From Thaumarchaeota archaeon casp-thauma3 (GTDB taxonomy: Archaea; Thermoproteota; Nitrososphaeria; Nitrososphaerales; Nitrosopumilaceae), in NCBI GenBank assembly GCA_001510275.1, contig LFEY01000003.1, forward strand, positions 1 to 40,059: a stretch of 40,059 nt of DNA. Reading direction: 5' to 3'. The translations under genes and the position numbers were made by a program. Below are positions 1 through 40,059 of this stretch, one piece after another. The notes beneath the pieces were generated by a model, which was not told the DNA's origin, searched no databases, and was given only the letters and a program-made list of their open reading frames with translations. Position 1 is the stretch's first letter. Every line of letters begins with the position of its first letter.

Positions 1-441
1 CCTGATAAAACAAGTGCACCTGATGTTATCTCTAAAATGCCTATCATCATGGCCATACCCGTTGTCATTTACTATTTCATGCCAAACCAAAATAAAGAGT
101 GGATATGCTTTTGCCTCACCATTCATTTCTAGTCCAATTACAGTATCAGAATCAGACATAAAGTGAGAATCTTGAACTGTTGCAAATATGGGATTATCAA
201 TTGATGGAATCCCGTCTTTTGGTGGTCCACCCCCTTTGATCTTATCAAGTGGTATGATGTGTTTGACACCCTTAGTTTCCATTATGGCAAGTTCTGAAGA
301 GCCAAAATCAACAGTTTCAATGAGGTTATCCCTAGTAATTTTAGCCGTAGATTCCAATTGAAGTGAAACAGCTAATACTACAAGTATAGTAATAATTACA
401 ATTACAGGTGCAAGTACTTTTAGATTCAAATTTGAATACAT
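1..441 (-). pseudogene. DUF3179-family membrane-anchored protein, N-terminal part, probably disrupted near the window edge
   Basis: Reading leftward from an ATG at 441, the frame stays open for 147 codons to the window edge. Residues 8-27 form one hydrophobic anchor. The next part matches DUF3179 proteins: a DKIKGGGPPKDGIPSIDNP stretch, then GEAKAYPLFIL and WHEIVND. After WHEIVNDN (about position 72) family resemblance stops. The expected segment leading to a Tyr-Cys-Pro-Leu-Cys motif is absent and is replaced by charged, unrelated residues. In the neighbouring frame, from an ATG at 67, the same DNA reads as a membrane segment (GILEITSGALVLS) resembling the second helix of DoxX proteins. I therefore infer an out-of-frame join of two genes. 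The DUF3179 assignment is fairly firm; its function is unknown. Only the window edge is visible, so the join could also be an assembly error. Confidence 0.55.
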
Positions 442-587
442 TTTGTTTGTAACATATTAAAAAATTCTTCCAATTTCATTTTCAATTTGGGTACGTCCTT
501 TAATTCTATTTTCAAAACTGTTCTAAATGCATTGTCATGCAGTGTATTTGGAAATTTAGTTAAAAGCAATGTTGTTATAATTTTTTT

Positions 588-1019
588 ATGAGCAAGCCCG
601 AAAATGTTTCAAAGGTAGAAAACAAAATATCTGTTTGTGATGTACTAAAAGAAGACACTTCAGAAGTGATCAGAAAATTAGAATCACAAACTCCTGCACT
701 ATTTCAGAATTACTCTAATTTGTACACTGCATATCTCCACATGTTTGATGATCTTTTTGGCACTTGCTATATCTCTGAAAAAGAGTTTTTTGATAAACTA
801 AACATAGATCAATCCATATTAAAACAAATTAAAACAAATTCTGAATCGATAAAAGAAGTATATCTAAAAAATATAGATGTGAATACAAAATACATTGATG
901 AATATACAAAGATGAAAATTTCAGCAATCAAATCATTTGATAATTATATGCATGTGATGATGGAATCATATGGAAAGTTTCTATCACAATTCAATAAATC
1001 TACTAATTTAACAAAATAA
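588..1019 (+). CDS. Helical protein of unknown function (phasin-like appearance)
   Basis: This is a 143-residue soluble protein without signal peptide or membrane segment, predicted by eye to be almost entirely alpha-helical. The middle (about residues 38-60) is aromatic-rich (FQNYSNLYTAYLHMFDD). The second half is amphipathic, with evenly spaced Lys, Ile and Tyr (residues 75-135). That profile resembles phasin or PhaE-type helical proteins that coat polyhydroxyalkanoate granules, which some Thaumarchaeota make, but no diagnostic motif supports this and no PHA gene is adjacent. An ATG start is preceded by a TTATAAT-like stretch only about 13 bases upstream. The gene stands alone between the broken DUF3179 gene and a dispersed repeat, in an accessory-looking flank. 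Confidence 0.6.
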   Translation: MSKPENVSKVENKISVCDVLKEDTSEVIRKLESQTPALFQNYSNLYTAYLHMFDDLFGTCYISEKEFFDKLNIDQSILKQIKTNSESIKEVYLKNIDVNTKYIDEYTKMKISAIKSFDNYMHVMMESYGKFLSQFNKSTNLTK

Positions 1020-1097
1020 TTATAAAATCTAACTTTCATACCTGTCTGCGTCCATTTCTATCCCTAATTTGGTAGGGGATCCAGCGGGCTATAATCT

Positions 1098-1149
1098 AAA
1101 GTCAGTGATTAAAAGAACTAGTCAGTATTTCCTACCTTAAATTATAGTT
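1098..1149. repeat. Dispersed repeat, copy 1 (pairs with 35844-35895)
   Basis: This noncoding stretch matches positions 35844-35895 at roughly four of five bases, including the exact 17-mer AAAGTCAGTGATTAAAA. Each copy contains two GTCA half-sites exactly 20 bases apart (1101 and 1121 here), followed by a TATTTCCTA-type block and an AATTATAGT block. Copy 1 lies in the gap between the helical protein and the JAMM gene; copy 2 lies upstream of a zinc-ribbon membrane protein in the metal island. It may be a regulator binding site, an element end or a small conserved noncoding unit. Confidence 0.6.
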
Positions 1150-1252
1150 CAAATGTGTGGTTTTTTACTACAAATATCTCAAATAACCCTTGTTTCACAG
1201 GTCTTATTTAATTCAAAGATCATATGGTGAAAATTGCCATTTTTAGCCTGAA

Positions 1253-1645
1253 TTATTTTTCATCAATTGGGATTTCTATAATATCTGATTCGAGAATGTA
1301 TGCTTTGAAGTCCTTGTTAATGCCCGAGTAAATTATCCATACCACTGGATTGCTGTGCATGAATTTTTTATCAGTATTTGATGGATATGCATCTGAATTA
1401 GGATGTGAATGAAATATGCCTGTGACTTCTATCTTTTTTTCTTCAGCAAGATTATACCCTTCAATTAACTGCTCATTTGAAATTGTAAAATTTACTGGTG
1501 ATTCTTCGATATTTTTTGTTAAAAACACCTCTGAGACAGTGTTATCTTTACCAAATAATATGGCACACGACTCGTTAGGTCTTGCATTTTCAGCATGTTC
1601 TGTTAGAATTTTTTTATCTGATTGTGATAGGATGATTTTTTTCAA
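1253..1645 (-). CDS. JAMM/MPN+ zinc metalloprotease (Rpn11/desampylase-like)
   Basis: This 130-residue protein is a single MPN+ (JAMM) domain. The zinc and catalytic signature is complete: Glu25, then His79-x-His81, seven residues, Ser89 and Asp92 (H-x-H-x7-S-x2-D). In archaea such stand-alone JAMM enzymes remove ubiquitin-like SAMP modifiers from proteins or process sulfur-carrier proteins. Which of these applies cannot be told from sequence. The start is a TTG two bases after the stop of the upstream two-domain cupredoxin gene, so both are probably co-transcribed from the promoter shared with ctaB. The family call is secure; the substrate is unknown. Confidence 0.88.
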   Translation of the reverse strand: MKKIILSQSDKKILTEHAENARPNESCAILFGKDNTVSEVFLTKNIEESPVNFTISNEQLIEGYNLAEEKKIEVTGIFHSHPNSDAYPSNTDKKFMHSNPVVWIIYSGINKDFKAYILESDIIEIPIDEK

Positions 1646-1647
1646 AT

Positions 1648-2742
1648 CTATTCTACATTAACAGTTCCAAGCATCCATGGATGGAATATGCAATAATAGT
1701 CATAACTGCCTTCAGTACTAAATGTAAACTCGTATTTGTCTCCTGATGACATCATTTCTGAGTCAAACACTCCATCTGCATTTACAGGTGGTTCACCAGA
1801 AGTTACTGTGTGTACTGTATTATCTATATTTTCCCAGACAACTGTAATGCCAACTGTCACATCAATTATTTGAGGATCATAATAGATTTTACCATCTTCA
1901 GGAATTGCTGCTCCTTCTGGAATTATAACTTTGACTGGTTCTTTTGGTTCTTCAATGATTAATGTTGCAACCATATACGGATGTAGACTGCACATATACT
2001 CATGTTCACCAATTTCTAAATTAGTTGTATCTAACGTAAAGGTACTATCTGCATCAATTAAACTGGAATCAAATGTTTCTCCAAAACCCTCTGTGCTAGT
2101 TACTGTATGTACAATTGAATCTGCATTAGTCCATTGAACTGTATATCCTTGTGTAACAACTGCAATATCTGGCTCATAATCTGGATTTCCATCTTGAGTG
2201 GAACCTTCTAAAATTTGAATTGCAAAGATTGGTCCTGTCGGTGTAACTTCTTCTATTATTTCTTCAATCGTAACTTGTTGAGGAATCATGTATGTATCTG
2301 GACTCACAAATCCAAATGCTAACCACATGATAATTCCTGTAGCTCCTGCGATTGCAACAATGGATCCAACTGGTTTTACTATAGTTGGGTGTTTCATTGC
2401 CAGGTATGCTATAATGATTGCTGGAAATGCAATTGCCATTAAAATTCCTGCTAATGTAACTGTAAAGTTTGATGTATTCATGGTTCCTAAAGCAAACATT
2501 CCAAATCCTAATGCTATTGATGCAACTACCAAAGTTGTTGCTTTGGCTCTATTACTAGTTGAAATGCCTCCATCTAAAATTCCGACAGATAAGAAAATCA
2601 ATCCTATAAACATGGTAAGCCCAGTTAAGGCATGCATACCATCGATGAATGTGTGTGCAATTCCTAGATAAGAAATTACAACACCAGCTAAGCCTATTGC
2701 TGTTAATCCCATTCCTGGCATCATGAGGTCCCAATTACTCAT
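1648..2742 (-). CDS. Polytopic membrane protein with two C-terminal blue-copper (plastocyanin-like) domains
   Basis: The 364-residue protein starts with about five hydrophobic helices (roughly residues 8-30, 38-58, 66-88, 95-115 and 122-146). Two tandem cupredoxin domains follow on the outer side. Each has a full type-1 copper set: VHTVTS supplies the first His, then YMCSLHPYM in domain 1 and YYCIFHPWM in domain 2 supply Cys, His and Met. Thaumarchaeota use many small blue-copper proteins instead of cytochromes c, so an electron-carrier role in the respiratory chain is a reasonable inference. The gene is divergent from ctaB (heme O synthesis) with a gap of 98 bases, and it leads the JAMM gene. 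Pairing with heme biosynthesis fits a link to the terminal oxidase. Confidence 0.85.
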   Translation of the reverse strand: MSNWDLMMPGMGLTAIGLAGVVISYLGIAHTFIDGMHALTGLTMFIGLIFLSVGILDGGISTSNRAKATTLVVASIALGFGMFALGTMNTSNFTVTLAGILMAIAFPAIIIAYLAMKHPTIVKPVGSIVAIAGATGIIMWLAFGFVSPDTYMIPQQVTIEEIIEEVTPTGPIFAIQILEGSTQDGNPDYEPDIAVVTQGYTVQWTNADSIVHTVTSTEGFGETFDSSLIDADSTFTLDTTNLEIGEHEYMCSLHPYMVATLIIEEPKEPVKVIIPEGAAIPEDGKIYYDPQIIDVTVGITVVWENIDNTVHTVTSGEPPVNADGVFDSEMMSSGDKYEFTFSTEGSYDYYCIFHPWMLGTVNVE

Positions 2743-2840
2743 TCAAAATAGCTGACAGGGCTGAGATACTTATTCCTTTTGTAACATTATGGATCGTATA
2801 GACGAAGAAATTAAATGGCTTTGGAATAGGATAGAGTGAA

Positions 2841-3731
2841 TTGGGATTTAATGAAATAATGGAGATATCCAAACCTCGGATAGTTGTTCTTTTAGTTATT
2901 ACTGCGGTTACTTCCATGTATGCCGCAAGTAAACTAGTTCCTGGTGTTCCTGAACTTGATTACTGGTCATATTTGCACATAATTATTGCAGGAACATTGG
3001 CATCTGCAGGATCTAGTGCACTAAATCACTATTATGATAAAGACATTGATCCAAAAATGAAGAGAACAAGTACAAGACCTATTCCATCTGGACGAATGGC
3101 AGCATCACATGTTTTAATTTATGGATTTACAGTAAGCTGCATATCTGTAATCTATGGTTACTTTGCACTAAATGCAGTATCTGCTTTCTTTATTGCAGTT
3201 GGAATTTTTTCTTATGTTGTCATTTACACTATTTGGCTAAAACGTCTAAACACTTCAAACATTGTAATTGGTGGAATTGCTGGTAGTGCAGCAGCTTGGG
3301 CAGGATGGTCTGCAGCTACTGGTAGTATGGATTTGTTAGGATTCTTAGTTGGATTCCTAGTTTTTGTCTGGACTCCTTCTCACTTTTGGTGTCTTGCAAT
3401 GAAGCTTAAAGATGAATATGCACAAGCTAAAATTCCAATGTTGCCTGTTGTAATTGGTATGCAAAAAACATCAAAATACATTTTAGGAAACACGATAATT
3501 TTAATTCCTTATTCTTTGATTCTATCCTTTATTCCAGACGGAATGGGAATTGTTTATACAGTAATTGCACTAGTCTCTGGCGGACTAATGCTTGTATATC
3601 ACTACAAACTAACAAAGAATCCTACATCTGAATTTGCTTGGAAAGCATACAAAGTCACTGCTCCCTATCTTACAATAATTTTTGTGGCAGTTGCATTAGA
3701 TGCAGCATTTCATGTACCTTTATTCAAGTAA
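2841..3731 (+). CDS. ctaB: Protoheme IX farnesyltransferase (heme O synthase)
   Basis: This UbiA-superfamily integral membrane prenyltransferase of 296 residues transfers a farnesyl group to protoheme IX, making heme O for heme-copper oxidases. The Asp-rich prenyl-diphosphate site reads NHYYDKDIDPKMKRTSTRP, with the NxxxDxxxD spacing typical of CtaB/COX10. Alternating hydrophobic helices cover the rest, and SHFWCLAMKLKDEYAQAKIP in the middle is another family landmark. The chosen start is TTG at 2841; an in-frame ATG at 2859 (residue 7) would lose only six residues. It is divergent from the two-domain cupredoxin gene, and its stop codon abuts that of the convergent small gene downstream. Confidence 0.93.
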   Translation: MGFNEIMEISKPRIVVLLVITAVTSMYAASKLVPGVPELDYWSYLHIIIAGTLASAGSSALNHYYDKDIDPKMKRTSTRPIPSGRMAASHVLIYGFTVSCISVIYGYFALNAVSAFFIAVGIFSYVVIYTIWLKRLNTSNIVIGGIAGSAAAWAGWSAATGSMDLLGFLVGFLVFVWTPSHFWCLAMKLKDEYAQAKIPMLPVVIGMQKTSKYILGNTIILIPYSLILSFIPDGMGIVYTVIALVSGGLMLVYHYKLTKNPTSEFAWKAYKVTAPYLTIIFVAVALDAAFHVPLFK

Positions 3732-4028
3732 TTATTTTTCAAAACCTGGAAAACTTGCTTCATAATCTTTTTCCATCATTTCCTTATTTTCTTCTTCAAC
3801 TTCATCTATCTCTTTTTCAACAATAACTACTTGTATTCTACGCTCGTCTTTTGTAATCCATACTACTGTGATAAGACCTAGAATCTCTAAATCTAAAAGT
3901 AACTTGTTGAATTTGTCTTCTGGAAGTACATGTCCTTCTTTTATCAAATTTTTGTAAAGCTCAACATCTGTTAATGAACCTGCTTCCTGAATCTTGTCAA
4001 ATATTGTATTTCGTAGTAGAATTACCAT
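3732..4028 (-). CDS. Small winged-helix-like protein downstream of CDC48
   Basis: Residues 1-60 of this 98-residue protein look like a compact winged-helix fold: helical segments including FDKIQEAGSLTDVELYKNLIKEG and LPEDKFNKLLLDLEILGLI, followed by a beta hairpin (VVWITKDERRIQVVIVEK). The tail is very acidic (EIDEVEEENKEMMEKDYE). No catalytic residues are seen. The ATG lies two bases after the CDC48 stop codon, which argues for co-expression. An accessory or DNA-binding role is possible but unproven. It converges with ctaB, and the two stop codons touch. Confidence 0.7.
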   Translation of the reverse strand: MVILLRNTIFDKIQEAGSLTDVELYKNLIKEGHVLPEDKFNKLLLDLEILGLITVVWITKDERRIQVVIVEKEIDEVEEENKEMMEKDYEASFPGFEK

Positions 4029-4030
4029 TT

Positions 4031-6199
4031 TTATCCGTAGAATGTTTTATCCCCTGTCTTAGGTACAACGTTAGATATACTTTCTCTTACAGTGTTGTAC
4101 CATTGATCAACTTCTTTAGTAATAGATGGTCTAACTCGCTTCAAACTATTTGCAAAATCTTGGCTTGAAATTTTTAATGAATTGTTTCTCATTGCTTGAA
4201 CTGCTGCCTCTCTACAGAGTGCTGCTAAATCTGCTCCAGTATAGTTTTGTGTTGCTACTGCAATTTCTTGTAATTTTACATCATTTACCAATGGCATCTT
4301 TTTTGTTAGAATCTTGATAATCTCTAATCGCCCTTTTTCATCTGGGGGTTCTACATATAGAACTAAATCTAGTCTTCCCGTTCTTAACAAGGAATTATCT
4401 AAAACATCTGGTCTATTTGTAATTCCAATTACTACTACTCGTGAAGAAATACCCTCTTCAATTTCTGTTAGTAATTGACTTAGAACCGTTTCACTTACTC
4501 CTCCTTCTCCTGATTTGTGACGTGCTAGTGAGTCTAGTTCGTCAAAAATTATTACACATGGTGATGCTGCTTTTGCTTTTCTAAATATTTCTCTAACAGC
4601 TTTTTCAGATTCACCAATCCATTTTGAAAGGATTTCAGGACCTCTAACCAAAATCATATTTGCACCAGTTTCCGTTGCAAGTGCTCGTCCAAGAAGTGTT
4701 TTTCCACATCCTGGGGGACCGTAAATTAAAGCTCCTCTTGGTGGTCTAATGCCCATTTTTGTAAATTTGCTTGGCTCTTTCATTGCTGTAATGAGATTAT
4801 CTGTTAATGCTTTTTTGACATCATCTAATCCTCCAACGTCTTTCCACCATACTTTTGGTCTTTCAACATAAAATTCCCTCATTGCTGTAGGAACAACCTC
4901 GTGCATTGCATCGTAAAAATCGATTAATTTGATCTGCATTGATTGTAATACTTCAGAAGGAATCTTTTCTGTTTCAAGATCTATTTCTGGCAGGTATCTC
5001 CTAATTGATTTCATTGCAGCTTCTCTACAAAGCGATTTGATGTCTGCACCTGTGTATCCGTGTAACTCTGATGACAAGTCTTTCAGATCTACATCATCAC
5101 TTACTGGCATTCCTCTAGTGTGAATTAAAAGAATCTCCAGTCTCCCATCCTCGTTAGGTACAGATATCTCAAATTCTCTATCAAATCTACCTGGCCTTCT
5201 AAGTGCTGGATCAACACTTTCTGGTCTATTTGTAGCTCCAAGTACAATTACATTTCCTCTGTCATTAAGGCCATCCATTAATGCTAATAATTGAGCAACA
5301 ACTCTTTTTTCAACATCCCCATAAGCCTCTTCTCTTTTTGGTGCAATTGCATCAATTTCGTCAATGAAAATAATACTTGGAGAGTTGTCTTTAGCTTCTT
5401 TGAAAATATCTCTAATCTTTGCTTCTGTTTCCCCATAATACTTGTTCATGATCTCTGGACCATTAATGAGAAACATGTTAGCTTCTGATTCACTGGCCAT
5501 AACTTTTGCAAGTAATGTCTTTCCACATCCTGGTGGACCGTAAAGTAAAATTCCACTATGCGGATCAATTCCTAATCTTGCAAACAACTCAGGATGTTTT
5601 AATGGAAGCTCTACAATCTCTCTCATTGCTTTTACTTCCTGCCTAAGTCCTCCAACTTCTTCGTATGTTACTCTAACTTTTCTATCCACTGAAACTTCTG
5701 TTGAAATGTTGAGATTTGTAGAACGATCTATCTTAACTACTCCCTTTGGAGTGGTCTTTGTAATTTTAAAGTCCATAGAATTTCCTAATATCATTACAGA
5801 AATTTCATCACCATGAGTAATTGGTAATCCCTTCAATCTGTTTTTAACAAAATCCGTAAACTCTTTGTCTATTGTAACAGAATCATTTACCGGTATTAAG
5901 GAAATTGTTTTTGCAATCTTTGATGCTACTTTTCTAATTTTTACAATATCATTTAGTGATCCCCCAACATTTTTTCTTGTTTGCCCATCAATGCGTATAA
6001 TGTCTGGAAATTTTTCATCTTCATCAACTGGCCAAACAACTGCACAACTAGATCTTGAACCCATCACTTCAATAATGTCTCCTGGGGTAACTTTGAGGAA
6101 ATCCATGGCTTCAGGTCCAATTCTGGCCCGTTTTTTACCTACATCCCTTTGCTTTGCTTCTCCAATCCGCATCTGCAAAGGCTCTTCTTTGCGTACCAA
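4031..6199 (-). CDS. CDC48/VCP-type AAA+ ATPase
   Basis: This 722-residue protein has the full p97/CDC48 layout: an N-terminal double-psi barrel and CDC48 domain 2 (about residues 8-175), then two AAA+ modules. Walker A GPPGCGKT occurs at 221-228 and 494-501. Walker B reads IIFIDEID around 276-283 in the first module and IIFDELD around 550 in the second. Sensor and arginine-finger segments (GATNRPESVDPALRRPGRFD and the matching second set) are intact. Archaeal CDC48 unfolds proteins, feeding the proteasome. The start is a TTG giving MVRKEEPLQMRIGEAKQ, which matches the usual N-terminus of the family; an ATG at residue 10 is the alternative. It is followed two bases later by the small winged-helix gene and preceded at eight bases by aEF1-beta. 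Confidence 0.95.
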   Translation of the reverse strand: MVRKEEPLQMRIGEAKQRDVGKKRARIGPEAMDFLKVTPGDIIEVMGSRSSCAVVWPVDEDEKFPDIIRIDGQTRKNVGGSLNDIVKIRKVASKIAKTISLIPVNDSVTIDKEFTDFVKNRLKGLPITHGDEISVMILGNSMDFKITKTTPKGVVKIDRSTNLNISTEVSVDRKVRVTYEEVGGLRQEVKAMREIVELPLKHPELFARLGIDPHSGILLYGPPGCGKTLLAKVMASESEANMFLINGPEIMNKYYGETEAKIRDIFKEAKDNSPSIIFIDEIDAIAPKREEAYGDVEKRVVAQLLALMDGLNDRGNVIVLGATNRPESVDPALRRPGRFDREFEISVPNEDGRLEILLIHTRGMPVSDDVDLKDLSSELHGYTGADIKSLCREAAMKSIRRYLPEIDLETEKIPSEVLQSMQIKLIDFYDAMHEVVPTAMREFYVERPKVWWKDVGGLDDVKKALTDNLITAMKEPSKFTKMGIRPPRGALIYGPPGCGKTLLGRALATETGANMILVRGPEILSKWIGESEKAVREIFRKAKAASPCVIIFDELDSLARHKSGEGGVSETVLSQLLTEIEEGISSRVVVIGITNRPDVLDNSLLRTGRLDLVLYVEPPDEKGRLEIIKILTKKMPLVNDVKLQEIAVATQNYTGADLAALCREAAVQAMRNNSLKISSQDFANSLKRVRPSITKEVDQWYNTVRESISNVVPKTGDKTFYG

Positions 6200-6207
6200 A
6201 AAATCAC

Positions 6208-6489
6208 CTATTTCATGTCAACTGACATTCTACTCATATTGAGGACTTCAAATTCACTGACGCCCTCAGTTGATTTAACAGAATTTTCTAATGAATCCAT
6301 TTGTCCTTCTTTGTCATCTAGAATAAATTCGGCTTTTAGAAATTCTAATCCAAAAGCCAATGGTTCTTTGGCATGTCTTTTCATTGTAATACCTTCTTTT
6401 AATGATGATTTGATAGATTCTGCCATTTTATCTAGATCAACTTCAATGTCTTTAGGAAGAATTTTTGTGATTAATAATAACTGAGCCAT
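6208..6489 (-). CDS. Translation elongation factor 1-beta (aEF1B)
   Basis: This 93-residue protein has the size and ferredoxin-like pattern of archaeal EF-1 beta, the guanine-nucleotide exchange factor that recycles EF-1 alpha. Landmarks are the N-terminal strand [21 protein letters not shown], the central [22 protein letters not shown] segment and the C-terminal VEGV-like region ([16 protein letters not shown]). The gene sits three bases after a tiny zinc-ribbon gene, a pairing seen in many archaea, and eight bases before CDC48. The cluster is probably one operon. Confidence 0.92.
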
Positions 6490-6492
6490 TTT

Positions 6493-6672
6493 TTATGGCC
6501 CCTGAAAATTACATGAAGAACATGTATAGTTTCTTGCTGCTTCTCTGCAACTTTGACATCTCCAAATTAAATCAGTACCACAATCAGGACAATTAAATTT
6601 TACACATTTATCATTAGGCATAATATGTTTGTGACAACAACTACATGTTGGTAATGAAATCATAGATGACAT
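6493..6672 (-). CDS. Small archaeal zinc-ribbon protein paired with aEF1-beta
   Basis: From an ATG at 6672 this is a 59-residue protein with four CxxC pairs: CSCC, CPDC, CQSC and CSSC, spaced as two zinc ribbons. It resembles the HVO_2753-type small zinc-finger proteins encoded next to aEF1-beta throughout archaea; they are thought to bind RNA or take part in translation. The frame extends eight codons further upstream (to 6696), and a further ATG lies at 6663. I chose 6672 because the family begins just before the first CxxC. No membrane segment is present. Confidence 0.85.
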   Translation of the reverse strand: MSSMISLPTCSCCHKHIMPNDKCVKFNCPDCGTDLIWRCQSCREAARNYTCSSCNFQGP

Positions 6673-6725
6673 ACCCCGATTTTCTATAAACATCATTTAT
6701 ACCTTCCTTAGAATTTGAGCGCATT

Positions 6726-7862
6726 TTAGCTCAGTAATTTTTTCAACTCACCACCAATTAGGACTTGTGCAGTTTTTATCGAACCTTTCATTCCTAGTAA
6801 TTTTATAATTGAACTAGTGTGAAAATCAAAATCATCTTTTTCTGAAATCTCTTTTATGATCTCTGGCGTAACTGACTCAAATAATTTATTAATTGTTTTA
6901 TTGTCTATTCGCTCTAAAATTTTTCTTGCAAATATTTGTTTTTCAAATTCTTTCCCAAATCTTTCTATCCATTTTTTTTGGTATTCTTCAAGTTCTGTTT
7001 TGTTATTTGTTTTCAAAAACTTGGATATTGCTTGTCCTGCATAAACTCCTCCCATACCACTAGTAAAAATCCCTCCAGCAGTTGTTGGTTTTGCTTGTCC
7101 TGCAGCATCTCCTACAATTACTGTTTTCCCTTCTACAAACTTTGCAATAGGACCTTTTATCCAGATTGGCGCAAAAATTTTTCTAATTGTTGAATAATTT
7201 CCCTTTCCTTTTAGAATCTTATCTAATGTTTCAGCTACGTTAATCCCTCTTCCTGCAACTCCTACTTTCCCTTTACCTTCATTTGATGGAATGATCCATG
7301 CAAAGAACCCTGGATATTTTTCTTGGTCAAAAATTACTTTTACTTTTCCTTTCTTGATCCAATCTGCATAAATTTCATATTGTGCTGATAACAAAATTCC
7401 AGTTCTATCTTTGTGTACAAGTGATGAAACTCCCCTTGCATCAACAAAAATCTTACAATCGACTTCCCCTTCATTTGTTCTAATTCCTGTATCTGTAATT
7501 TCTTGAAAACTCGTTCTGACTTTGATTACTGCTCCATTTTTCTGAGCTTGAAAAGCTATTTGTTTATCTAACTCTCTTCTACTAATTTCAACTACTTTTT
7601 GCTTCTTTGAATTAATTGTAAAACTATTGCCGTTTGGTGCTGTGATTTCAGCCGATTCTATCATATGATCAAAAGTTTTTCTAAATGGAATTACCCCTAG
7701 TTCCTCCAACCCTGCAATACTGACTAATCCTCCACAATGTTCAGGTGTTCCTATCTCATAATCTTCTTCAATTACAAGTACTGAAAATCCCTCTGAAGCA
7801 ATTTCTCTTGCACATAGTAATCCTGCAACACTTCCTCCTGCAACTACTACATCAAAGTTCAT
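6726..7862 (-). CDS. Geranylgeranyl reductase-family FAD oxidoreductase
   Basis: The 378-residue protein opens with an FAD-binding Rossmann motif (VVVAGGSVAGLLCAREIA, a GxGxxG variant written GGSVAG), followed by an acidic strand end VLVIEEDYE. The PEHCGGLVS segment near residue 42 and the VIVGDAAGQAKPTTAGGI segment near residue 245 are hallmarks of the geranylgeranyl reductase family. In archaea these enzymes saturate isoprenoid chains of membrane lipids (or menaquinone side chains), working on digeranylgeranylglycerophospholipid. Thaumarchaeota carry several paralogues, so the exact substrate is uncertain. It is divergent from pth2 with a gap of 66 bases that must hold both promoters. Confidence 0.87.
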   Translation of the reverse strand: MNFDVVVAGGSVAGLLCAREIASEGFSVLVIEEDYEIGTPEHCGGLVSIAGLEELGVIPFRKTFDHMIESAEITAPNGNSFTINSKKQKVVEISRRELDKQIAFQAQKNGAVIKVRTSFQEITDTGIRTNEGEVDCKIFVDARGVSSLVHKDRTGILLSAQYEIYADWIKKGKVKVIFDQEKYPGFFAWIIPSNEGKGKVGVAGRGINVAETLDKILKGKGNYSTIRKIFAPIWIKGPIAKFVEGKTVIVGDAAGQAKPTTAGGIFTSGMGGVYAGQAISKFLKTNNKTELEEYQKKWIERFGKEFEKQIFARKILERIDNKTINKLFESVTPEIIKEISEKDDFDFHTSSIIKLLGMKGSIKTAQVLIGGELKKLLS

Positions 7863-7928
7863 AGATTTTGTTTCTTTATCAATTATTTAACTCAAAAGTT
7901 TTTCATAAAGCCTGTATTTGACTATAGT

Positions 7929-8282
7929 ATGGGAGACATCAAACAAGTAATTATCGTTAGAACTGATTTAGAAATGGGAAAAGGAAAGATAGCCGCACAA
8001 GTAGGTCATGCGTGTGTTCTTGGTGCAGAACATGTAAGAAAATCCCATCCTGAATGGTATGCTGAATGGTGGAATGGACAAGAAAAGGTCGTCCTTAAAG
8101 TTTCTGGCATTAAAGATTTACAAGAAGTAAAAAGACGTGCAATTGATTTGAACCTTCCATGGTCTGAAGTTACAGATGCTGGACATACGCAGATAGCTCC
8201 TGGAACAACAACATGTATCTCAATTGGCCCAGCTCCTGAAAATCTGATTGATAAAATAACTGGTGATCTAAAATTATTATAA
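7929..8282 (+). CDS. pth2: Peptidyl-tRNA hydrolase, archaeal/eukaryotic type
   Basis: This 117-residue enzyme is a full-length Pth2. It releases the peptide from peptidyl-tRNA that drops off the ribosome. Family landmarks are complete: KQVIIVRTDLEMGKGKIAAQVGHA at the N-terminus (catalytic Lys and His region), WWNGQEKVVLKV in the centre, and DAGHTQIAPGTTTCISIGPAP near the C-terminus. The start is an ATG after a short leader. It is followed 53 bases later by the secreted beta-propeller gene on the same strand. Confidence 0.95.
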   Translation: MGDIKQVIIVRTDLEMGKGKIAAQVGHACVLGAEHVRKSHPEWYAEWWNGQEKVVLKVSGIKDLQEVKRRAIDLNLPWSEVTDAGHTQIAPGTTTCISIGPAPENLIDKITGDLKLL

Positions 8283-8335
8283 TTTCTATACTTGTTTGGA
8301 ATAAGATATAACAAGGCCTTGATATTTTTTGAGAT

Positions 8336-9937
8336 ATGAAGAAGAAAGGACTTCTAATGGTTTTCTTTTTTGGTGGAATCATGGTAACTTCAGGTTTTGG
8401 ATTACAAAACATGATGTCGCCTCCTCCTGAAGATAATCCAGAGTTAACAATTACTGGAACTCCAGCTGATAATTTTCCTGATGAACAACGTGCCCAGTTT
8501 TGTGGATCTAGTGATGCAAAGTCTACTGATTATGTACAAGAATTTTCAATTCCCACACCATGCACAAATCCATTGGCAATTGTAACAGATTATGATGGAA
8601 ACGTTTGGTTCGCTCAAACAAATACAGGTAAACTAGCAAAATTTGATCCAAATACTGAAACATTCACAGAGTATGACAATCCTTTGTGGCCACAAGGAGG
8701 TCGTTCTATGATGTGGGGCATTGATTACGCCCCTGACGGTTCAGTGTGGTTTACTGATGAAGCATATGATTCAGTATGGAAATTTTCAACTATAGATGAG
8801 AAATACGATCGAATACCTTATCCTTCTGAAGGAAATTCTTTACCACAAAAACTCCAAATCGATGGGTCTCAAATTATCATCAATGATTTTACTGGAAACA
8901 AACTCACATTATTAGATCCAAATCAATCTGGTGATGAAGTAAATTATCTTAGCATTCCATCGCCTGTTGATAATTCTGTAACTGCAGATTTTACAATAGA
9001 TGAAAATGACAATATCTGGTTTACAAATTGGTTATATCAACAAGGTGGGGTTTTAGTTAAATTTAATCAAAATGGATATCTTGATACTGTTGCACATTCT
9101 GATGAAAAATCTCTTCCTTTACTTGACTTTGTTGAAGTCTTTGCATTGCCCCCAGAATTACTTACTCCAAATGGGGCTGTGATGACTAATGATGGGTCTA
9201 TTTGGTTAGCTGATACAACATCCTCGTACTTTTTTAATTTTGATCCTCTCACTGAACAATTCACTCAATATGTAACAGCTGAACCGTTACCTAGTACATA
9301 TGGAAATCAAACAGGAATTGTCAAATTTCCAATTTCTAGACCCTATTGGGTTGAAACTGATGACCTAGGAAATATTATTTTTAATGAACAAACTGCAAAT
9401 AATATCTCTGTAATGAATCCAAAAACTCAATCCCTTGTAGAATATCATATTCCATCAAAGAACCCTAACTGGGGGGATTGTGATCTTGGAACTGGTATGG
9501 TGTTAGATGATTGTGGTGTAGCTCAAATATTTGATTTTACTATTGATGGTGAAAAAATTTGGTTCACTGAGTGGGTTGAAAATAACATTGGCGTTGTTGA
9601 TACTTCTGTTCCATTACCAATTGAAATTCAACTAGAATCTAATTCCTTAACTCTTGTACCTGGAGATTCAAAACCTCTTAACTTTGTTGTATCTCCTGCA
9701 TCCCAAAAAGATCTATTCGGTGTTTCATTAATTCTAATTACAACTCATGATTTTCTAAGTGTTGATCTTACTGATGGCACTCCTAAAATATTTCAATTAG
9801 ATTTTGATGGACCACGACCTATACACACAACTATCTCTGCCTCAGAAGATGCTGTATCTGGAACATACAAAGTTCTTCTTGGGGTACAATCTTCTGATAT
9901 TGCAATTAGTAAATTTGTCACAGTGACCATAGAGTGA
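8336..9937 (+). CDS. Secreted Vgb/NHL-type beta-propeller protein
   Basis: This 533-residue protein has an N-terminal hydrophobic signal segment (about residues 4-24). Its propeller blades are marked by repeated WF[TA] units: VWFAQTNTGKLAKFDP, VWFTDEAYDSVWKF, IWFTNWLYQQGG, IWLADTTSSYFFNFDP and IWFTEWVENNIGVVD. The pattern is that of virginiamycin-B-lyase-like (streptogramin lyase) and NHL propellers. The lyase activity itself should not be assumed; in archaea such proteins are mostly uncharacterised extracellular proteins. The last 120 residues form a separate beta-sandwich-like domain (about 415-533). The stop codon overlaps the GTG start of truD, so the two genes are at least translationally linked, although their functions look unrelated. 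Confidence 0.8.
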   Translation: MKKKGLLMVFFFGGIMVTSGFGLQNMMSPPPEDNPELTITGTPADNFPDEQRAQFCGSSDAKSTDYVQEFSIPTPCTNPLAIVTDYDGNVWFAQTNTGKLAKFDPNTETFTEYDNPLWPQGGRSMMWGIDYAPDGSVWFTDEAYDSVWKFSTIDEKYDRIPYPSEGNSLPQKLQIDGSQIIINDFTGNKLTLLDPNQSGDEVNYLSIPSPVDNSVTADFTIDENDNIWFTNWLYQQGGVLVKFNQNGYLDTVAHSDEKSLPLLDFVEVFALPPELLTPNGAVMTNDGSIWLADTTSSYFFNFDPLTEQFTQYVTAEPLPSTYGNQTGIVKFPISRPYWVETDDLGNIIFNEQTANNISVMNPKTQSLVEYHIPSKNPNWGDCDLGTGMVLDDCGVAQIFDFTIDGEKIWFTEWVENNIGVVDTSVPLPIEIQLESNSLTLVPGDSKPLNFVVSPASQKDLFGVSLILITTHDFLSVDLTDGTPKIFQLDFDGPRPIHTTISASEDAVSGTYKVLLGVQSSDIAISKFVTVTIE

Positions 9938-11130
9938 TACCCGATTTAGATTCTCAAATTGGTATTAGCATTTACAGTACAAAATTTAATGGAATTGGTG
10001 GAAAAATTAGAATTGAACCTGAAGATTTTCAAGTAAATGAAATAATTTCTCAAAGAGCACAAAACTCAATAAATGATCAAGACGGTTATGCTGTATACAA
10101 ATTAAAAAAGAAAAAGATTGATACTAATCATGCGTTATCTGATGTTTTTAGAAAAAAAGGAATTCGCTTAAAGGCTCTTGGATTAAAAGATGCATATGCT
10201 ATAACAGAACAATTTGTTTGTTCTGGAAATAAAGGAAAAGCAATTGAAAATTTTTCAACTGACAAGTACTCTATTGAAAAGATTGGCTTTGTAAAAAAAC
10301 CATTATCAAAAAAAGATATGATATCAAATCATTTTAAAATAAAAATTTCTGAGTTTACAAATGATTTATCTTCTTTTACTGAATATGACAAAGTCCTAAA
10401 TTTTTATGGGTATCAGCGGTTTGGCTCAAAAAGACCTGTAACTCATCTTATTGGAAAGGCTATTCTGCGGAAAGATTTCAAAAAAACTGTTGAACTGATT
10501 GTATCTTTTACATCATCTTATGATTCTAAGGAAAATACTGAGATTCGCGAAAAACTTTCTGATACAGAAAACTATGAAAAATATTTTGATCAAGTTCCAT
10601 ATCAAATGGATATTGAAAGAATTGTTCTAAAAGAAATGATTGAACATGGTGATGCCCTTCGTGCAATCCGTTCTATTCCTATATCGTTGCGAAGATTTTA
10701 CATTCAAGCATACCAATCTTTTCTCTTTAATCAGTCTCTAAGTTCAGCTTTTTCTGATGGTGAAAATCTGTTTGAAGCACAACCAAGTGATGTTTGTTTT
10801 GATTTTCATGGAGTGATTGGGAAATATGTAAAAGGATTAGATCAGCATCTAGCATTACCGTTTGTTGGATATTCATATTATAAAAAAACAAGATTCGATT
10901 ATCAAATATCTAAAATATTGGAACAAGAAGAGATTTCACCCAAAGACTTTTTCATAAAAGAAATGCAGGAAGTAAGTAGTGAGGGTGGTTTTAGACAAGC
11001 TGCAATTCATTGTTCTAACTATTCATCTAATGATGCTACAGTAGAATTTTCATTATCTAGAGGTTCTTTTGCAACGATCTTGTTACGAGAAATAATGAAA
11101 CCAAAAGATCCAATGATTGCAGGTTTTTGA
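9934..11130 (+). CDS. truD: tRNA pseudouridine synthase D
   Basis: This 398-residue protein matches archaeal TruD, which converts U13 of tRNAs to pseudouridine. The N-terminal block GGKIRIEPEDFQVNEI is the family entry motif. The catalytic aspartate lies in LKALGLKDAYAITEQ (about residue 88). Downstream, NFYGYQRFGSKRPVTHLIGKAI is the conserved RNA-binding segment, and RRFYIQAYQSFLFNQ near residue 250 marks the TRUD insertion domain. The start is a GTG overlapping the stop of the propeller gene (GTGA); the next in-frame choices would cut into the conserved core, so this start is likely right. Confidence 0.93.
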   Translation: MIPDLDSQIGISIYSTKFNGIGGKIRIEPEDFQVNEIISQRAQNSINDQDGYAVYKLKKKKIDTNHALSDVFRKKGIRLKALGLKDAYAITEQFVCSGNKGKAIENFSTDKYSIEKIGFVKKPLSKKDMISNHFKIKISEFTNDLSSFTEYDKVLNFYGYQRFGSKRPVTHLIGKAILRKDFKKTVELIVSFTSSYDSKENTEIREKLSDTENYEKYFDQVPYQMDIERIVLKEMIEHGDALRAIRSIPISLRRFYIQAYQSFLFNQSLSSAFSDGENLFEAQPSDVCFDFHGVIGKYVKGLDQHLALPFVGYSYYKKTRFDYQISKILEQEEISPKDFFIKEMQEVSSEGGFRQAAIHCSNYSSNDATVEFSLSRGSFATILLREIMKPKDPMIAGF

Positions 11131-11190
11131 GATCTGTTTTACTAAAATAATTCCTTAGATGTCTTTAAGTTAGTGTATTTTTTAGAAAAC

Positions 11191-11430
11191 ATGGTTGAGA
11201 TGGATAAGGCATACATGTTGATTAGTTGTGACGTTGGAGAAGAACAATCACTTTATTCCCAACTAAAAGAAATTCCAGAAGTCAAAAGCTGTTTGATAAC
11301 TTATGGTAGTTATGATGTTGTTGCTGAATTTGTAACAGACACTCCGTCACAAATGAATGACATAATTATATCTAAAATTAGAAAACTTCAAAAAATTAGA
11401 AGCACTATTACTCTTCGTGTAACAAACTAA
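11191..11430 (+). CDS. Lrp/AsnC RAM-domain protein without DNA-binding domain
   Basis: From the ATG at 11191 this is a 79-residue protein made of one RAM (Lrp/AsnC ligand-binding) domain: a beta strand AYMLISCDVGEE, a helix, then VKSCLITYGSYDVVAEFVT and the C-terminal STITLRVTN strand. No helix-turn-helix is present. Stand-alone RAM proteins in archaea form ring oligomers and may sense amino acids or modulate full-length Lrp regulators. The frame is open six codons upstream to a GTG at 11173. A second stand-alone RAM protein is encoded at 22047-22280. Its last bases overlap the convergent small membrane protein. Confidence 0.85.
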   Translation: MVEMDKAYMLISCDVGEEQSLYSQLKEIPEVKSCLITYGSYDVVAEFVTDTPSQMNDIIISKIRKLQKIRSTITLRVTN

Positions 11431-11636
11431 TTTTTTTTGATTATGTTAATTCCTACCCCTACTGCAACTATTATGATTCCTACTATTACAATTTGAGTAC
11501 CATAGGTAATCCAATCTGGATTAGAATACATAAAAGAGGATTTTGGCCCTATCACTGATTGTCCTTGAAGATGAAAGATTATGCCAAAAATTAAGATGAT
11601 TGTACCTATTATGACTGGCACTTTTGCCTTTTTCAT
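11427..11636 (-). CDS. Small two-helix membrane protein
   Basis: This 69-residue protein has two transmembrane helices (about residues 6-24 and 44-64) joined by a short polar loop (QSVIGPKSSFMYSNPDWITYG), and a lysine-rich C-terminus. I do not recognise a family. The 3' end overlaps the convergent RAM-protein gene by four bases. It is divergent from the larger membrane protein at 11716 with a gap of about 80 bases. Confidence 0.65.
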   Translation of the reverse strand: MKKAKVPVIIGTIILIFGIIFHLQGQSVIGPKSSFMYSNPDWITYGTQIVIVGIIIVAVGVGINIIKKN

Positions 11637-11715
11637 GAAGAATCTATTTGATTTCTGCTAAAAAGGGTAAAGAGAATTGATTATTTGACCAAATGATTTT
11701 TCGATTTGGCCTTTA

Positions 11716-12426
11716 ATGATTTTCTTAACAAATCAAAAGATGTACAATTGGAATCATCTCTCAGAGTCCACTGATCACAAATATTTGGGTTTGATATTGT
11801 TTGGCACAGCTGCCTTACTTGCAGTTATTTTATTTCTAATTTTTCACCCTCAAATAGAGTCTATCAATAGAGAATCTCCAATTTTAATTAATATCATGTT
11901 TATTCCTGCTATGGCCGTAGGGTTTCTTTATGGAGTTAAAATCACAGAACGAGCACTCAAACCTTCAGAAATTCGTAGTGGATTAAAAAGATCGATCATA
12001 AAATTCTTCTTGTTCTTTTTTGTAATTGGTGGCATGTTTAGTTCTGTAAACTTTGCCATAAATGGCGGTAGCATAATGCCTGACATTGCACTTTTAGAAG
12101 ATGGACTTTTGGTTTGGTTAAATAATTTTATTACAGCAAATGGTGGAGCTACTTTTCTAATCATTACTAGTATTACATTGATGGCAGCAGCAACCCGAAG
12201 AATTGTTGGAATGAACTTTGGATTATTAAATAGAATGGTAACATTTGTTGGAACATTTGTATTCTTTACTATGCTTGTTTTAAGTTTCACAAAATCAGAT
12301 CCCACATCCTCAGGTGTTTTCTTGTACACTTTTTATCAAGCAGGAATAGTTGGTGGTGCATTTTACGCAATGAATAGATTAACAAAAAATCAAAACATGA
12401 TAGAAGACTTTACTAATGGATACTAA
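11716..12426 (+). CDS. Multi-pass membrane protein of unknown function
   Basis: The 236-residue protein has about six or seven hydrophobic helices (around residues 25-45, 55-75, 95-115, 140-160, 170-195 and 198-220). It lacks recognisable catalytic residues. The last third, ending TSSGVFLYTFYQAGIVGGAFYAMNRL, resembles the end of the membrane protein at 29007-29579 (TTFEVLLYFLYQLGITIGIL), and both have the same order of helices after a basic loop, so the two look like paralogues. An ATG at codon 9 is an alternative start. The next gene is convergent, three bases away. Confidence 0.7.
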   Translation: MIFLTNQKMYNWNHLSESTDHKYLGLILFGTAALLAVILFLIFHPQIESINRESPILINIMFIPAMAVGFLYGVKITERALKPSEIRSGLKRSIIKFFLFFFVIGGMFSSVNFAINGGSIMPDIALLEDGLLVWLNNFITANGGATFLIITSITLMAAATRRIVGMNFGLLNRMVTFVGTFVFFTMLVLSFTKSDPTSSGVFLYTFYQAGIVGGAFYAMNRLTKNQNMIEDFTNGY

Positions 12427-12428
12427 TT

Positions 12429-12677
12429 TTACTCATCTAGATCTACATAAATTCCTGAGATTTTGTTGTTAATTCTGTCCCAGTATTTTTCACAACCATC
12501 TGTTTTGAAATCATTTTCTTTACATTCATTGAAATGAGCTGTATTACCTCTTTGTATGTTATCTGAAAATAGTACATCGTCTCCAACTGCTAATGCTATT
12601 AGACCAATTGCTGCAAGACTTGCAGCTACTACAATCATGCCATATCCTGCGTGTCTATGATTGTGAGGCTCTTTCAT
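12429..12677 (-). CDS. Small single-pass membrane protein
   Basis: This 82-residue protein has a His-rich N-terminal tail (KEPHNHRHAGYG), one transmembrane helix (about residues 13-31) and a polar outer domain with two cysteines (HFNECKENDFKTDGCEKYW). The cysteine pair could form a disulfide outside the cell, which would fit the thiol-oxidoreductases in this genome. No family is recognised. It is convergent with the multi-pass membrane protein. Confidence 0.6.
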   Translation of the reverse strand: MKEPHNHRHAGYGMIVVAASLAAIGLIALAVGDDVLFSDNIQRGNTAHFNECKENDFKTDGCEKYWDRINNKISGIYVDLDE

Positions 12678-12798
12678 TTACGAAAAATCAATGACTCTTG
12701 AATTTAATCTTTTCAAGTTTAGATTTTGCGATCAAATCAGTGATAGTACTGTAGTTTTTTGGGAAAAAAAGAAAAGAAAGTGATCAAAAATACCTTCA

Positions 12799-13296
12799 TT
12801 GGGCATTCAAATTCTTCAGTATGAGTTTCTTGGACCTGTACCTCTTGATGAATGGGGGCCTCCAATGGAAAAATTGGTATATTTGATCTTGTCTAGAGAC
12901 AAGGATCGATTCAACATTGTATATGTTGGTGAGTGTGAAAAGACTAATGACAAATCTTTTTTTGCTCAACATCCTCATTTCAAATGCTGGGTGGAACAAT
13001 CAAGATCTGAGAAATCTTTGTATCTTGCAATACTGCCTATGTTTGAATCAAGTAATGATACTAGACAAAATGTGATTAATAAGATATTGAATAAATACAA
13101 ACCCGTTTGTAATTCTACTGATATTCCTAAAGTAAAACCTGATTATGTTATTCGAAAAACAGAACCAAGTTTAGAATCTGAAAAATTTTCTTGTCCATGT
13201 TGTGGCGCTGAAATGAAATCTGAAAAAATTCTTGGAAAATCTACTCTTTATCGTTGTACAGGTTGTGGAATAAGTGACACCAAGCTTAACTCTTGA
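12799..13296 (+). CDS. Unknown protein with GIY-YIG-like N-terminus and C-terminal zinc ribbon
   Basis: The 165-residue protein starts at a TTG. An N-terminal alpha/beta part includes MEKLVYLILSRDKDRFNIVYVGEC, where the VYLI...VYVGE spacing loosely recalls GIY-YIG nuclease strands. The expected catalytic Arg and Glu are not clearly seen, so this is only a resemblance. The C-terminus (about residues 130-160) is a clear zinc ribbon: CPCCGAEM then RCTGCG. A nucleic-acid role is plausible. The last 11 bases overlap the convergent 77-residue coiled-coil gene. Confidence 0.65.
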   Translation: MGIQILQYEFLGPVPLDEWGPPMEKLVYLILSRDKDRFNIVYVGECEKTNDKSFFAQHPHFKCWVEQSRSEKSLYLAILPMFESSNDTRQNVINKILNKYKPVCNSTDIPKVKPDYVIRKTEPSLESEKFSCPCCGAEMKSEKILGKSTLYRCTGCGISDTKLNS

Positions 13297-13519
13297 CTTT
13301 GTTTTGTACATCAAAGAGTTGTAACGTTAACAAATCTAATGCTTTTTTCATGTGCTGAAATTCATTAACTGAATGCATTTGACCTTCAACTAATGCCCTC
13401 ATAATTTTAATTGAATTTTTTTGATAATCATCTGCTGCAACAATTTCCATGGCATTAATTTTTGATAATATATTATCCAAATCTTTAATCATTTCATCTG
13501 AAGGTTTGTGTTTATCCAT
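13286..13519 (-). CDS. Small helical protein of unknown function
   Basis: This 77-residue protein is predicted to be wholly alpha-helical, with two heptad-like stretches (DEMIKDLDNILSKINAMEIV and FQHMKKALDLLTLQLFDVQNKV). It has no cysteines, membrane segment or recognised motif. The ATG start is preceded by a short gap after the small Cys protein gene on the same strand. Its end overlaps the convergent zinc-ribbon gene by 11 bases. Confidence 0.55.
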   Translation of the reverse strand: MDKHKPSDEMIKDLDNILSKINAMEIVAADDYQKNSIKIMRALVEGQMHSVNEFQHMKKALDLLTLQLFDVQNKVKS

Positions 13520-13552
13520 GATTAATCTGAAAATATTTTGATATATGAATTG

Positions 13553-13705
13553 TTACAACAATTCTTCATCAATTTTTTCAATTGGATCCAAATATTGTTG
13601 GCATGTACAGGTTGGGATTTTACATTTTCCTGCCTTGATAATTGAATTACTCTCTTCATTTGTGATGTGTGCTTCATCTGTATGATGGCATCTCTTGCAA
13701 TTCAT
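13553..13705 (-). CDS. Small cysteine/histidine-rich protein (50 residues)
   Basis: A short ATG-initiated frame of 50 codons encodes a protein with CKRCHHTDEAH near the N-terminus and CKIPTCTCQQY further on. The five cysteines (positions 3, 6, 28, 33 and 35) and neighbouring histidines suggest one bound zinc ion, as in small zinc-finger proteins. The rest is charged and soluble. It lies 37 bases downstream of the alcohol dehydrogenase gene on the same strand and just before the small helical gene, so the three may share a transcript. No family is recognised. Confidence 0.6.
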   Translation of the reverse strand: MNCKRCHHTDEAHITNEESNSIIKAGKCKIPTCTCQQYLDPIEKIDEELL

Positions 13706-13742
13706 ATCAAAAAACCAACCTCTCCAATATTTAAGCCAAAAG

Positions 13743-14777
13743 TCAAGGAATTAAAACTGCTCTTGCTTCAATTTCCGAGTCTTTTAATTTTTTGAGTACT
13801 TCATTTGCTTTTTCTAATGGAAATGTCTGAGTAATTACCTCAATATTTTTTTCATCACAAATCTTTATGACTTGTTCCATATCTACAGTTGATCCAATTA
13901 GAGTTCCTCTGATTGTTTTTTCTTCAAATGCTACAAATGATGGATTTTTTCCAATTGTTGCAATTACAACTAGGCCTCCTTTTTTTATTGATTTTATCGC
14001 AGTATCTGTAACAATATCTGCTGGTGCAAAAACTATAGCAGCATCAAGTAGTCCGTGCTTTTCTTTTAATTTAGCTAGAAATTCTTCTTGGTTTTCAGAA
14101 AATTTTATTGTATCTATTGCGCCTAATCTTTTTGCAACATCAAGATGATTTTGTGATCTTGAAAATGCAATTACATCACAATTCTCTACTTTGGCAAATT
14201 GTACTGCCATATGTCCAACTCCACCAATTCCAAAAATTCCAATTTTTTTATGTAGTTTTGGTTCTGCAGCTTTTACTGCTTTGTATGCTGTAATTCCTGC
14301 ACAAAACAATGGTGCTGCATATTCAGGTTTCATAGTTTGTGGAACTTTGGTTGCAAAGTCTTCTGTAACTGTAACGTATTCTGTATATCCTCCCTTAAGT
14401 GACTCTCCTAAAATAATTGATGATTCACAAAGATACTCTTTTCCTTCTTTGCAATATTGACAATTTTTGCATGCTTCTAACAGTGGTGTGATTCCTGCTC
14501 TGTCTCCAACTTTGAATTTTGTAACGTCTTTACCAATCTCAATTACTTTGCCAACTACTTCATGTCCTGGAACTGTTGGAAGTGTTGGTGGAATTCCTAA
14601 ATCTTTCCAGTCTCCTTCTATTCCGTGAAGCTGAGAATGGCAAACTCCACATGCTTCAATTTTGAGTAAAATCTCATTTGGTCTCTTGATCTCATGCCTG
14701 TCTATCTCAGTTAATTTTAATGGGTTTGTCTCAATTTTAGCACATTCAGATAATACCATTGCACGCATTTTTTCCAT
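13743..14777 (-). CDS. Zinc-dependent alcohol dehydrogenase (MDR family)
   Basis: This 344-residue medium-chain dehydrogenase/reductase has catalytic-zinc residues at Cys46 (GVCHSQLH) and His72 (PGHEVVG), and the structural zinc site Cys103, Cys106, Cys109 and Cys117. The nucleotide-binding motif is GIFGIGGVGHMAVQFA around residue 182. It presumably oxidises alcohols or reduces aldehydes with NAD(P). One detail is unusual: the segment after the catalytic Cys is usually CHSD or CHTD, and here the Asp is Gln (CHSQ). The substrate cannot be predicted. ATG at 14777 is the chosen start; ATG at codon 4 is possible. Confidence 0.92.
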   Translation of the reverse strand: MEKMRAMVLSECAKIETNPLKLTEIDRHEIKRPNEILLKIEACGVCHSQLHGIEGDWKDLGIPPTLPTVPGHEVVGKVIEIGKDVTKFKVGDRAGITPLLEACKNCQYCKEGKEYLCESSIILGESLKGGYTEYVTVTEDFATKVPQTMKPEYAAPLFCAGITAYKAVKAAEPKLHKKIGIFGIGGVGHMAVQFAKVENCDVIAFSRSQNHLDVAKRLGAIDTIKFSENQEEFLAKLKEKHGLLDAAIVFAPADIVTDTAIKSIKKGGLVVIATIGKNPSFVAFEEKTIRGTLIGSTVDMEQVIKICDEKNIEVITQTFPLEKANEVLKKLKDSEIEARAVLIP

Positions 14778-14984
14778 GATCCTAAAAATAAAGCACGAAA
14801 TTTTAAGATTCGCTCATTCAAAGTTGACCAAATCTTATGTTTCTCAGATTTAGAGCGTAGTGTATTGGCAAAAAAGATTTTCTTGTTCTATGTTCTTGTA
14901 ATATCTTTTGATATTAAGAAATGAGTCTGCCCAAAATTAACTTCATTTTACTCTTTTATTACTTCCGATGATATCATACGACAT

Positions 14985-14994
14985 TCTTTATATG
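14985..14994 (+). promoter_or_regulatory. TATA-box-like promoter for the secreted coiled-coil gene
   Basis: The sequence TCTTTATATG is centred about 26 bases before the ATG at 15016. That is the distance expected between an archaeal TATA box and the transcription start, so the transcript may begin at or near the ATG (leaderless or nearly so). This is inferred from position and composition only. Confidence 0.45.
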
Positions 14995-15015
14995 AACAAG
15001 CCCTAAAATTTTGTA

Positions 15016-16362
15016 ATGCAAAGAGAACTTTTTAGTATTGTTTTATTGCTGATTATGTTTTTTGGTGTTACTGCAGGTTCTGTATATGCCCAATCCGATG
15101 ATGTTGATATATCTGATTCAGTAGAAATTGAGGTTAATGATGATACAACAAAAGAAGATGAGGATGAAAATGATGAACCAGAAGATGATGAACAAACTAA
15201 ACCCGAAAAACTAGCAGAAAAACAAGCTAAAGCAGATGCCAAACTAGCTGAACGAGAAGCTAAACTAGAAGAGAAACAAACTGAACGAGAAGACAAGCTA
15301 GCAGAAAAACAAGCAAAAGTTGAAGAAAAGCGAACAGAAAAATTAGCAAAAGTTGAAGCTAAACAAGCCAAGGCACAAGAGAGACTAGCTGAAAAAATAT
15401 CAAAGCTAGAGGTAAAACTAACTGAAAAGGCAGAAATTTCAGAAGAGCGTGCAAACAAGATACTTGAAAAAATACAAAAAGAGACTCTAAAAACAGGTGA
15501 GCGAGTACAAAAATTATTAGATAAATTTCAAAGCGGTGAATTTTTTGGTAATATTGAAAATAGAGATACAGTAACTAAATCCTTTACATTATCCTTTGAT
15601 GGAATTGCAGTAGAGATTGGTGATTCCTCAAACGTAAATTCACTTAGTGGGGAACTATTCCTAGAGAATCAAGTAACTGGAAATCATGTTAAAAAATTCA
15701 GTGTAACTGGCGGTGAATTGTTCATAGGTGATGTTGAGGTTTATGATGTTGTATTTGGTAAGGCAAGAACATCCTCATCTGGATCAGGTGGTGATAAGGA
15801 TTCTATGATTATAATTGCTCAAACCTCAGATGGTGTAGATATTAGAACTTTGAAACTAAATATTGATCTTTCTGAAGAATTTAATTCAGAAACTGATTCA
15901 GCAGATATTGAGATTTTATTCCCACGAAGTAAGATTGCAAGTCATTGGTTCCTAAGTGGTACAGGTAGTTTGGGATTAACTGAATCTATTGAGACTCAAG
16001 GTACTGAAATTGATGATACTGAACCAGATGATATAGAAATTGATGTTACAAAAGTAGAGGATATTCCACACACTACAGCACTTTCAGTTTCAGTTTCTCA
16101 GGAATCTTATGTTACAGGTGATGAAATAGTAATTTCAGGAATTGTTGAGGAAATTTTTGAGAATACCCCTGTAATTCTTCAAACAGTTATAGCATCTGAT
16201 TTAATTGAGATTGCCCAAATTGATGTTACATCTAGTGGTGAATTTACACATAGCATTCAGGCAACTGGACCGCAATGGCAGACAAGTGAAACATACACTG
16301 TAAAGGCATTTTATGGTGGAAATAACGTTGCACAAACAACCTTTGAGTTTTCAGTAGAGTAA
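15016..16362 (+). CDS. Secreted coiled-coil protein with C-terminal beta-sandwich domain
   Basis: The 448-residue protein has a clear signal peptide (residues 1-25, ending VYAQS). A strongly acidic stretch follows (about 30-62), then a long Lys/Glu/Ala coiled coil (about 65-165) built from repeated units such as AEKQAKADAKLAEREAKL. After that come a beta-rich domain (about 175-320) and a further Ig-like domain at the end (DEIVISGIVEE to FEFSV). No anchor is visible at the C-terminus. It is probably an extracellular or S-layer-associated protein. Its charge and repeat content make its composition unlike its neighbours. Function unknown. Confidence 0.75.
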   Translation: MQRELFSIVLLLIMFFGVTAGSVYAQSDDVDISDSVEIEVNDDTTKEDEDENDEPEDDEQTKPEKLAEKQAKADAKLAEREAKLEEKQTEREDKLAEKQAKVEEKRTEKLAKVEAKQAKAQERLAEKISKLEVKLTEKAEISEERANKILEKIQKETLKTGERVQKLLDKFQSGEFFGNIENRDTVTKSFTLSFDGIAVEIGDSSNVNSLSGELFLENQVTGNHVKKFSVTGGELFIGDVEVYDVVFGKARTSSSGSGGDKDSMIIIAQTSDGVDIRTLKLNIDLSEEFNSETDSADIEILFPRSKIASHWFLSGTGSLGLTESIETQGTEIDDTEPDDIEIDVTKVEDIPHTTALSVSVSQESYVTGDEIVISGIVEEIFENTPVILQTVIASDLIEIAQIDVTSSGEFTHSIQATGPQWQTSETYTVKAFYGGNNVAQTTFEFSVE

Positions 16363-16432
16363 ATATACTAACAAAAATCTTCAAAAATAGTTCACTCATT
16401 AGAAAAATAAAGGACTGTAATTGATTAGTATC

Positions 16433-16666
16433 ATGACTGATGTGACTGCTGAAGATCGTGAAAGAGTTAAACTGTTGAGTCTCATTTCAAGCTCTAAAAA
16501 TGAATTCAAAAAACTTTCCTTAGACCAGTTAAAACGATTACAAGAATTAGTTGAAAAAAAAGATTACAGTCATGACAAAAAAGCCCACAAATCTAAAGTG
16601 AAATTACTTGGCAAAATCAACGTTAGAATTTATGAAATAACTGAAGGCCGAGGAATCTGGGGATAA
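16433..16666 (+). CDS. Small charged helical protein
   Basis: From the ATG at 16433 this is a 77-residue, lysine-rich helical protein (KNEFKKLSLDQLKRLQELVEKKDY...) with no membrane segment or cysteine. The frame is open four codons upstream to a TTG, but the ATG is favoured because MTDVTAEDRE is a natural N-terminus. It lies 40 bases before the DUF255 gene on the same strand. The basic character would suit nucleic-acid binding, but nothing specific supports that. Confidence 0.6.
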   Translation: MTDVTAEDRERVKLLSLISSSKNEFKKLSLDQLKRLQELVEKKDYSHDKKAHKSKVKLLGKINVRIYEITEGRGIWG

Positions 16667-16705
16667 CTGATCTAGGTACAAATATTCTAAAGAGTTAGAT
16701 TTACT

Positions 16706-18733
16706 GTGACTGCAAATAAACTAATTCATGAAACTAGTCCATACTTGCTTCAACATGCAAACAATCCAGTTGAATGGTATGGATGGAATGATGAGGCATT
16801 AAAAAAAGCAAAAGATGAGAATAAACCAATTTTCCTTAGTATTGGATACAGTGCATGTCACTGGTGTCATGTAATGGCTCATGAATCATTTGAAAATGAT
16901 GAAGTTGCAAAATTCATGAATGAAAATTTTGTAAACATAAAAGTTGACAGAGAGGAAAGACCTGACATTGATGATATCTATCAAAAAGTCTGTCAAATAG
17001 CAACAGGTCAAGGTGGATGGCCATTGAGTATTTTTTTAACTCCTGATCAAAAACCATTCTATGCTGGAACTTATTTTCCTGTTCTAGATTCTTACGGCCG
17101 TCAAGGATTTGGAAGTATTTGCAGACAACTCTCACAAGCATGGAAGGAAAAACCAAAAGACGTTGAAAAATCAGCAGATAGTTTTCTTGATGCATTACAA
17201 AAAATAGAGACTATTACTGTTCCAACAAAATTAGAACGAAGCATCATTGATGAGGCTGCCATGAATTTGTTTCAACTAGGTGATCCCACATTTGGTGGAT
17301 TTGGTGCTGCCCCTAAATTTCCTAATGCTGCAAATGTATCATTTTTGTTTCGTTATGCTAAACTTGCTGGTCTCTCAAAATTCAATGAATTTGCGCTCAA
17401 AACTCTCAATAAAATGGCAAAAGGCGGAATATTTGATCAAATAGGAGGTGGATTCCATAGATACTCTACTGATACAAAGTGGCTGGTACCTCATTTTGAA
17501 AAGATGCTTTATGACAATGCTTTGATTCCAGTAAACTATGCAGAAGCATATCAAATAACAAAAGACCCATTTTATCTTGATGTATTACAAAAGACACTTG
17601 ATTTTGTATTACGTGAAATGACTTCTCCTGAAGGTGGATTTTACTCTGCATATGATGCAGACTCTGAAGGAGTAGAAGGAAAATTTTACGTCTGGACTAA
17701 AAATGAAATTAAAGAAATTCTTGGCAGTGTTGCTGATCTGTTTTGTCTATTCTATGATGTTACTGATGGGGGAAATTGGGAAGGAAATAGTATTTTGTGT
17801 AATAATCTTAATATCTCTACAGTTGCTTTTAATTTTGGAATTCCAGAAGAAAAGGTCAGAGAAATTTTAAAAACATGTTCTGAGAAATTATTAAAAGTTC
17901 GTTCAATGAGAATTTCTCCTGGTTTAGATGACAAGATTTTAGTTTCATGGAATTCTTTGATGATCACTGCATTTGCAAAAGGCTATCGTGTAACAACTGA
18001 TTCAAAATATCTTGATGCTGCAAAAAATTGTATTTCCTTTATTGAAAAGAATCTTTTTGTAGATGATAAACTATTACGAACTTACAAAAATGGAACTGCA
18101 AAAATTGATGGGTATCTTGAGGATTATTCTTATTTTGCAAATGCATTACTTGATGTCTTTGAGATTGAACCTGAAGCTAAATATCTTGAATTGGTTTTAA
18201 AACTTGGACATCACTTAGTAGAGCACTTTTGGGATTCCAAAAATAATAGCTTTTTTATGACTTCAGATAATCACGAAAAACTAATTATTCGACCAAAAAG
18301 TAATTATGATTTGTCTTTACCATCTGGGAACTCTGTTTCTGCTTCTGTAATGCTTCGATTATACCATATGTCCCACGAGCAAAATTTCTTGGAGATTAGT
18401 ACAAAAATCATGGAATCTCAGGCACAAATGGCAGCAGAAAATCCATTTGGATTTGGATATTTACTAAATACCATTTCTATCTATTTGGAAAAACCTCTTG
18501 AAATTACTGTTATCAACACAGAAAATTCAGAGCTTTGCAAATCTCTTCTTACAAACTATTTGCCTAATTCATTTATGGTTATGATTCAAAATTCTACTCA
18601 ATTAGAAAATCTGTCTAGATATCCTTTTTTTGCTGGAAAAAACTTTAAAGATAAAACTTCTGTTTTTGTTTGTAAGGATTTTTCTTGTTCTTTACCATTA
18701 ACTACAATTAATGAGATAAATTCACATCTTTAG
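16706..18733 (+). CDS. DUF255 thioredoxin-domain protein (YyaL/spermatogenesis-associated protein 20 family)
   Basis: This 675-residue protein has the family's two parts. Residues 1-160 are a thioredoxin-like domain with the signature [13 protein letters not shown] and the active-site stretch [15 protein letters not shown], where the CxxC motif reads CHWC. Residues 180-675 are an alpha/alpha-barrel resembling N-acylglucosamine 2-epimerase or glycosidases ([42 protein letters not shown]). The biochemical activity of the family is not established. The chosen start is GTG, immediately before [17 protein letters not shown], where family members begin. Its end overlaps the convergent downstream gene by 26 bases. 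Confidence 0.9.
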
Positions 18734-19106
18734 GTTTTTTCAAATCTATTTCAAGTGTACTTCCAACTTGAGGTCTTCCCATGTTGTTATATCTTGATTT
18801 TGGCATTGCTATTGTAATTTGTGTTTGTTGATATGTATTGATATTGACAGTTGGCTGTGCTTGTAATATTGCTTCCAATAACGGCATAACTTGTTCTTTA
18901 GTTTCGGCATCAAGTTTTTTTGAAACATTTTCTATGATCATTTGTTTTTGTGAAATTGGTTCAGTTGACACATTTTCAATTAATGTTAATTGGACCATTT
19001 GACCATTATCAACTATTTGTGTAATTTTAAATTCATTTATTGCTGACAATATATTATTAGATTTTCTTGATGATTTATCTTTAACGAATTGAGAAATATA
19101 ATGCAA
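18708..19106 (-). CDS. Protein of unknown function, possibly lacking its membrane anchor through a frameshift
   Basis: The open frame from ATG 19106 gives 132 residues: a basic stretch ([11 protein letters not shown]) followed by a beta-rich domain ([22 protein letters not shown]...) and a [19 protein letters not shown] segment. Just upstream, in another frame, a 30-codon piece encodes a perfect N-terminal membrane anchor that ends in TAA inside this gene's start. The natural reading is that one protein has an anchor plus outer domain and a frameshift separates them. Alternatively the anchor is a separate peptide. No family is recognised. The 3' end overlaps the DUF255 gene. Confidence 0.55.
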
Positions 19107-19173
19107 ATACAGCTATTGCCACAGCTGAGGATACTCCTAACCCAAAGATGATTTTACTTCCATCTACCTTCAT
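19081..19173 (-). other. Orphan membrane-anchor fragment overlapping the start of the 18708 gene
   Basis: An ATG at 19173 opens 30 codons: a charged start (MKVDGSK) followed by a hydrophobic helix ([21 protein letters not shown]) and IR, ending in TAA at 19081. It looks like the N-terminus of a membrane-anchored protein. The next protein (from 19106) is in a different frame and begins with residues that would naturally follow such an anchor. A single base insertion or deletion around 19085-19105 would join them. Confidence 0.5.
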
Positions 19174-19340
19174 AACTCTAATTTCTTCTAAATACAATTA
19201 AACTGTAACTGATTTTCCATATTTTGAACATCATAGTTACTGATGATTTCTACGCAAGTGTTTTAATAGAAAATTCATAATATTTGTTATTACAATCCAA
19301 TCCTGGATTCATAAACCTACAATAGTACGTTCGTGTTCCC

Positions 19341-19367
19341 AAAAGAGTGTCAATTTGACACTCTTTT
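19341..19367 (-). terminator. Hairpin with perfect 12-base arms
   Basis: AAAAGAGTGTCA, three bases, then the exact complement TGACACTCTTTT. It begins about 15 bases after the stop codon of the gene at 19382-19729 on the minus strand and ends in a T-run on both strands, so it is well placed as a terminator for that gene. A structured 3' end or regulatory hairpin is the alternative. Confidence 0.65.
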
Positions 19368-19381
19368 CAATTAATGATAAA

Positions 19382-19729
19382 TTATGAGTCGTTTTCTGTG
19401 GAATCCTCTTTAGACTTGTTTTCTGGTTCTTTTTTATCAATTTGTATCTTAGATGTTCCCAGTATTGATTTTTTGATTAGAGGGGCGCGCCTCTTAATTA
19501 TCTGATTAAATTCTTTCATATCTTCTAAGTTTGGTGCTTGTTGTTGGTTTTGACATGCTTGTAGAAATCCTGAATACACACACCCTATGATGATTCCAAA
19601 TGCAGTATCTGGAACAGATTCTACCTCTGGCACAAAATTTTCTGCAATTTGTTTGTATGATTCTGATTCGCTAATGTAATAGTCAATTAAACTATCAATG
19701 AAATCGTTATTCTCTTTAGAAATTACCAT
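19382..19729 (-). CDS. Small soluble helical protein of unknown function
   Basis: The 115-residue protein is helical (residues 1-95) with a highly charged C-terminal tail (KKEPENKSKEDSTENDS). The centre contains a hydrophobic helix AFGIIIGCVYSGFLQACQNQ with two cysteines that is too polar at its edges to be a sure membrane span. No known motif. The ATG start is preceded by a T-rich leader and the gene is divergent from the one at 19803. Confidence 0.6.
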   Translation of the reverse strand: MVISKENNDFIDSLIDYYISESESYKQIAENFVPEVESVPDTAFGIIIGCVYSGFLQACQNQQQAPNLEDMKEFNQIIKRRAPLIKKSILGTSKIQIDKKEPENKSKEDSTENDS

Positions 19730-19802
19730 ACTTTTTCTCCTTTTCCTAGTTTATTTAATTGTCTTTAGTTAATTGTTTATTTATTCACAAATTACTTCCT
19801 AG

Positions 19803-20261
19803 ATGTTGTGGAAATTAGAATTAGATGAAAATTATTTTCGTATATATGATTCTAAAAAATTGATTGCAGGATATTTTGATCCTGATTACGGTGACATCTA
19901 TCCAAAAGAAAATTCTGAAGAAATTATTTCATCTATGTTACAAAATCATGATAAAATTTCAGGTGGGGCAATTTTAGTTCCTCTTGTGAAATTTAGATTA
20001 TTTGATACTGATTTAGATACCACTCTTTCTAAAGTAGAACAAAATGTAATTCGTGTAACTGGGCATTTACAAAAATGGAAAAATTTCTTATCTCAAACTA
20101 ATCGTCATCTACACTCTATTAGAATATCTCATACTGATCAGGATATGCTAACAATTACTTTTCAGGTAAAATTCTCAAAATCTACACCTCTTGAAAAAAC
20201 TAAACTATTAGAAGAAATTCTTCCTACTTTAGATTTGTTGCAGAAATCAGATTTGTTATAA
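19803..20261 (+). CDS. Conserved-looking soluble protein of unknown function
   Basis: This 152-residue protein has an N-terminal beta-rich part (LWKLELDENYFRIYDSKKLIAGYFDPDYGDIYP) and a helical second half containing KVEQNVIRVTGHLQKWKNFLSQ and a beta strand ISHTDQDMLTITFQVKF. No signal peptide, cysteine or recognised motif is present. Its last 38 bases overlap the end of the convergent secreted-protein gene, an unusually long convergent overlap for this window. Confidence 0.6.
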   Translation: MLWKLELDENYFRIYDSKKLIAGYFDPDYGDIYPKENSEEIISSMLQNHDKISGGAILVPLVKFRLFDTDLDTTLSKVEQNVIRVTGHLQKWKNFLSQTNRHLHSIRISHTDQDMLTITFQVKFSKSTPLEKTKLLEEILPTLDLLQKSDLL

Positions 20262-20982
20262 TTCTGCCTGAAAACTTTGTAATTCCAATATATGCAGACA
20301 ATGTACTAACTAGTAAAACAAGTGTTCCAACAGGAAATTCTGGAACAGCTGCATATTCTTCTGATTCTGCAATCAATGTATAATCATTAATCCCCCTAGT
20401 CTGGATTTTATCTGGTATTGCTACTAAAAAAAACGCATTATCCTCTGCTCGTAGATAATCTGGTTCTGGATGAACTTTAGAAACTGCTGCAACATTTCCT
20501 TCTTTGTCATACAGTGTTGCAATCACTGCTATAGTATTTGCTGTAATGTCTCCTCTATTAGTAACAATTCCAGTTATCATCAAATTATTGTAATTGTCTC
20601 TTGATAACTCTGATTCTGTAATGTCTATGGATTGATTTTTTGGAGAACTAACTTTATAGTCTAATTCTAATGAATATGATTTTATTTTTTTTGCTTCACT
20701 ATTTGTCAAAACAAGATCAAATGGGCCCTTCATTCCTGGCATGATTATGTTTACTAGGGAACTTGTTTCCTTTGTTGTAATTACTTGGTTATCTTCATCA
20801 AGCAAAGTTATGTTAACATTGATTTGATTTATTGGCATCTCTAAATTGTTTTGAATTTCACCAACAATGTGCAGTGAATTATCATCCCCCCTGTATTGTT
20901 GGTCATTTTGGATAAACACATCTCCAAACGCTGGTGGTATTAATCCTACAAAAATAATTGTAATGATTAAAAATTTTTCCAC
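20224..20982 (-). CDS. Secreted beta-sandwich protein with a PEFG-CTERM-like C-terminal anchor
   Basis: The 252-residue protein has an N-terminal signal peptide (residues 1-21, from a GTG start), two beta-sandwich-like repeats (about 25-115 and 118-205; each begins with a segment like LHIVGEIQNNLEMPINQINVN or NNLMITGIVTNRGDITANTIA) and a C-terminal tail PEFPVGTLVLLVSTLSAYIGI followed by basic residues. Pro-Glu-Phe, then a hydrophobic helix and a basic end, is the layout of PEFG-CTERM sorting signals used by Thaumarchaeota, here with Pro in place of the Gly. It is probably a cell-surface protein. The two repeats resemble FxLYD-type domains. Confidence 0.7.
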   Translation of the reverse strand: MEKFLIITIIFVGLIPPAFGDVFIQNDQQYRGDDNSLHIVGEIQNNLEMPINQINVNITLLDEDNQVITTKETSSLVNIIMPGMKGPFDLVLTNSEAKKIKSYSLELDYKVSSPKNQSIDITESELSRDNYNNLMITGIVTNRGDITANTIAVIATLYDKEGNVAAVSKVHPEPDYLRAEDNAFFLVAIPDKIQTRGINDYTLIAESEEYAAVPEFPVGTLVLLVSTLSAYIGITKFSGRIITNLISATNLK

Positions 20983-21037
20983 AATTTACTTTGGTTGTAT
21001 TCTTTAAAGAAGTTTATGTTGTTTAAAATTTCTTCAG

Positions 21038-21727
21038 CTATGGAAGATGCTCAATCTTCCATTTTTGAGCCTCATTTATACAATTAAACCAATCAACTTC
21101 CATTTTATCTAAATCAAATTCTCCTAATTCATTTTTAAATTCTTTATCACATTGGCTTTTCATATTCTCTGATACCTGAATGATTTTTTGTATTAAATCC
21201 CTTTGTGGAGATTCAAACTTTTCTGGTTCATCATAATTTTTTACGCCTGTTTTAGCTGAATAAAATTCAACTAGCCCTAACATTTCATACTCTAAAGATT
21301 CTTGAATCTGTGTATCTGATCTTGTTTTTGCTGATTCATCTCCTGTTTTTATCCATTCAATAAACTGTGAATCACTTTCTAATTGAGTCTCTGATGAGAT
21401 CTTTAACAATTCCACTGAGCTTTCAAATATCTCTGGTGGTACTAGTTCATCATATCTGGAAATTATTTCTCTGAACTCTTTCAAATGTTTTTCGTAGAAT
21501 TTTAATAATTCCTCTTTTGAAATATCTCCTTCCTCCCAGCTAGTTTTCTCAGAATAGAATTTTGTTTGTATTTTATTGACATCTTCTTGAATCTGTTCTA
21601 ACTCTACTCCAAATTGTAGACCTTTTTGTTTAGTTTGGTCAATTGAATAATTGTATGTTACAATTACACCAATAATACTAATGACAATAATAACAATTAT
21701 GATGTTTTGAATTTTCTTTTTTTTCAA
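21038..21727 (-). CDS. Membrane-anchored helical extracellular protein
   Basis: This 229-residue protein has an N-terminal signal anchor (KKKKIQNIIIVIIVISIIGVIV) and an outer part that is charged and helical. Two cysteines near the end (MKSQCDKEF and DWFNCINEA) could pair. It starts at a TTG whose last two bases are shared with the TGA stop of the preceding gene (TTGA), so translation is probably coupled. No family is recognised. Confidence 0.65.
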   Translation of the reverse strand: MKKKKIQNIIIVIIVISIIGVIVTYNYSIDQTKQKGLQFGVELEQIQEDVNKIQTKFYSEKTSWEEGDISKEELLKFYEKHLKEFREIISRYDELVPPEIFESSVELLKISSETQLESDSQFIEWIKTGDESAKTRSDTQIQESLEYEMLGLVEFYSAKTGVKNYDEPEKFESPQRDLIQKIIQVSENMKSQCDKEFKNELGEFDLDKMEVDWFNCINEAQKWKIEHLP

Positions 21728-22014
21728 AGATAATCTAAATAGTTTCCATTTTCGTCTAATTTCAATTCGATTGTAAATTCAGTACCGCTGATAAATGATT
21801 CATTGCGAATTGTTCTGACTCTTCCTACTACCAGTTCATATGGCCAAATCTCTATTACTATTGAACCTACTTCTACAACCGGGGTTTCTGTAATTTCCAT
21901 ATCTTCACGCTTGACTCCATGTCTTTCTAGCATGTGAATAGCATGATCTAAAAGTGGTTCCGGGTTATTGTAATTTAATACCCAAACTTTTCCTTCATAA
22001 TCGATTTTTTGCAA
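21724..22014 (-). CDS. Small soluble protein of unknown function
   Basis: This 96-residue protein has a mixed alpha/beta pattern: VWVLNYNNPEPLLDHAIHMLERHGV at the start, then beta-rich GSIVIEIWPYELVVGRVRTI and FTIELKLDENGNYLDYL. No cysteines, membrane segment or known motif. The start is a TTG 32 bases after the RAM-protein gene on the same strand. It overlaps the start of the anchored protein downstream, forming a short operon of RAM protein, this protein and the anchored protein. Confidence 0.6.
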   Translation of the reverse strand: MQKIDYEGKVWVLNYNNPEPLLDHAIHMLERHGVKREDMEITETPVVEVGSIVIEIWPYELVVGRVRTIRNESFISGTEFTIELKLDENGNYLDYL

Positions 22015-22046
22015 TTTGAAACAACCCTAATTTCCTCATATAACAA

Positions 22047-22280
22047 TTATTCGGGACTAATTACATTTAGTGTCATTGTACTTACAACTCTGGAGAGTTT
22101 TCTAATTCCCGCAATTGTTTTCCCAAATTCTTCTTGATTCTCTGTTTGAATTTCTACAATCACGTCATATGCTCCAAAAGTAAGATATGCATTTCTGACT
22201 TGTTGCATTTGTTTTAACTCATCAACAATGTATTCTTCAGCGCCAAGATCACAATTTAATAAAATGAATCCTTTGTTCAT
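22047..22280 (-). CDS. Stand-alone Lrp/AsnC RAM-domain protein (second copy)
   Basis: The 77-residue protein is one RAM domain without a DNA-binding part: GFILLNCDLGAEEYIVDEL, VRNAYLTFGAYDVIVEIQT and the final strand STMTLNV. It is a clear relative of the protein at 11191-11430, sharing the pattern LxxCDxGxEE...xYxxxGxYDVxxE. These proteins likely sense a small ligand or form mixed oligomers with Lrp regulators. It is first in a likely three-gene operon and lies just after the RNA helicase gene. Confidence 0.85.
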   Translation of the reverse strand: MNKGFILLNCDLGAEEYIVDELKQMQQVRNAYLTFGAYDVIVEIQTENQEEFGKTIAGIRKLSRVVSTMTLNVISPE

Positions 22281-22332
22281 TACTTTATCTTATTATTATT
22301 TAGCAAGTTCAGGTCTTTAAGTTTTACAGTTA

Positions 22333-23649
22333 TTACCATCTACTACGTCCACCGTAGCTATTTTTACTGTCTTTATCACTGTATCTTTTTCTACCCCCTC
22401 TATCATCTCTTGAATCTCCACCTCTGTTTGATCCACCATATCCTCCAGAACGTCCTCCTCTGGAGTAGTTAGATCTTGATTGACCTCCATATCTTCTTGA
22501 TGGCATTTGTCTTTTTAGTGGATCTGGAATTGAAATTTGAATTCCCATCTCTTGATTTAAATCTCTGAGAGGAGCTTTGATTTGACGTTTGATAAGGTTC
22601 CAATCTCCAACAGATGAATATGAAACAAATGTTATTGCTCTACCTTCTGCACCTGCTCTAGCTGTTCTTCCAATTCTATGGAAGTATGTTAATTCTTGAT
22701 TTGGAACATCATAATTAATTACTAGTTCTACTCTTGGAACATCTATGCCTCTTGAGGCTACATCTGTTGCAACAAGAATGTCAGCTTTACCGCTTCTGAA
22801 TTTTCCCATTGATTGCTCTCTTCTATGCTGCGACATGTCTCCCTCTATTGCTACTGCGTTAAACTTTTCTTGATGAAGGAATTTTGCAACATCTCTGGTT
22901 CTATATTTTGTTGAACAAAATACAATACACTGACGTTTTATTGGTTTGATAAAATCAATTAGATACTTGAATTTGTCTCGGTCTTTAATCACTAAAAATG
23001 ATTGATCTATTCCATCTCCACTTAGATCATCTGCATCTAATAGAAACTGTTTTGGATTATTCAGATATTCTTCAGAAAGTCTTAGAATCTCAGTTGGCAT
23101 TGTTGCTGAATACAATGACATTACTCTGTCTTCTGGTGCCAGATCTAAAATAAATTGGATATCGTCAATGAATCCCATATCTAACATTGTATCTGCTTCA
23201 TCTAGAACAATATGGGTAACATCTCGTAGTTCTATTGAACCTCTTTTGAGATGATCTATTAGTCTACCTGGTGTTGCTACAACAATTTCTACTCCTCTAT
23301 CAAGTGCATCTAACTGAATTCCCATTCCTTGTCCTCCATAAATTGTTGCTACTCTGATTTTGGTATACTTTCCGAATTTCTTTATTTCCTCAGTAATCTG
23401 TACTGCAAGCTCTCTTGTGGGGGCTATGATTAATCCCTGAATTCCATTTTTTGGTTGAATTTTTTCTAGCATTGCCAATGCAAAAGCTGCAGTCTTACCA
23501 GAACCTGTATGAGCTTGTCCTACAACATCTCTTCCAGTAAGTAATACTGGAATTACTGCTTCTTGTATTGGAAATGCTTCTTCATACCCGAGATCTTTAA
23601 TCCCTTTCAGTATGTCTTCTTTTAATCCTAATTCTTTAAATTGTGTCAT
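22333..23649 (-). CDS. DEAD-box RNA helicase with RGG-rich tail
   Basis: This 438-residue protein has the DEAD-box core in order: Q motif (FPIQEAVIPVLL), motif I AHTGSGKT (about residues 45-52), PTREL, motif II DEAD (about 150), motif III SAT, and motif VI HRIGRTARAG. Residues 370-438 are a low-complexity tail with many Arg, Gly, Ser and Tyr (for example SRGGRSGGYGGSNRGG), typical of RNA-binding tails. Such helicases unwind RNA in ribosome assembly or cold adaptation. The ATG start is preceded by a stem-rich leader of about 100 bases. Confidence 0.93.
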   Translation of the reverse strand: MTQFKELGLKEDILKGIKDLGYEEAFPIQEAVIPVLLTGRDVVGQAHTGSGKTAAFALAMLEKIQPKNGIQGLIIAPTRELAVQITEEIKKFGKYTKIRVATIYGGQGMGIQLDALDRGVEIVVATPGRLIDHLKRGSIELRDVTHIVLDEADTMLDMGFIDDIQFILDLAPEDRVMSLYSATMPTEILRLSEEYLNNPKQFLLDADDLSGDGIDQSFLVIKDRDKFKYLIDFIKPIKRQCIVFCSTKYRTRDVAKFLHQEKFNAVAIEGDMSQHRREQSMGKFRSGKADILVATDVASRGIDVPRVELVINYDVPNQELTYFHRIGRTARAGAEGRAITFVSYSSVGDWNLIKRQIKAPLRDLNQEMGIQISIPDPLKRQMPSRRYGGQSRSNYSRGGRSGGYGGSNRGGDSRDDRGGRKRYSDKDSKNSYGGRSRW

Positions 23650-23752
23650 TTTGTTTTTGTCTCTTAAGCAATGACGAAAAAGCTCATTGCTTACACGTCA
23701 TTATTCCGATATTTGCGGACTCTTTTTAGGTCTAATAAACGCTTGTTATTTT

Positions 23753-24595
23753 TTATTTGTCCAATTGTGTATCAATGATTTTTTTGAAACTATCAAATGG
23801 TTGGGCTCCCTTTAATTCAACATATCCTATCTCATCATTTCCTATAAAGAATCCAGGTGTTCCTGAAACTCCATAATCTCTTCCATCATCAAGATCATGT
23901 TTAATCTCTTCAATGTATTTTCCATTGATAAGACACGAATCAAATGTCTCTTGTTCTAATTGGATTTCTGTAGCATATTGACTAAACAAAGATAATGCAT
24001 CTGCAGTCTCTTGGTTGTTCCATTCATTTTGGTTGTCAAATAACATGTCATGCATCTCTTTGAATTTATCTTGTTCATTTGCACATTCTGCTGCAACAGA
24101 TGCAGGTACTGCATTTGGATGAATACTTTGAATTGGGAAATCTCTAAAAACAAGTTTAACTTTTCCTTGTTCTATGTATTGATCAAGAATTAATGGTAGT
24201 GTTTGAATATGGAATCTTGCACAAAATGGACATTGAAAATCTGAAAATTCAATTATTGTGATTGGTGCATCTAGATTTCCAATAACTGGATCATTATCTA
24301 CTGAAATTTTTACTGGGGGTTTTGGTTGATCTGTAGGTAATTGATTTTGTAACATTTTAAGTTCTAATTTGGCAACTGCCTCATCTAATTCCTCTTGGGA
24401 AATTTGGTTTGAGTTTAAAATTGATGTATATGATCCTGCAAAAAATGCAGCAACTACTATTACTACAATTAACCCTATAATTAATCCGTTAAATGTTGAT
24501 TTTTTTACAGATACTTTTTCATTATTATTTTCATTATTATTTTCATTATTATTTTCATTATTATTTTCAATTAAATCAAAATCCTCAGAACTCAT
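23753..24595 (-). CDS. Membrane-anchored DsbA-like thiol-disulfide oxidoreductase
   Basis: From the ATG at 24595 the protein has 280 residues. An N-terminal cytoplasmic stretch of four ENNN repeats precedes a transmembrane anchor (about residues 35-57), then a DsbA-type thioredoxin fold with FSDFQCPFCARFH. The active site is CPFC, followed by a helical insertion and the cis-Pro strand GVSGTPGFFIGN. It is expected to form or exchange disulfides outside the cell. A TTG at 24610 would add five residues. The Asn/Glu repeat is encoded by a perfect 12-base tandem repeat, so its length may vary between strains. Confidence 0.88.
   Translation of the reverse strand: MSSEDFDLIENNNENNNENNNENNNEKVSVKKSTFNGLIIGLIVVIVVAAFFAGSYTSILNSNQISQEELDEAVAKLELKMLQNQLPTDQPKPPVKISVDNDPVIGNLDAPITIIEFSDFQCPFCARFHIQTLPLILDQYIEQGKVKLVFRDFPIQSIHPNAVPASVAAECANEQDKFKEMHDMLFDNQNEWNNQETADALSLFSQYATEIQLEQETFDSCLINGKYIEEIKHDLDDGRDYGVSGTPGFFIGNDEIGYVELKGAQPFDSFKKIIDTQLDK
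24521..24568. repeat. 12-base tandem repeat, four perfect copies
   Basis: The unit ATTATTATTTTC is repeated four times without error. It lies inside the DsbA-like gene and encodes Glu-Asn-Asn-Asn four times in its cytoplasmic N-terminal tail. The unit is a multiple of three, so gain or loss of copies keeps the frame. Confidence 0.9.
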
Positions 24596-24670
24596 TTGAA
24601 CTTGTTCCAAAGTCTAGTATACTTATTCGTATTGCCATATCTTACAATATTCATTATTGAGAAATTTAAA

Positions 24671-24685
24671 AGCCAATGACGGGAT
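24671..24685 (-). repeat. Duplicated 3' end of tRNA-Thr (attachment-site-like)
   Basis: AGCCAATGACGGGAT is identical to 26628-26642, which on the minus strand is the last 15 bases of the tRNA-Thr gene before CCA. This copy lies about 2 kb downstream of the tRNA 3' end and in the same orientation. That is the geometry left by integration of an element at a tRNA 3' end. Confidence 0.6.
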
Positions 24686-24855
24686 TTAGTCAAAAAGTTT
24701 CAAGCCAAAGAATTTTAGTTTTACCGAATTACAACATTGTGCAGTAATTAAACAATGAAACCTTATTCATGTAGCAAAATTTGGGTTTAAGTGTAAAAAC
24801 TGGTAATTTGAGACTGAATTTGAATAGATCATATTTTTTAATTGTTAAAACATAG

Positions 24856-25233
24856 ATGATTATGAAAGATTTTCAATCTCTTTTGAATATCATTATGGAA
24901 TCTAATCGAAAAATCAAGTATGCTGCTGTCTCTACTCTAGAATGAGAGATCATTGCTTCAAAATCTCGCTTAAGTGAAAAGAATTTTCTTTCTCCAGATG
25001 AAACCAAAAAACAGCATCAACGTACAATTGATTCTTGGAAGGTTAGGTTTACCCTTGAAGATAAGATTGGAAAAGGAATGTATGTGATAGCATCATATGA
25101 AAAACTCAAACGATTATCTATTCCACTAGATAAAGAACATCTACTTTTTGTAAGTGTATATAACACAAATGAAGAATTCAAAGAATATCAAGACTTGTCT
25201 GATGCAGATGATCTTCTTTCAATTATAGTATAG
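24856..25233 (+). pseudogene. Thaumarchaeal small protein gene interrupted by an in-frame TGA (DUF6659-like)
   Basis: A frame of 125 codons runs from ATG 24856 to TAG 25231-25233 with a single stop, TGA at 24943-24945 (codon 30). Before it: MIMKDFQSLLNIIMESNRK and IKYAAVSTLE. After it: EIIASKSRLSEKNFLSPD, SWKVRFTLEDKIGKGMYVI, ASYEKLKRLSIPLDKEHLL, FVSVYNTNEEF. Coding character is uniform on both sides, so one substitution (for example GGA or TGG to TGA) probably killed the gene. The order of segments recalls the thaumarchaeal DUF6659 proteins; that is from memory and uncertain. It lies inside the interval bounded by the tRNA-Thr duplication. Confidence 0.65.
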
Positions 25234-25369
25234 CACATAATTCAGATTAAGGTTTAACTTTTTCAAAAAATAATTGTAATGCCATATTAAACATGTCATT
25301 AAGTTCTAACAATCATGTATTATATTAAAATCATTGAAAATAAATAAAAAAAACGTGTAAGTTAGAATC

Positions 25370-26410
25370 TTACTTTAAAGGATTCGTAAGAACTATAGAA
25401 TAACTTACAGTAAATGGATCTGAATTGAATGTATGGAGTGCTAATGCATTTCCAGAAAATGATGTTGATCCTGCAGCCTTTGTAGGAATCAAAGATAATG
25501 CATAGTATGTTTCACCATCTGGTGTCCATGAAGGCAATTTCATCAACTGTGCCTTTGGCATTGGTCCAATTAAAGTGACAATCTGAATCTGCTCAGATGC
25601 ATCATACGTCAAATGGCCCGAGTATGCTTTATCTCTAGGTGCAAGTAACAAAGCTAATTGATGTTGCTCATGTCCAATCCCAGGGTCTTGTACGGAAGTC
25701 ATTGTTCCTTTGATTACTTTATCACCTGCTGTAGAATGTTCAGTGTATGTTACTGAATAGCTAACAGTAAATGGATCAGCATTCATTGTATGAACAGCAA
25801 TAGCATTTCCTGAGAACTGCCAAACTCCTGTAGAGTTTTCTTTATCTACAAATGTAAGTCCGAACTTTGTTTTGCCATCAGTTGTCCAAATTGGTTGGCC
25901 TTTATCCATACCAGCTTTGAGAGGACCATGTAATGCTACAAGCTGAATGTTTTCAGATGCAGTGGATGTAACATATCCACGATAAGTATTCTCACTAGGA
26001 GGCAAAATTATAGCAATCTGATGTCCTTCATGTCCTTGTCCAGGATCTTGTACTGATGTGATTACTCCTGTAACCGTTTTTGGAATTTTTAATGAAGCCT
26101 GTTGTTTGGCTTGCTCCATAGTTTCAGATTTAGTATCTTTTTTTGGAGCTGTTTCTTGAGCTTTCTTTTCAGATTCTTCTCTCTTTTCAGATTTTACTTG
26201 TTCCTTAGTTTTTGATTCAGAAGGTTTTTTATCTTTAGAAATTTCAGAACACAATCTATCACCGCAGACTTTATTTGAATTAATTTGACTATTTGATGTT
26301 CATTTACTTTTTAATGCATCAACTGATTGAATCATTCCAATTGGGCCTGCAATAGTTCCTGTTAGAAGTATTGAAACTGTAAATATTGCTAGAAGTATTG
26401 TTTTTGTCAT
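25370..26410 (-). pseudogene. Secreted protein with two copies of a beta-rich domain, interrupted by TGA after the signal peptide
   Basis: The frame opens at ATG 26410 with a signal peptide (MTKTILLAIFTVSILLTG to DALKSK). It meets TGA at 26300-26302, then continues in the same frame as TSNSQINSNKVCGDRLCSE, a Lys/Glu-rich linker (to about 26080) and two homologous domains of about 110 residues. Domain 1 starts GVITSVQDPGQGHEGHQIAI and domain 2 GTMTSVQDPGIGHEQHQLAL; both end FSGNA-AxHT-DPFTVSYS. The CGDRLC segment right after a signal sequence is common in archaeal surface proteins, which supports one original gene. Downstream of the TGA a TTG at 26254 could initiate a shortened cytoplasmic product. 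The domain function is unknown. Confidence 0.7.
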
Positions 26411-26471
26411 TATGTGACCATAATTGTGATAGTATTTATAAATCAACATTTTTTTTAAATTCAGATTATGA

Positions 26472-26594
26472 TTAATCAGTTGATTTTGTTGTAGATAACT
26501 TCTCAATTGCTTTTATTGTGTGGTCTAGACCTTTATCAAAATCATGAATTACAATCTCTTGTTTTTGAATCTGCTTTGTATTCATAAAATACAT
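26472..26594 (-). CDS. Possible 40-residue peptide between tRNA-Thr and the interrupted secreted gene
   Basis: An ATG at 26594 opens 40 codons ending in TAA. The product is charged and helical (MYFMNTKQIQKQEIVIHDFD, then KGLDHTIKAIEKLSTTKSTD), with no low-complexity bias, so it may be real. It begins 31 bases after the encoded CCA end of the tRNA on the same strand, inside the element-like interval. Could equally be chance. Confidence 0.35.
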   Translation of the reverse strand: MYFMNTKQIQKQEIVIHDFDKGLDHTIKAIEKLSTTKSTD

Positions 26595-26624
26595 GCGTAA
26601 GGTGTGGGCTTTAAACACAAAAGA

Positions 26625-26702
26625 TGGAGCCAATGACGGGATCCGAACCCACGACCTGCTGATTACAAATCAGCTGCTCTAACCAGGCTGAGCTACATTG
26701 GC
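26625..26702 (-). tRNA. tRNA-Thr (anticodon TGU), CCA encoded
   Basis: On the minus strand the gene runs from GCCAATG to CATTGGC, which pair perfectly as the seven-base acceptor stem, followed by discriminator T and an encoded CCA (26625-26627). The anticodon arm is GCTGA-TTTGTAA-TCAGC, giving anticodon TGU (Thr). The T arm (GTGGGTTCGGATCCCGT region) carries the usual GGTTCGA-like loop. The discriminator T fits archaeal tRNA-Thr. No intron. Its last 15 bases before CCA are repeated at 24671-24685. Confidence 0.95.
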
Positions 26703-26827
26703 ACGAAGTAAAATAAAATTTTTGAAGATTTAAAGTGTTACCTGTAGTTTATCAAACAAACTTTGTCTGTTCAAAACTGTTCAAATTAACCGTCAGTTTA
26801 TAATAATGAGATATTTTGATACCTGTT

Positions 26828-27055
26828 ATGAGATATATCTCTCCAACCAGGGTTAAAATTTTGATGATGATGTTTTTTGCAACCGGTGTGGCTGGTATGG
26901 TTATTGGATTATCGATTGCTAATCCTTCTTTTACTATGATTATTACTTTTATGGGCGTGGTTAATTTTGGATTGGGGGCATTTTTTGCATATCTCTTTTT
27001 AACACAGACACAAAGTATACCTGATAAAAGAAAGAAAAAGAAGAAACTCGACTAG
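26828..27055 (+). CDS. Small two-helix membrane protein
   Basis: From ATG 26828 this is a 75-residue protein with two transmembrane helices (about residues 9-30 and 36-58) and a lysine-rich end (KRKKKKKLD) predicted to stay in the cytoplasm. A TTG four codons earlier is an alternative start. No family is recognised. It lies 125 bases past the tRNA on the opposite strand and is followed on the same strand by the arginine decarboxylase. Confidence 0.6.
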   Translation: MRYISPTRVKILMMMFFATGVAGMVIGLSIANPSFTMIITFMGVVNFGLGAFFAYLFLTQTQSIPDKRKKKKKLD

Positions 27056-27148
27056 AATATTTAATTATAGATCATACAAAAATCAAAAAATAAAATCTAC
27101 AGATCTCAATTAAAGTATAAATTATGACTATCTTTCATCAATTCAGAA

Positions 27149-27700
27149 ATGTTGGACTTGGTAGCAAAGAAATTATTTCTTACAAAAGGTAAAGGTGTTC
27201 ATGAAGATAGGCTAACTAGTTTTGAATATGCTCTAAGAGATGCTGGAATCGCCGGAACAAATATCGTACTAATTTCAAGTATTTTTCCACCAAATGCTAA
27301 ATTAATTTCTAGAAAGGAAGGTCTAAAACAAATCAAACCCGGCCAGATTATGTTTACAATTTATTCAAAGAATCAAACTAATGAACCATACCGAGTGTGT
27401 GCTGCATCTGTAGGTCTTGCACAACCAAAAGATAAGAGCAGATATGGGTATCTTTCTGAATACGAGTCTTTTGGTCAAACTGAAACTCAAGCAGGTGACT
27501 ATGCTGAAGATATTGCAGCCCAAATGCTTGCATCCTCTTTAGGAATTCCATTTGATGCTGACAAAAACTGGGATGAAAAAAGACAACAGTGGTCAATTTC
27601 AGGTCAAATCTATAAGACACATAACATGACTCAATCAACAAAAGGGGATAAGGATGGTAAATGGACCACAGTATTTGCAGCAGCAGTACTAATATTGTAA
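27149..27700 (+). CDS. Pyruvoyl-dependent arginine decarboxylase
   Basis: This 183-residue proenzyme converts arginine to agmatine for polyamine synthesis and for agmatine-modified tRNA-Ile. The self-cleavage site is NIVLISSIFPPN, where cleavage between Ser43 and Ser44 makes the pyruvoyl group. Other family landmarks are KQIKPGQIMFTIYSKNQTNEPYR, RYGYLSEYESFGQTE and the GDYAEDIAAQMLASSLG helix. Length suits the archaeal PvlArgDC family. A TATAAATTA-like promoter lies at about 27116. The stop codon directly abuts that of the convergent gene. The related S-adenosylmethionine decarboxylases differ at the motif, so arginine is the better substrate call. Confidence 0.92.
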   Translation: MLDLVAKKLFLTKGKGVHEDRLTSFEYALRDAGIAGTNIVLISSIFPPNAKLISRKEGLKQIKPGQIMFTIYSKNQTNEPYRVCAASVGLAQPKDKSRYGYLSEYESFGQTETQAGDYAEDIAAQMLASSLGIPFDADKNWDEKRQQWSISGQIYKTHNMTQSTKGDKDGKWTTVFAAAVLIL

Positions 27701-28858
27701 TTATTTTTTGTATCCTTTAAGATAAAACATCGCAGCTGAAATTGCAACTATGGTGATTATAATTACTACTACTATTGATTCATCAAACTCTGCTTTTTCA
27801 AATTGTATATCTTGAAGTTGTGATCCTCCTAGTGAAAATTTTAATTTTTCTTTACTTACTGATATTTGTTCACCAAAAATATATTTCCCTTGAATTCTTT
27901 GTCCTTCTTCAGGATCAAAAATCCACCCTTCTTTTGTAATGTCTGTGGGAATTTTTTCATTATCGATGATTTGTGTTGGAACAATATTTCCTTTAACATC
28001 TGAAACATTTGTGTTTTCAGGTGATAACACTACTACTTGAATTATGGAATTCAGAGGATATGATCCTGATGAAAAATAATCTGATCTATTGAGATTCTCA
28101 ATTTTAAGAAATTCTAATGGGCTTATTTCAGAAATTGTTGACGCTATATTTGGATAATCGACGGATAATTTTAACTGCAAAAGTGATTTTGAATTTAATG
28201 GGATTAATGAAAATGTCATTTTTGAGTTTTCTTCAAATGATAATGCCTGTGCCACATTATAGAATCCTCCGCCATCTCTAATTGTTTTTGGAACAAGTAT
28301 TGCTGAAATTTTTTCATACATTGAATAAGTATCCTCCATAGGCATTGTGTAGACTGCTGAAATCATGCCCTTGCCAGAAATTATTCCTGACGTTTCAAGT
28401 GCTTTGTTTACTGCATCACTACTATGGAGAAAAACTGAATGGAATTTGGCATCTGTATCAAATGCTTGGTTGATTTCATCAATGTATAATTCAGCAATCT
28501 CTTTTGTAGAATCTTGAATGGCAAAAATGCCCTTATCTTCAAAATTTCTTTCTACATTTATCATGATGCATGATTGGTCTGTTACCCCTAGAATACATTG
28601 ACCTTGGTTAGTCAAAATTATGGCCTTTACTCTTGTATCTTCTCTTATTTTTTGCTCCAATTCTGCAGGAATTCTGATATCTTGAATACTAGTACTTTGT
28701 AAGGTAATTGATGCTGTAACATTTTGTGATATGGTTTTATCTACAAATATTTGTGCAGTTTCCTGAAAAGTATTTAATTTCACTTCTTGTGAATAGGCAT
28801 AATTTGCTGAAATCCCAACAAGCATAATAAATGACAAGAAAAATATCTCTTTTCGCAT
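27701..28858 (-). CDS. Exported protein with C-terminal membrane anchor, unknown function
   Basis: The 385-residue protein has a signal peptide (about residues 1-23, ending AYSQE), a long mixed outer region, and one C-terminal transmembrane helix (VVVIIITIVAISAAMFYLKGY), so it is anchored with the bulk outside. Two cysteines (GQCILGVTDQSCI) near residues 87-97 could form a disulfide. A stretch GYxF-like GKYIFGEQISVSKEKLKFS precedes the anchor. No catalytic motif is recognised. The 3' end abuts the arginine decarboxylase stop. Confidence 0.7.
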   Translation of the reverse strand: MRKEIFFLSFIMLVGISANYAYSQEVKLNTFQETAQIFVDKTISQNVTASITLQSTSIQDIRIPAELEQKIREDTRVKAIILTNQGQCILGVTDQSCIMINVERNFEDKGIFAIQDSTKEIAELYIDEINQAFDTDAKFHSVFLHSSDAVNKALETSGIISGKGMISAVYTMPMEDTYSMYEKISAILVPKTIRDGGGFYNVAQALSFEENSKMTFSLIPLNSKSLLQLKLSVDYPNIASTISEISPLEFLKIENLNRSDYFSSGSYPLNSIIQVVVLSPENTNVSDVKGNIVPTQIIDNEKIPTDITKEGWIFDPEEGQRIQGKYIFGEQISVSKEKLKFSLGGSQLQDIQFEKAEFDESIVVVIIITIVAISAAMFYLKGYKK

Positions 28859-29006
28859 AAGTTGTCACAAAAATAATGAAATTATTAAATTTACTCTTCT
28901 TTTGTACATGTGCAAATACTTGATTAGATGAACTTTTTTTATTTTTTTTTACGAAAATGCATTATCTACTAGCTAATATTGCCATTAATGGAAAATCTAG
29001 TTAGCA

Positions 29007-29579
29007 ATGGCACTCATTCCCTTTCTAGTTGATATTTTCCAAGATCCAATTTTTTCATTTATTGCAGTTTTGAGCGCTTTTGGCATTGGTATATTTCAAG
29101 GAATTATTCTAGGACGAGCAATTCTTGTAAGATTCCCACGTCTCCAAAATCATGTAAAGACAGTATCCATTACTCTGTTTGTCATATTTTTAGCAAATGC
29201 ACTTTTGAGTGTTCCACGATTTGCATCCCCTGAAAAAATTGAACTCTCAAATTTGTCTGCAAGTAATCCTGGTGAATTTGCATCCACACTCTTTTTGATT
29301 TTTGGAATGAATACTGGATTTCTAACTGTGCTAGCTATCTCTTTTACTGTCATGACTTTTGTTCTTTTAAAATACACAAATATTCATGGAATGGCAAGAG
29401 TATTTGTCTTCTTTTTTAGTGCCTTTATTTTGATACTTACTGGTTTAAGCAGATTCACAGATCTTACTCCTACTACATTTGAAGTGCTATTGTATTTTCT
29501 TTATCAGCTAGGAATTACAATTGGTATTTTAGCTGGCTCAATCAGAAAGATAAAACCAAAAAAAATAGACCTAAAATAA
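29007..29579 (+). CDS. Multi-pass membrane protein, paralogue of the 11716 gene product
   Basis: This 190-residue protein has about five helices (around residues 15-38, 50-70, 92-120, 128-150 and 155-180), a short basic loop RFPRLQNHVK after the first helix and a lysine-rich C-terminus. Helix order and the ending VLLYFLYQLGITIGILAGSI match the protein at 11716-12426, which is longer at the N-terminus. No catalytic residues or family are recognised. Confidence 0.65.
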   Translation: MALIPFLVDIFQDPIFSFIAVLSAFGIGIFQGIILGRAILVRFPRLQNHVKTVSITLFVIFLANALLSVPRFASPEKIELSNLSASNPGEFASTLFLIFGMNTGFLTVLAISFTVMTFVLLKYTNIHGMARVFVFFFSAFILILTGLSRFTDLTPTTFEVLLYFLYQLGITIGILAGSIRKIKPKKIDLK

Positions 29580-29639
29580 TTTCAAACGTTTAAATCAGAT
29601 AATTTTTGGCTGTATATTGACATCGAATTCAAACCGTTC

Positions 29640-29680
29640 GGGGAACAAGCTGGCAGTCCATGCGTTGGACTGTCAGCCCC
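29640..29680. terminator. GC-rich hairpin between convergent genes
   Basis: GCTGGCAGTCCA (29649-29660), loop TGCGT, then TGGACTGTCAGC (29666-29677) pair with one G-T wobble. Outer GGGG and CCCC blocks (29640-29643, 29677-29680) can add pairs with a bulge. The stem is far richer in GC than its surroundings. It lies about 16 bases past the stop of the peptidase gene on the minus strand and about 60 bases past the stop of the membrane protein on the plus strand, so a bidirectional terminator is the likely role; a small structured RNA is possible. Confidence 0.6.
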
Positions 29681-29695
29681 ATTTAATTATACAAT

Positions 29696-31468
29696 CTAGT
29701 TTAATACTGATAGTGCTTTAACTTGCTGATTTACATAATCAAAGCCTTCTTGCCAAAACTTTGGAGACCTAATATCAAACCCATATTCTGAAAGAAGTTT
29801 TTCTGGTTTCTTTGAACCGCCTGCTGCAAGAATATTGATGTATGAAGGAACAAAATCTTTTCCCTCTTTCTTATATCTTTGAAATAAAGACAATGCAAGC
29901 AAGTTTCCAAAAGAGTATGCATAGCAGTAAAATGGTGTGTGATAAAAGTGAGGAATACCACTCCACTCTATTGCAAAGTCATCAGAGATATTTACTGAAT
30001 TTCCAAATTGCTCTTTTAGATTTTGCAGATATGTCTTTGATATCTCATCAACTGTAGTTCCATTACCAATTTGTTTATGGGCATCAACTTCAAAGATTGT
30101 GAAAAATGATTGTCTTAGAATCGTTGCATACAGATCATCGATTTTTTCTGACAGCATGACTTTCTTTTCATTATCTGAAATCTTGTCTGACAAATTATCA
30201 TATAGTAACAACTCTGAAAAAGTAGAAGCAGTTTCAGCCAAAGGCAATGGGGCATCTTGAACTAGAATTGATCTATCTTGTGCTGCCTGACTATGTACTG
30301 CATGACCTAATTCATGAGCCAAAGTAAAGACATCCCTTGATTTTCCTGTAAAGTTTACCAAGACAAATGGTGTTATTTTTGGAGTTAAAGTGCTGCAAAA
30401 TGCTCCATCCCTTTTTCCTTGTCTTACAGCTGAATCAATGTGATTCTCATTGAAGACTTTTCTTGCAAATTCTTCTAGTGTATTGCTGAACTTTCCAAGT
30501 GACTCAAAGACTAGTTTTACTGATTTGTTGTATGTATAATTTTTTTCTTTAATGTTGGTTGCTGCTGGTGCATATACGTCATATCTTCTCAGTTTTTTCA
30601 TTTTCAGCATCTTTGCTTTTTGTGCAAAGAATTTTTGAAATACTGGCGAATTTTTTCTACATACTGACAAAAGTGATTCTATAGTTTTATCATCAACATC
30701 ATTTCCAATGTTTCTCATCGAAATTGGAGTCTTGTATCCTCTAATTTCGATTCCTTCATCTCTCCAATTAAGAACAATATTTTGATATATTTCGCCTATT
30801 ACTCCTTTATTTTCAGTATATTTTGAGAGCATAGTTTTGTAGGCAGTTTCACGAATCTTTGGATTTGTGCTTCGAACATAATTTGTGAGCTCCTCTCTTG
30901 TCATTGTTTTTGTTTTATTTCCTATCTTCATTTTGTATTCATAGGCATTTGTTATCTTGTCATACAGTTTTACAAGTGCAGATATTCCTGTAACATCTAG
31001 TGTGTTGATAATCTTCTCTTCGGGTTCACTAAGTGCATATTTTGCAAATAGTCTTTTGTATGCAAGATATTCTTTTAACTCCCCTGCATCTTTCATGAGT
31101 CTTTTTGCATTTTTTTCATCTACTTGTATTTTCCACCATAAATCAAAAAATAATATCTTGTTTGAAACTTCTGAACCTAATTTTGATATTTTTGTAACTA
31201 GAGATGTTGCTTCATCTGATTGAGTATCTGAAGCGTATGATAGCGATGCATATCCTCCAACCTTACTCATCTTTTCTGAAATTTCTTCGACTTGTTGTAA
31301 AATATTCATGAATTTCTTGGATGACATTTTGGGGTTTAGAATTGATTTTATTTTCTCAAACTTTTTTGCCTGATTTTCTAATTCTTGAACCTGCTTTTGA
31401 AATGCTGGGCTCTTTGGATTTTTTGCTAGCTCTGATAGATTCCATTTACCAAGCTTATATTCTACCAT
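29696..31468 (-). CDS. pepF: M3 family oligoendopeptidase (PepF-like)
   Basis: This 590-residue zinc metallopeptidase cleaves short peptides in the cytoplasm. The metal site HELGHAVHSQ lies near residue 384, with the third ligand Glu expected in the following helix (ETASTFSELLLYD). Upstream, the long helical N-terminal domain of M3 enzymes is present. Downstream, GIPHFYHTPFYCYAYSFGNLLALSLF is the conserved tyrosine-containing substrate-binding segment. The ATG at 31468 follows a leader that contains one end of the 43-base direct repeat, so an insertion here may have touched its promoter. Confidence 0.93.
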   Translation of the reverse strand: MVEYKLGKWNLSELAKNPKSPAFQKQVQELENQAKKFEKIKSILNPKMSSKKFMNILQQVEEISEKMSKVGGYASLSYASDTQSDEATSLVTKISKLGSEVSNKILFFDLWWKIQVDEKNAKRLMKDAGELKEYLAYKRLFAKYALSEPEEKIINTLDVTGISALVKLYDKITNAYEYKMKIGNKTKTMTREELTNYVRSTNPKIRETAYKTMLSKYTENKGVIGEIYQNIVLNWRDEGIEIRGYKTPISMRNIGNDVDDKTIESLLSVCRKNSPVFQKFFAQKAKMLKMKKLRRYDVYAPAATNIKEKNYTYNKSVKLVFESLGKFSNTLEEFARKVFNENHIDSAVRQGKRDGAFCSTLTPKITPFVLVNFTGKSRDVFTLAHELGHAVHSQAAQDRSILVQDAPLPLAETASTFSELLLYDNLSDKISDNEKKVMLSEKIDDLYATILRQSFFTIFEVDAHKQIGNGTTVDEISKTYLQNLKEQFGNSVNISDDFAIEWSGIPHFYHTPFYCYAYSFGNLLALSLFQRYKKEGKDFVPSYINILAAGGSKKPEKLLSEYGFDIRSPKFWQEGFDYVNQQVKALSVLN

Positions 31469-31487
31469 TTAATTTTCCTATTTTCTA

Positions 31488-31530
31488 ACTATTAAAAAAT
31501 GAATGCGTGTTTTAATAGCATCATTTTGAT
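31488..31530. repeat. Direct repeat, left copy (pairs with 36928-36970)
   Basis: Forty-one of 43 bases match 36928-36970, with a perfect 35-base core at 31494-31528 (core starts AAAAAATGAATGCGTG). It lies in the promoter region of pepF. The right copy lies 35 bases before an integrase fragment. The copies bracket the metal island, 5.4 kb apart, in the same orientation. Confidence 0.9.
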
Positions 31531-31611
31531 TCCATACAATTAATCCCTCGGCGATATTATCATATATGATTTTCATAAGGGAGCATCATTCCATAACTAT
31601 AAAAAATAAAA

Positions 31612-32472
31612 ATGAAAGTGAATCTTATGGGAAATAATACAATTTTGATATTAGTGTCAATAATGGTTTTTTTTGCGGGATTCGGAGTTGCATCTGTGGT
31701 ATACTACAATCCATCAAATGCACCTCTTTTGGGTCATGGAATGACAGGTTTGATGACTAGTCCTGAAGATATGAACCAAATGATGGAAGACCCAAATTTT
31801 AGAAATCAATGGATGAATTTTATGATTCAAGATACTGAACACATGAAACAATGGATGCAAGATGATCCTCAACATGTATCCCTAATGATAGAAAAAATGA
31901 AAGTGGATCATGATTTTATGATGGGTATGACTATGATGATGTTAGAGGATCCAGGACTTAGGCTACAAATGATTGGTCATATGACAGAAAACCCAGAGGC
32001 TATGCAACAGATGATGAATATGATAGATGGAAATATGATGATGGGTTCTGGAATGATAAGTCAACAAATGCAAGGACAAAATGAAAGTACACAAACTGAA
32101 ACAACTTCCTCATACGTTAAGATGGTTGATGGTGTTCAGGTGGTAACAATAAATGCAAAAGAGTTCAAATTTACTCCTTCTGAACTAAACATCAGTGCAG
32201 GAAAAACCAAATTTGTTTTGATAAACGATGGAGTAGCTGAACATGAATTGGCCGTCTATGATGCTTCTAAACAAGACATAATCTACAAAGCTGAGCTAGT
32301 AGAAGATGAGGAAACAATAGAGAAAAACGTTCTCTTTGAGATAGAGGAAGTATATGGTGGTGAATTTGGTGAAAGTGAAGTTATGGATCTTACAGAAGGA
32401 TCATATGTGATAGCATGTCACGTATCAGGACACTATGATGCAGGAATGAAAGGTACTTTGATTATCTCATAA
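31612..32472 (+). CDS. Met-rich membrane-anchored cupredoxin
   Basis: This 286-residue protein has an N-terminal signal anchor (about residues 9-31). A long methionine-rich region follows (about 40-150; more than 30 Met, in clusters such as MGMTMMMLEDPG and MMNMIDGNMMMG) that also carries His. The end is a cupredoxin-like domain (about 165-286) with FKFTPSELNISAGKTKF, a His in EHELAVYD and the ACHVSGHYDAGM loop giving Cys, His, His and Met. Met-rich segments bind copper(I), so periplasmic-side copper capture or resistance is likely. The stop overlaps the next small gene (TAATG). It lies 82 bases after the left direct repeat and heads the metal island. Confidence 0.85.
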   Translation: MKVNLMGNNTILILVSIMVFFAGFGVASVVYYNPSNAPLLGHGMTGLMTSPEDMNQMMEDPNFRNQWMNFMIQDTEHMKQWMQDDPQHVSLMIEKMKVDHDFMMGMTMMMLEDPGLRLQMIGHMTENPEAMQQMMNMIDGNMMMGSGMISQQMQGQNESTQTETTSSYVKMVDGVQVVTINAKEFKFTPSELNISAGKTKFVLINDGVAEHELAVYDASKQDIIYKAELVEDEETIEKNVLFEIEEVYGGEFGESEVMDLTEGSYVIACHVSGHYDAGMKGTLIIS

Positions 32473-32606
32473 TGATTGAGAAAAAAGAATTTTGCAAATA
32501 TTGTCCTTTTCATAATAATGTAGAACTCGTTCATACTGAATTACAAGATGGTACATCTAAGGACTATTGTCCAAAATGCCAGGAATTATTTGGAGAAAAA
32601 ATATGA
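32472..32606 (+). CDS. 44-residue Cys-pair protein
   Basis: This 44-residue protein has two CxxC pairs: KEFCKYCPFHN near the start and KDYCPKCQELF near the end. It would form a small zinc ribbon or bind copper(I). The ATG shares a base with the stop of the Met-rich cupredoxin (TAATG), so the two genes are translationally coupled. The opening KxFCxYCP motif recurs in the 33-residue peptide at 35558. Confidence 0.75.
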   Translation: MIEKKEFCKYCPFHNNVELVHTELQDGTSKDYCPKCQELFGEKI

Positions 32607-32632
32607 AAGTAATTGCTAGATTATTGATAGTT

Positions 32633-32648
32633 CTTTACATTTGTAAAG
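32633..32648. promoter_or_regulatory. Palindromic operator CTTTACA-TT-TGTAAAG
   Basis: This is a perfect inverted repeat with seven-base arms and a two-base spacer. It lies 37 bases before the ATG of the HTH-TRASH regulator, just upstream of a GATAATAAATA TATA-like stretch. The same core TTTACA-N2-TGTAAA occurs at 34524-34541, between the divergent CcdA operon and the propeller gene. It is a likely binding site of the regulator itself. Confidence 0.65.
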
Positions 32649-32684
32649 TTGAGATAATAAATACAGAAAGACCACAAAATATGC

Positions 32685-33122
32685 ATGCCTTACGAGCTAG
32701 ATGATATAGACATTGGAATAGTAACTTCACTTCAACAAGATGGAAGAAAATCCTTTAGACAGATTGCCAGAGAACTTGATATCAGCACTCCCACAATACA
32801 AGCAAGGTATCAAAGGTTAGTCAATATTGGATTGATAAAATCAGTCTCACCTGTGATTGATTCAACTAATGTTGTAGATGAACAAAAAGAACAATTACGA
32901 ACATGTGATTGTAATGAATCCCCTGAAATAAATCTAAAATCAGGCATGTCTGTAAAAATGAAGTGTGATTTATGTGATGGAATAATAGGTGATAAACCTC
33001 ATGTTTTAAAATTTGCAAGTTTTGAGAGATTCTTTTGTTGCAATACGTGCAAGACACAATTCAAGGAAAAGAACAAGGGAAGAATAGAATCAATAATAGA
33101 AAAAGCAAAAGAAGAAAATTGA
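32685..33122 (+). CDS. AsnC/Lrp-type HTH regulator with metal-sensing TRASH domain
   Basis: The 145-residue protein joins an AsnC-type helix-turn-helix (residues 5-60; IDIGIVTSLQQDGRKSFRQI then ARELDISTPTIQARYQRL) to a TRASH domain (about residues 90-132; CDLCDGIIGDKPHVLKF then FFCCNTCKTQFKE). A further CDC pair sits at about 79-81. In archaea this architecture is known from copper regulators of the CopT/CopR kind, where the TRASH cysteines sense the metal. It has its own palindromic operator upstream. The neighbouring copper-binding and thiol genes make copper the likely signal; mercury or another soft metal remains possible. Confidence 0.85.
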   Translation: MPYELDDIDIGIVTSLQQDGRKSFRQIARELDISTPTIQARYQRLVNIGLIKSVSPVIDSTNVVDEQKEQLRTCDCNESPEINLKSGMSVKMKCDLCDGIIGDKPHVLKFASFERFFCCNTCKTQFKEKNKGRIESIIEKAKEEN

Positions 33123-33147
33123 TTTAGCAAAAGTAATTTTTTAGATA

Positions 33148-33375
33148 CTATGATAATTTTTCTAGTAATTCTTGTTTTTTTGGAATACCTGTAAATTCTA
33201 ATTTATCATCAATGACTATTGCAGGTGCAGTAAAGATAGGATATTTTTCTAAATACTCTGGCTTTTTAGTAACATCTATGATATCATATGATATGTTTAG
33301 TTCATCTAACATATTTTCTACCACCTTACAGTTCCCACATGAAGGAGTTGTCAAAATTTCTATTTTATGATTCAT
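33148..33375 (-). CDS. Small thioredoxin/glutaredoxin-like protein
   Basis: This 75-residue protein is a minimal thioredoxin fold with active site TTPSCGNCKVVENML (CGNC) near the N-terminus, then the FTAPAIVID cis-proline strand. It resembles archaeal MTH895-type small thioredoxins. The start is the ATG at 33375, which overlaps the end of the YHS gene. A longer frame to 33489 lies within the YHS gene in another frame and is rejected. It is last in the CcdA-YHS-thioredoxin operon; electrons from CcdA could reach it or partner proteins. Confidence 0.88.
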   Translation of the reverse strand: MNHKIEILTTPSCGNCKVVENMLDELNISYDIIDVTKKPEYLEKYPIFTAPAIVIDDKLEFTGIPKKQELLEKLS

Positions 33376-33505
33376 TTTCAAATTGCTCTGGATTATTCTC
33401 AAATGCCCATCTACAGCTAGCACAACAGAATCGATATTCCTTTCCTTTGTGCAATAATACTTCTCCTTTTTCACCAACATCCATTCCACAAACAGGATCT
33501 TTCAT
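33365..33505 (-). CDS. 46-residue YHS/TRASH-like metal-binding protein
   Basis: This 46-residue protein is a YHS domain: MKDPVCGMDVGEKG at the start and FCCASCRWAFENNPEQF at the end. YHS proteins (also found at the ends of copper ATPases) bind heavy metals through these cysteines. Its ATG overlaps the TGA stop of the CcdA gene (ATGA), and its own end overlaps the thioredoxin start, so the three genes are read as one tightly coupled operon. Confidence 0.85.
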   Translation of the reverse strand: MKDPVCGMDVGEKGEVLLHKGKEYRFCCASCRWAFENNPEQFENES

Positions 33506-34488
33506 GTCTTTACCTTTCTTAACCTACGAACAGATAGTACAAAAATTGGACTTGCTATTAGTATTGTTAACAAAACTGTGTAAAAATTCTTGAAATCTTC
33601 TACATCATTATGTCCATGTTCATCCATTCCAAATTCTGATGGAATTGGAGTCATCTCAACTAAATCATTCCATCCTTTGTGGATGAATGTTTCCTCATAC
33701 CATTCATGACCCTCTGGCAAACCATTGATTATCAAAAGTGCACCAATAATTATCAACATCCATCCTGATGCTCGCTCTATAGATTCTCTTTTTACTGTGA
33801 GACTTTTTGTTGCGTTGATTCCAATTACTGCAAGTACTGACATTAGAATTAATGGTATTGCCCTACCTACACCATGTACAACACCTAATGATGCTCCAAT
33901 CTCAATACTACCAGTCCCTGCGATGTATATGAGAAGCCAATAAAATAATGGGTTAGGACAACCAACTCCTGCATTTCCCAACAACAATCCCATGAAAAAC
34001 GATTTTGTATACTCGCCACGTTTTTGAATAAACTTTGGAGTTCCTGAATATGATGGCATTTTCAAAGAAATTATTTTTAATTGTGATAATCCGAAAACAA
34101 AAGCTACAAGTCCTGCAATCAAAAACATTAGTGTGGATACTTGATCTAATGATGCACTTTTTCCTATAACTGCAATCGCTATACCATAAGATGCAATAGT
34201 TATCGTTAATCCCAAACCAAAAAGCAATGCCATGGATAATCCCTTTTTGTATCCTTGCCCCATACTCATTGGAACTATGATGAACACAAGAGGTAGAGTA
34301 CATGGCAAAATAATCATGGACAAACCTGCAACATACGCAATCATTAACCATGAAAGAAATGTTGTATTGTCTTTTACGTCAGTTGAATAATTTGTTGTAA
34401 ATGAAAATATGATTCCAATAAAGATTAATGAAAATAATACAAATGTAATAATCACCATTGATTTTTTTGCAAGTACCTGTGAAGACAT
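33502..34488 (-). CDS. CcdA/DsbD-family membrane electron-transfer protein
   Basis: The 328-residue protein has a signal anchor (residues 10-31) and about seven further helices. The paired cysteines that carry electrons through the membrane in this family are visible as LPCTLPL (near residue 63) and GVGCPNPLF (near residue 179). It has an outer C-terminal loop with His and acidic residues (DEHGHNDVEDF) before a last helix. It would pass reducing power to the outer side, for thiol repair of copper-stressed proteins or cytochrome/cupredoxin maturation. It is the first gene of the operon with YHS and thioredoxin genes, divergent from the propeller gene, with a palindromic operator 36 bases upstream. 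Confidence 0.88.
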   Translation of the reverse strand: MSSQVLAKKSMVIITFVLFSLIFIGIIFSFTTNYSTDVKDNTTFLSWLMIAYVAGLSMIILPCTLPLVFIIVPMSMGQGYKKGLSMALLFGLGLTITIASYGIAIAVIGKSASLDQVSTLMFLIAGLVAFVFGLSQLKIISLKMPSYSGTPKFIQKRGEYTKSFFMGLLLGNAGVGCPNPLFYWLLIYIAGTGSIEIGASLGVVHGVGRAIPLILMSVLAVIGINATKSLTVKRESIERASGWMLIIIGALLIINGLPEGHEWYEETFIHKGWNDLVEMTPIPSEFGMDEHGHNDVEDFKNFYTVLLTILIASPIFVLSVRRLRKVKT

Positions 34489-34523
34489 GTCTTGTATATG
34501 CTACTTTGATACTTAACCAGTAA

Positions 34524-34541
34524 ACTTTACAACTGTAAAGT
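34524..34541. promoter_or_regulatory. Palindromic operator ACTTTACA-AC-TGTAAAGT
   Basis: Perfect eight-base arms around a two-base spacer, in the 103-base gap between the divergent CcdA operon (start 34488) and propeller gene (start 34592). The core equals that at 32633-32648. One site here could control both directions. Confidence 0.65.
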
Positions 34542-34559
34542 ACCTATTTTTAATAGGTA
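34541..34559. promoter_or_regulatory. Second inverted repeat TACCTATT-N3-AATAGGTA beside the operator
   Basis: Perfect eight-base arms with a three-base spacer (TTT), sharing one base with the TTTACA operator. It lies 32 bases before the propeller ATG, where a TATA box would be expected (TTTTTAATAG), so it may be a second regulator site overlapping the promoter. Confidence 0.45.
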
Positions 34560-34591
34560 TTTCTCTGAGTAATTCAGATTAGGGTGAAAAT

Positions 34592-35557
34592 ATGAAAAAA
34601 TCCAAATATGATAAATCCAATTCAAAGAAATTATTTGTGTCGAGTTTTGTAATTATAATAATTGTAGTTGTGGTAATATTTCTGATTGGTATATCTATAA
34701 TTTCAGAGCCTTCTCCAAGTGTAGATAATTCATCATCAGATAATTCCAAAATAATTGATTGGCGTCACGTTCATGGATTAGGACTAGATCCTGCGGATCA
34801 TTCCATTTTGTACATTGCTACACATGGGGATTTCTATCAAAGTATTAGCGGTGCTCTTCCCATCAAAGTAGACAAAGTAAAAGCAGACTATATGGCATTT
34901 AACGCACCTCCAGTCTCAGGATACCCGCTATATGCAAGTGGACATCCGTCAACTGGAGGAAATACTGGGTTGATAAAAAGCAATGATGGAGGGATAATTT
35001 GGGAACATGTTTCTAATGTAATAGAGCCACCAGTTGATTTTCATGCAATGGCAGTAAGCAAACAAAATCCAGAAACAATAATTGGTTTTGATAGTGGAGC
35101 AAGAGGATTATTCAAAACTGTTGACGCTGGAAAAACTTGGGAAACATTAGAACCTCCTCAATATGAGTATATTTCAGCATTAGCATTTTCTCCTATGGAT
35201 TCAGAATTAATTTTTGCAGGAACTGCAAATGGAATTTACAAATCAAATAATGGTGGAAAGACTTGGATACATCTTGGTGCGTATCAGGGACTGTCTGTGT
35301 TTGCATTAGCATTTGATGATAAAGGCAGGTTATTTGCATCAATCAAAACCTTTGGTGTTGTACAGTCAGATGATTTTGGCGAATCGTGGGAAAGTCTGAT
35401 ACATACTGATCTTACAGTATCAAGCATTACAGCTGATTCTGAAAATAATTATCTCTATGTTGGGGGTTATGTTCCTGATGGATACCAAGAAGTCTACAAA
35501 ATTTCATACGATACAGGTTCTTATGAATTGATTGGAACTAACAAGGGGTTAAAATAA
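34592..35557 (+). CDS. Membrane-anchored Asp-box (BNR/sialidase-like) beta-propeller
   Basis: This 321-residue protein has an N-terminal anchor (about residues 14-37) and a propeller with Asp boxes of the S-x-D-x-G-x-x-W type: SNDGGIIWE, TVDAGKTWE, SNNGGKTWI and SDDFGESWE. It opens with WRHVHGLGLDPADHS, a segment typical of the F510_1955-type sialidase-like proteins, which are often found near metal-resistance genes. No glycosidase function should be assumed. It is divergent from the CcdA operon and shares the operator region. Its TAA is followed directly by the TTG of a Cys-rich peptide. Confidence 0.8.
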   Translation: MKKSKYDKSNSKKLFVSSFVIIIIVVVVIFLIGISIISEPSPSVDNSSSDNSKIIDWRHVHGLGLDPADHSILYIATHGDFYQSISGALPIKVDKVKADYMAFNAPPVSGYPLYASGHPSTGGNTGLIKSNDGGIIWEHVSNVIEPPVDFHAMAVSKQNPETIIGFDSGARGLFKTVDAGKTWETLEPPQYEYISALAFSPMDSELIFAGTANGIYKSNNGGKTWIHLGAYQGLSVFALAFDDKGRLFASIKTFGVVQSDDFGESWESLIHTDLTVSSITADSENNYLYVGGYVPDGYQEVYKISYDTGSYELIGTNKGLK

Positions 35558-35659
35558 TTGAAGCAGGAAAAGCAATTTTGTGGTTATTGTCCTGAAGACA
35601 AATGTATACTAGATTGTCAAATTTGTAATCCTAATCTAGGAAAAGGTTGTAATTGTTAG
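35558..35659 (+). CDS. 33-residue peptide with seven cysteines (metallothionein-like)
   Basis: A TTG immediately after the propeller stop opens 33 codons ending in TAG. Seven of 33 residues are cysteine, at positions 8, 11, 16, 20, 23, 31 and 33 (CGYCPEDKCILDCQICN, then GCNC). The density and CxxC/CxC spacing suggest binding of soft metals such as copper(I), in the manner of a small metallothionein. The opening KQFCGYCP matches KEFCKYCP in the 44-residue protein at 32472. The lack of an ATG makes the start tentative, but the frame is tightly packed behind the propeller gene. Confidence 0.6.
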   Translation: MKQEKQFCGYCPEDKCILDCQICNPNLGKGCNC

Positions 35660-35672
35660 AGATAATTGAATC

Positions 35673-35822
35673 ATGAAACTAACTTGTGTACATTGTGGAA
35701 AATCATTTGAAGGGGACAATACCAAATTTTGCTCTCAAGGTTGTCGAGATTCGTACATTATTGCTATTGACAAAAGAACTAGAGAGCAGTCAAGGACGAT
35801 TCAAGTCACACTACCAATATAA
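35673..35822 (+). CDS. 49-residue zinc-finger-like protein
   Basis: An ATG 14 bases after the Cys-rich peptide opens 49 codons. CVHCGKSFEGDNTKFCSQGC provides four cysteines in a C-x2-C...C-x3-C pattern reminiscent of TRASH/MYM-type fingers, and the tail is basic (DKRTREQSRTIQV). It may bind metal or nucleic acid. It is the last gene of the propeller transcript. Confidence 0.65.
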   Translation: MKLTCVHCGKSFEGDNTKFCSQGCRDSYIIAIDKRTREQSRTIQVTLPI

Positions 35823-35843
35823 GTAAAGATTAGATTATTCCTG

Positions 35844-35895
35844 AAAGTCAGTGATTAAAAAAACAAGTCAATATTTCCTATGTTGAATTATAGTC
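35844..35895. repeat. Dispersed repeat, copy 2 (pairs with 1098-1149)
   Basis: It matches 1098-1149 closely, including AAAGTCAGTGATTAAAA, and again shows GTCA half-sites 20 bases apart (35847 and 35867). This copy lies between the 49-residue protein gene and the zinc-ribbon membrane protein gene, about 46 bases before the latter's ATG. Confidence 0.6.
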
Positions 35896-35940
35896 AATAT
35901 TACATTTTTATCAATACATGAATAATGTATTACTACAGAA

Positions 35941-36525
35941 ATGAAGAGATGTCCTTTATGTCAAACAGAATACCGAGATATAGCCAAAGTCTGCCCATTA
36001 AGACATTGTTCTAACTGTGGCTCATTAAAATTACAGATTCATAAAAAAAGGAGTTTTCAAACCTCTCGAGCAAAACAAAATTTTGTCTTCATTTTACCTC
36101 CTTTGGGGTTTTTTGTTTTAGTTTATGGTTATCTATTTGTTCAAGGAAATTTGATTCCATTTCTTAGTATTGTTACAATTTATTCTGTATTTTTTATCAG
36201 CATTTTATTTAAAATTACAATACAAAATATTGATTGCAAAGAATGCAATGCACGAAATTTTCCGTTTGTAAGTGGTATCAATATCGATTCTACTACACTG
36301 AATAGAAATTTGGTTGATGAGGAAGATCTAACAAAAAAGATTTCCAAAACAATTCTTGAAGGGCTATCAAAAGAACAAAAAAAACATAATAAAAAAGATA
36401 TTTTAATAAGAATAGTTGGTGCAGTTTCCTTGATAGTTATTGCAACACTGGGAACTTTCTTTGTAAATCCTGATGATGTTTTAGTAGGGGAAATTATTGA
36501 TTTGATAAAATCTATGATAAATTGA
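35941..36525 (+). CDS. Zinc-ribbon membrane protein
   Basis: The 194-residue protein begins with a double zinc ribbon (CPLCQTEYRDIAKVC then HCSNCG), has two central transmembrane helices (about residues 49-70 and 74-96), a third CxxC (DCKECN) after them, a charged loop, and one C-terminal helix (IRIVGAVSLIVIATLGTFFV) before an acidic tail. Zinc-ribbon plus membrane architecture is common among archaeal unknowns. It lies 45 bases past the dispersed repeat, within the bracket of the 43-base direct repeats. Confidence 0.65.
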   Translation: MKRCPLCQTEYRDIAKVCPLRHCSNCGSLKLQIHKKRSFQTSRAKQNFVFILPPLGFFVLVYGYLFVQGNLIPFLSIVTIYSVFFISILFKITIQNIDCKECNARNFPFVSGINIDSTTLNRNLVDEEDLTKKISKTILEGLSKEQKKHNKKDILIRIVGAVSLIVIATLGTFFVNPDDVLVGEIIDLIKSMIN

Positions 36526-36677
36526 ATTCATGAATTTTGTATTGTGGTAGTTTTATTCTGATAATACTATTTTTCTAACTAATTATTTTTTTAAAGGCTT
36601 AGGCGGTTTAAGGTGTGAAATTAGGCAAAAATTCAGAAATTAAGTCAGTATATATCTACGAGAGTGATGATTTATTC

Positions 36678-36839
36678 ATGTTTGAAAAAATACTTCAAAA
36701 ACTGAAATTTGGTTCTTCCAAGACAAACAATTCTGATGACGTAAATGCGTTTAAAGAATCTGAAAAGAAACAAAATACACCAAATACAGAAACAAAAAAA
36801 GACATTAAAGACGAATCTGCTAAAACAGAACAACAATAG
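36678..36839 (+). CDS. Small charged, probably disordered protein
   Basis: From the ATG at 36678 this is a 53-residue protein: a short amphipathic helix (MFEKILQKLKFGSS) and then a polar Lys/Glu/Asp/Asn tail without secondary structure. The frame extends to a GTG at 36615, adding 21 residues that look equally plausible. No family is recognised. A T-rich stretch (about 36842-36873) follows and may terminate transcription. The right direct repeat follows within 90 bases. Confidence 0.5.
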   Translation: MFEKILQKLKFGSSKTNNSDDVNAFKESEKKQNTPNTETKKDIKDESAKTEQQ

Positions 36840-36927
36840 CAAATTTTTTATTTTTCTAAACTCTTTTTTTTAGATTTATAATTTTAGCAGGAAATGTTTT
36901 AGCTGAATTAATAGTAACATTTGCGGT

Positions 36928-36970
36928 ACTATCAAAAAATGAATGCGTGTTTTAATAGCATCATTTTGGT
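36928..36970. repeat. Direct repeat, right copy (pairs with 31488-31530)
   Basis: This is the second copy of the 43-base repeat, 41 of 43 bases identical, with the perfect core at 36934-36968. It lies 35 bases before the start of the integrase-cupredoxin fusion. A direct repeat next to an integrase gene is the usual layout of an attachment site. Confidence 0.9.
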
Positions 36971-37004
36971 ATTGAGACAACCATGTCCTTTATCTGTACT
37001 TTAA

Positions 37005-38501
37005 TTGAATACTAGTATCGTGGAAATACATCCTGATGAAATAATAAAATCAAAAAGCAATCCACTAGAATTATTCTATTCTTCAATGAGGGCTGAAGCC
37101 ACAAAAACTGATTATGACAGAAAGCTTCGCAAAGTTCTCTGTGAATTTTTTAAACCAATTCTCAAAGGCGATCCAGAACTGGTAAAAAGAGAACAATCTG
37201 AACCTAAAATCAAGAAAAAAGGTGTAAAACGAAAGTTTTCTGATGCTGACTTTGAGGTAAGGGCAGCAGAGTTTGTTAAAAGAGCAAAAGAAGACACTGA
37301 TTGGGCTGAAAATGTTTTGATGAAGCTTGGTGAAAAGTTCAAGGAGAGAGCAAATCTCTCAAAAACTGATTCTAACTATATCAACCCAGTATCGTTAAAG
37401 AATTACTTTGTTCCTGTTCAGAAATTACTTGAAATGAATCGTGTGAATCTTGCTTGGAAAATGATTCGCTCCACTTTCCCTGAAATTGATGGTAAAGATG
37501 ACACTCGAGAATACACCTATGATGAAATCAGAAAGATGCTAAATCACTGTAAGGTAATGGATAAAGTTCTGGTTTTACTTGCATCCTCATCTGGAATTAG
37601 AGCAGGTGCATTTGCATTCCCAATGGCTGGTGAAAATACCATCTCATTGACTGCGTCATCAATAGGACCAAAGATGATGAATATGGACGTGCCTCCAATG
37701 GCAAGAACCCATACTATTGCATCTGGAAGTCTGATGACATTTGAACAAGATCCTGAAAATGATTTTGGATCAAGAACATATGATTTGCCAGTGTATGTGC
37801 TAAAACAACAGCAATCAAAAACATTAGATGGTTCAGAACCAGGAAAACAAATCCTGGTAACTCTTGCAACAACATCAGATAAAATTGTGTCCGGTGAACC
37901 TACAACACTAGTACTAACCATTACACAACCCGATGGCGAGATGATCACTCATCCTGATGCATTAATCTCTGTAAGAAAAGGATTCTACAAAGTTTCTGAA
38001 TCTGCAGAACCAGGGGATCCAATGATGCCAATGAATGGAGCATATCATGGTCATGTGGGACAAATGTCATACACTGCAGCATTTCCAAATGCTGGAAATT
38101 ATGTTGTAAATGTGGATCTTAACAGTTTACCTGTATCAAACTACATTTTTGGACAGACAAGTGCTAGATTCAATGTACTTGTAATGGATCCAAATGGTGA
38201 ATCATCAATATCGACTCAATCACAGACTAAAAATACTGTGACTATTGTTGGATTAGAATCACCATTTTATCAACCAAACAACATCAAAGTATCCAAGGGA
38301 ACAACTTTGACATTTGACAATGTAGATGGAAACTTTCACACTGTAACAAGTGGAAATGCAGCATCTGGCCCCAATGGAAATTTTGATAGTGGATTGATTA
38401 AAGCAGGAGAAACATTTGATCTAAATCTTGACAAATCAGGAACGTTTGAGTATTTCTGTACAATACACACAAACATGGTTGGCACAATTACTGTGTCATA
38501 A
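37005..38501 (+). CDS. Chimera: tyrosine-recombinase N-terminus fused in frame to a blue-copper protein
   Basis: The 498-residue frame starts at a TTG. Residues 1-202 look like the core-binding region and the start of the catalytic domain of an archaeal tyrosine recombinase (SNPLELFYSSMRAEATKTDY near the start; VLVLLASSSGIRAGA with the first catalytic Arg at residue 199). The integrase then stops: the rest of the catalytic domain (His-x-x-Arg and Tyr) is missing. From about residue 203 (FAFPMAGENTISL) it is a secreted cupredoxin protein without its signal peptide, with a beta-rich middle and a C-terminal blue-copper domain (FHTVTSG, then FEYFCTIHTNM supplying Cys, His and Met). The product could neither recombine DNA nor be exported. 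It is a deletion join or assembly error. Confidence 0.75.
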   Translation: MNTSIVEIHPDEIIKSKSNPLELFYSSMRAEATKTDYDRKLRKVLCEFFKPILKGDPELVKREQSEPKIKKKGVKRKFSDADFEVRAAEFVKRAKEDTDWAENVLMKLGEKFKERANLSKTDSNYINPVSLKNYFVPVQKLLEMNRVNLAWKMIRSTFPEIDGKDDTREYTYDEIRKMLNHCKVMDKVLVLLASSSGIRAGAFAFPMAGENTISLTASSIGPKMMNMDVPPMARTHTIASGSLMTFEQDPENDFGSRTYDLPVYVLKQQQSKTLDGSEPGKQILVTLATTSDKIVSGEPTTLVLTITQPDGEMITHPDALISVRKGFYKVSESAEPGDPMMPMNGAYHGHVGQMSYTAAFPNAGNYVVNVDLNSLPVSNYIFGQTSARFNVLVMDPNGESSISTQSQTKNTVTIVGLESPFYQPNNIKVSKGTTLTFDNVDGNFHTVTSGNAASGPNGNFDSGLIKAGETFDLNLDKSGTFEYFCTIHTNMVGTITVS

Positions 38502-38534
38502 CCATTTTTTTTATTTAAAATCAAAGGATTACAC

Positions 38535-38801
38535 ATGTCAAAAAAATTTGTAACTATCAAACAGATGAATATGATCGATAAAAAGGCTGTAAAATATGGT
38601 ATGCCAATTGAGTTAATGATGGAAAATGCAGGACGAGAAATTTGTATCCAAACACTAAAGAAAATCAAAAAATATAATGTGAAAAAAATACTAGTTATTG
38701 CTGGACCTGGAAATAATGGTGGAGGAATAATTTCAGCATCAGTTCAATTAATTTTTATTCTCATTTGGAATAATTCACAAAAAGTTTTTGAAAGAAATTA
38801 A
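38535..38801 (+). pseudogene. nnrE: NAD(P)H-hydrate epimerase (YjeF N-domain), truncated
   Basis: Residues 1-62 match the start of NAD(P)HX epimerase: VTIKQMNMIDKKAVKYGMPI, ELMMENAGREICIQTL and VKKILVIAGPGNNGG. The glycine-rich loop should read GNNGGDG, but here it changes to GNNGGGIISASVQLIFILIW and ends 25 residues later. The full enzyme is over 200 residues, so only the first third is present and the last residues are unrelated and hydrophobic. None of the other frames restores the family. It is likely a remnant after a join at about 38723, not a frameshift. It overlaps the next convergent gene by four bases. Confidence 0.7.
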
Positions 38802-38971
38802 ATTTCTGAATTAAATTCAATTTCTTTTTCATATGTATCTATTGTCTCTAGTGTATTTTTGATGACATTCTCAAGTGTTTGAAATTCCTCATCCATCTTT
38901 CCAAAAAAATATCCTAGTTCATCATTCGTATGATTCATCCGTAACATAGTAATATCATTGTATATTGACAT
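38798..38971 (-). CDS. Small helical protein of unknown function
   Basis: From the ATG at 38971 it is a 57-residue, acidic, coiled-coil-like protein (NDELGYFFGKMDEEFQTLEN, then VIKNTLETIDTYEKEIEF). The frame can be extended nine codons to a TTG at 38998. No cysteines or membrane part. Its 3' end overlaps the truncated epimerase frame. Coding character is moderate, and no family is recognised. Confidence 0.45.
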   Translation of the reverse strand: MSIYNDITMLRMNHTNDELGYFFGKMDEEFQTLENVIKNTLETIDTYEKEIEFNSEI

Positions 38972-39069
38972 ATAACCAATTTCCCAATTTGGTTCCAATT
39001 TAATTTTTTTCTAATAAATTTAATTTGATGTATGCTTTAAAAACAAGCAGACATCCTTGGCTATTGTAT

Positions 39070-39192
39070 ATGAATATGGGACGAGTAAATGAAAACACAA
39101 CTTACAGCCGATCCACACGCAGTAACATCTTATTTAACAAGTTTCCCAACTTTGAAAATATTTTTTTAAATCTTGTTTATTTTTCTTCATGA
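39070..39192 (+). CDS. Doubtful 40-residue ORF
   Basis: An ATG opens 40 codons (MNMGRVNENTTYSRSTRSN, then ILFNKFPNFENIFLN...). The N-terminal half looks like a real protein start, while the second half is AT-rich and Phe/Asn-heavy. It may be another gene cut short in this rearranged region, or chance. Confidence 0.25.
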   Translation: MNMGRVNENTTYSRSTRSNILFNKFPNFENIFLNLVYFSS

Positions 39193-39235
39193 TTTGGACA
39201 AATCCTTTTAATTAAAAATTTTGGAAATAGGTATA

Positions 39236-39661
39236 ATGTTGCCTGAAACCAAAATGAAAGGAACTTTTTTGCATGACATTACTCATTGGGGTATTCGTGC
39301 TTCGATTGGTGTCATATTCATTGTTCATAGTTTAAAGAAATTTGATCCTAGCTGGGAAGCATGGCTGGTTGAAACTGCAGGTCTCCCACTAGAAATGAGA
39401 TTACCAATAGCATTAGCAGAATTTATTGGTGGAATATTTCTCATAACTGGAATATTTACTAGAATCACTAGTTCTGTGTTTTCTATAATTATACTTGGAG
39501 CAATATTTCATATTCGATGGGAGAATGGATTTTTTGTTTCTCAAGGTGGATGGGAGTGGGATCTTGTAATGCTTGCAGCTGTTCTGTCAATTATTGCTGC
39601 AGGTCCAGGTAGAATATCTATTGCAAGTCTAATTAAGAAATTACCTAAGTTTGCACAGTAA
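39236..39661 (+). CDS. DoxX-family membrane protein
   Basis: From the ATG at 39236 this is a 141-residue protein with four helices, typical of DoxX/DoxD-like proteins: HWGIRASIGVIFIVHSLKKF, then LPIALAEFIGGIFLITGIFTRI, IIILGAIFHIRWENGFF and the last helix near WEWDLVMLAAVLSIIAAGPG. The family occurs with quinone or thiol-linked redox systems, but its own activity is poorly defined. A TTG five codons upstream (39221) is also possible. It is intact, unlike its neighbours. The helix pair AEFIGGIFLITG resembles the out-of-frame fragment at the left window edge. Confidence 0.85.
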   Translation: MLPETKMKGTFLHDITHWGIRASIGVIFIVHSLKKFDPSWEAWLVETAGLPLEMRLPIALAEFIGGIFLITGIFTRITSSVFSIIILGAIFHIRWENGFFVSQGGWEWDLVMLAAVLSIIAAGPGRISIASLIKKLPKFAQ

Positions 39662-40059
39662 GTATAGAAAATAAAGTACAAAATTAGGACAATATTATCT
39701 GACTAATCTTTGATTTCTATTATATTCACAACGGTATTTTCTAAATTATCGTCCAACTACGGTTCAAGTCTCTAGGGAATTGAAGCAATCAGGAAATTTC
39801 CCTCGAGAGTTTTGAAAAAATTAACGAAATAGGAAACGAGGACTACTGGAAAACATATCGAATTTTAGATGCATCCATCTTTTTCGTGTTTTCCTTTTTT
39901 CCTATCTGTCTGCGTCCTCAAAGTCTCTTCTCTGAATTTCTACAGGTATGATAGTTCCTCGTCATTAATGATACGTAAAAATGAAATTTAAATGGTTCTC
40001 AATAAAATCTGAATATTTGTTTAATTTTTTTCTTTATAAGTTTATAAATTTAAATATAT
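39662..40059. other. No intact gene; possible remnant of coding sequence
   Basis: This 398-base stretch carries no full gene. In the part 39750-39870, forward frames read for short runs as protein-like sequence (TVQVSRELKQSGNFPREF, then a stop; another frame reads ESFEKINEIGNEDYWKTYRI), which suggests a decayed gene with frame changes, but no family is recognised. The end is plain AT-rich DNA. Confidence 0.3.

Follow-up and report, generated by a model that had tools for sequence, protein, structure and literature searches.

What would bring a Met-rich cupredoxin, a TRASH regulator, a membrane electron carrier and a propeller protein together in one archaeal locus, and are they controlled as a unit? 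We addressed this question for positions 31612-35822 of a contig of Thaumarchaeota archaeon casp-thauma3. The window, the whole stretch of DNA analysed, comprises 40,059 nucleotides and belongs to a 1.22 Mb draft assembly of 31 contigs that is 96.6% complete. All genes of the island lie where the first-pass annotation had placed them, and its inventory of a cupredoxin, a Cys-pair protein, an AsnC-HTH/TRASH regulator, an overlapping CcdA-YHS-thioredoxin operon and a propeller was borne out. The central feature of the island, a pair of palindromic operators, was absent from that annotation. The features are as follows:

31612-32472, plus strand: Met-rich cupredoxin with an N-terminal membrane anchor, a Met-rich linker and then a type-1 copper domain (from the sequence)
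32472-32606, plus strand: CysP44, 44 aa with two Cys pairs (homologues in other loci)
32633-32648, no strand assigned: operator 1, CTTTACATTTGTAAAG, immediately 5' of the BRE/TATA of the regulator gene
32656-32663, plus strand: regulator TATA box, AATAAATA, 8 bases past operator 1, a layout shared by orthologues
32685-33122, plus strand: AsnC-type HTH and TRASH regulator, proposed CopR-like copper sensor (domain profiles)
33148-33375, minus strand: small thioredoxin (CGNC) without a signal peptide, proposed to donate electrons to CcdA from the cytoplasm (domain profile)
33365-33505, minus strand: YHS-domain protein, 46 aa, proposed to bind copper (domain profile)
33502-34488, minus strand: CcdA/DsbD-type membrane electron carrier (DsbD_TM, both redox Cys)
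34509-34516, minus strand: TATA-like box of the CcdA operon (from the sequence)
34525-34540, no strand assigned: operator 2, CTTTACAACTGTAAAG, within the divergent CcdA/propeller promoter
34547-34555, plus strand: TATA-like box of the propeller gene (from the sequence)
34592-35557, plus strand: membrane-anchored six-bladed propeller, F510_1955-related (profile, predicted model, relatives' alignment)
35558-35659, plus strand: Cys microprotein, 33 aa, CGYCPEDxCLLDCxICNP, with a TTG start immediately after the propeller stop
35673-35822, plus strand: FCS/treble-clef-like protein, 49 aa, weakly conserved and of uncertain membership

The regulator, 145 aa long, matches HTH_AsnC (PF13404, E=3e-13) and Arc_trans_TRASH (PF08394, E=2e-9), both above the Pfam cut-off, and of 43 orthologues at least 95% keep its Cys motifs C-x2-C and FCC-x2-C. 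The perfect palindrome CTTTACANNTGTAAAG has exactly two exact matches in the whole 1.22-Mb genome, both inside the island. Operator 2 lies about 37 bp from the CcdA start and 51 bp from the propeller start. As in CopR and CopT systems, a semi-palindromic operator stands immediately 5' of the BRE/TATA at both the regulator's own and the target promoters. The single near-match in the genome, CTTTACCAGTGTAAAG at C6:9029, is inside a leuB-like gene, and a two-mismatch site at C1:38351 occupies the 3' end of a different gene; both were rejected as operators because their location in genes gives them the appearance of chance. Within the window, no recognisable operator was seen before the cupredoxin or the Cys-pair gene.

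The operator recurs in relatives. In 1.04 Mb of relatives' loci, which were chosen by homology and partly overlap, we counted 111 perfect operator 14-mers against one match to the reversed-pattern control, and the reversed-pattern and background controls rule out a chance origin. The motif TTTACANNTGTAAA lies 31-40 bp 5' of 32 of the 44 regulator orthologues, and 16 of 17 site-bearing CcdA genes have it at 36-41 bp; the exact operator is absent before 25 of 42 CcdA genes and before 13 of the 28 propeller genes. Besides CcdA and propeller genes, those that follow the motif code for small YHS proteins, cupredoxins, Met-rich proteins, DsbA-like thioredoxins and CPC-type copper P1B ATPases. In other families of ammonia-oxidizing archaea (AOA) of the order, the genes behind it encode TRASH regulators, YHS proteins of 47 aa and YHS-fused CPC ATPases. 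Four regulator orthologues (in L044, L045, L050 and L053) have neither the operator nor island-type neighbours.

The core of the operator, TACANNTGTA, is also that of the Gram-positive CopY cop box (PMC7253601), the paper that gave the sole match in the literature searched, where no report of the motif in archaea was found. A different protein, such as a winged helix of the CopY/BlaI kind, might therefore read the operator, making the TRASH protein just one of the targets, and the host genome does hold a sub-threshold PF03965 match (20.8 bits against a cut-off of 22.6). We regard this as very improbable: no host PF03965 protein exceeds the cut-off, and across genomes the operator and the TRASH regulator co-occur and adjoin at a fixed spacing, the usual sign of autoregulation.

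Across 151 genomes, the presence of the TRASH regulator is associated with that of the operator (OR 14.5, p=7e-10), of the propeller (OR 23) and, most strongly, of a copper ATPase (OR 30, p=4e-15), with p-values that are optimistic because the genomes are related. The presence of CcdA shows no association with the regulator in the same genomes (p=0.41). The first-pass proposals of one unit under the TRASH regulator and of a copper response both gain from these comparisons. The core genes are supported as a single unit that the TRASH regulator controls, since the operator is common to CPC-type copper ATPases and the regulator tracks copper ATPases among genomes; of the metals, copper is judged the likeliest. 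The operator half-sites are those of Pyrococcus CopR and of the CopY cop box, and the operator precedes copper genes; we therefore consider it probable that a CopR-like AsnC/TRASH regulator governs the island as a copper regulon. In Nitrosopumilus the operator targets include several DsbA-like thioredoxins, together with the protease HtrA and a membrane protein that has a Ferric_reduct domain, as might be expected if the regulon answered general envelope thiol or oxidative/nitrosative stress, with the TRASH cysteines sensing oxidants instead of copper. This is improbable given that across genomes the regulator is tied most strongly to a copper ATPase, and that the operator also precedes genes for small YHS proteins, cupredoxins and Met-rich proteins.

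In the host genome (31-contig draft, 96.6% complete) we found no TIGR01511 copper ATPase, nor did we find one in the single-contig genomes G046, G059 and G092 of the same genus. The host genome being a draft, the ATPase could sit in an assembly gap. The link between the regulator and a P1B-type copper ATPase is present in many relatives but was not seen in the host, so we describe the regulator as CopR-like and not as part of a classical copR-copA locus. As no copper ATPase was found, envelope copper/thiol handling appears to replace efflux in the host and the three closed relatives.

CcdA matches DsbD_TM and carries its active cysteines in PC63TLP and GC177PNP; on the minus strand its gene overlaps the YHS gene by 4 nt, and the YHS gene overlaps the thioredoxin gene by 11 nt. 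In the cupredoxin, residues 30-165 hold 28 Met, and the type-1 site is complete (C269-x4-H-x4-M). The CysP44 gene shares one base with the cupredoxin stop, and its homologues (60-82%) occur in four loci, adjoining a cupredoxin in L117 and L129 and lying within a CcdA locus in L102. A cupredoxin homologue in L064 (52%) bears the operator. The exact gene combination, previously presented as an integrated set, does not form a fixed module: the cupredoxin and Cys-pair genes recur in just a few relatives. Scattering of homologues, which would have counted against the set, is half borne out. The conserved parts are the CcdA-YHS-thioredoxin operon and the regulator with its operator; the propeller gene is frequently at other genome sites, with the operator retained in about half of cases. 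Regulon genes need not adjoin one another in other genomes, and the system survives their scattering because the operator is common to them.

The predicted structure of the propeller (mean pLDDT 88) has one N-terminal TM helix and six blades. Its match to F510_1955 (NF045728; E=3e-47, profile positions 5-229 of 246 aligned) scores 161.2 bits, below the curated cut-off of 175, yet the invariant residues are common to both, and we therefore treat it as a divergent relative. These residues are H59, H61, H78, D99, M101, H118, D149 and H151, five His and a Met among them. No Arg is kept in at least 60% of the 41 relatives, so that the catalytic Arg triad of sialidases is not recognised. The nearest solved folds, the GH74, DAIP, sortilin and Ycf48 propellers, match in general fold only, and a sialidase or glycosidase role was rejected. 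Plasmid F510_1955 propellers adjoin multicopper oxidases, DUF305 proteins, RND pumps and copper ATPases; CPC ATPases adjoin F510_1955 propellers in 24 of 42 bacterial loci, and 478 kb of bacterial propeller loci contain no operator. A mercury system was also rejected: merA lies near one plasmid relative, but none was recognised in the archaeal loci. The invariant His and Met, the missing conserved Arg and the copper-resistance clusters of bacterial relatives make a copper-site protein a likelier identity for the propeller than a glycosidase.

Of the two Cys-rich micro-proteins reported at first, one stands. Other loci yield 16 homologous matches to the 33-aa protein, and the stop-TTG junction recurs in several relatives, which indicates a genuine gene. 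The status of the barely conserved 49-aa protein is weak, because its only two matches (33%) are both to one 32-aa ORF, seemingly from one contig counted twice.

How the system might work can be proposed from this anatomy, which fits the earlier idea of copper capture outside the cell and reduced outer thiols. The data show the genes, the operator with its conservation and its link to CopA, and the invariant His/Met set; which protein binds the operator, which metal is sensed, in which direction control runs and what each protein does biochemically are points that we infer. A regulator dimer or oligomer would occupy CTTTACANNTGTAAAG just 5' of the BRE/TATA at its own and at the divergent CcdA/propeller promoters, and copper on the TRASH cysteines (C-x2-C ... 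FCC-x2-C) would alter transcription, most likely switching it on under copper excess. The thioredoxin in the cytoplasm and the small YHS protein may hand electrons, and possibly Cu+, to CcdA; CcdA would move the reducing power across the membrane, and copper-damaged thiols would be repaired on the outer face. On the outside of the membrane, copper may be bound or oxidised by the anchored propeller and the Met-rich cupredoxin. A copper-export ATPase would be driven from this operator in related archaea, and envelope handling would stand in for it here.

The opposite direction, copper acquisition induced by copper shortage, in which CcdA and the propeller would bring scavenged copper to ammonia monooxygenase and the many cupredoxins, seems rather unlikely. 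In Nitrososphaera viennensis, copper limitation upregulates a DsbD protein, CopC/D and CopA2, and Fig. 4 of PMC7785015 includes a 'sialidase' gene among the upregulated clusters. However, the motif given for those genes, TTCSGSMTTTGWACYANT (PMC7785015), differs from the island operator, and N. maritimus DsbD is unresponsive to copper limitation in the same comparison. The operator is moreover common to P1B CPC ATPases, which are normally exporters, and bacterial propeller relatives sit in resistance clusters.

Taken jointly, the data allow a broader but tentative reading, to which we give somewhat less than even credence. An order-wide AOA copper regulon would act through TTTACANNTGTAAA, with a CopY-box core but an unrelated regulator; in pumpless marine lineages it would have been rewired from efflux to surface thiol repair and copper capture; and the F510_1955 propeller would be a new kind of copper-site protein, with its five His and one Met on blades 1-3, misnamed as a glycosidase throughout bacteria. 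The operator and regulator predict target genes in genomes throughout the order. The results suggest that marine members without the pump depend on thiol and copper handling in their envelope, and this would be relevant to copper's role as a niche factor for nitrification in the ocean. They also propose a copper role and a metal site for a widespread bacterial family annotated as glycosyl hydrolases.

The island resembles several known systems in part. It shares the operator core TACANNTGTA with the Gram-positive CopY/CopR cop box, but the regulator families are unrelated; to our knowledge, CopY has neither an AsnC HTH nor a TRASH domain. P. furiosus CopR (PF0739) binds a semi-palindromic TTNNCA-TGNNAA site directly upstream of the BRE and responds to Cu and Ag (PMC7830388). 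Like the island regulator, it combines an AsnC-type HTH with TRASH, with several genes in one region. The island half-sites are identical to its TTNNCAWWWTGNNAA (PMC7830388), both lying immediately 5' of the BRE, although the island spacer is 2 nt and that of CopR 3, and the island regulator lacks a His-rich tail. The targets also differ, being CcdA-YHS-thioredoxin and the propeller in a host where no CopA was found. In the CopT/CopA/CopM cluster of Sulfolobus and Nitrososphaera a TRASH regulator adjoins a CPC ATPase, and in other AOA families the operator likewise precedes the regulator, a small YHS protein and a YHS-CopA; the host and three closed relatives, in which the pump was not found, have envelope redox genes instead. 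The propeller shares the invariant His/Met/Asp set of the F510_1955 'glycosylhydrolase' (NF045728), but forms an archaeal branch (161 bits against the cut-off of 175). Finally, at the level of function only, the island resembles ScsABCD of Salmonella and Proteus, in which copper tolerance involves a DsbD-type carrier and thioredoxin-fold partners; the island has a different regulator, and separate CcdA, YHS and thioredoxin proteins take the place of ScsB.

The island at 31612-35822 belongs to an ammonia-oxidising archaeon whose relatives in our searches are Nitrosopumilus and allied genera. Every gene that the first-pass annotation had listed for it was found in the window, and two copies of a palindrome, a putative operator, lie among these genes:

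31612-32472, plus strand: Met-rich cupredoxin
32472-32606, plus strand: 44-aa protein with two Cys pairs
32633-32648: operator copy 1
32685-33122, plus strand: AsnC-HTH/TRASH regulator
33148-33375, minus strand: thioredoxin
33365-33505, minus strand: YHS protein
33502-34488, minus strand: CcdA
34525-34540: operator copy 2
34592-35557, plus strand: propeller

The genes of the CcdA-YHS-thioredoxin operon overlap by 4 and 11 bases. CcdA retains both redox cysteines; the thioredoxin and the YHS protein lack signal peptides and are therefore expected to be cytoplasmic. The cupredoxin, with a complete type-1 copper site, and the propeller each have an N-terminal membrane segment. Immediately after the propeller stop codon, a TTG start opens a 33-aa Cys microprotein, which is a real gene: 16 homologous matches preserve its motif CGYCPEDxCLLDCxICNP, and several relatives show the same stop-TTG junction. 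The 49-aa protein has nearly no conserved relatives. In a single open frame elsewhere in the window (37005-38501), an apparent tyrosine recombinase N-terminal part (up to LLASSSGIRAGAF) is joined with a secreted cupredoxin-type protein; the frame looks like a fusion or integration scar.

The perfect palindrome CTTTACANNTGTAAAG has no further exact copy in the whole genome. Copy 1 ends 36 bases upstream of the regulator start codon and copy 2 is 37 bases from CcdA on one side and 51 bases from the propeller on the other, with a TATA box about 6-10 bases beyond each copy. This operator-then-TATA layout is that of activators in archaea whose binding site lies immediately before the BRE. A second inverted repeat, ACCTATTTTTAATAGGT (34542-34558), adjoins copy 2 and shares bases with the propeller gene's TATA-like box. 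The 14-mer TTTACANNTGTAAA has 111 occurrences in 1.04 Mb of related loci, a set chosen by homology and partly overlapping; its reversed control has one. Within these loci the operator lies 31-40 bases upstream of 32 of 44 regulator genes, at 17/42 CcdA genes (36-41 bases away in all but one) and at 15/28 propeller genes, against 2.2% of random positions. Four regulator orthologues of one genus (g17; L044, L045, L050, L053) lack the operator and the usual neighbours; they share an upstream sequence, ATGTTACGCGCAACA, which may be a different site or a piece of an upstream gene. No operator is visible in the window upstream of the cupredoxin and the 44-aa gene, and they are putative regulon members by neighbourhood, by their recurrence in a few relatives and by an operator-controlled homologue in one related locus (L064).

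Genes within reach of the operator were gathered and clustered, and Pfam assignments were added. The targets include the regulator itself, CcdA, the propeller and a divergent ATPase of the P1B type (17 loci, of which 12 were motif-checked) that carries HMA domains (MHCAGC) and the copper-pump CPC motif, along with DsbA-like thioredoxins, Met-rich proteins, cupredoxins, HtrA, a Ferric_reduct-domain membrane protein, DoxX and small YHS/TRASH proteins. The window also encodes a DoxX-like protein (39221-39661), whose homologues are under the same operator in four related loci (L055, L049, L057, L206) but not here, and a DsbA-like thioredoxin (23753-24610, FSDFQCPFC) of the type targeted in Nitrosopumilus relatives, here without an operator.

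In a set of 151 family genomes, the operator is concentrated in those that have the regulator: 46 16-mer sites occur in the 61 regulator-bearing genomes and 6 in the 90 others (reversed control, 4 and 6). The copper ATPase is found in 39/61 genomes with the regulator and 5/90 without (p=4e-15), the propeller in 27 and 3, and CcdA shows no genome-wide association with the regulator (p=0.41), all p-values being optimistic because the genomes are related. ATPase or CcdA is present in 59/61 regulator-bearing genomes. Twenty operator loci were examined in other families of the order and in two more genomes of the same genus. Near 17 of them lies a TRASH regulator, a CPC ATPase or a 47-aa YHS gene, and several of the ATPases have a YHS domain at their N terminus, which relates the window YHS protein to a typical component of copper regulons. 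In one relative (L040, 4874-4975) a 34-residue thioredoxin remnant (91% identity) adjoins the regulator and the genome has no CcdA match; its redox operon seems to have been cut or to be in decay. Island genes also occur in contigs deposited as Planctomycetota (L117, JAJDED010000042.1; propeller, 73% identity) and Saprospiraceae (L139, JAJCYI010000193.1; 82-93%, regulator and operator included), very probably mis-binned thaumarchaeal DNA.

A copper-ATPase model that recovers 14/14 control genomes has no match in the window genome (a 31-contig draft, 96.6% complete), although the regulator is present, nor in three closed same-genus genomes with the regulator (G046, G059, G092). Loci read from ATPase-less genomes have the operator mostly upstream of extracytoplasmic thiol/copper-handling genes, and CcdA and the ATPase tend not to co-occur (OR 0.4, p=0.03; 151 genomes). 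Our reading of this genome content is that envelope handling would replace efflux where the ATPase is missing. In N. viennensis, a DsbD protein rises under copper limitation, and the study's figure showing upregulated clusters carries a 'sialidase' annotation; the motif there is a different one (PMC7785015). The regulon may thus respond in either direction; we infer that this 'sialidase' is the propeller orthologue.

The propeller scores 161 bits against the F510_1955 'glycosylhydrolase' family (cut-off 175) and is, by sequence, a divergent relative of it. Relatives from archaea and bacteria, with identity as low as 26%, all keep H61, H78, D99, M101, H118, D149 and H151, and nearly all keep H59. 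In a larger set of 41 all eight are invariant, partly by construction at D99-M101 and D149-H151, because these lie inside peptides with which some of that set was retrieved; the first set is free of this effect. The alignment of relatives contains no conserved Arg. In the AlphaFold model (pLDDT 88) the invariant residues are placed where the innermost strands of blades 1-3 start and where neighbouring strands end, and should face each other on one side of the pore. Bacterial relatives lie within plasmid-borne copper clusters, and 24/42 bacterial loci have a CPC ATPase within 6 kb; most of these loci are from cyanobacteria and so are not independent. Our best guess is copper binding or copper oxidation.

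The window regulator has the same domain make-up as P. furiosus CopR, which is required for copper tolerance, activates copA upon copper shock and has its site TTNNCAWWWTGNNAA directly upstream of the BRE (PMC7830388). The operator shares its half-sites with the CopR site, but with a spacer of two. Its core, TACANNTGTA, is also the cop box recognised by CopY, a copper repressor of Gram-positive bacteria (PMC7253601) that is unrelated to the window regulator. This second likeness could be due to chance: the palindrome is a simple one, and its core is said to be recognised by other repressors too. Taken together with the ATPase link, the likenesses to CopR and the cop box point to copper (or silver) as the likeliest signal of the predicted regulon.
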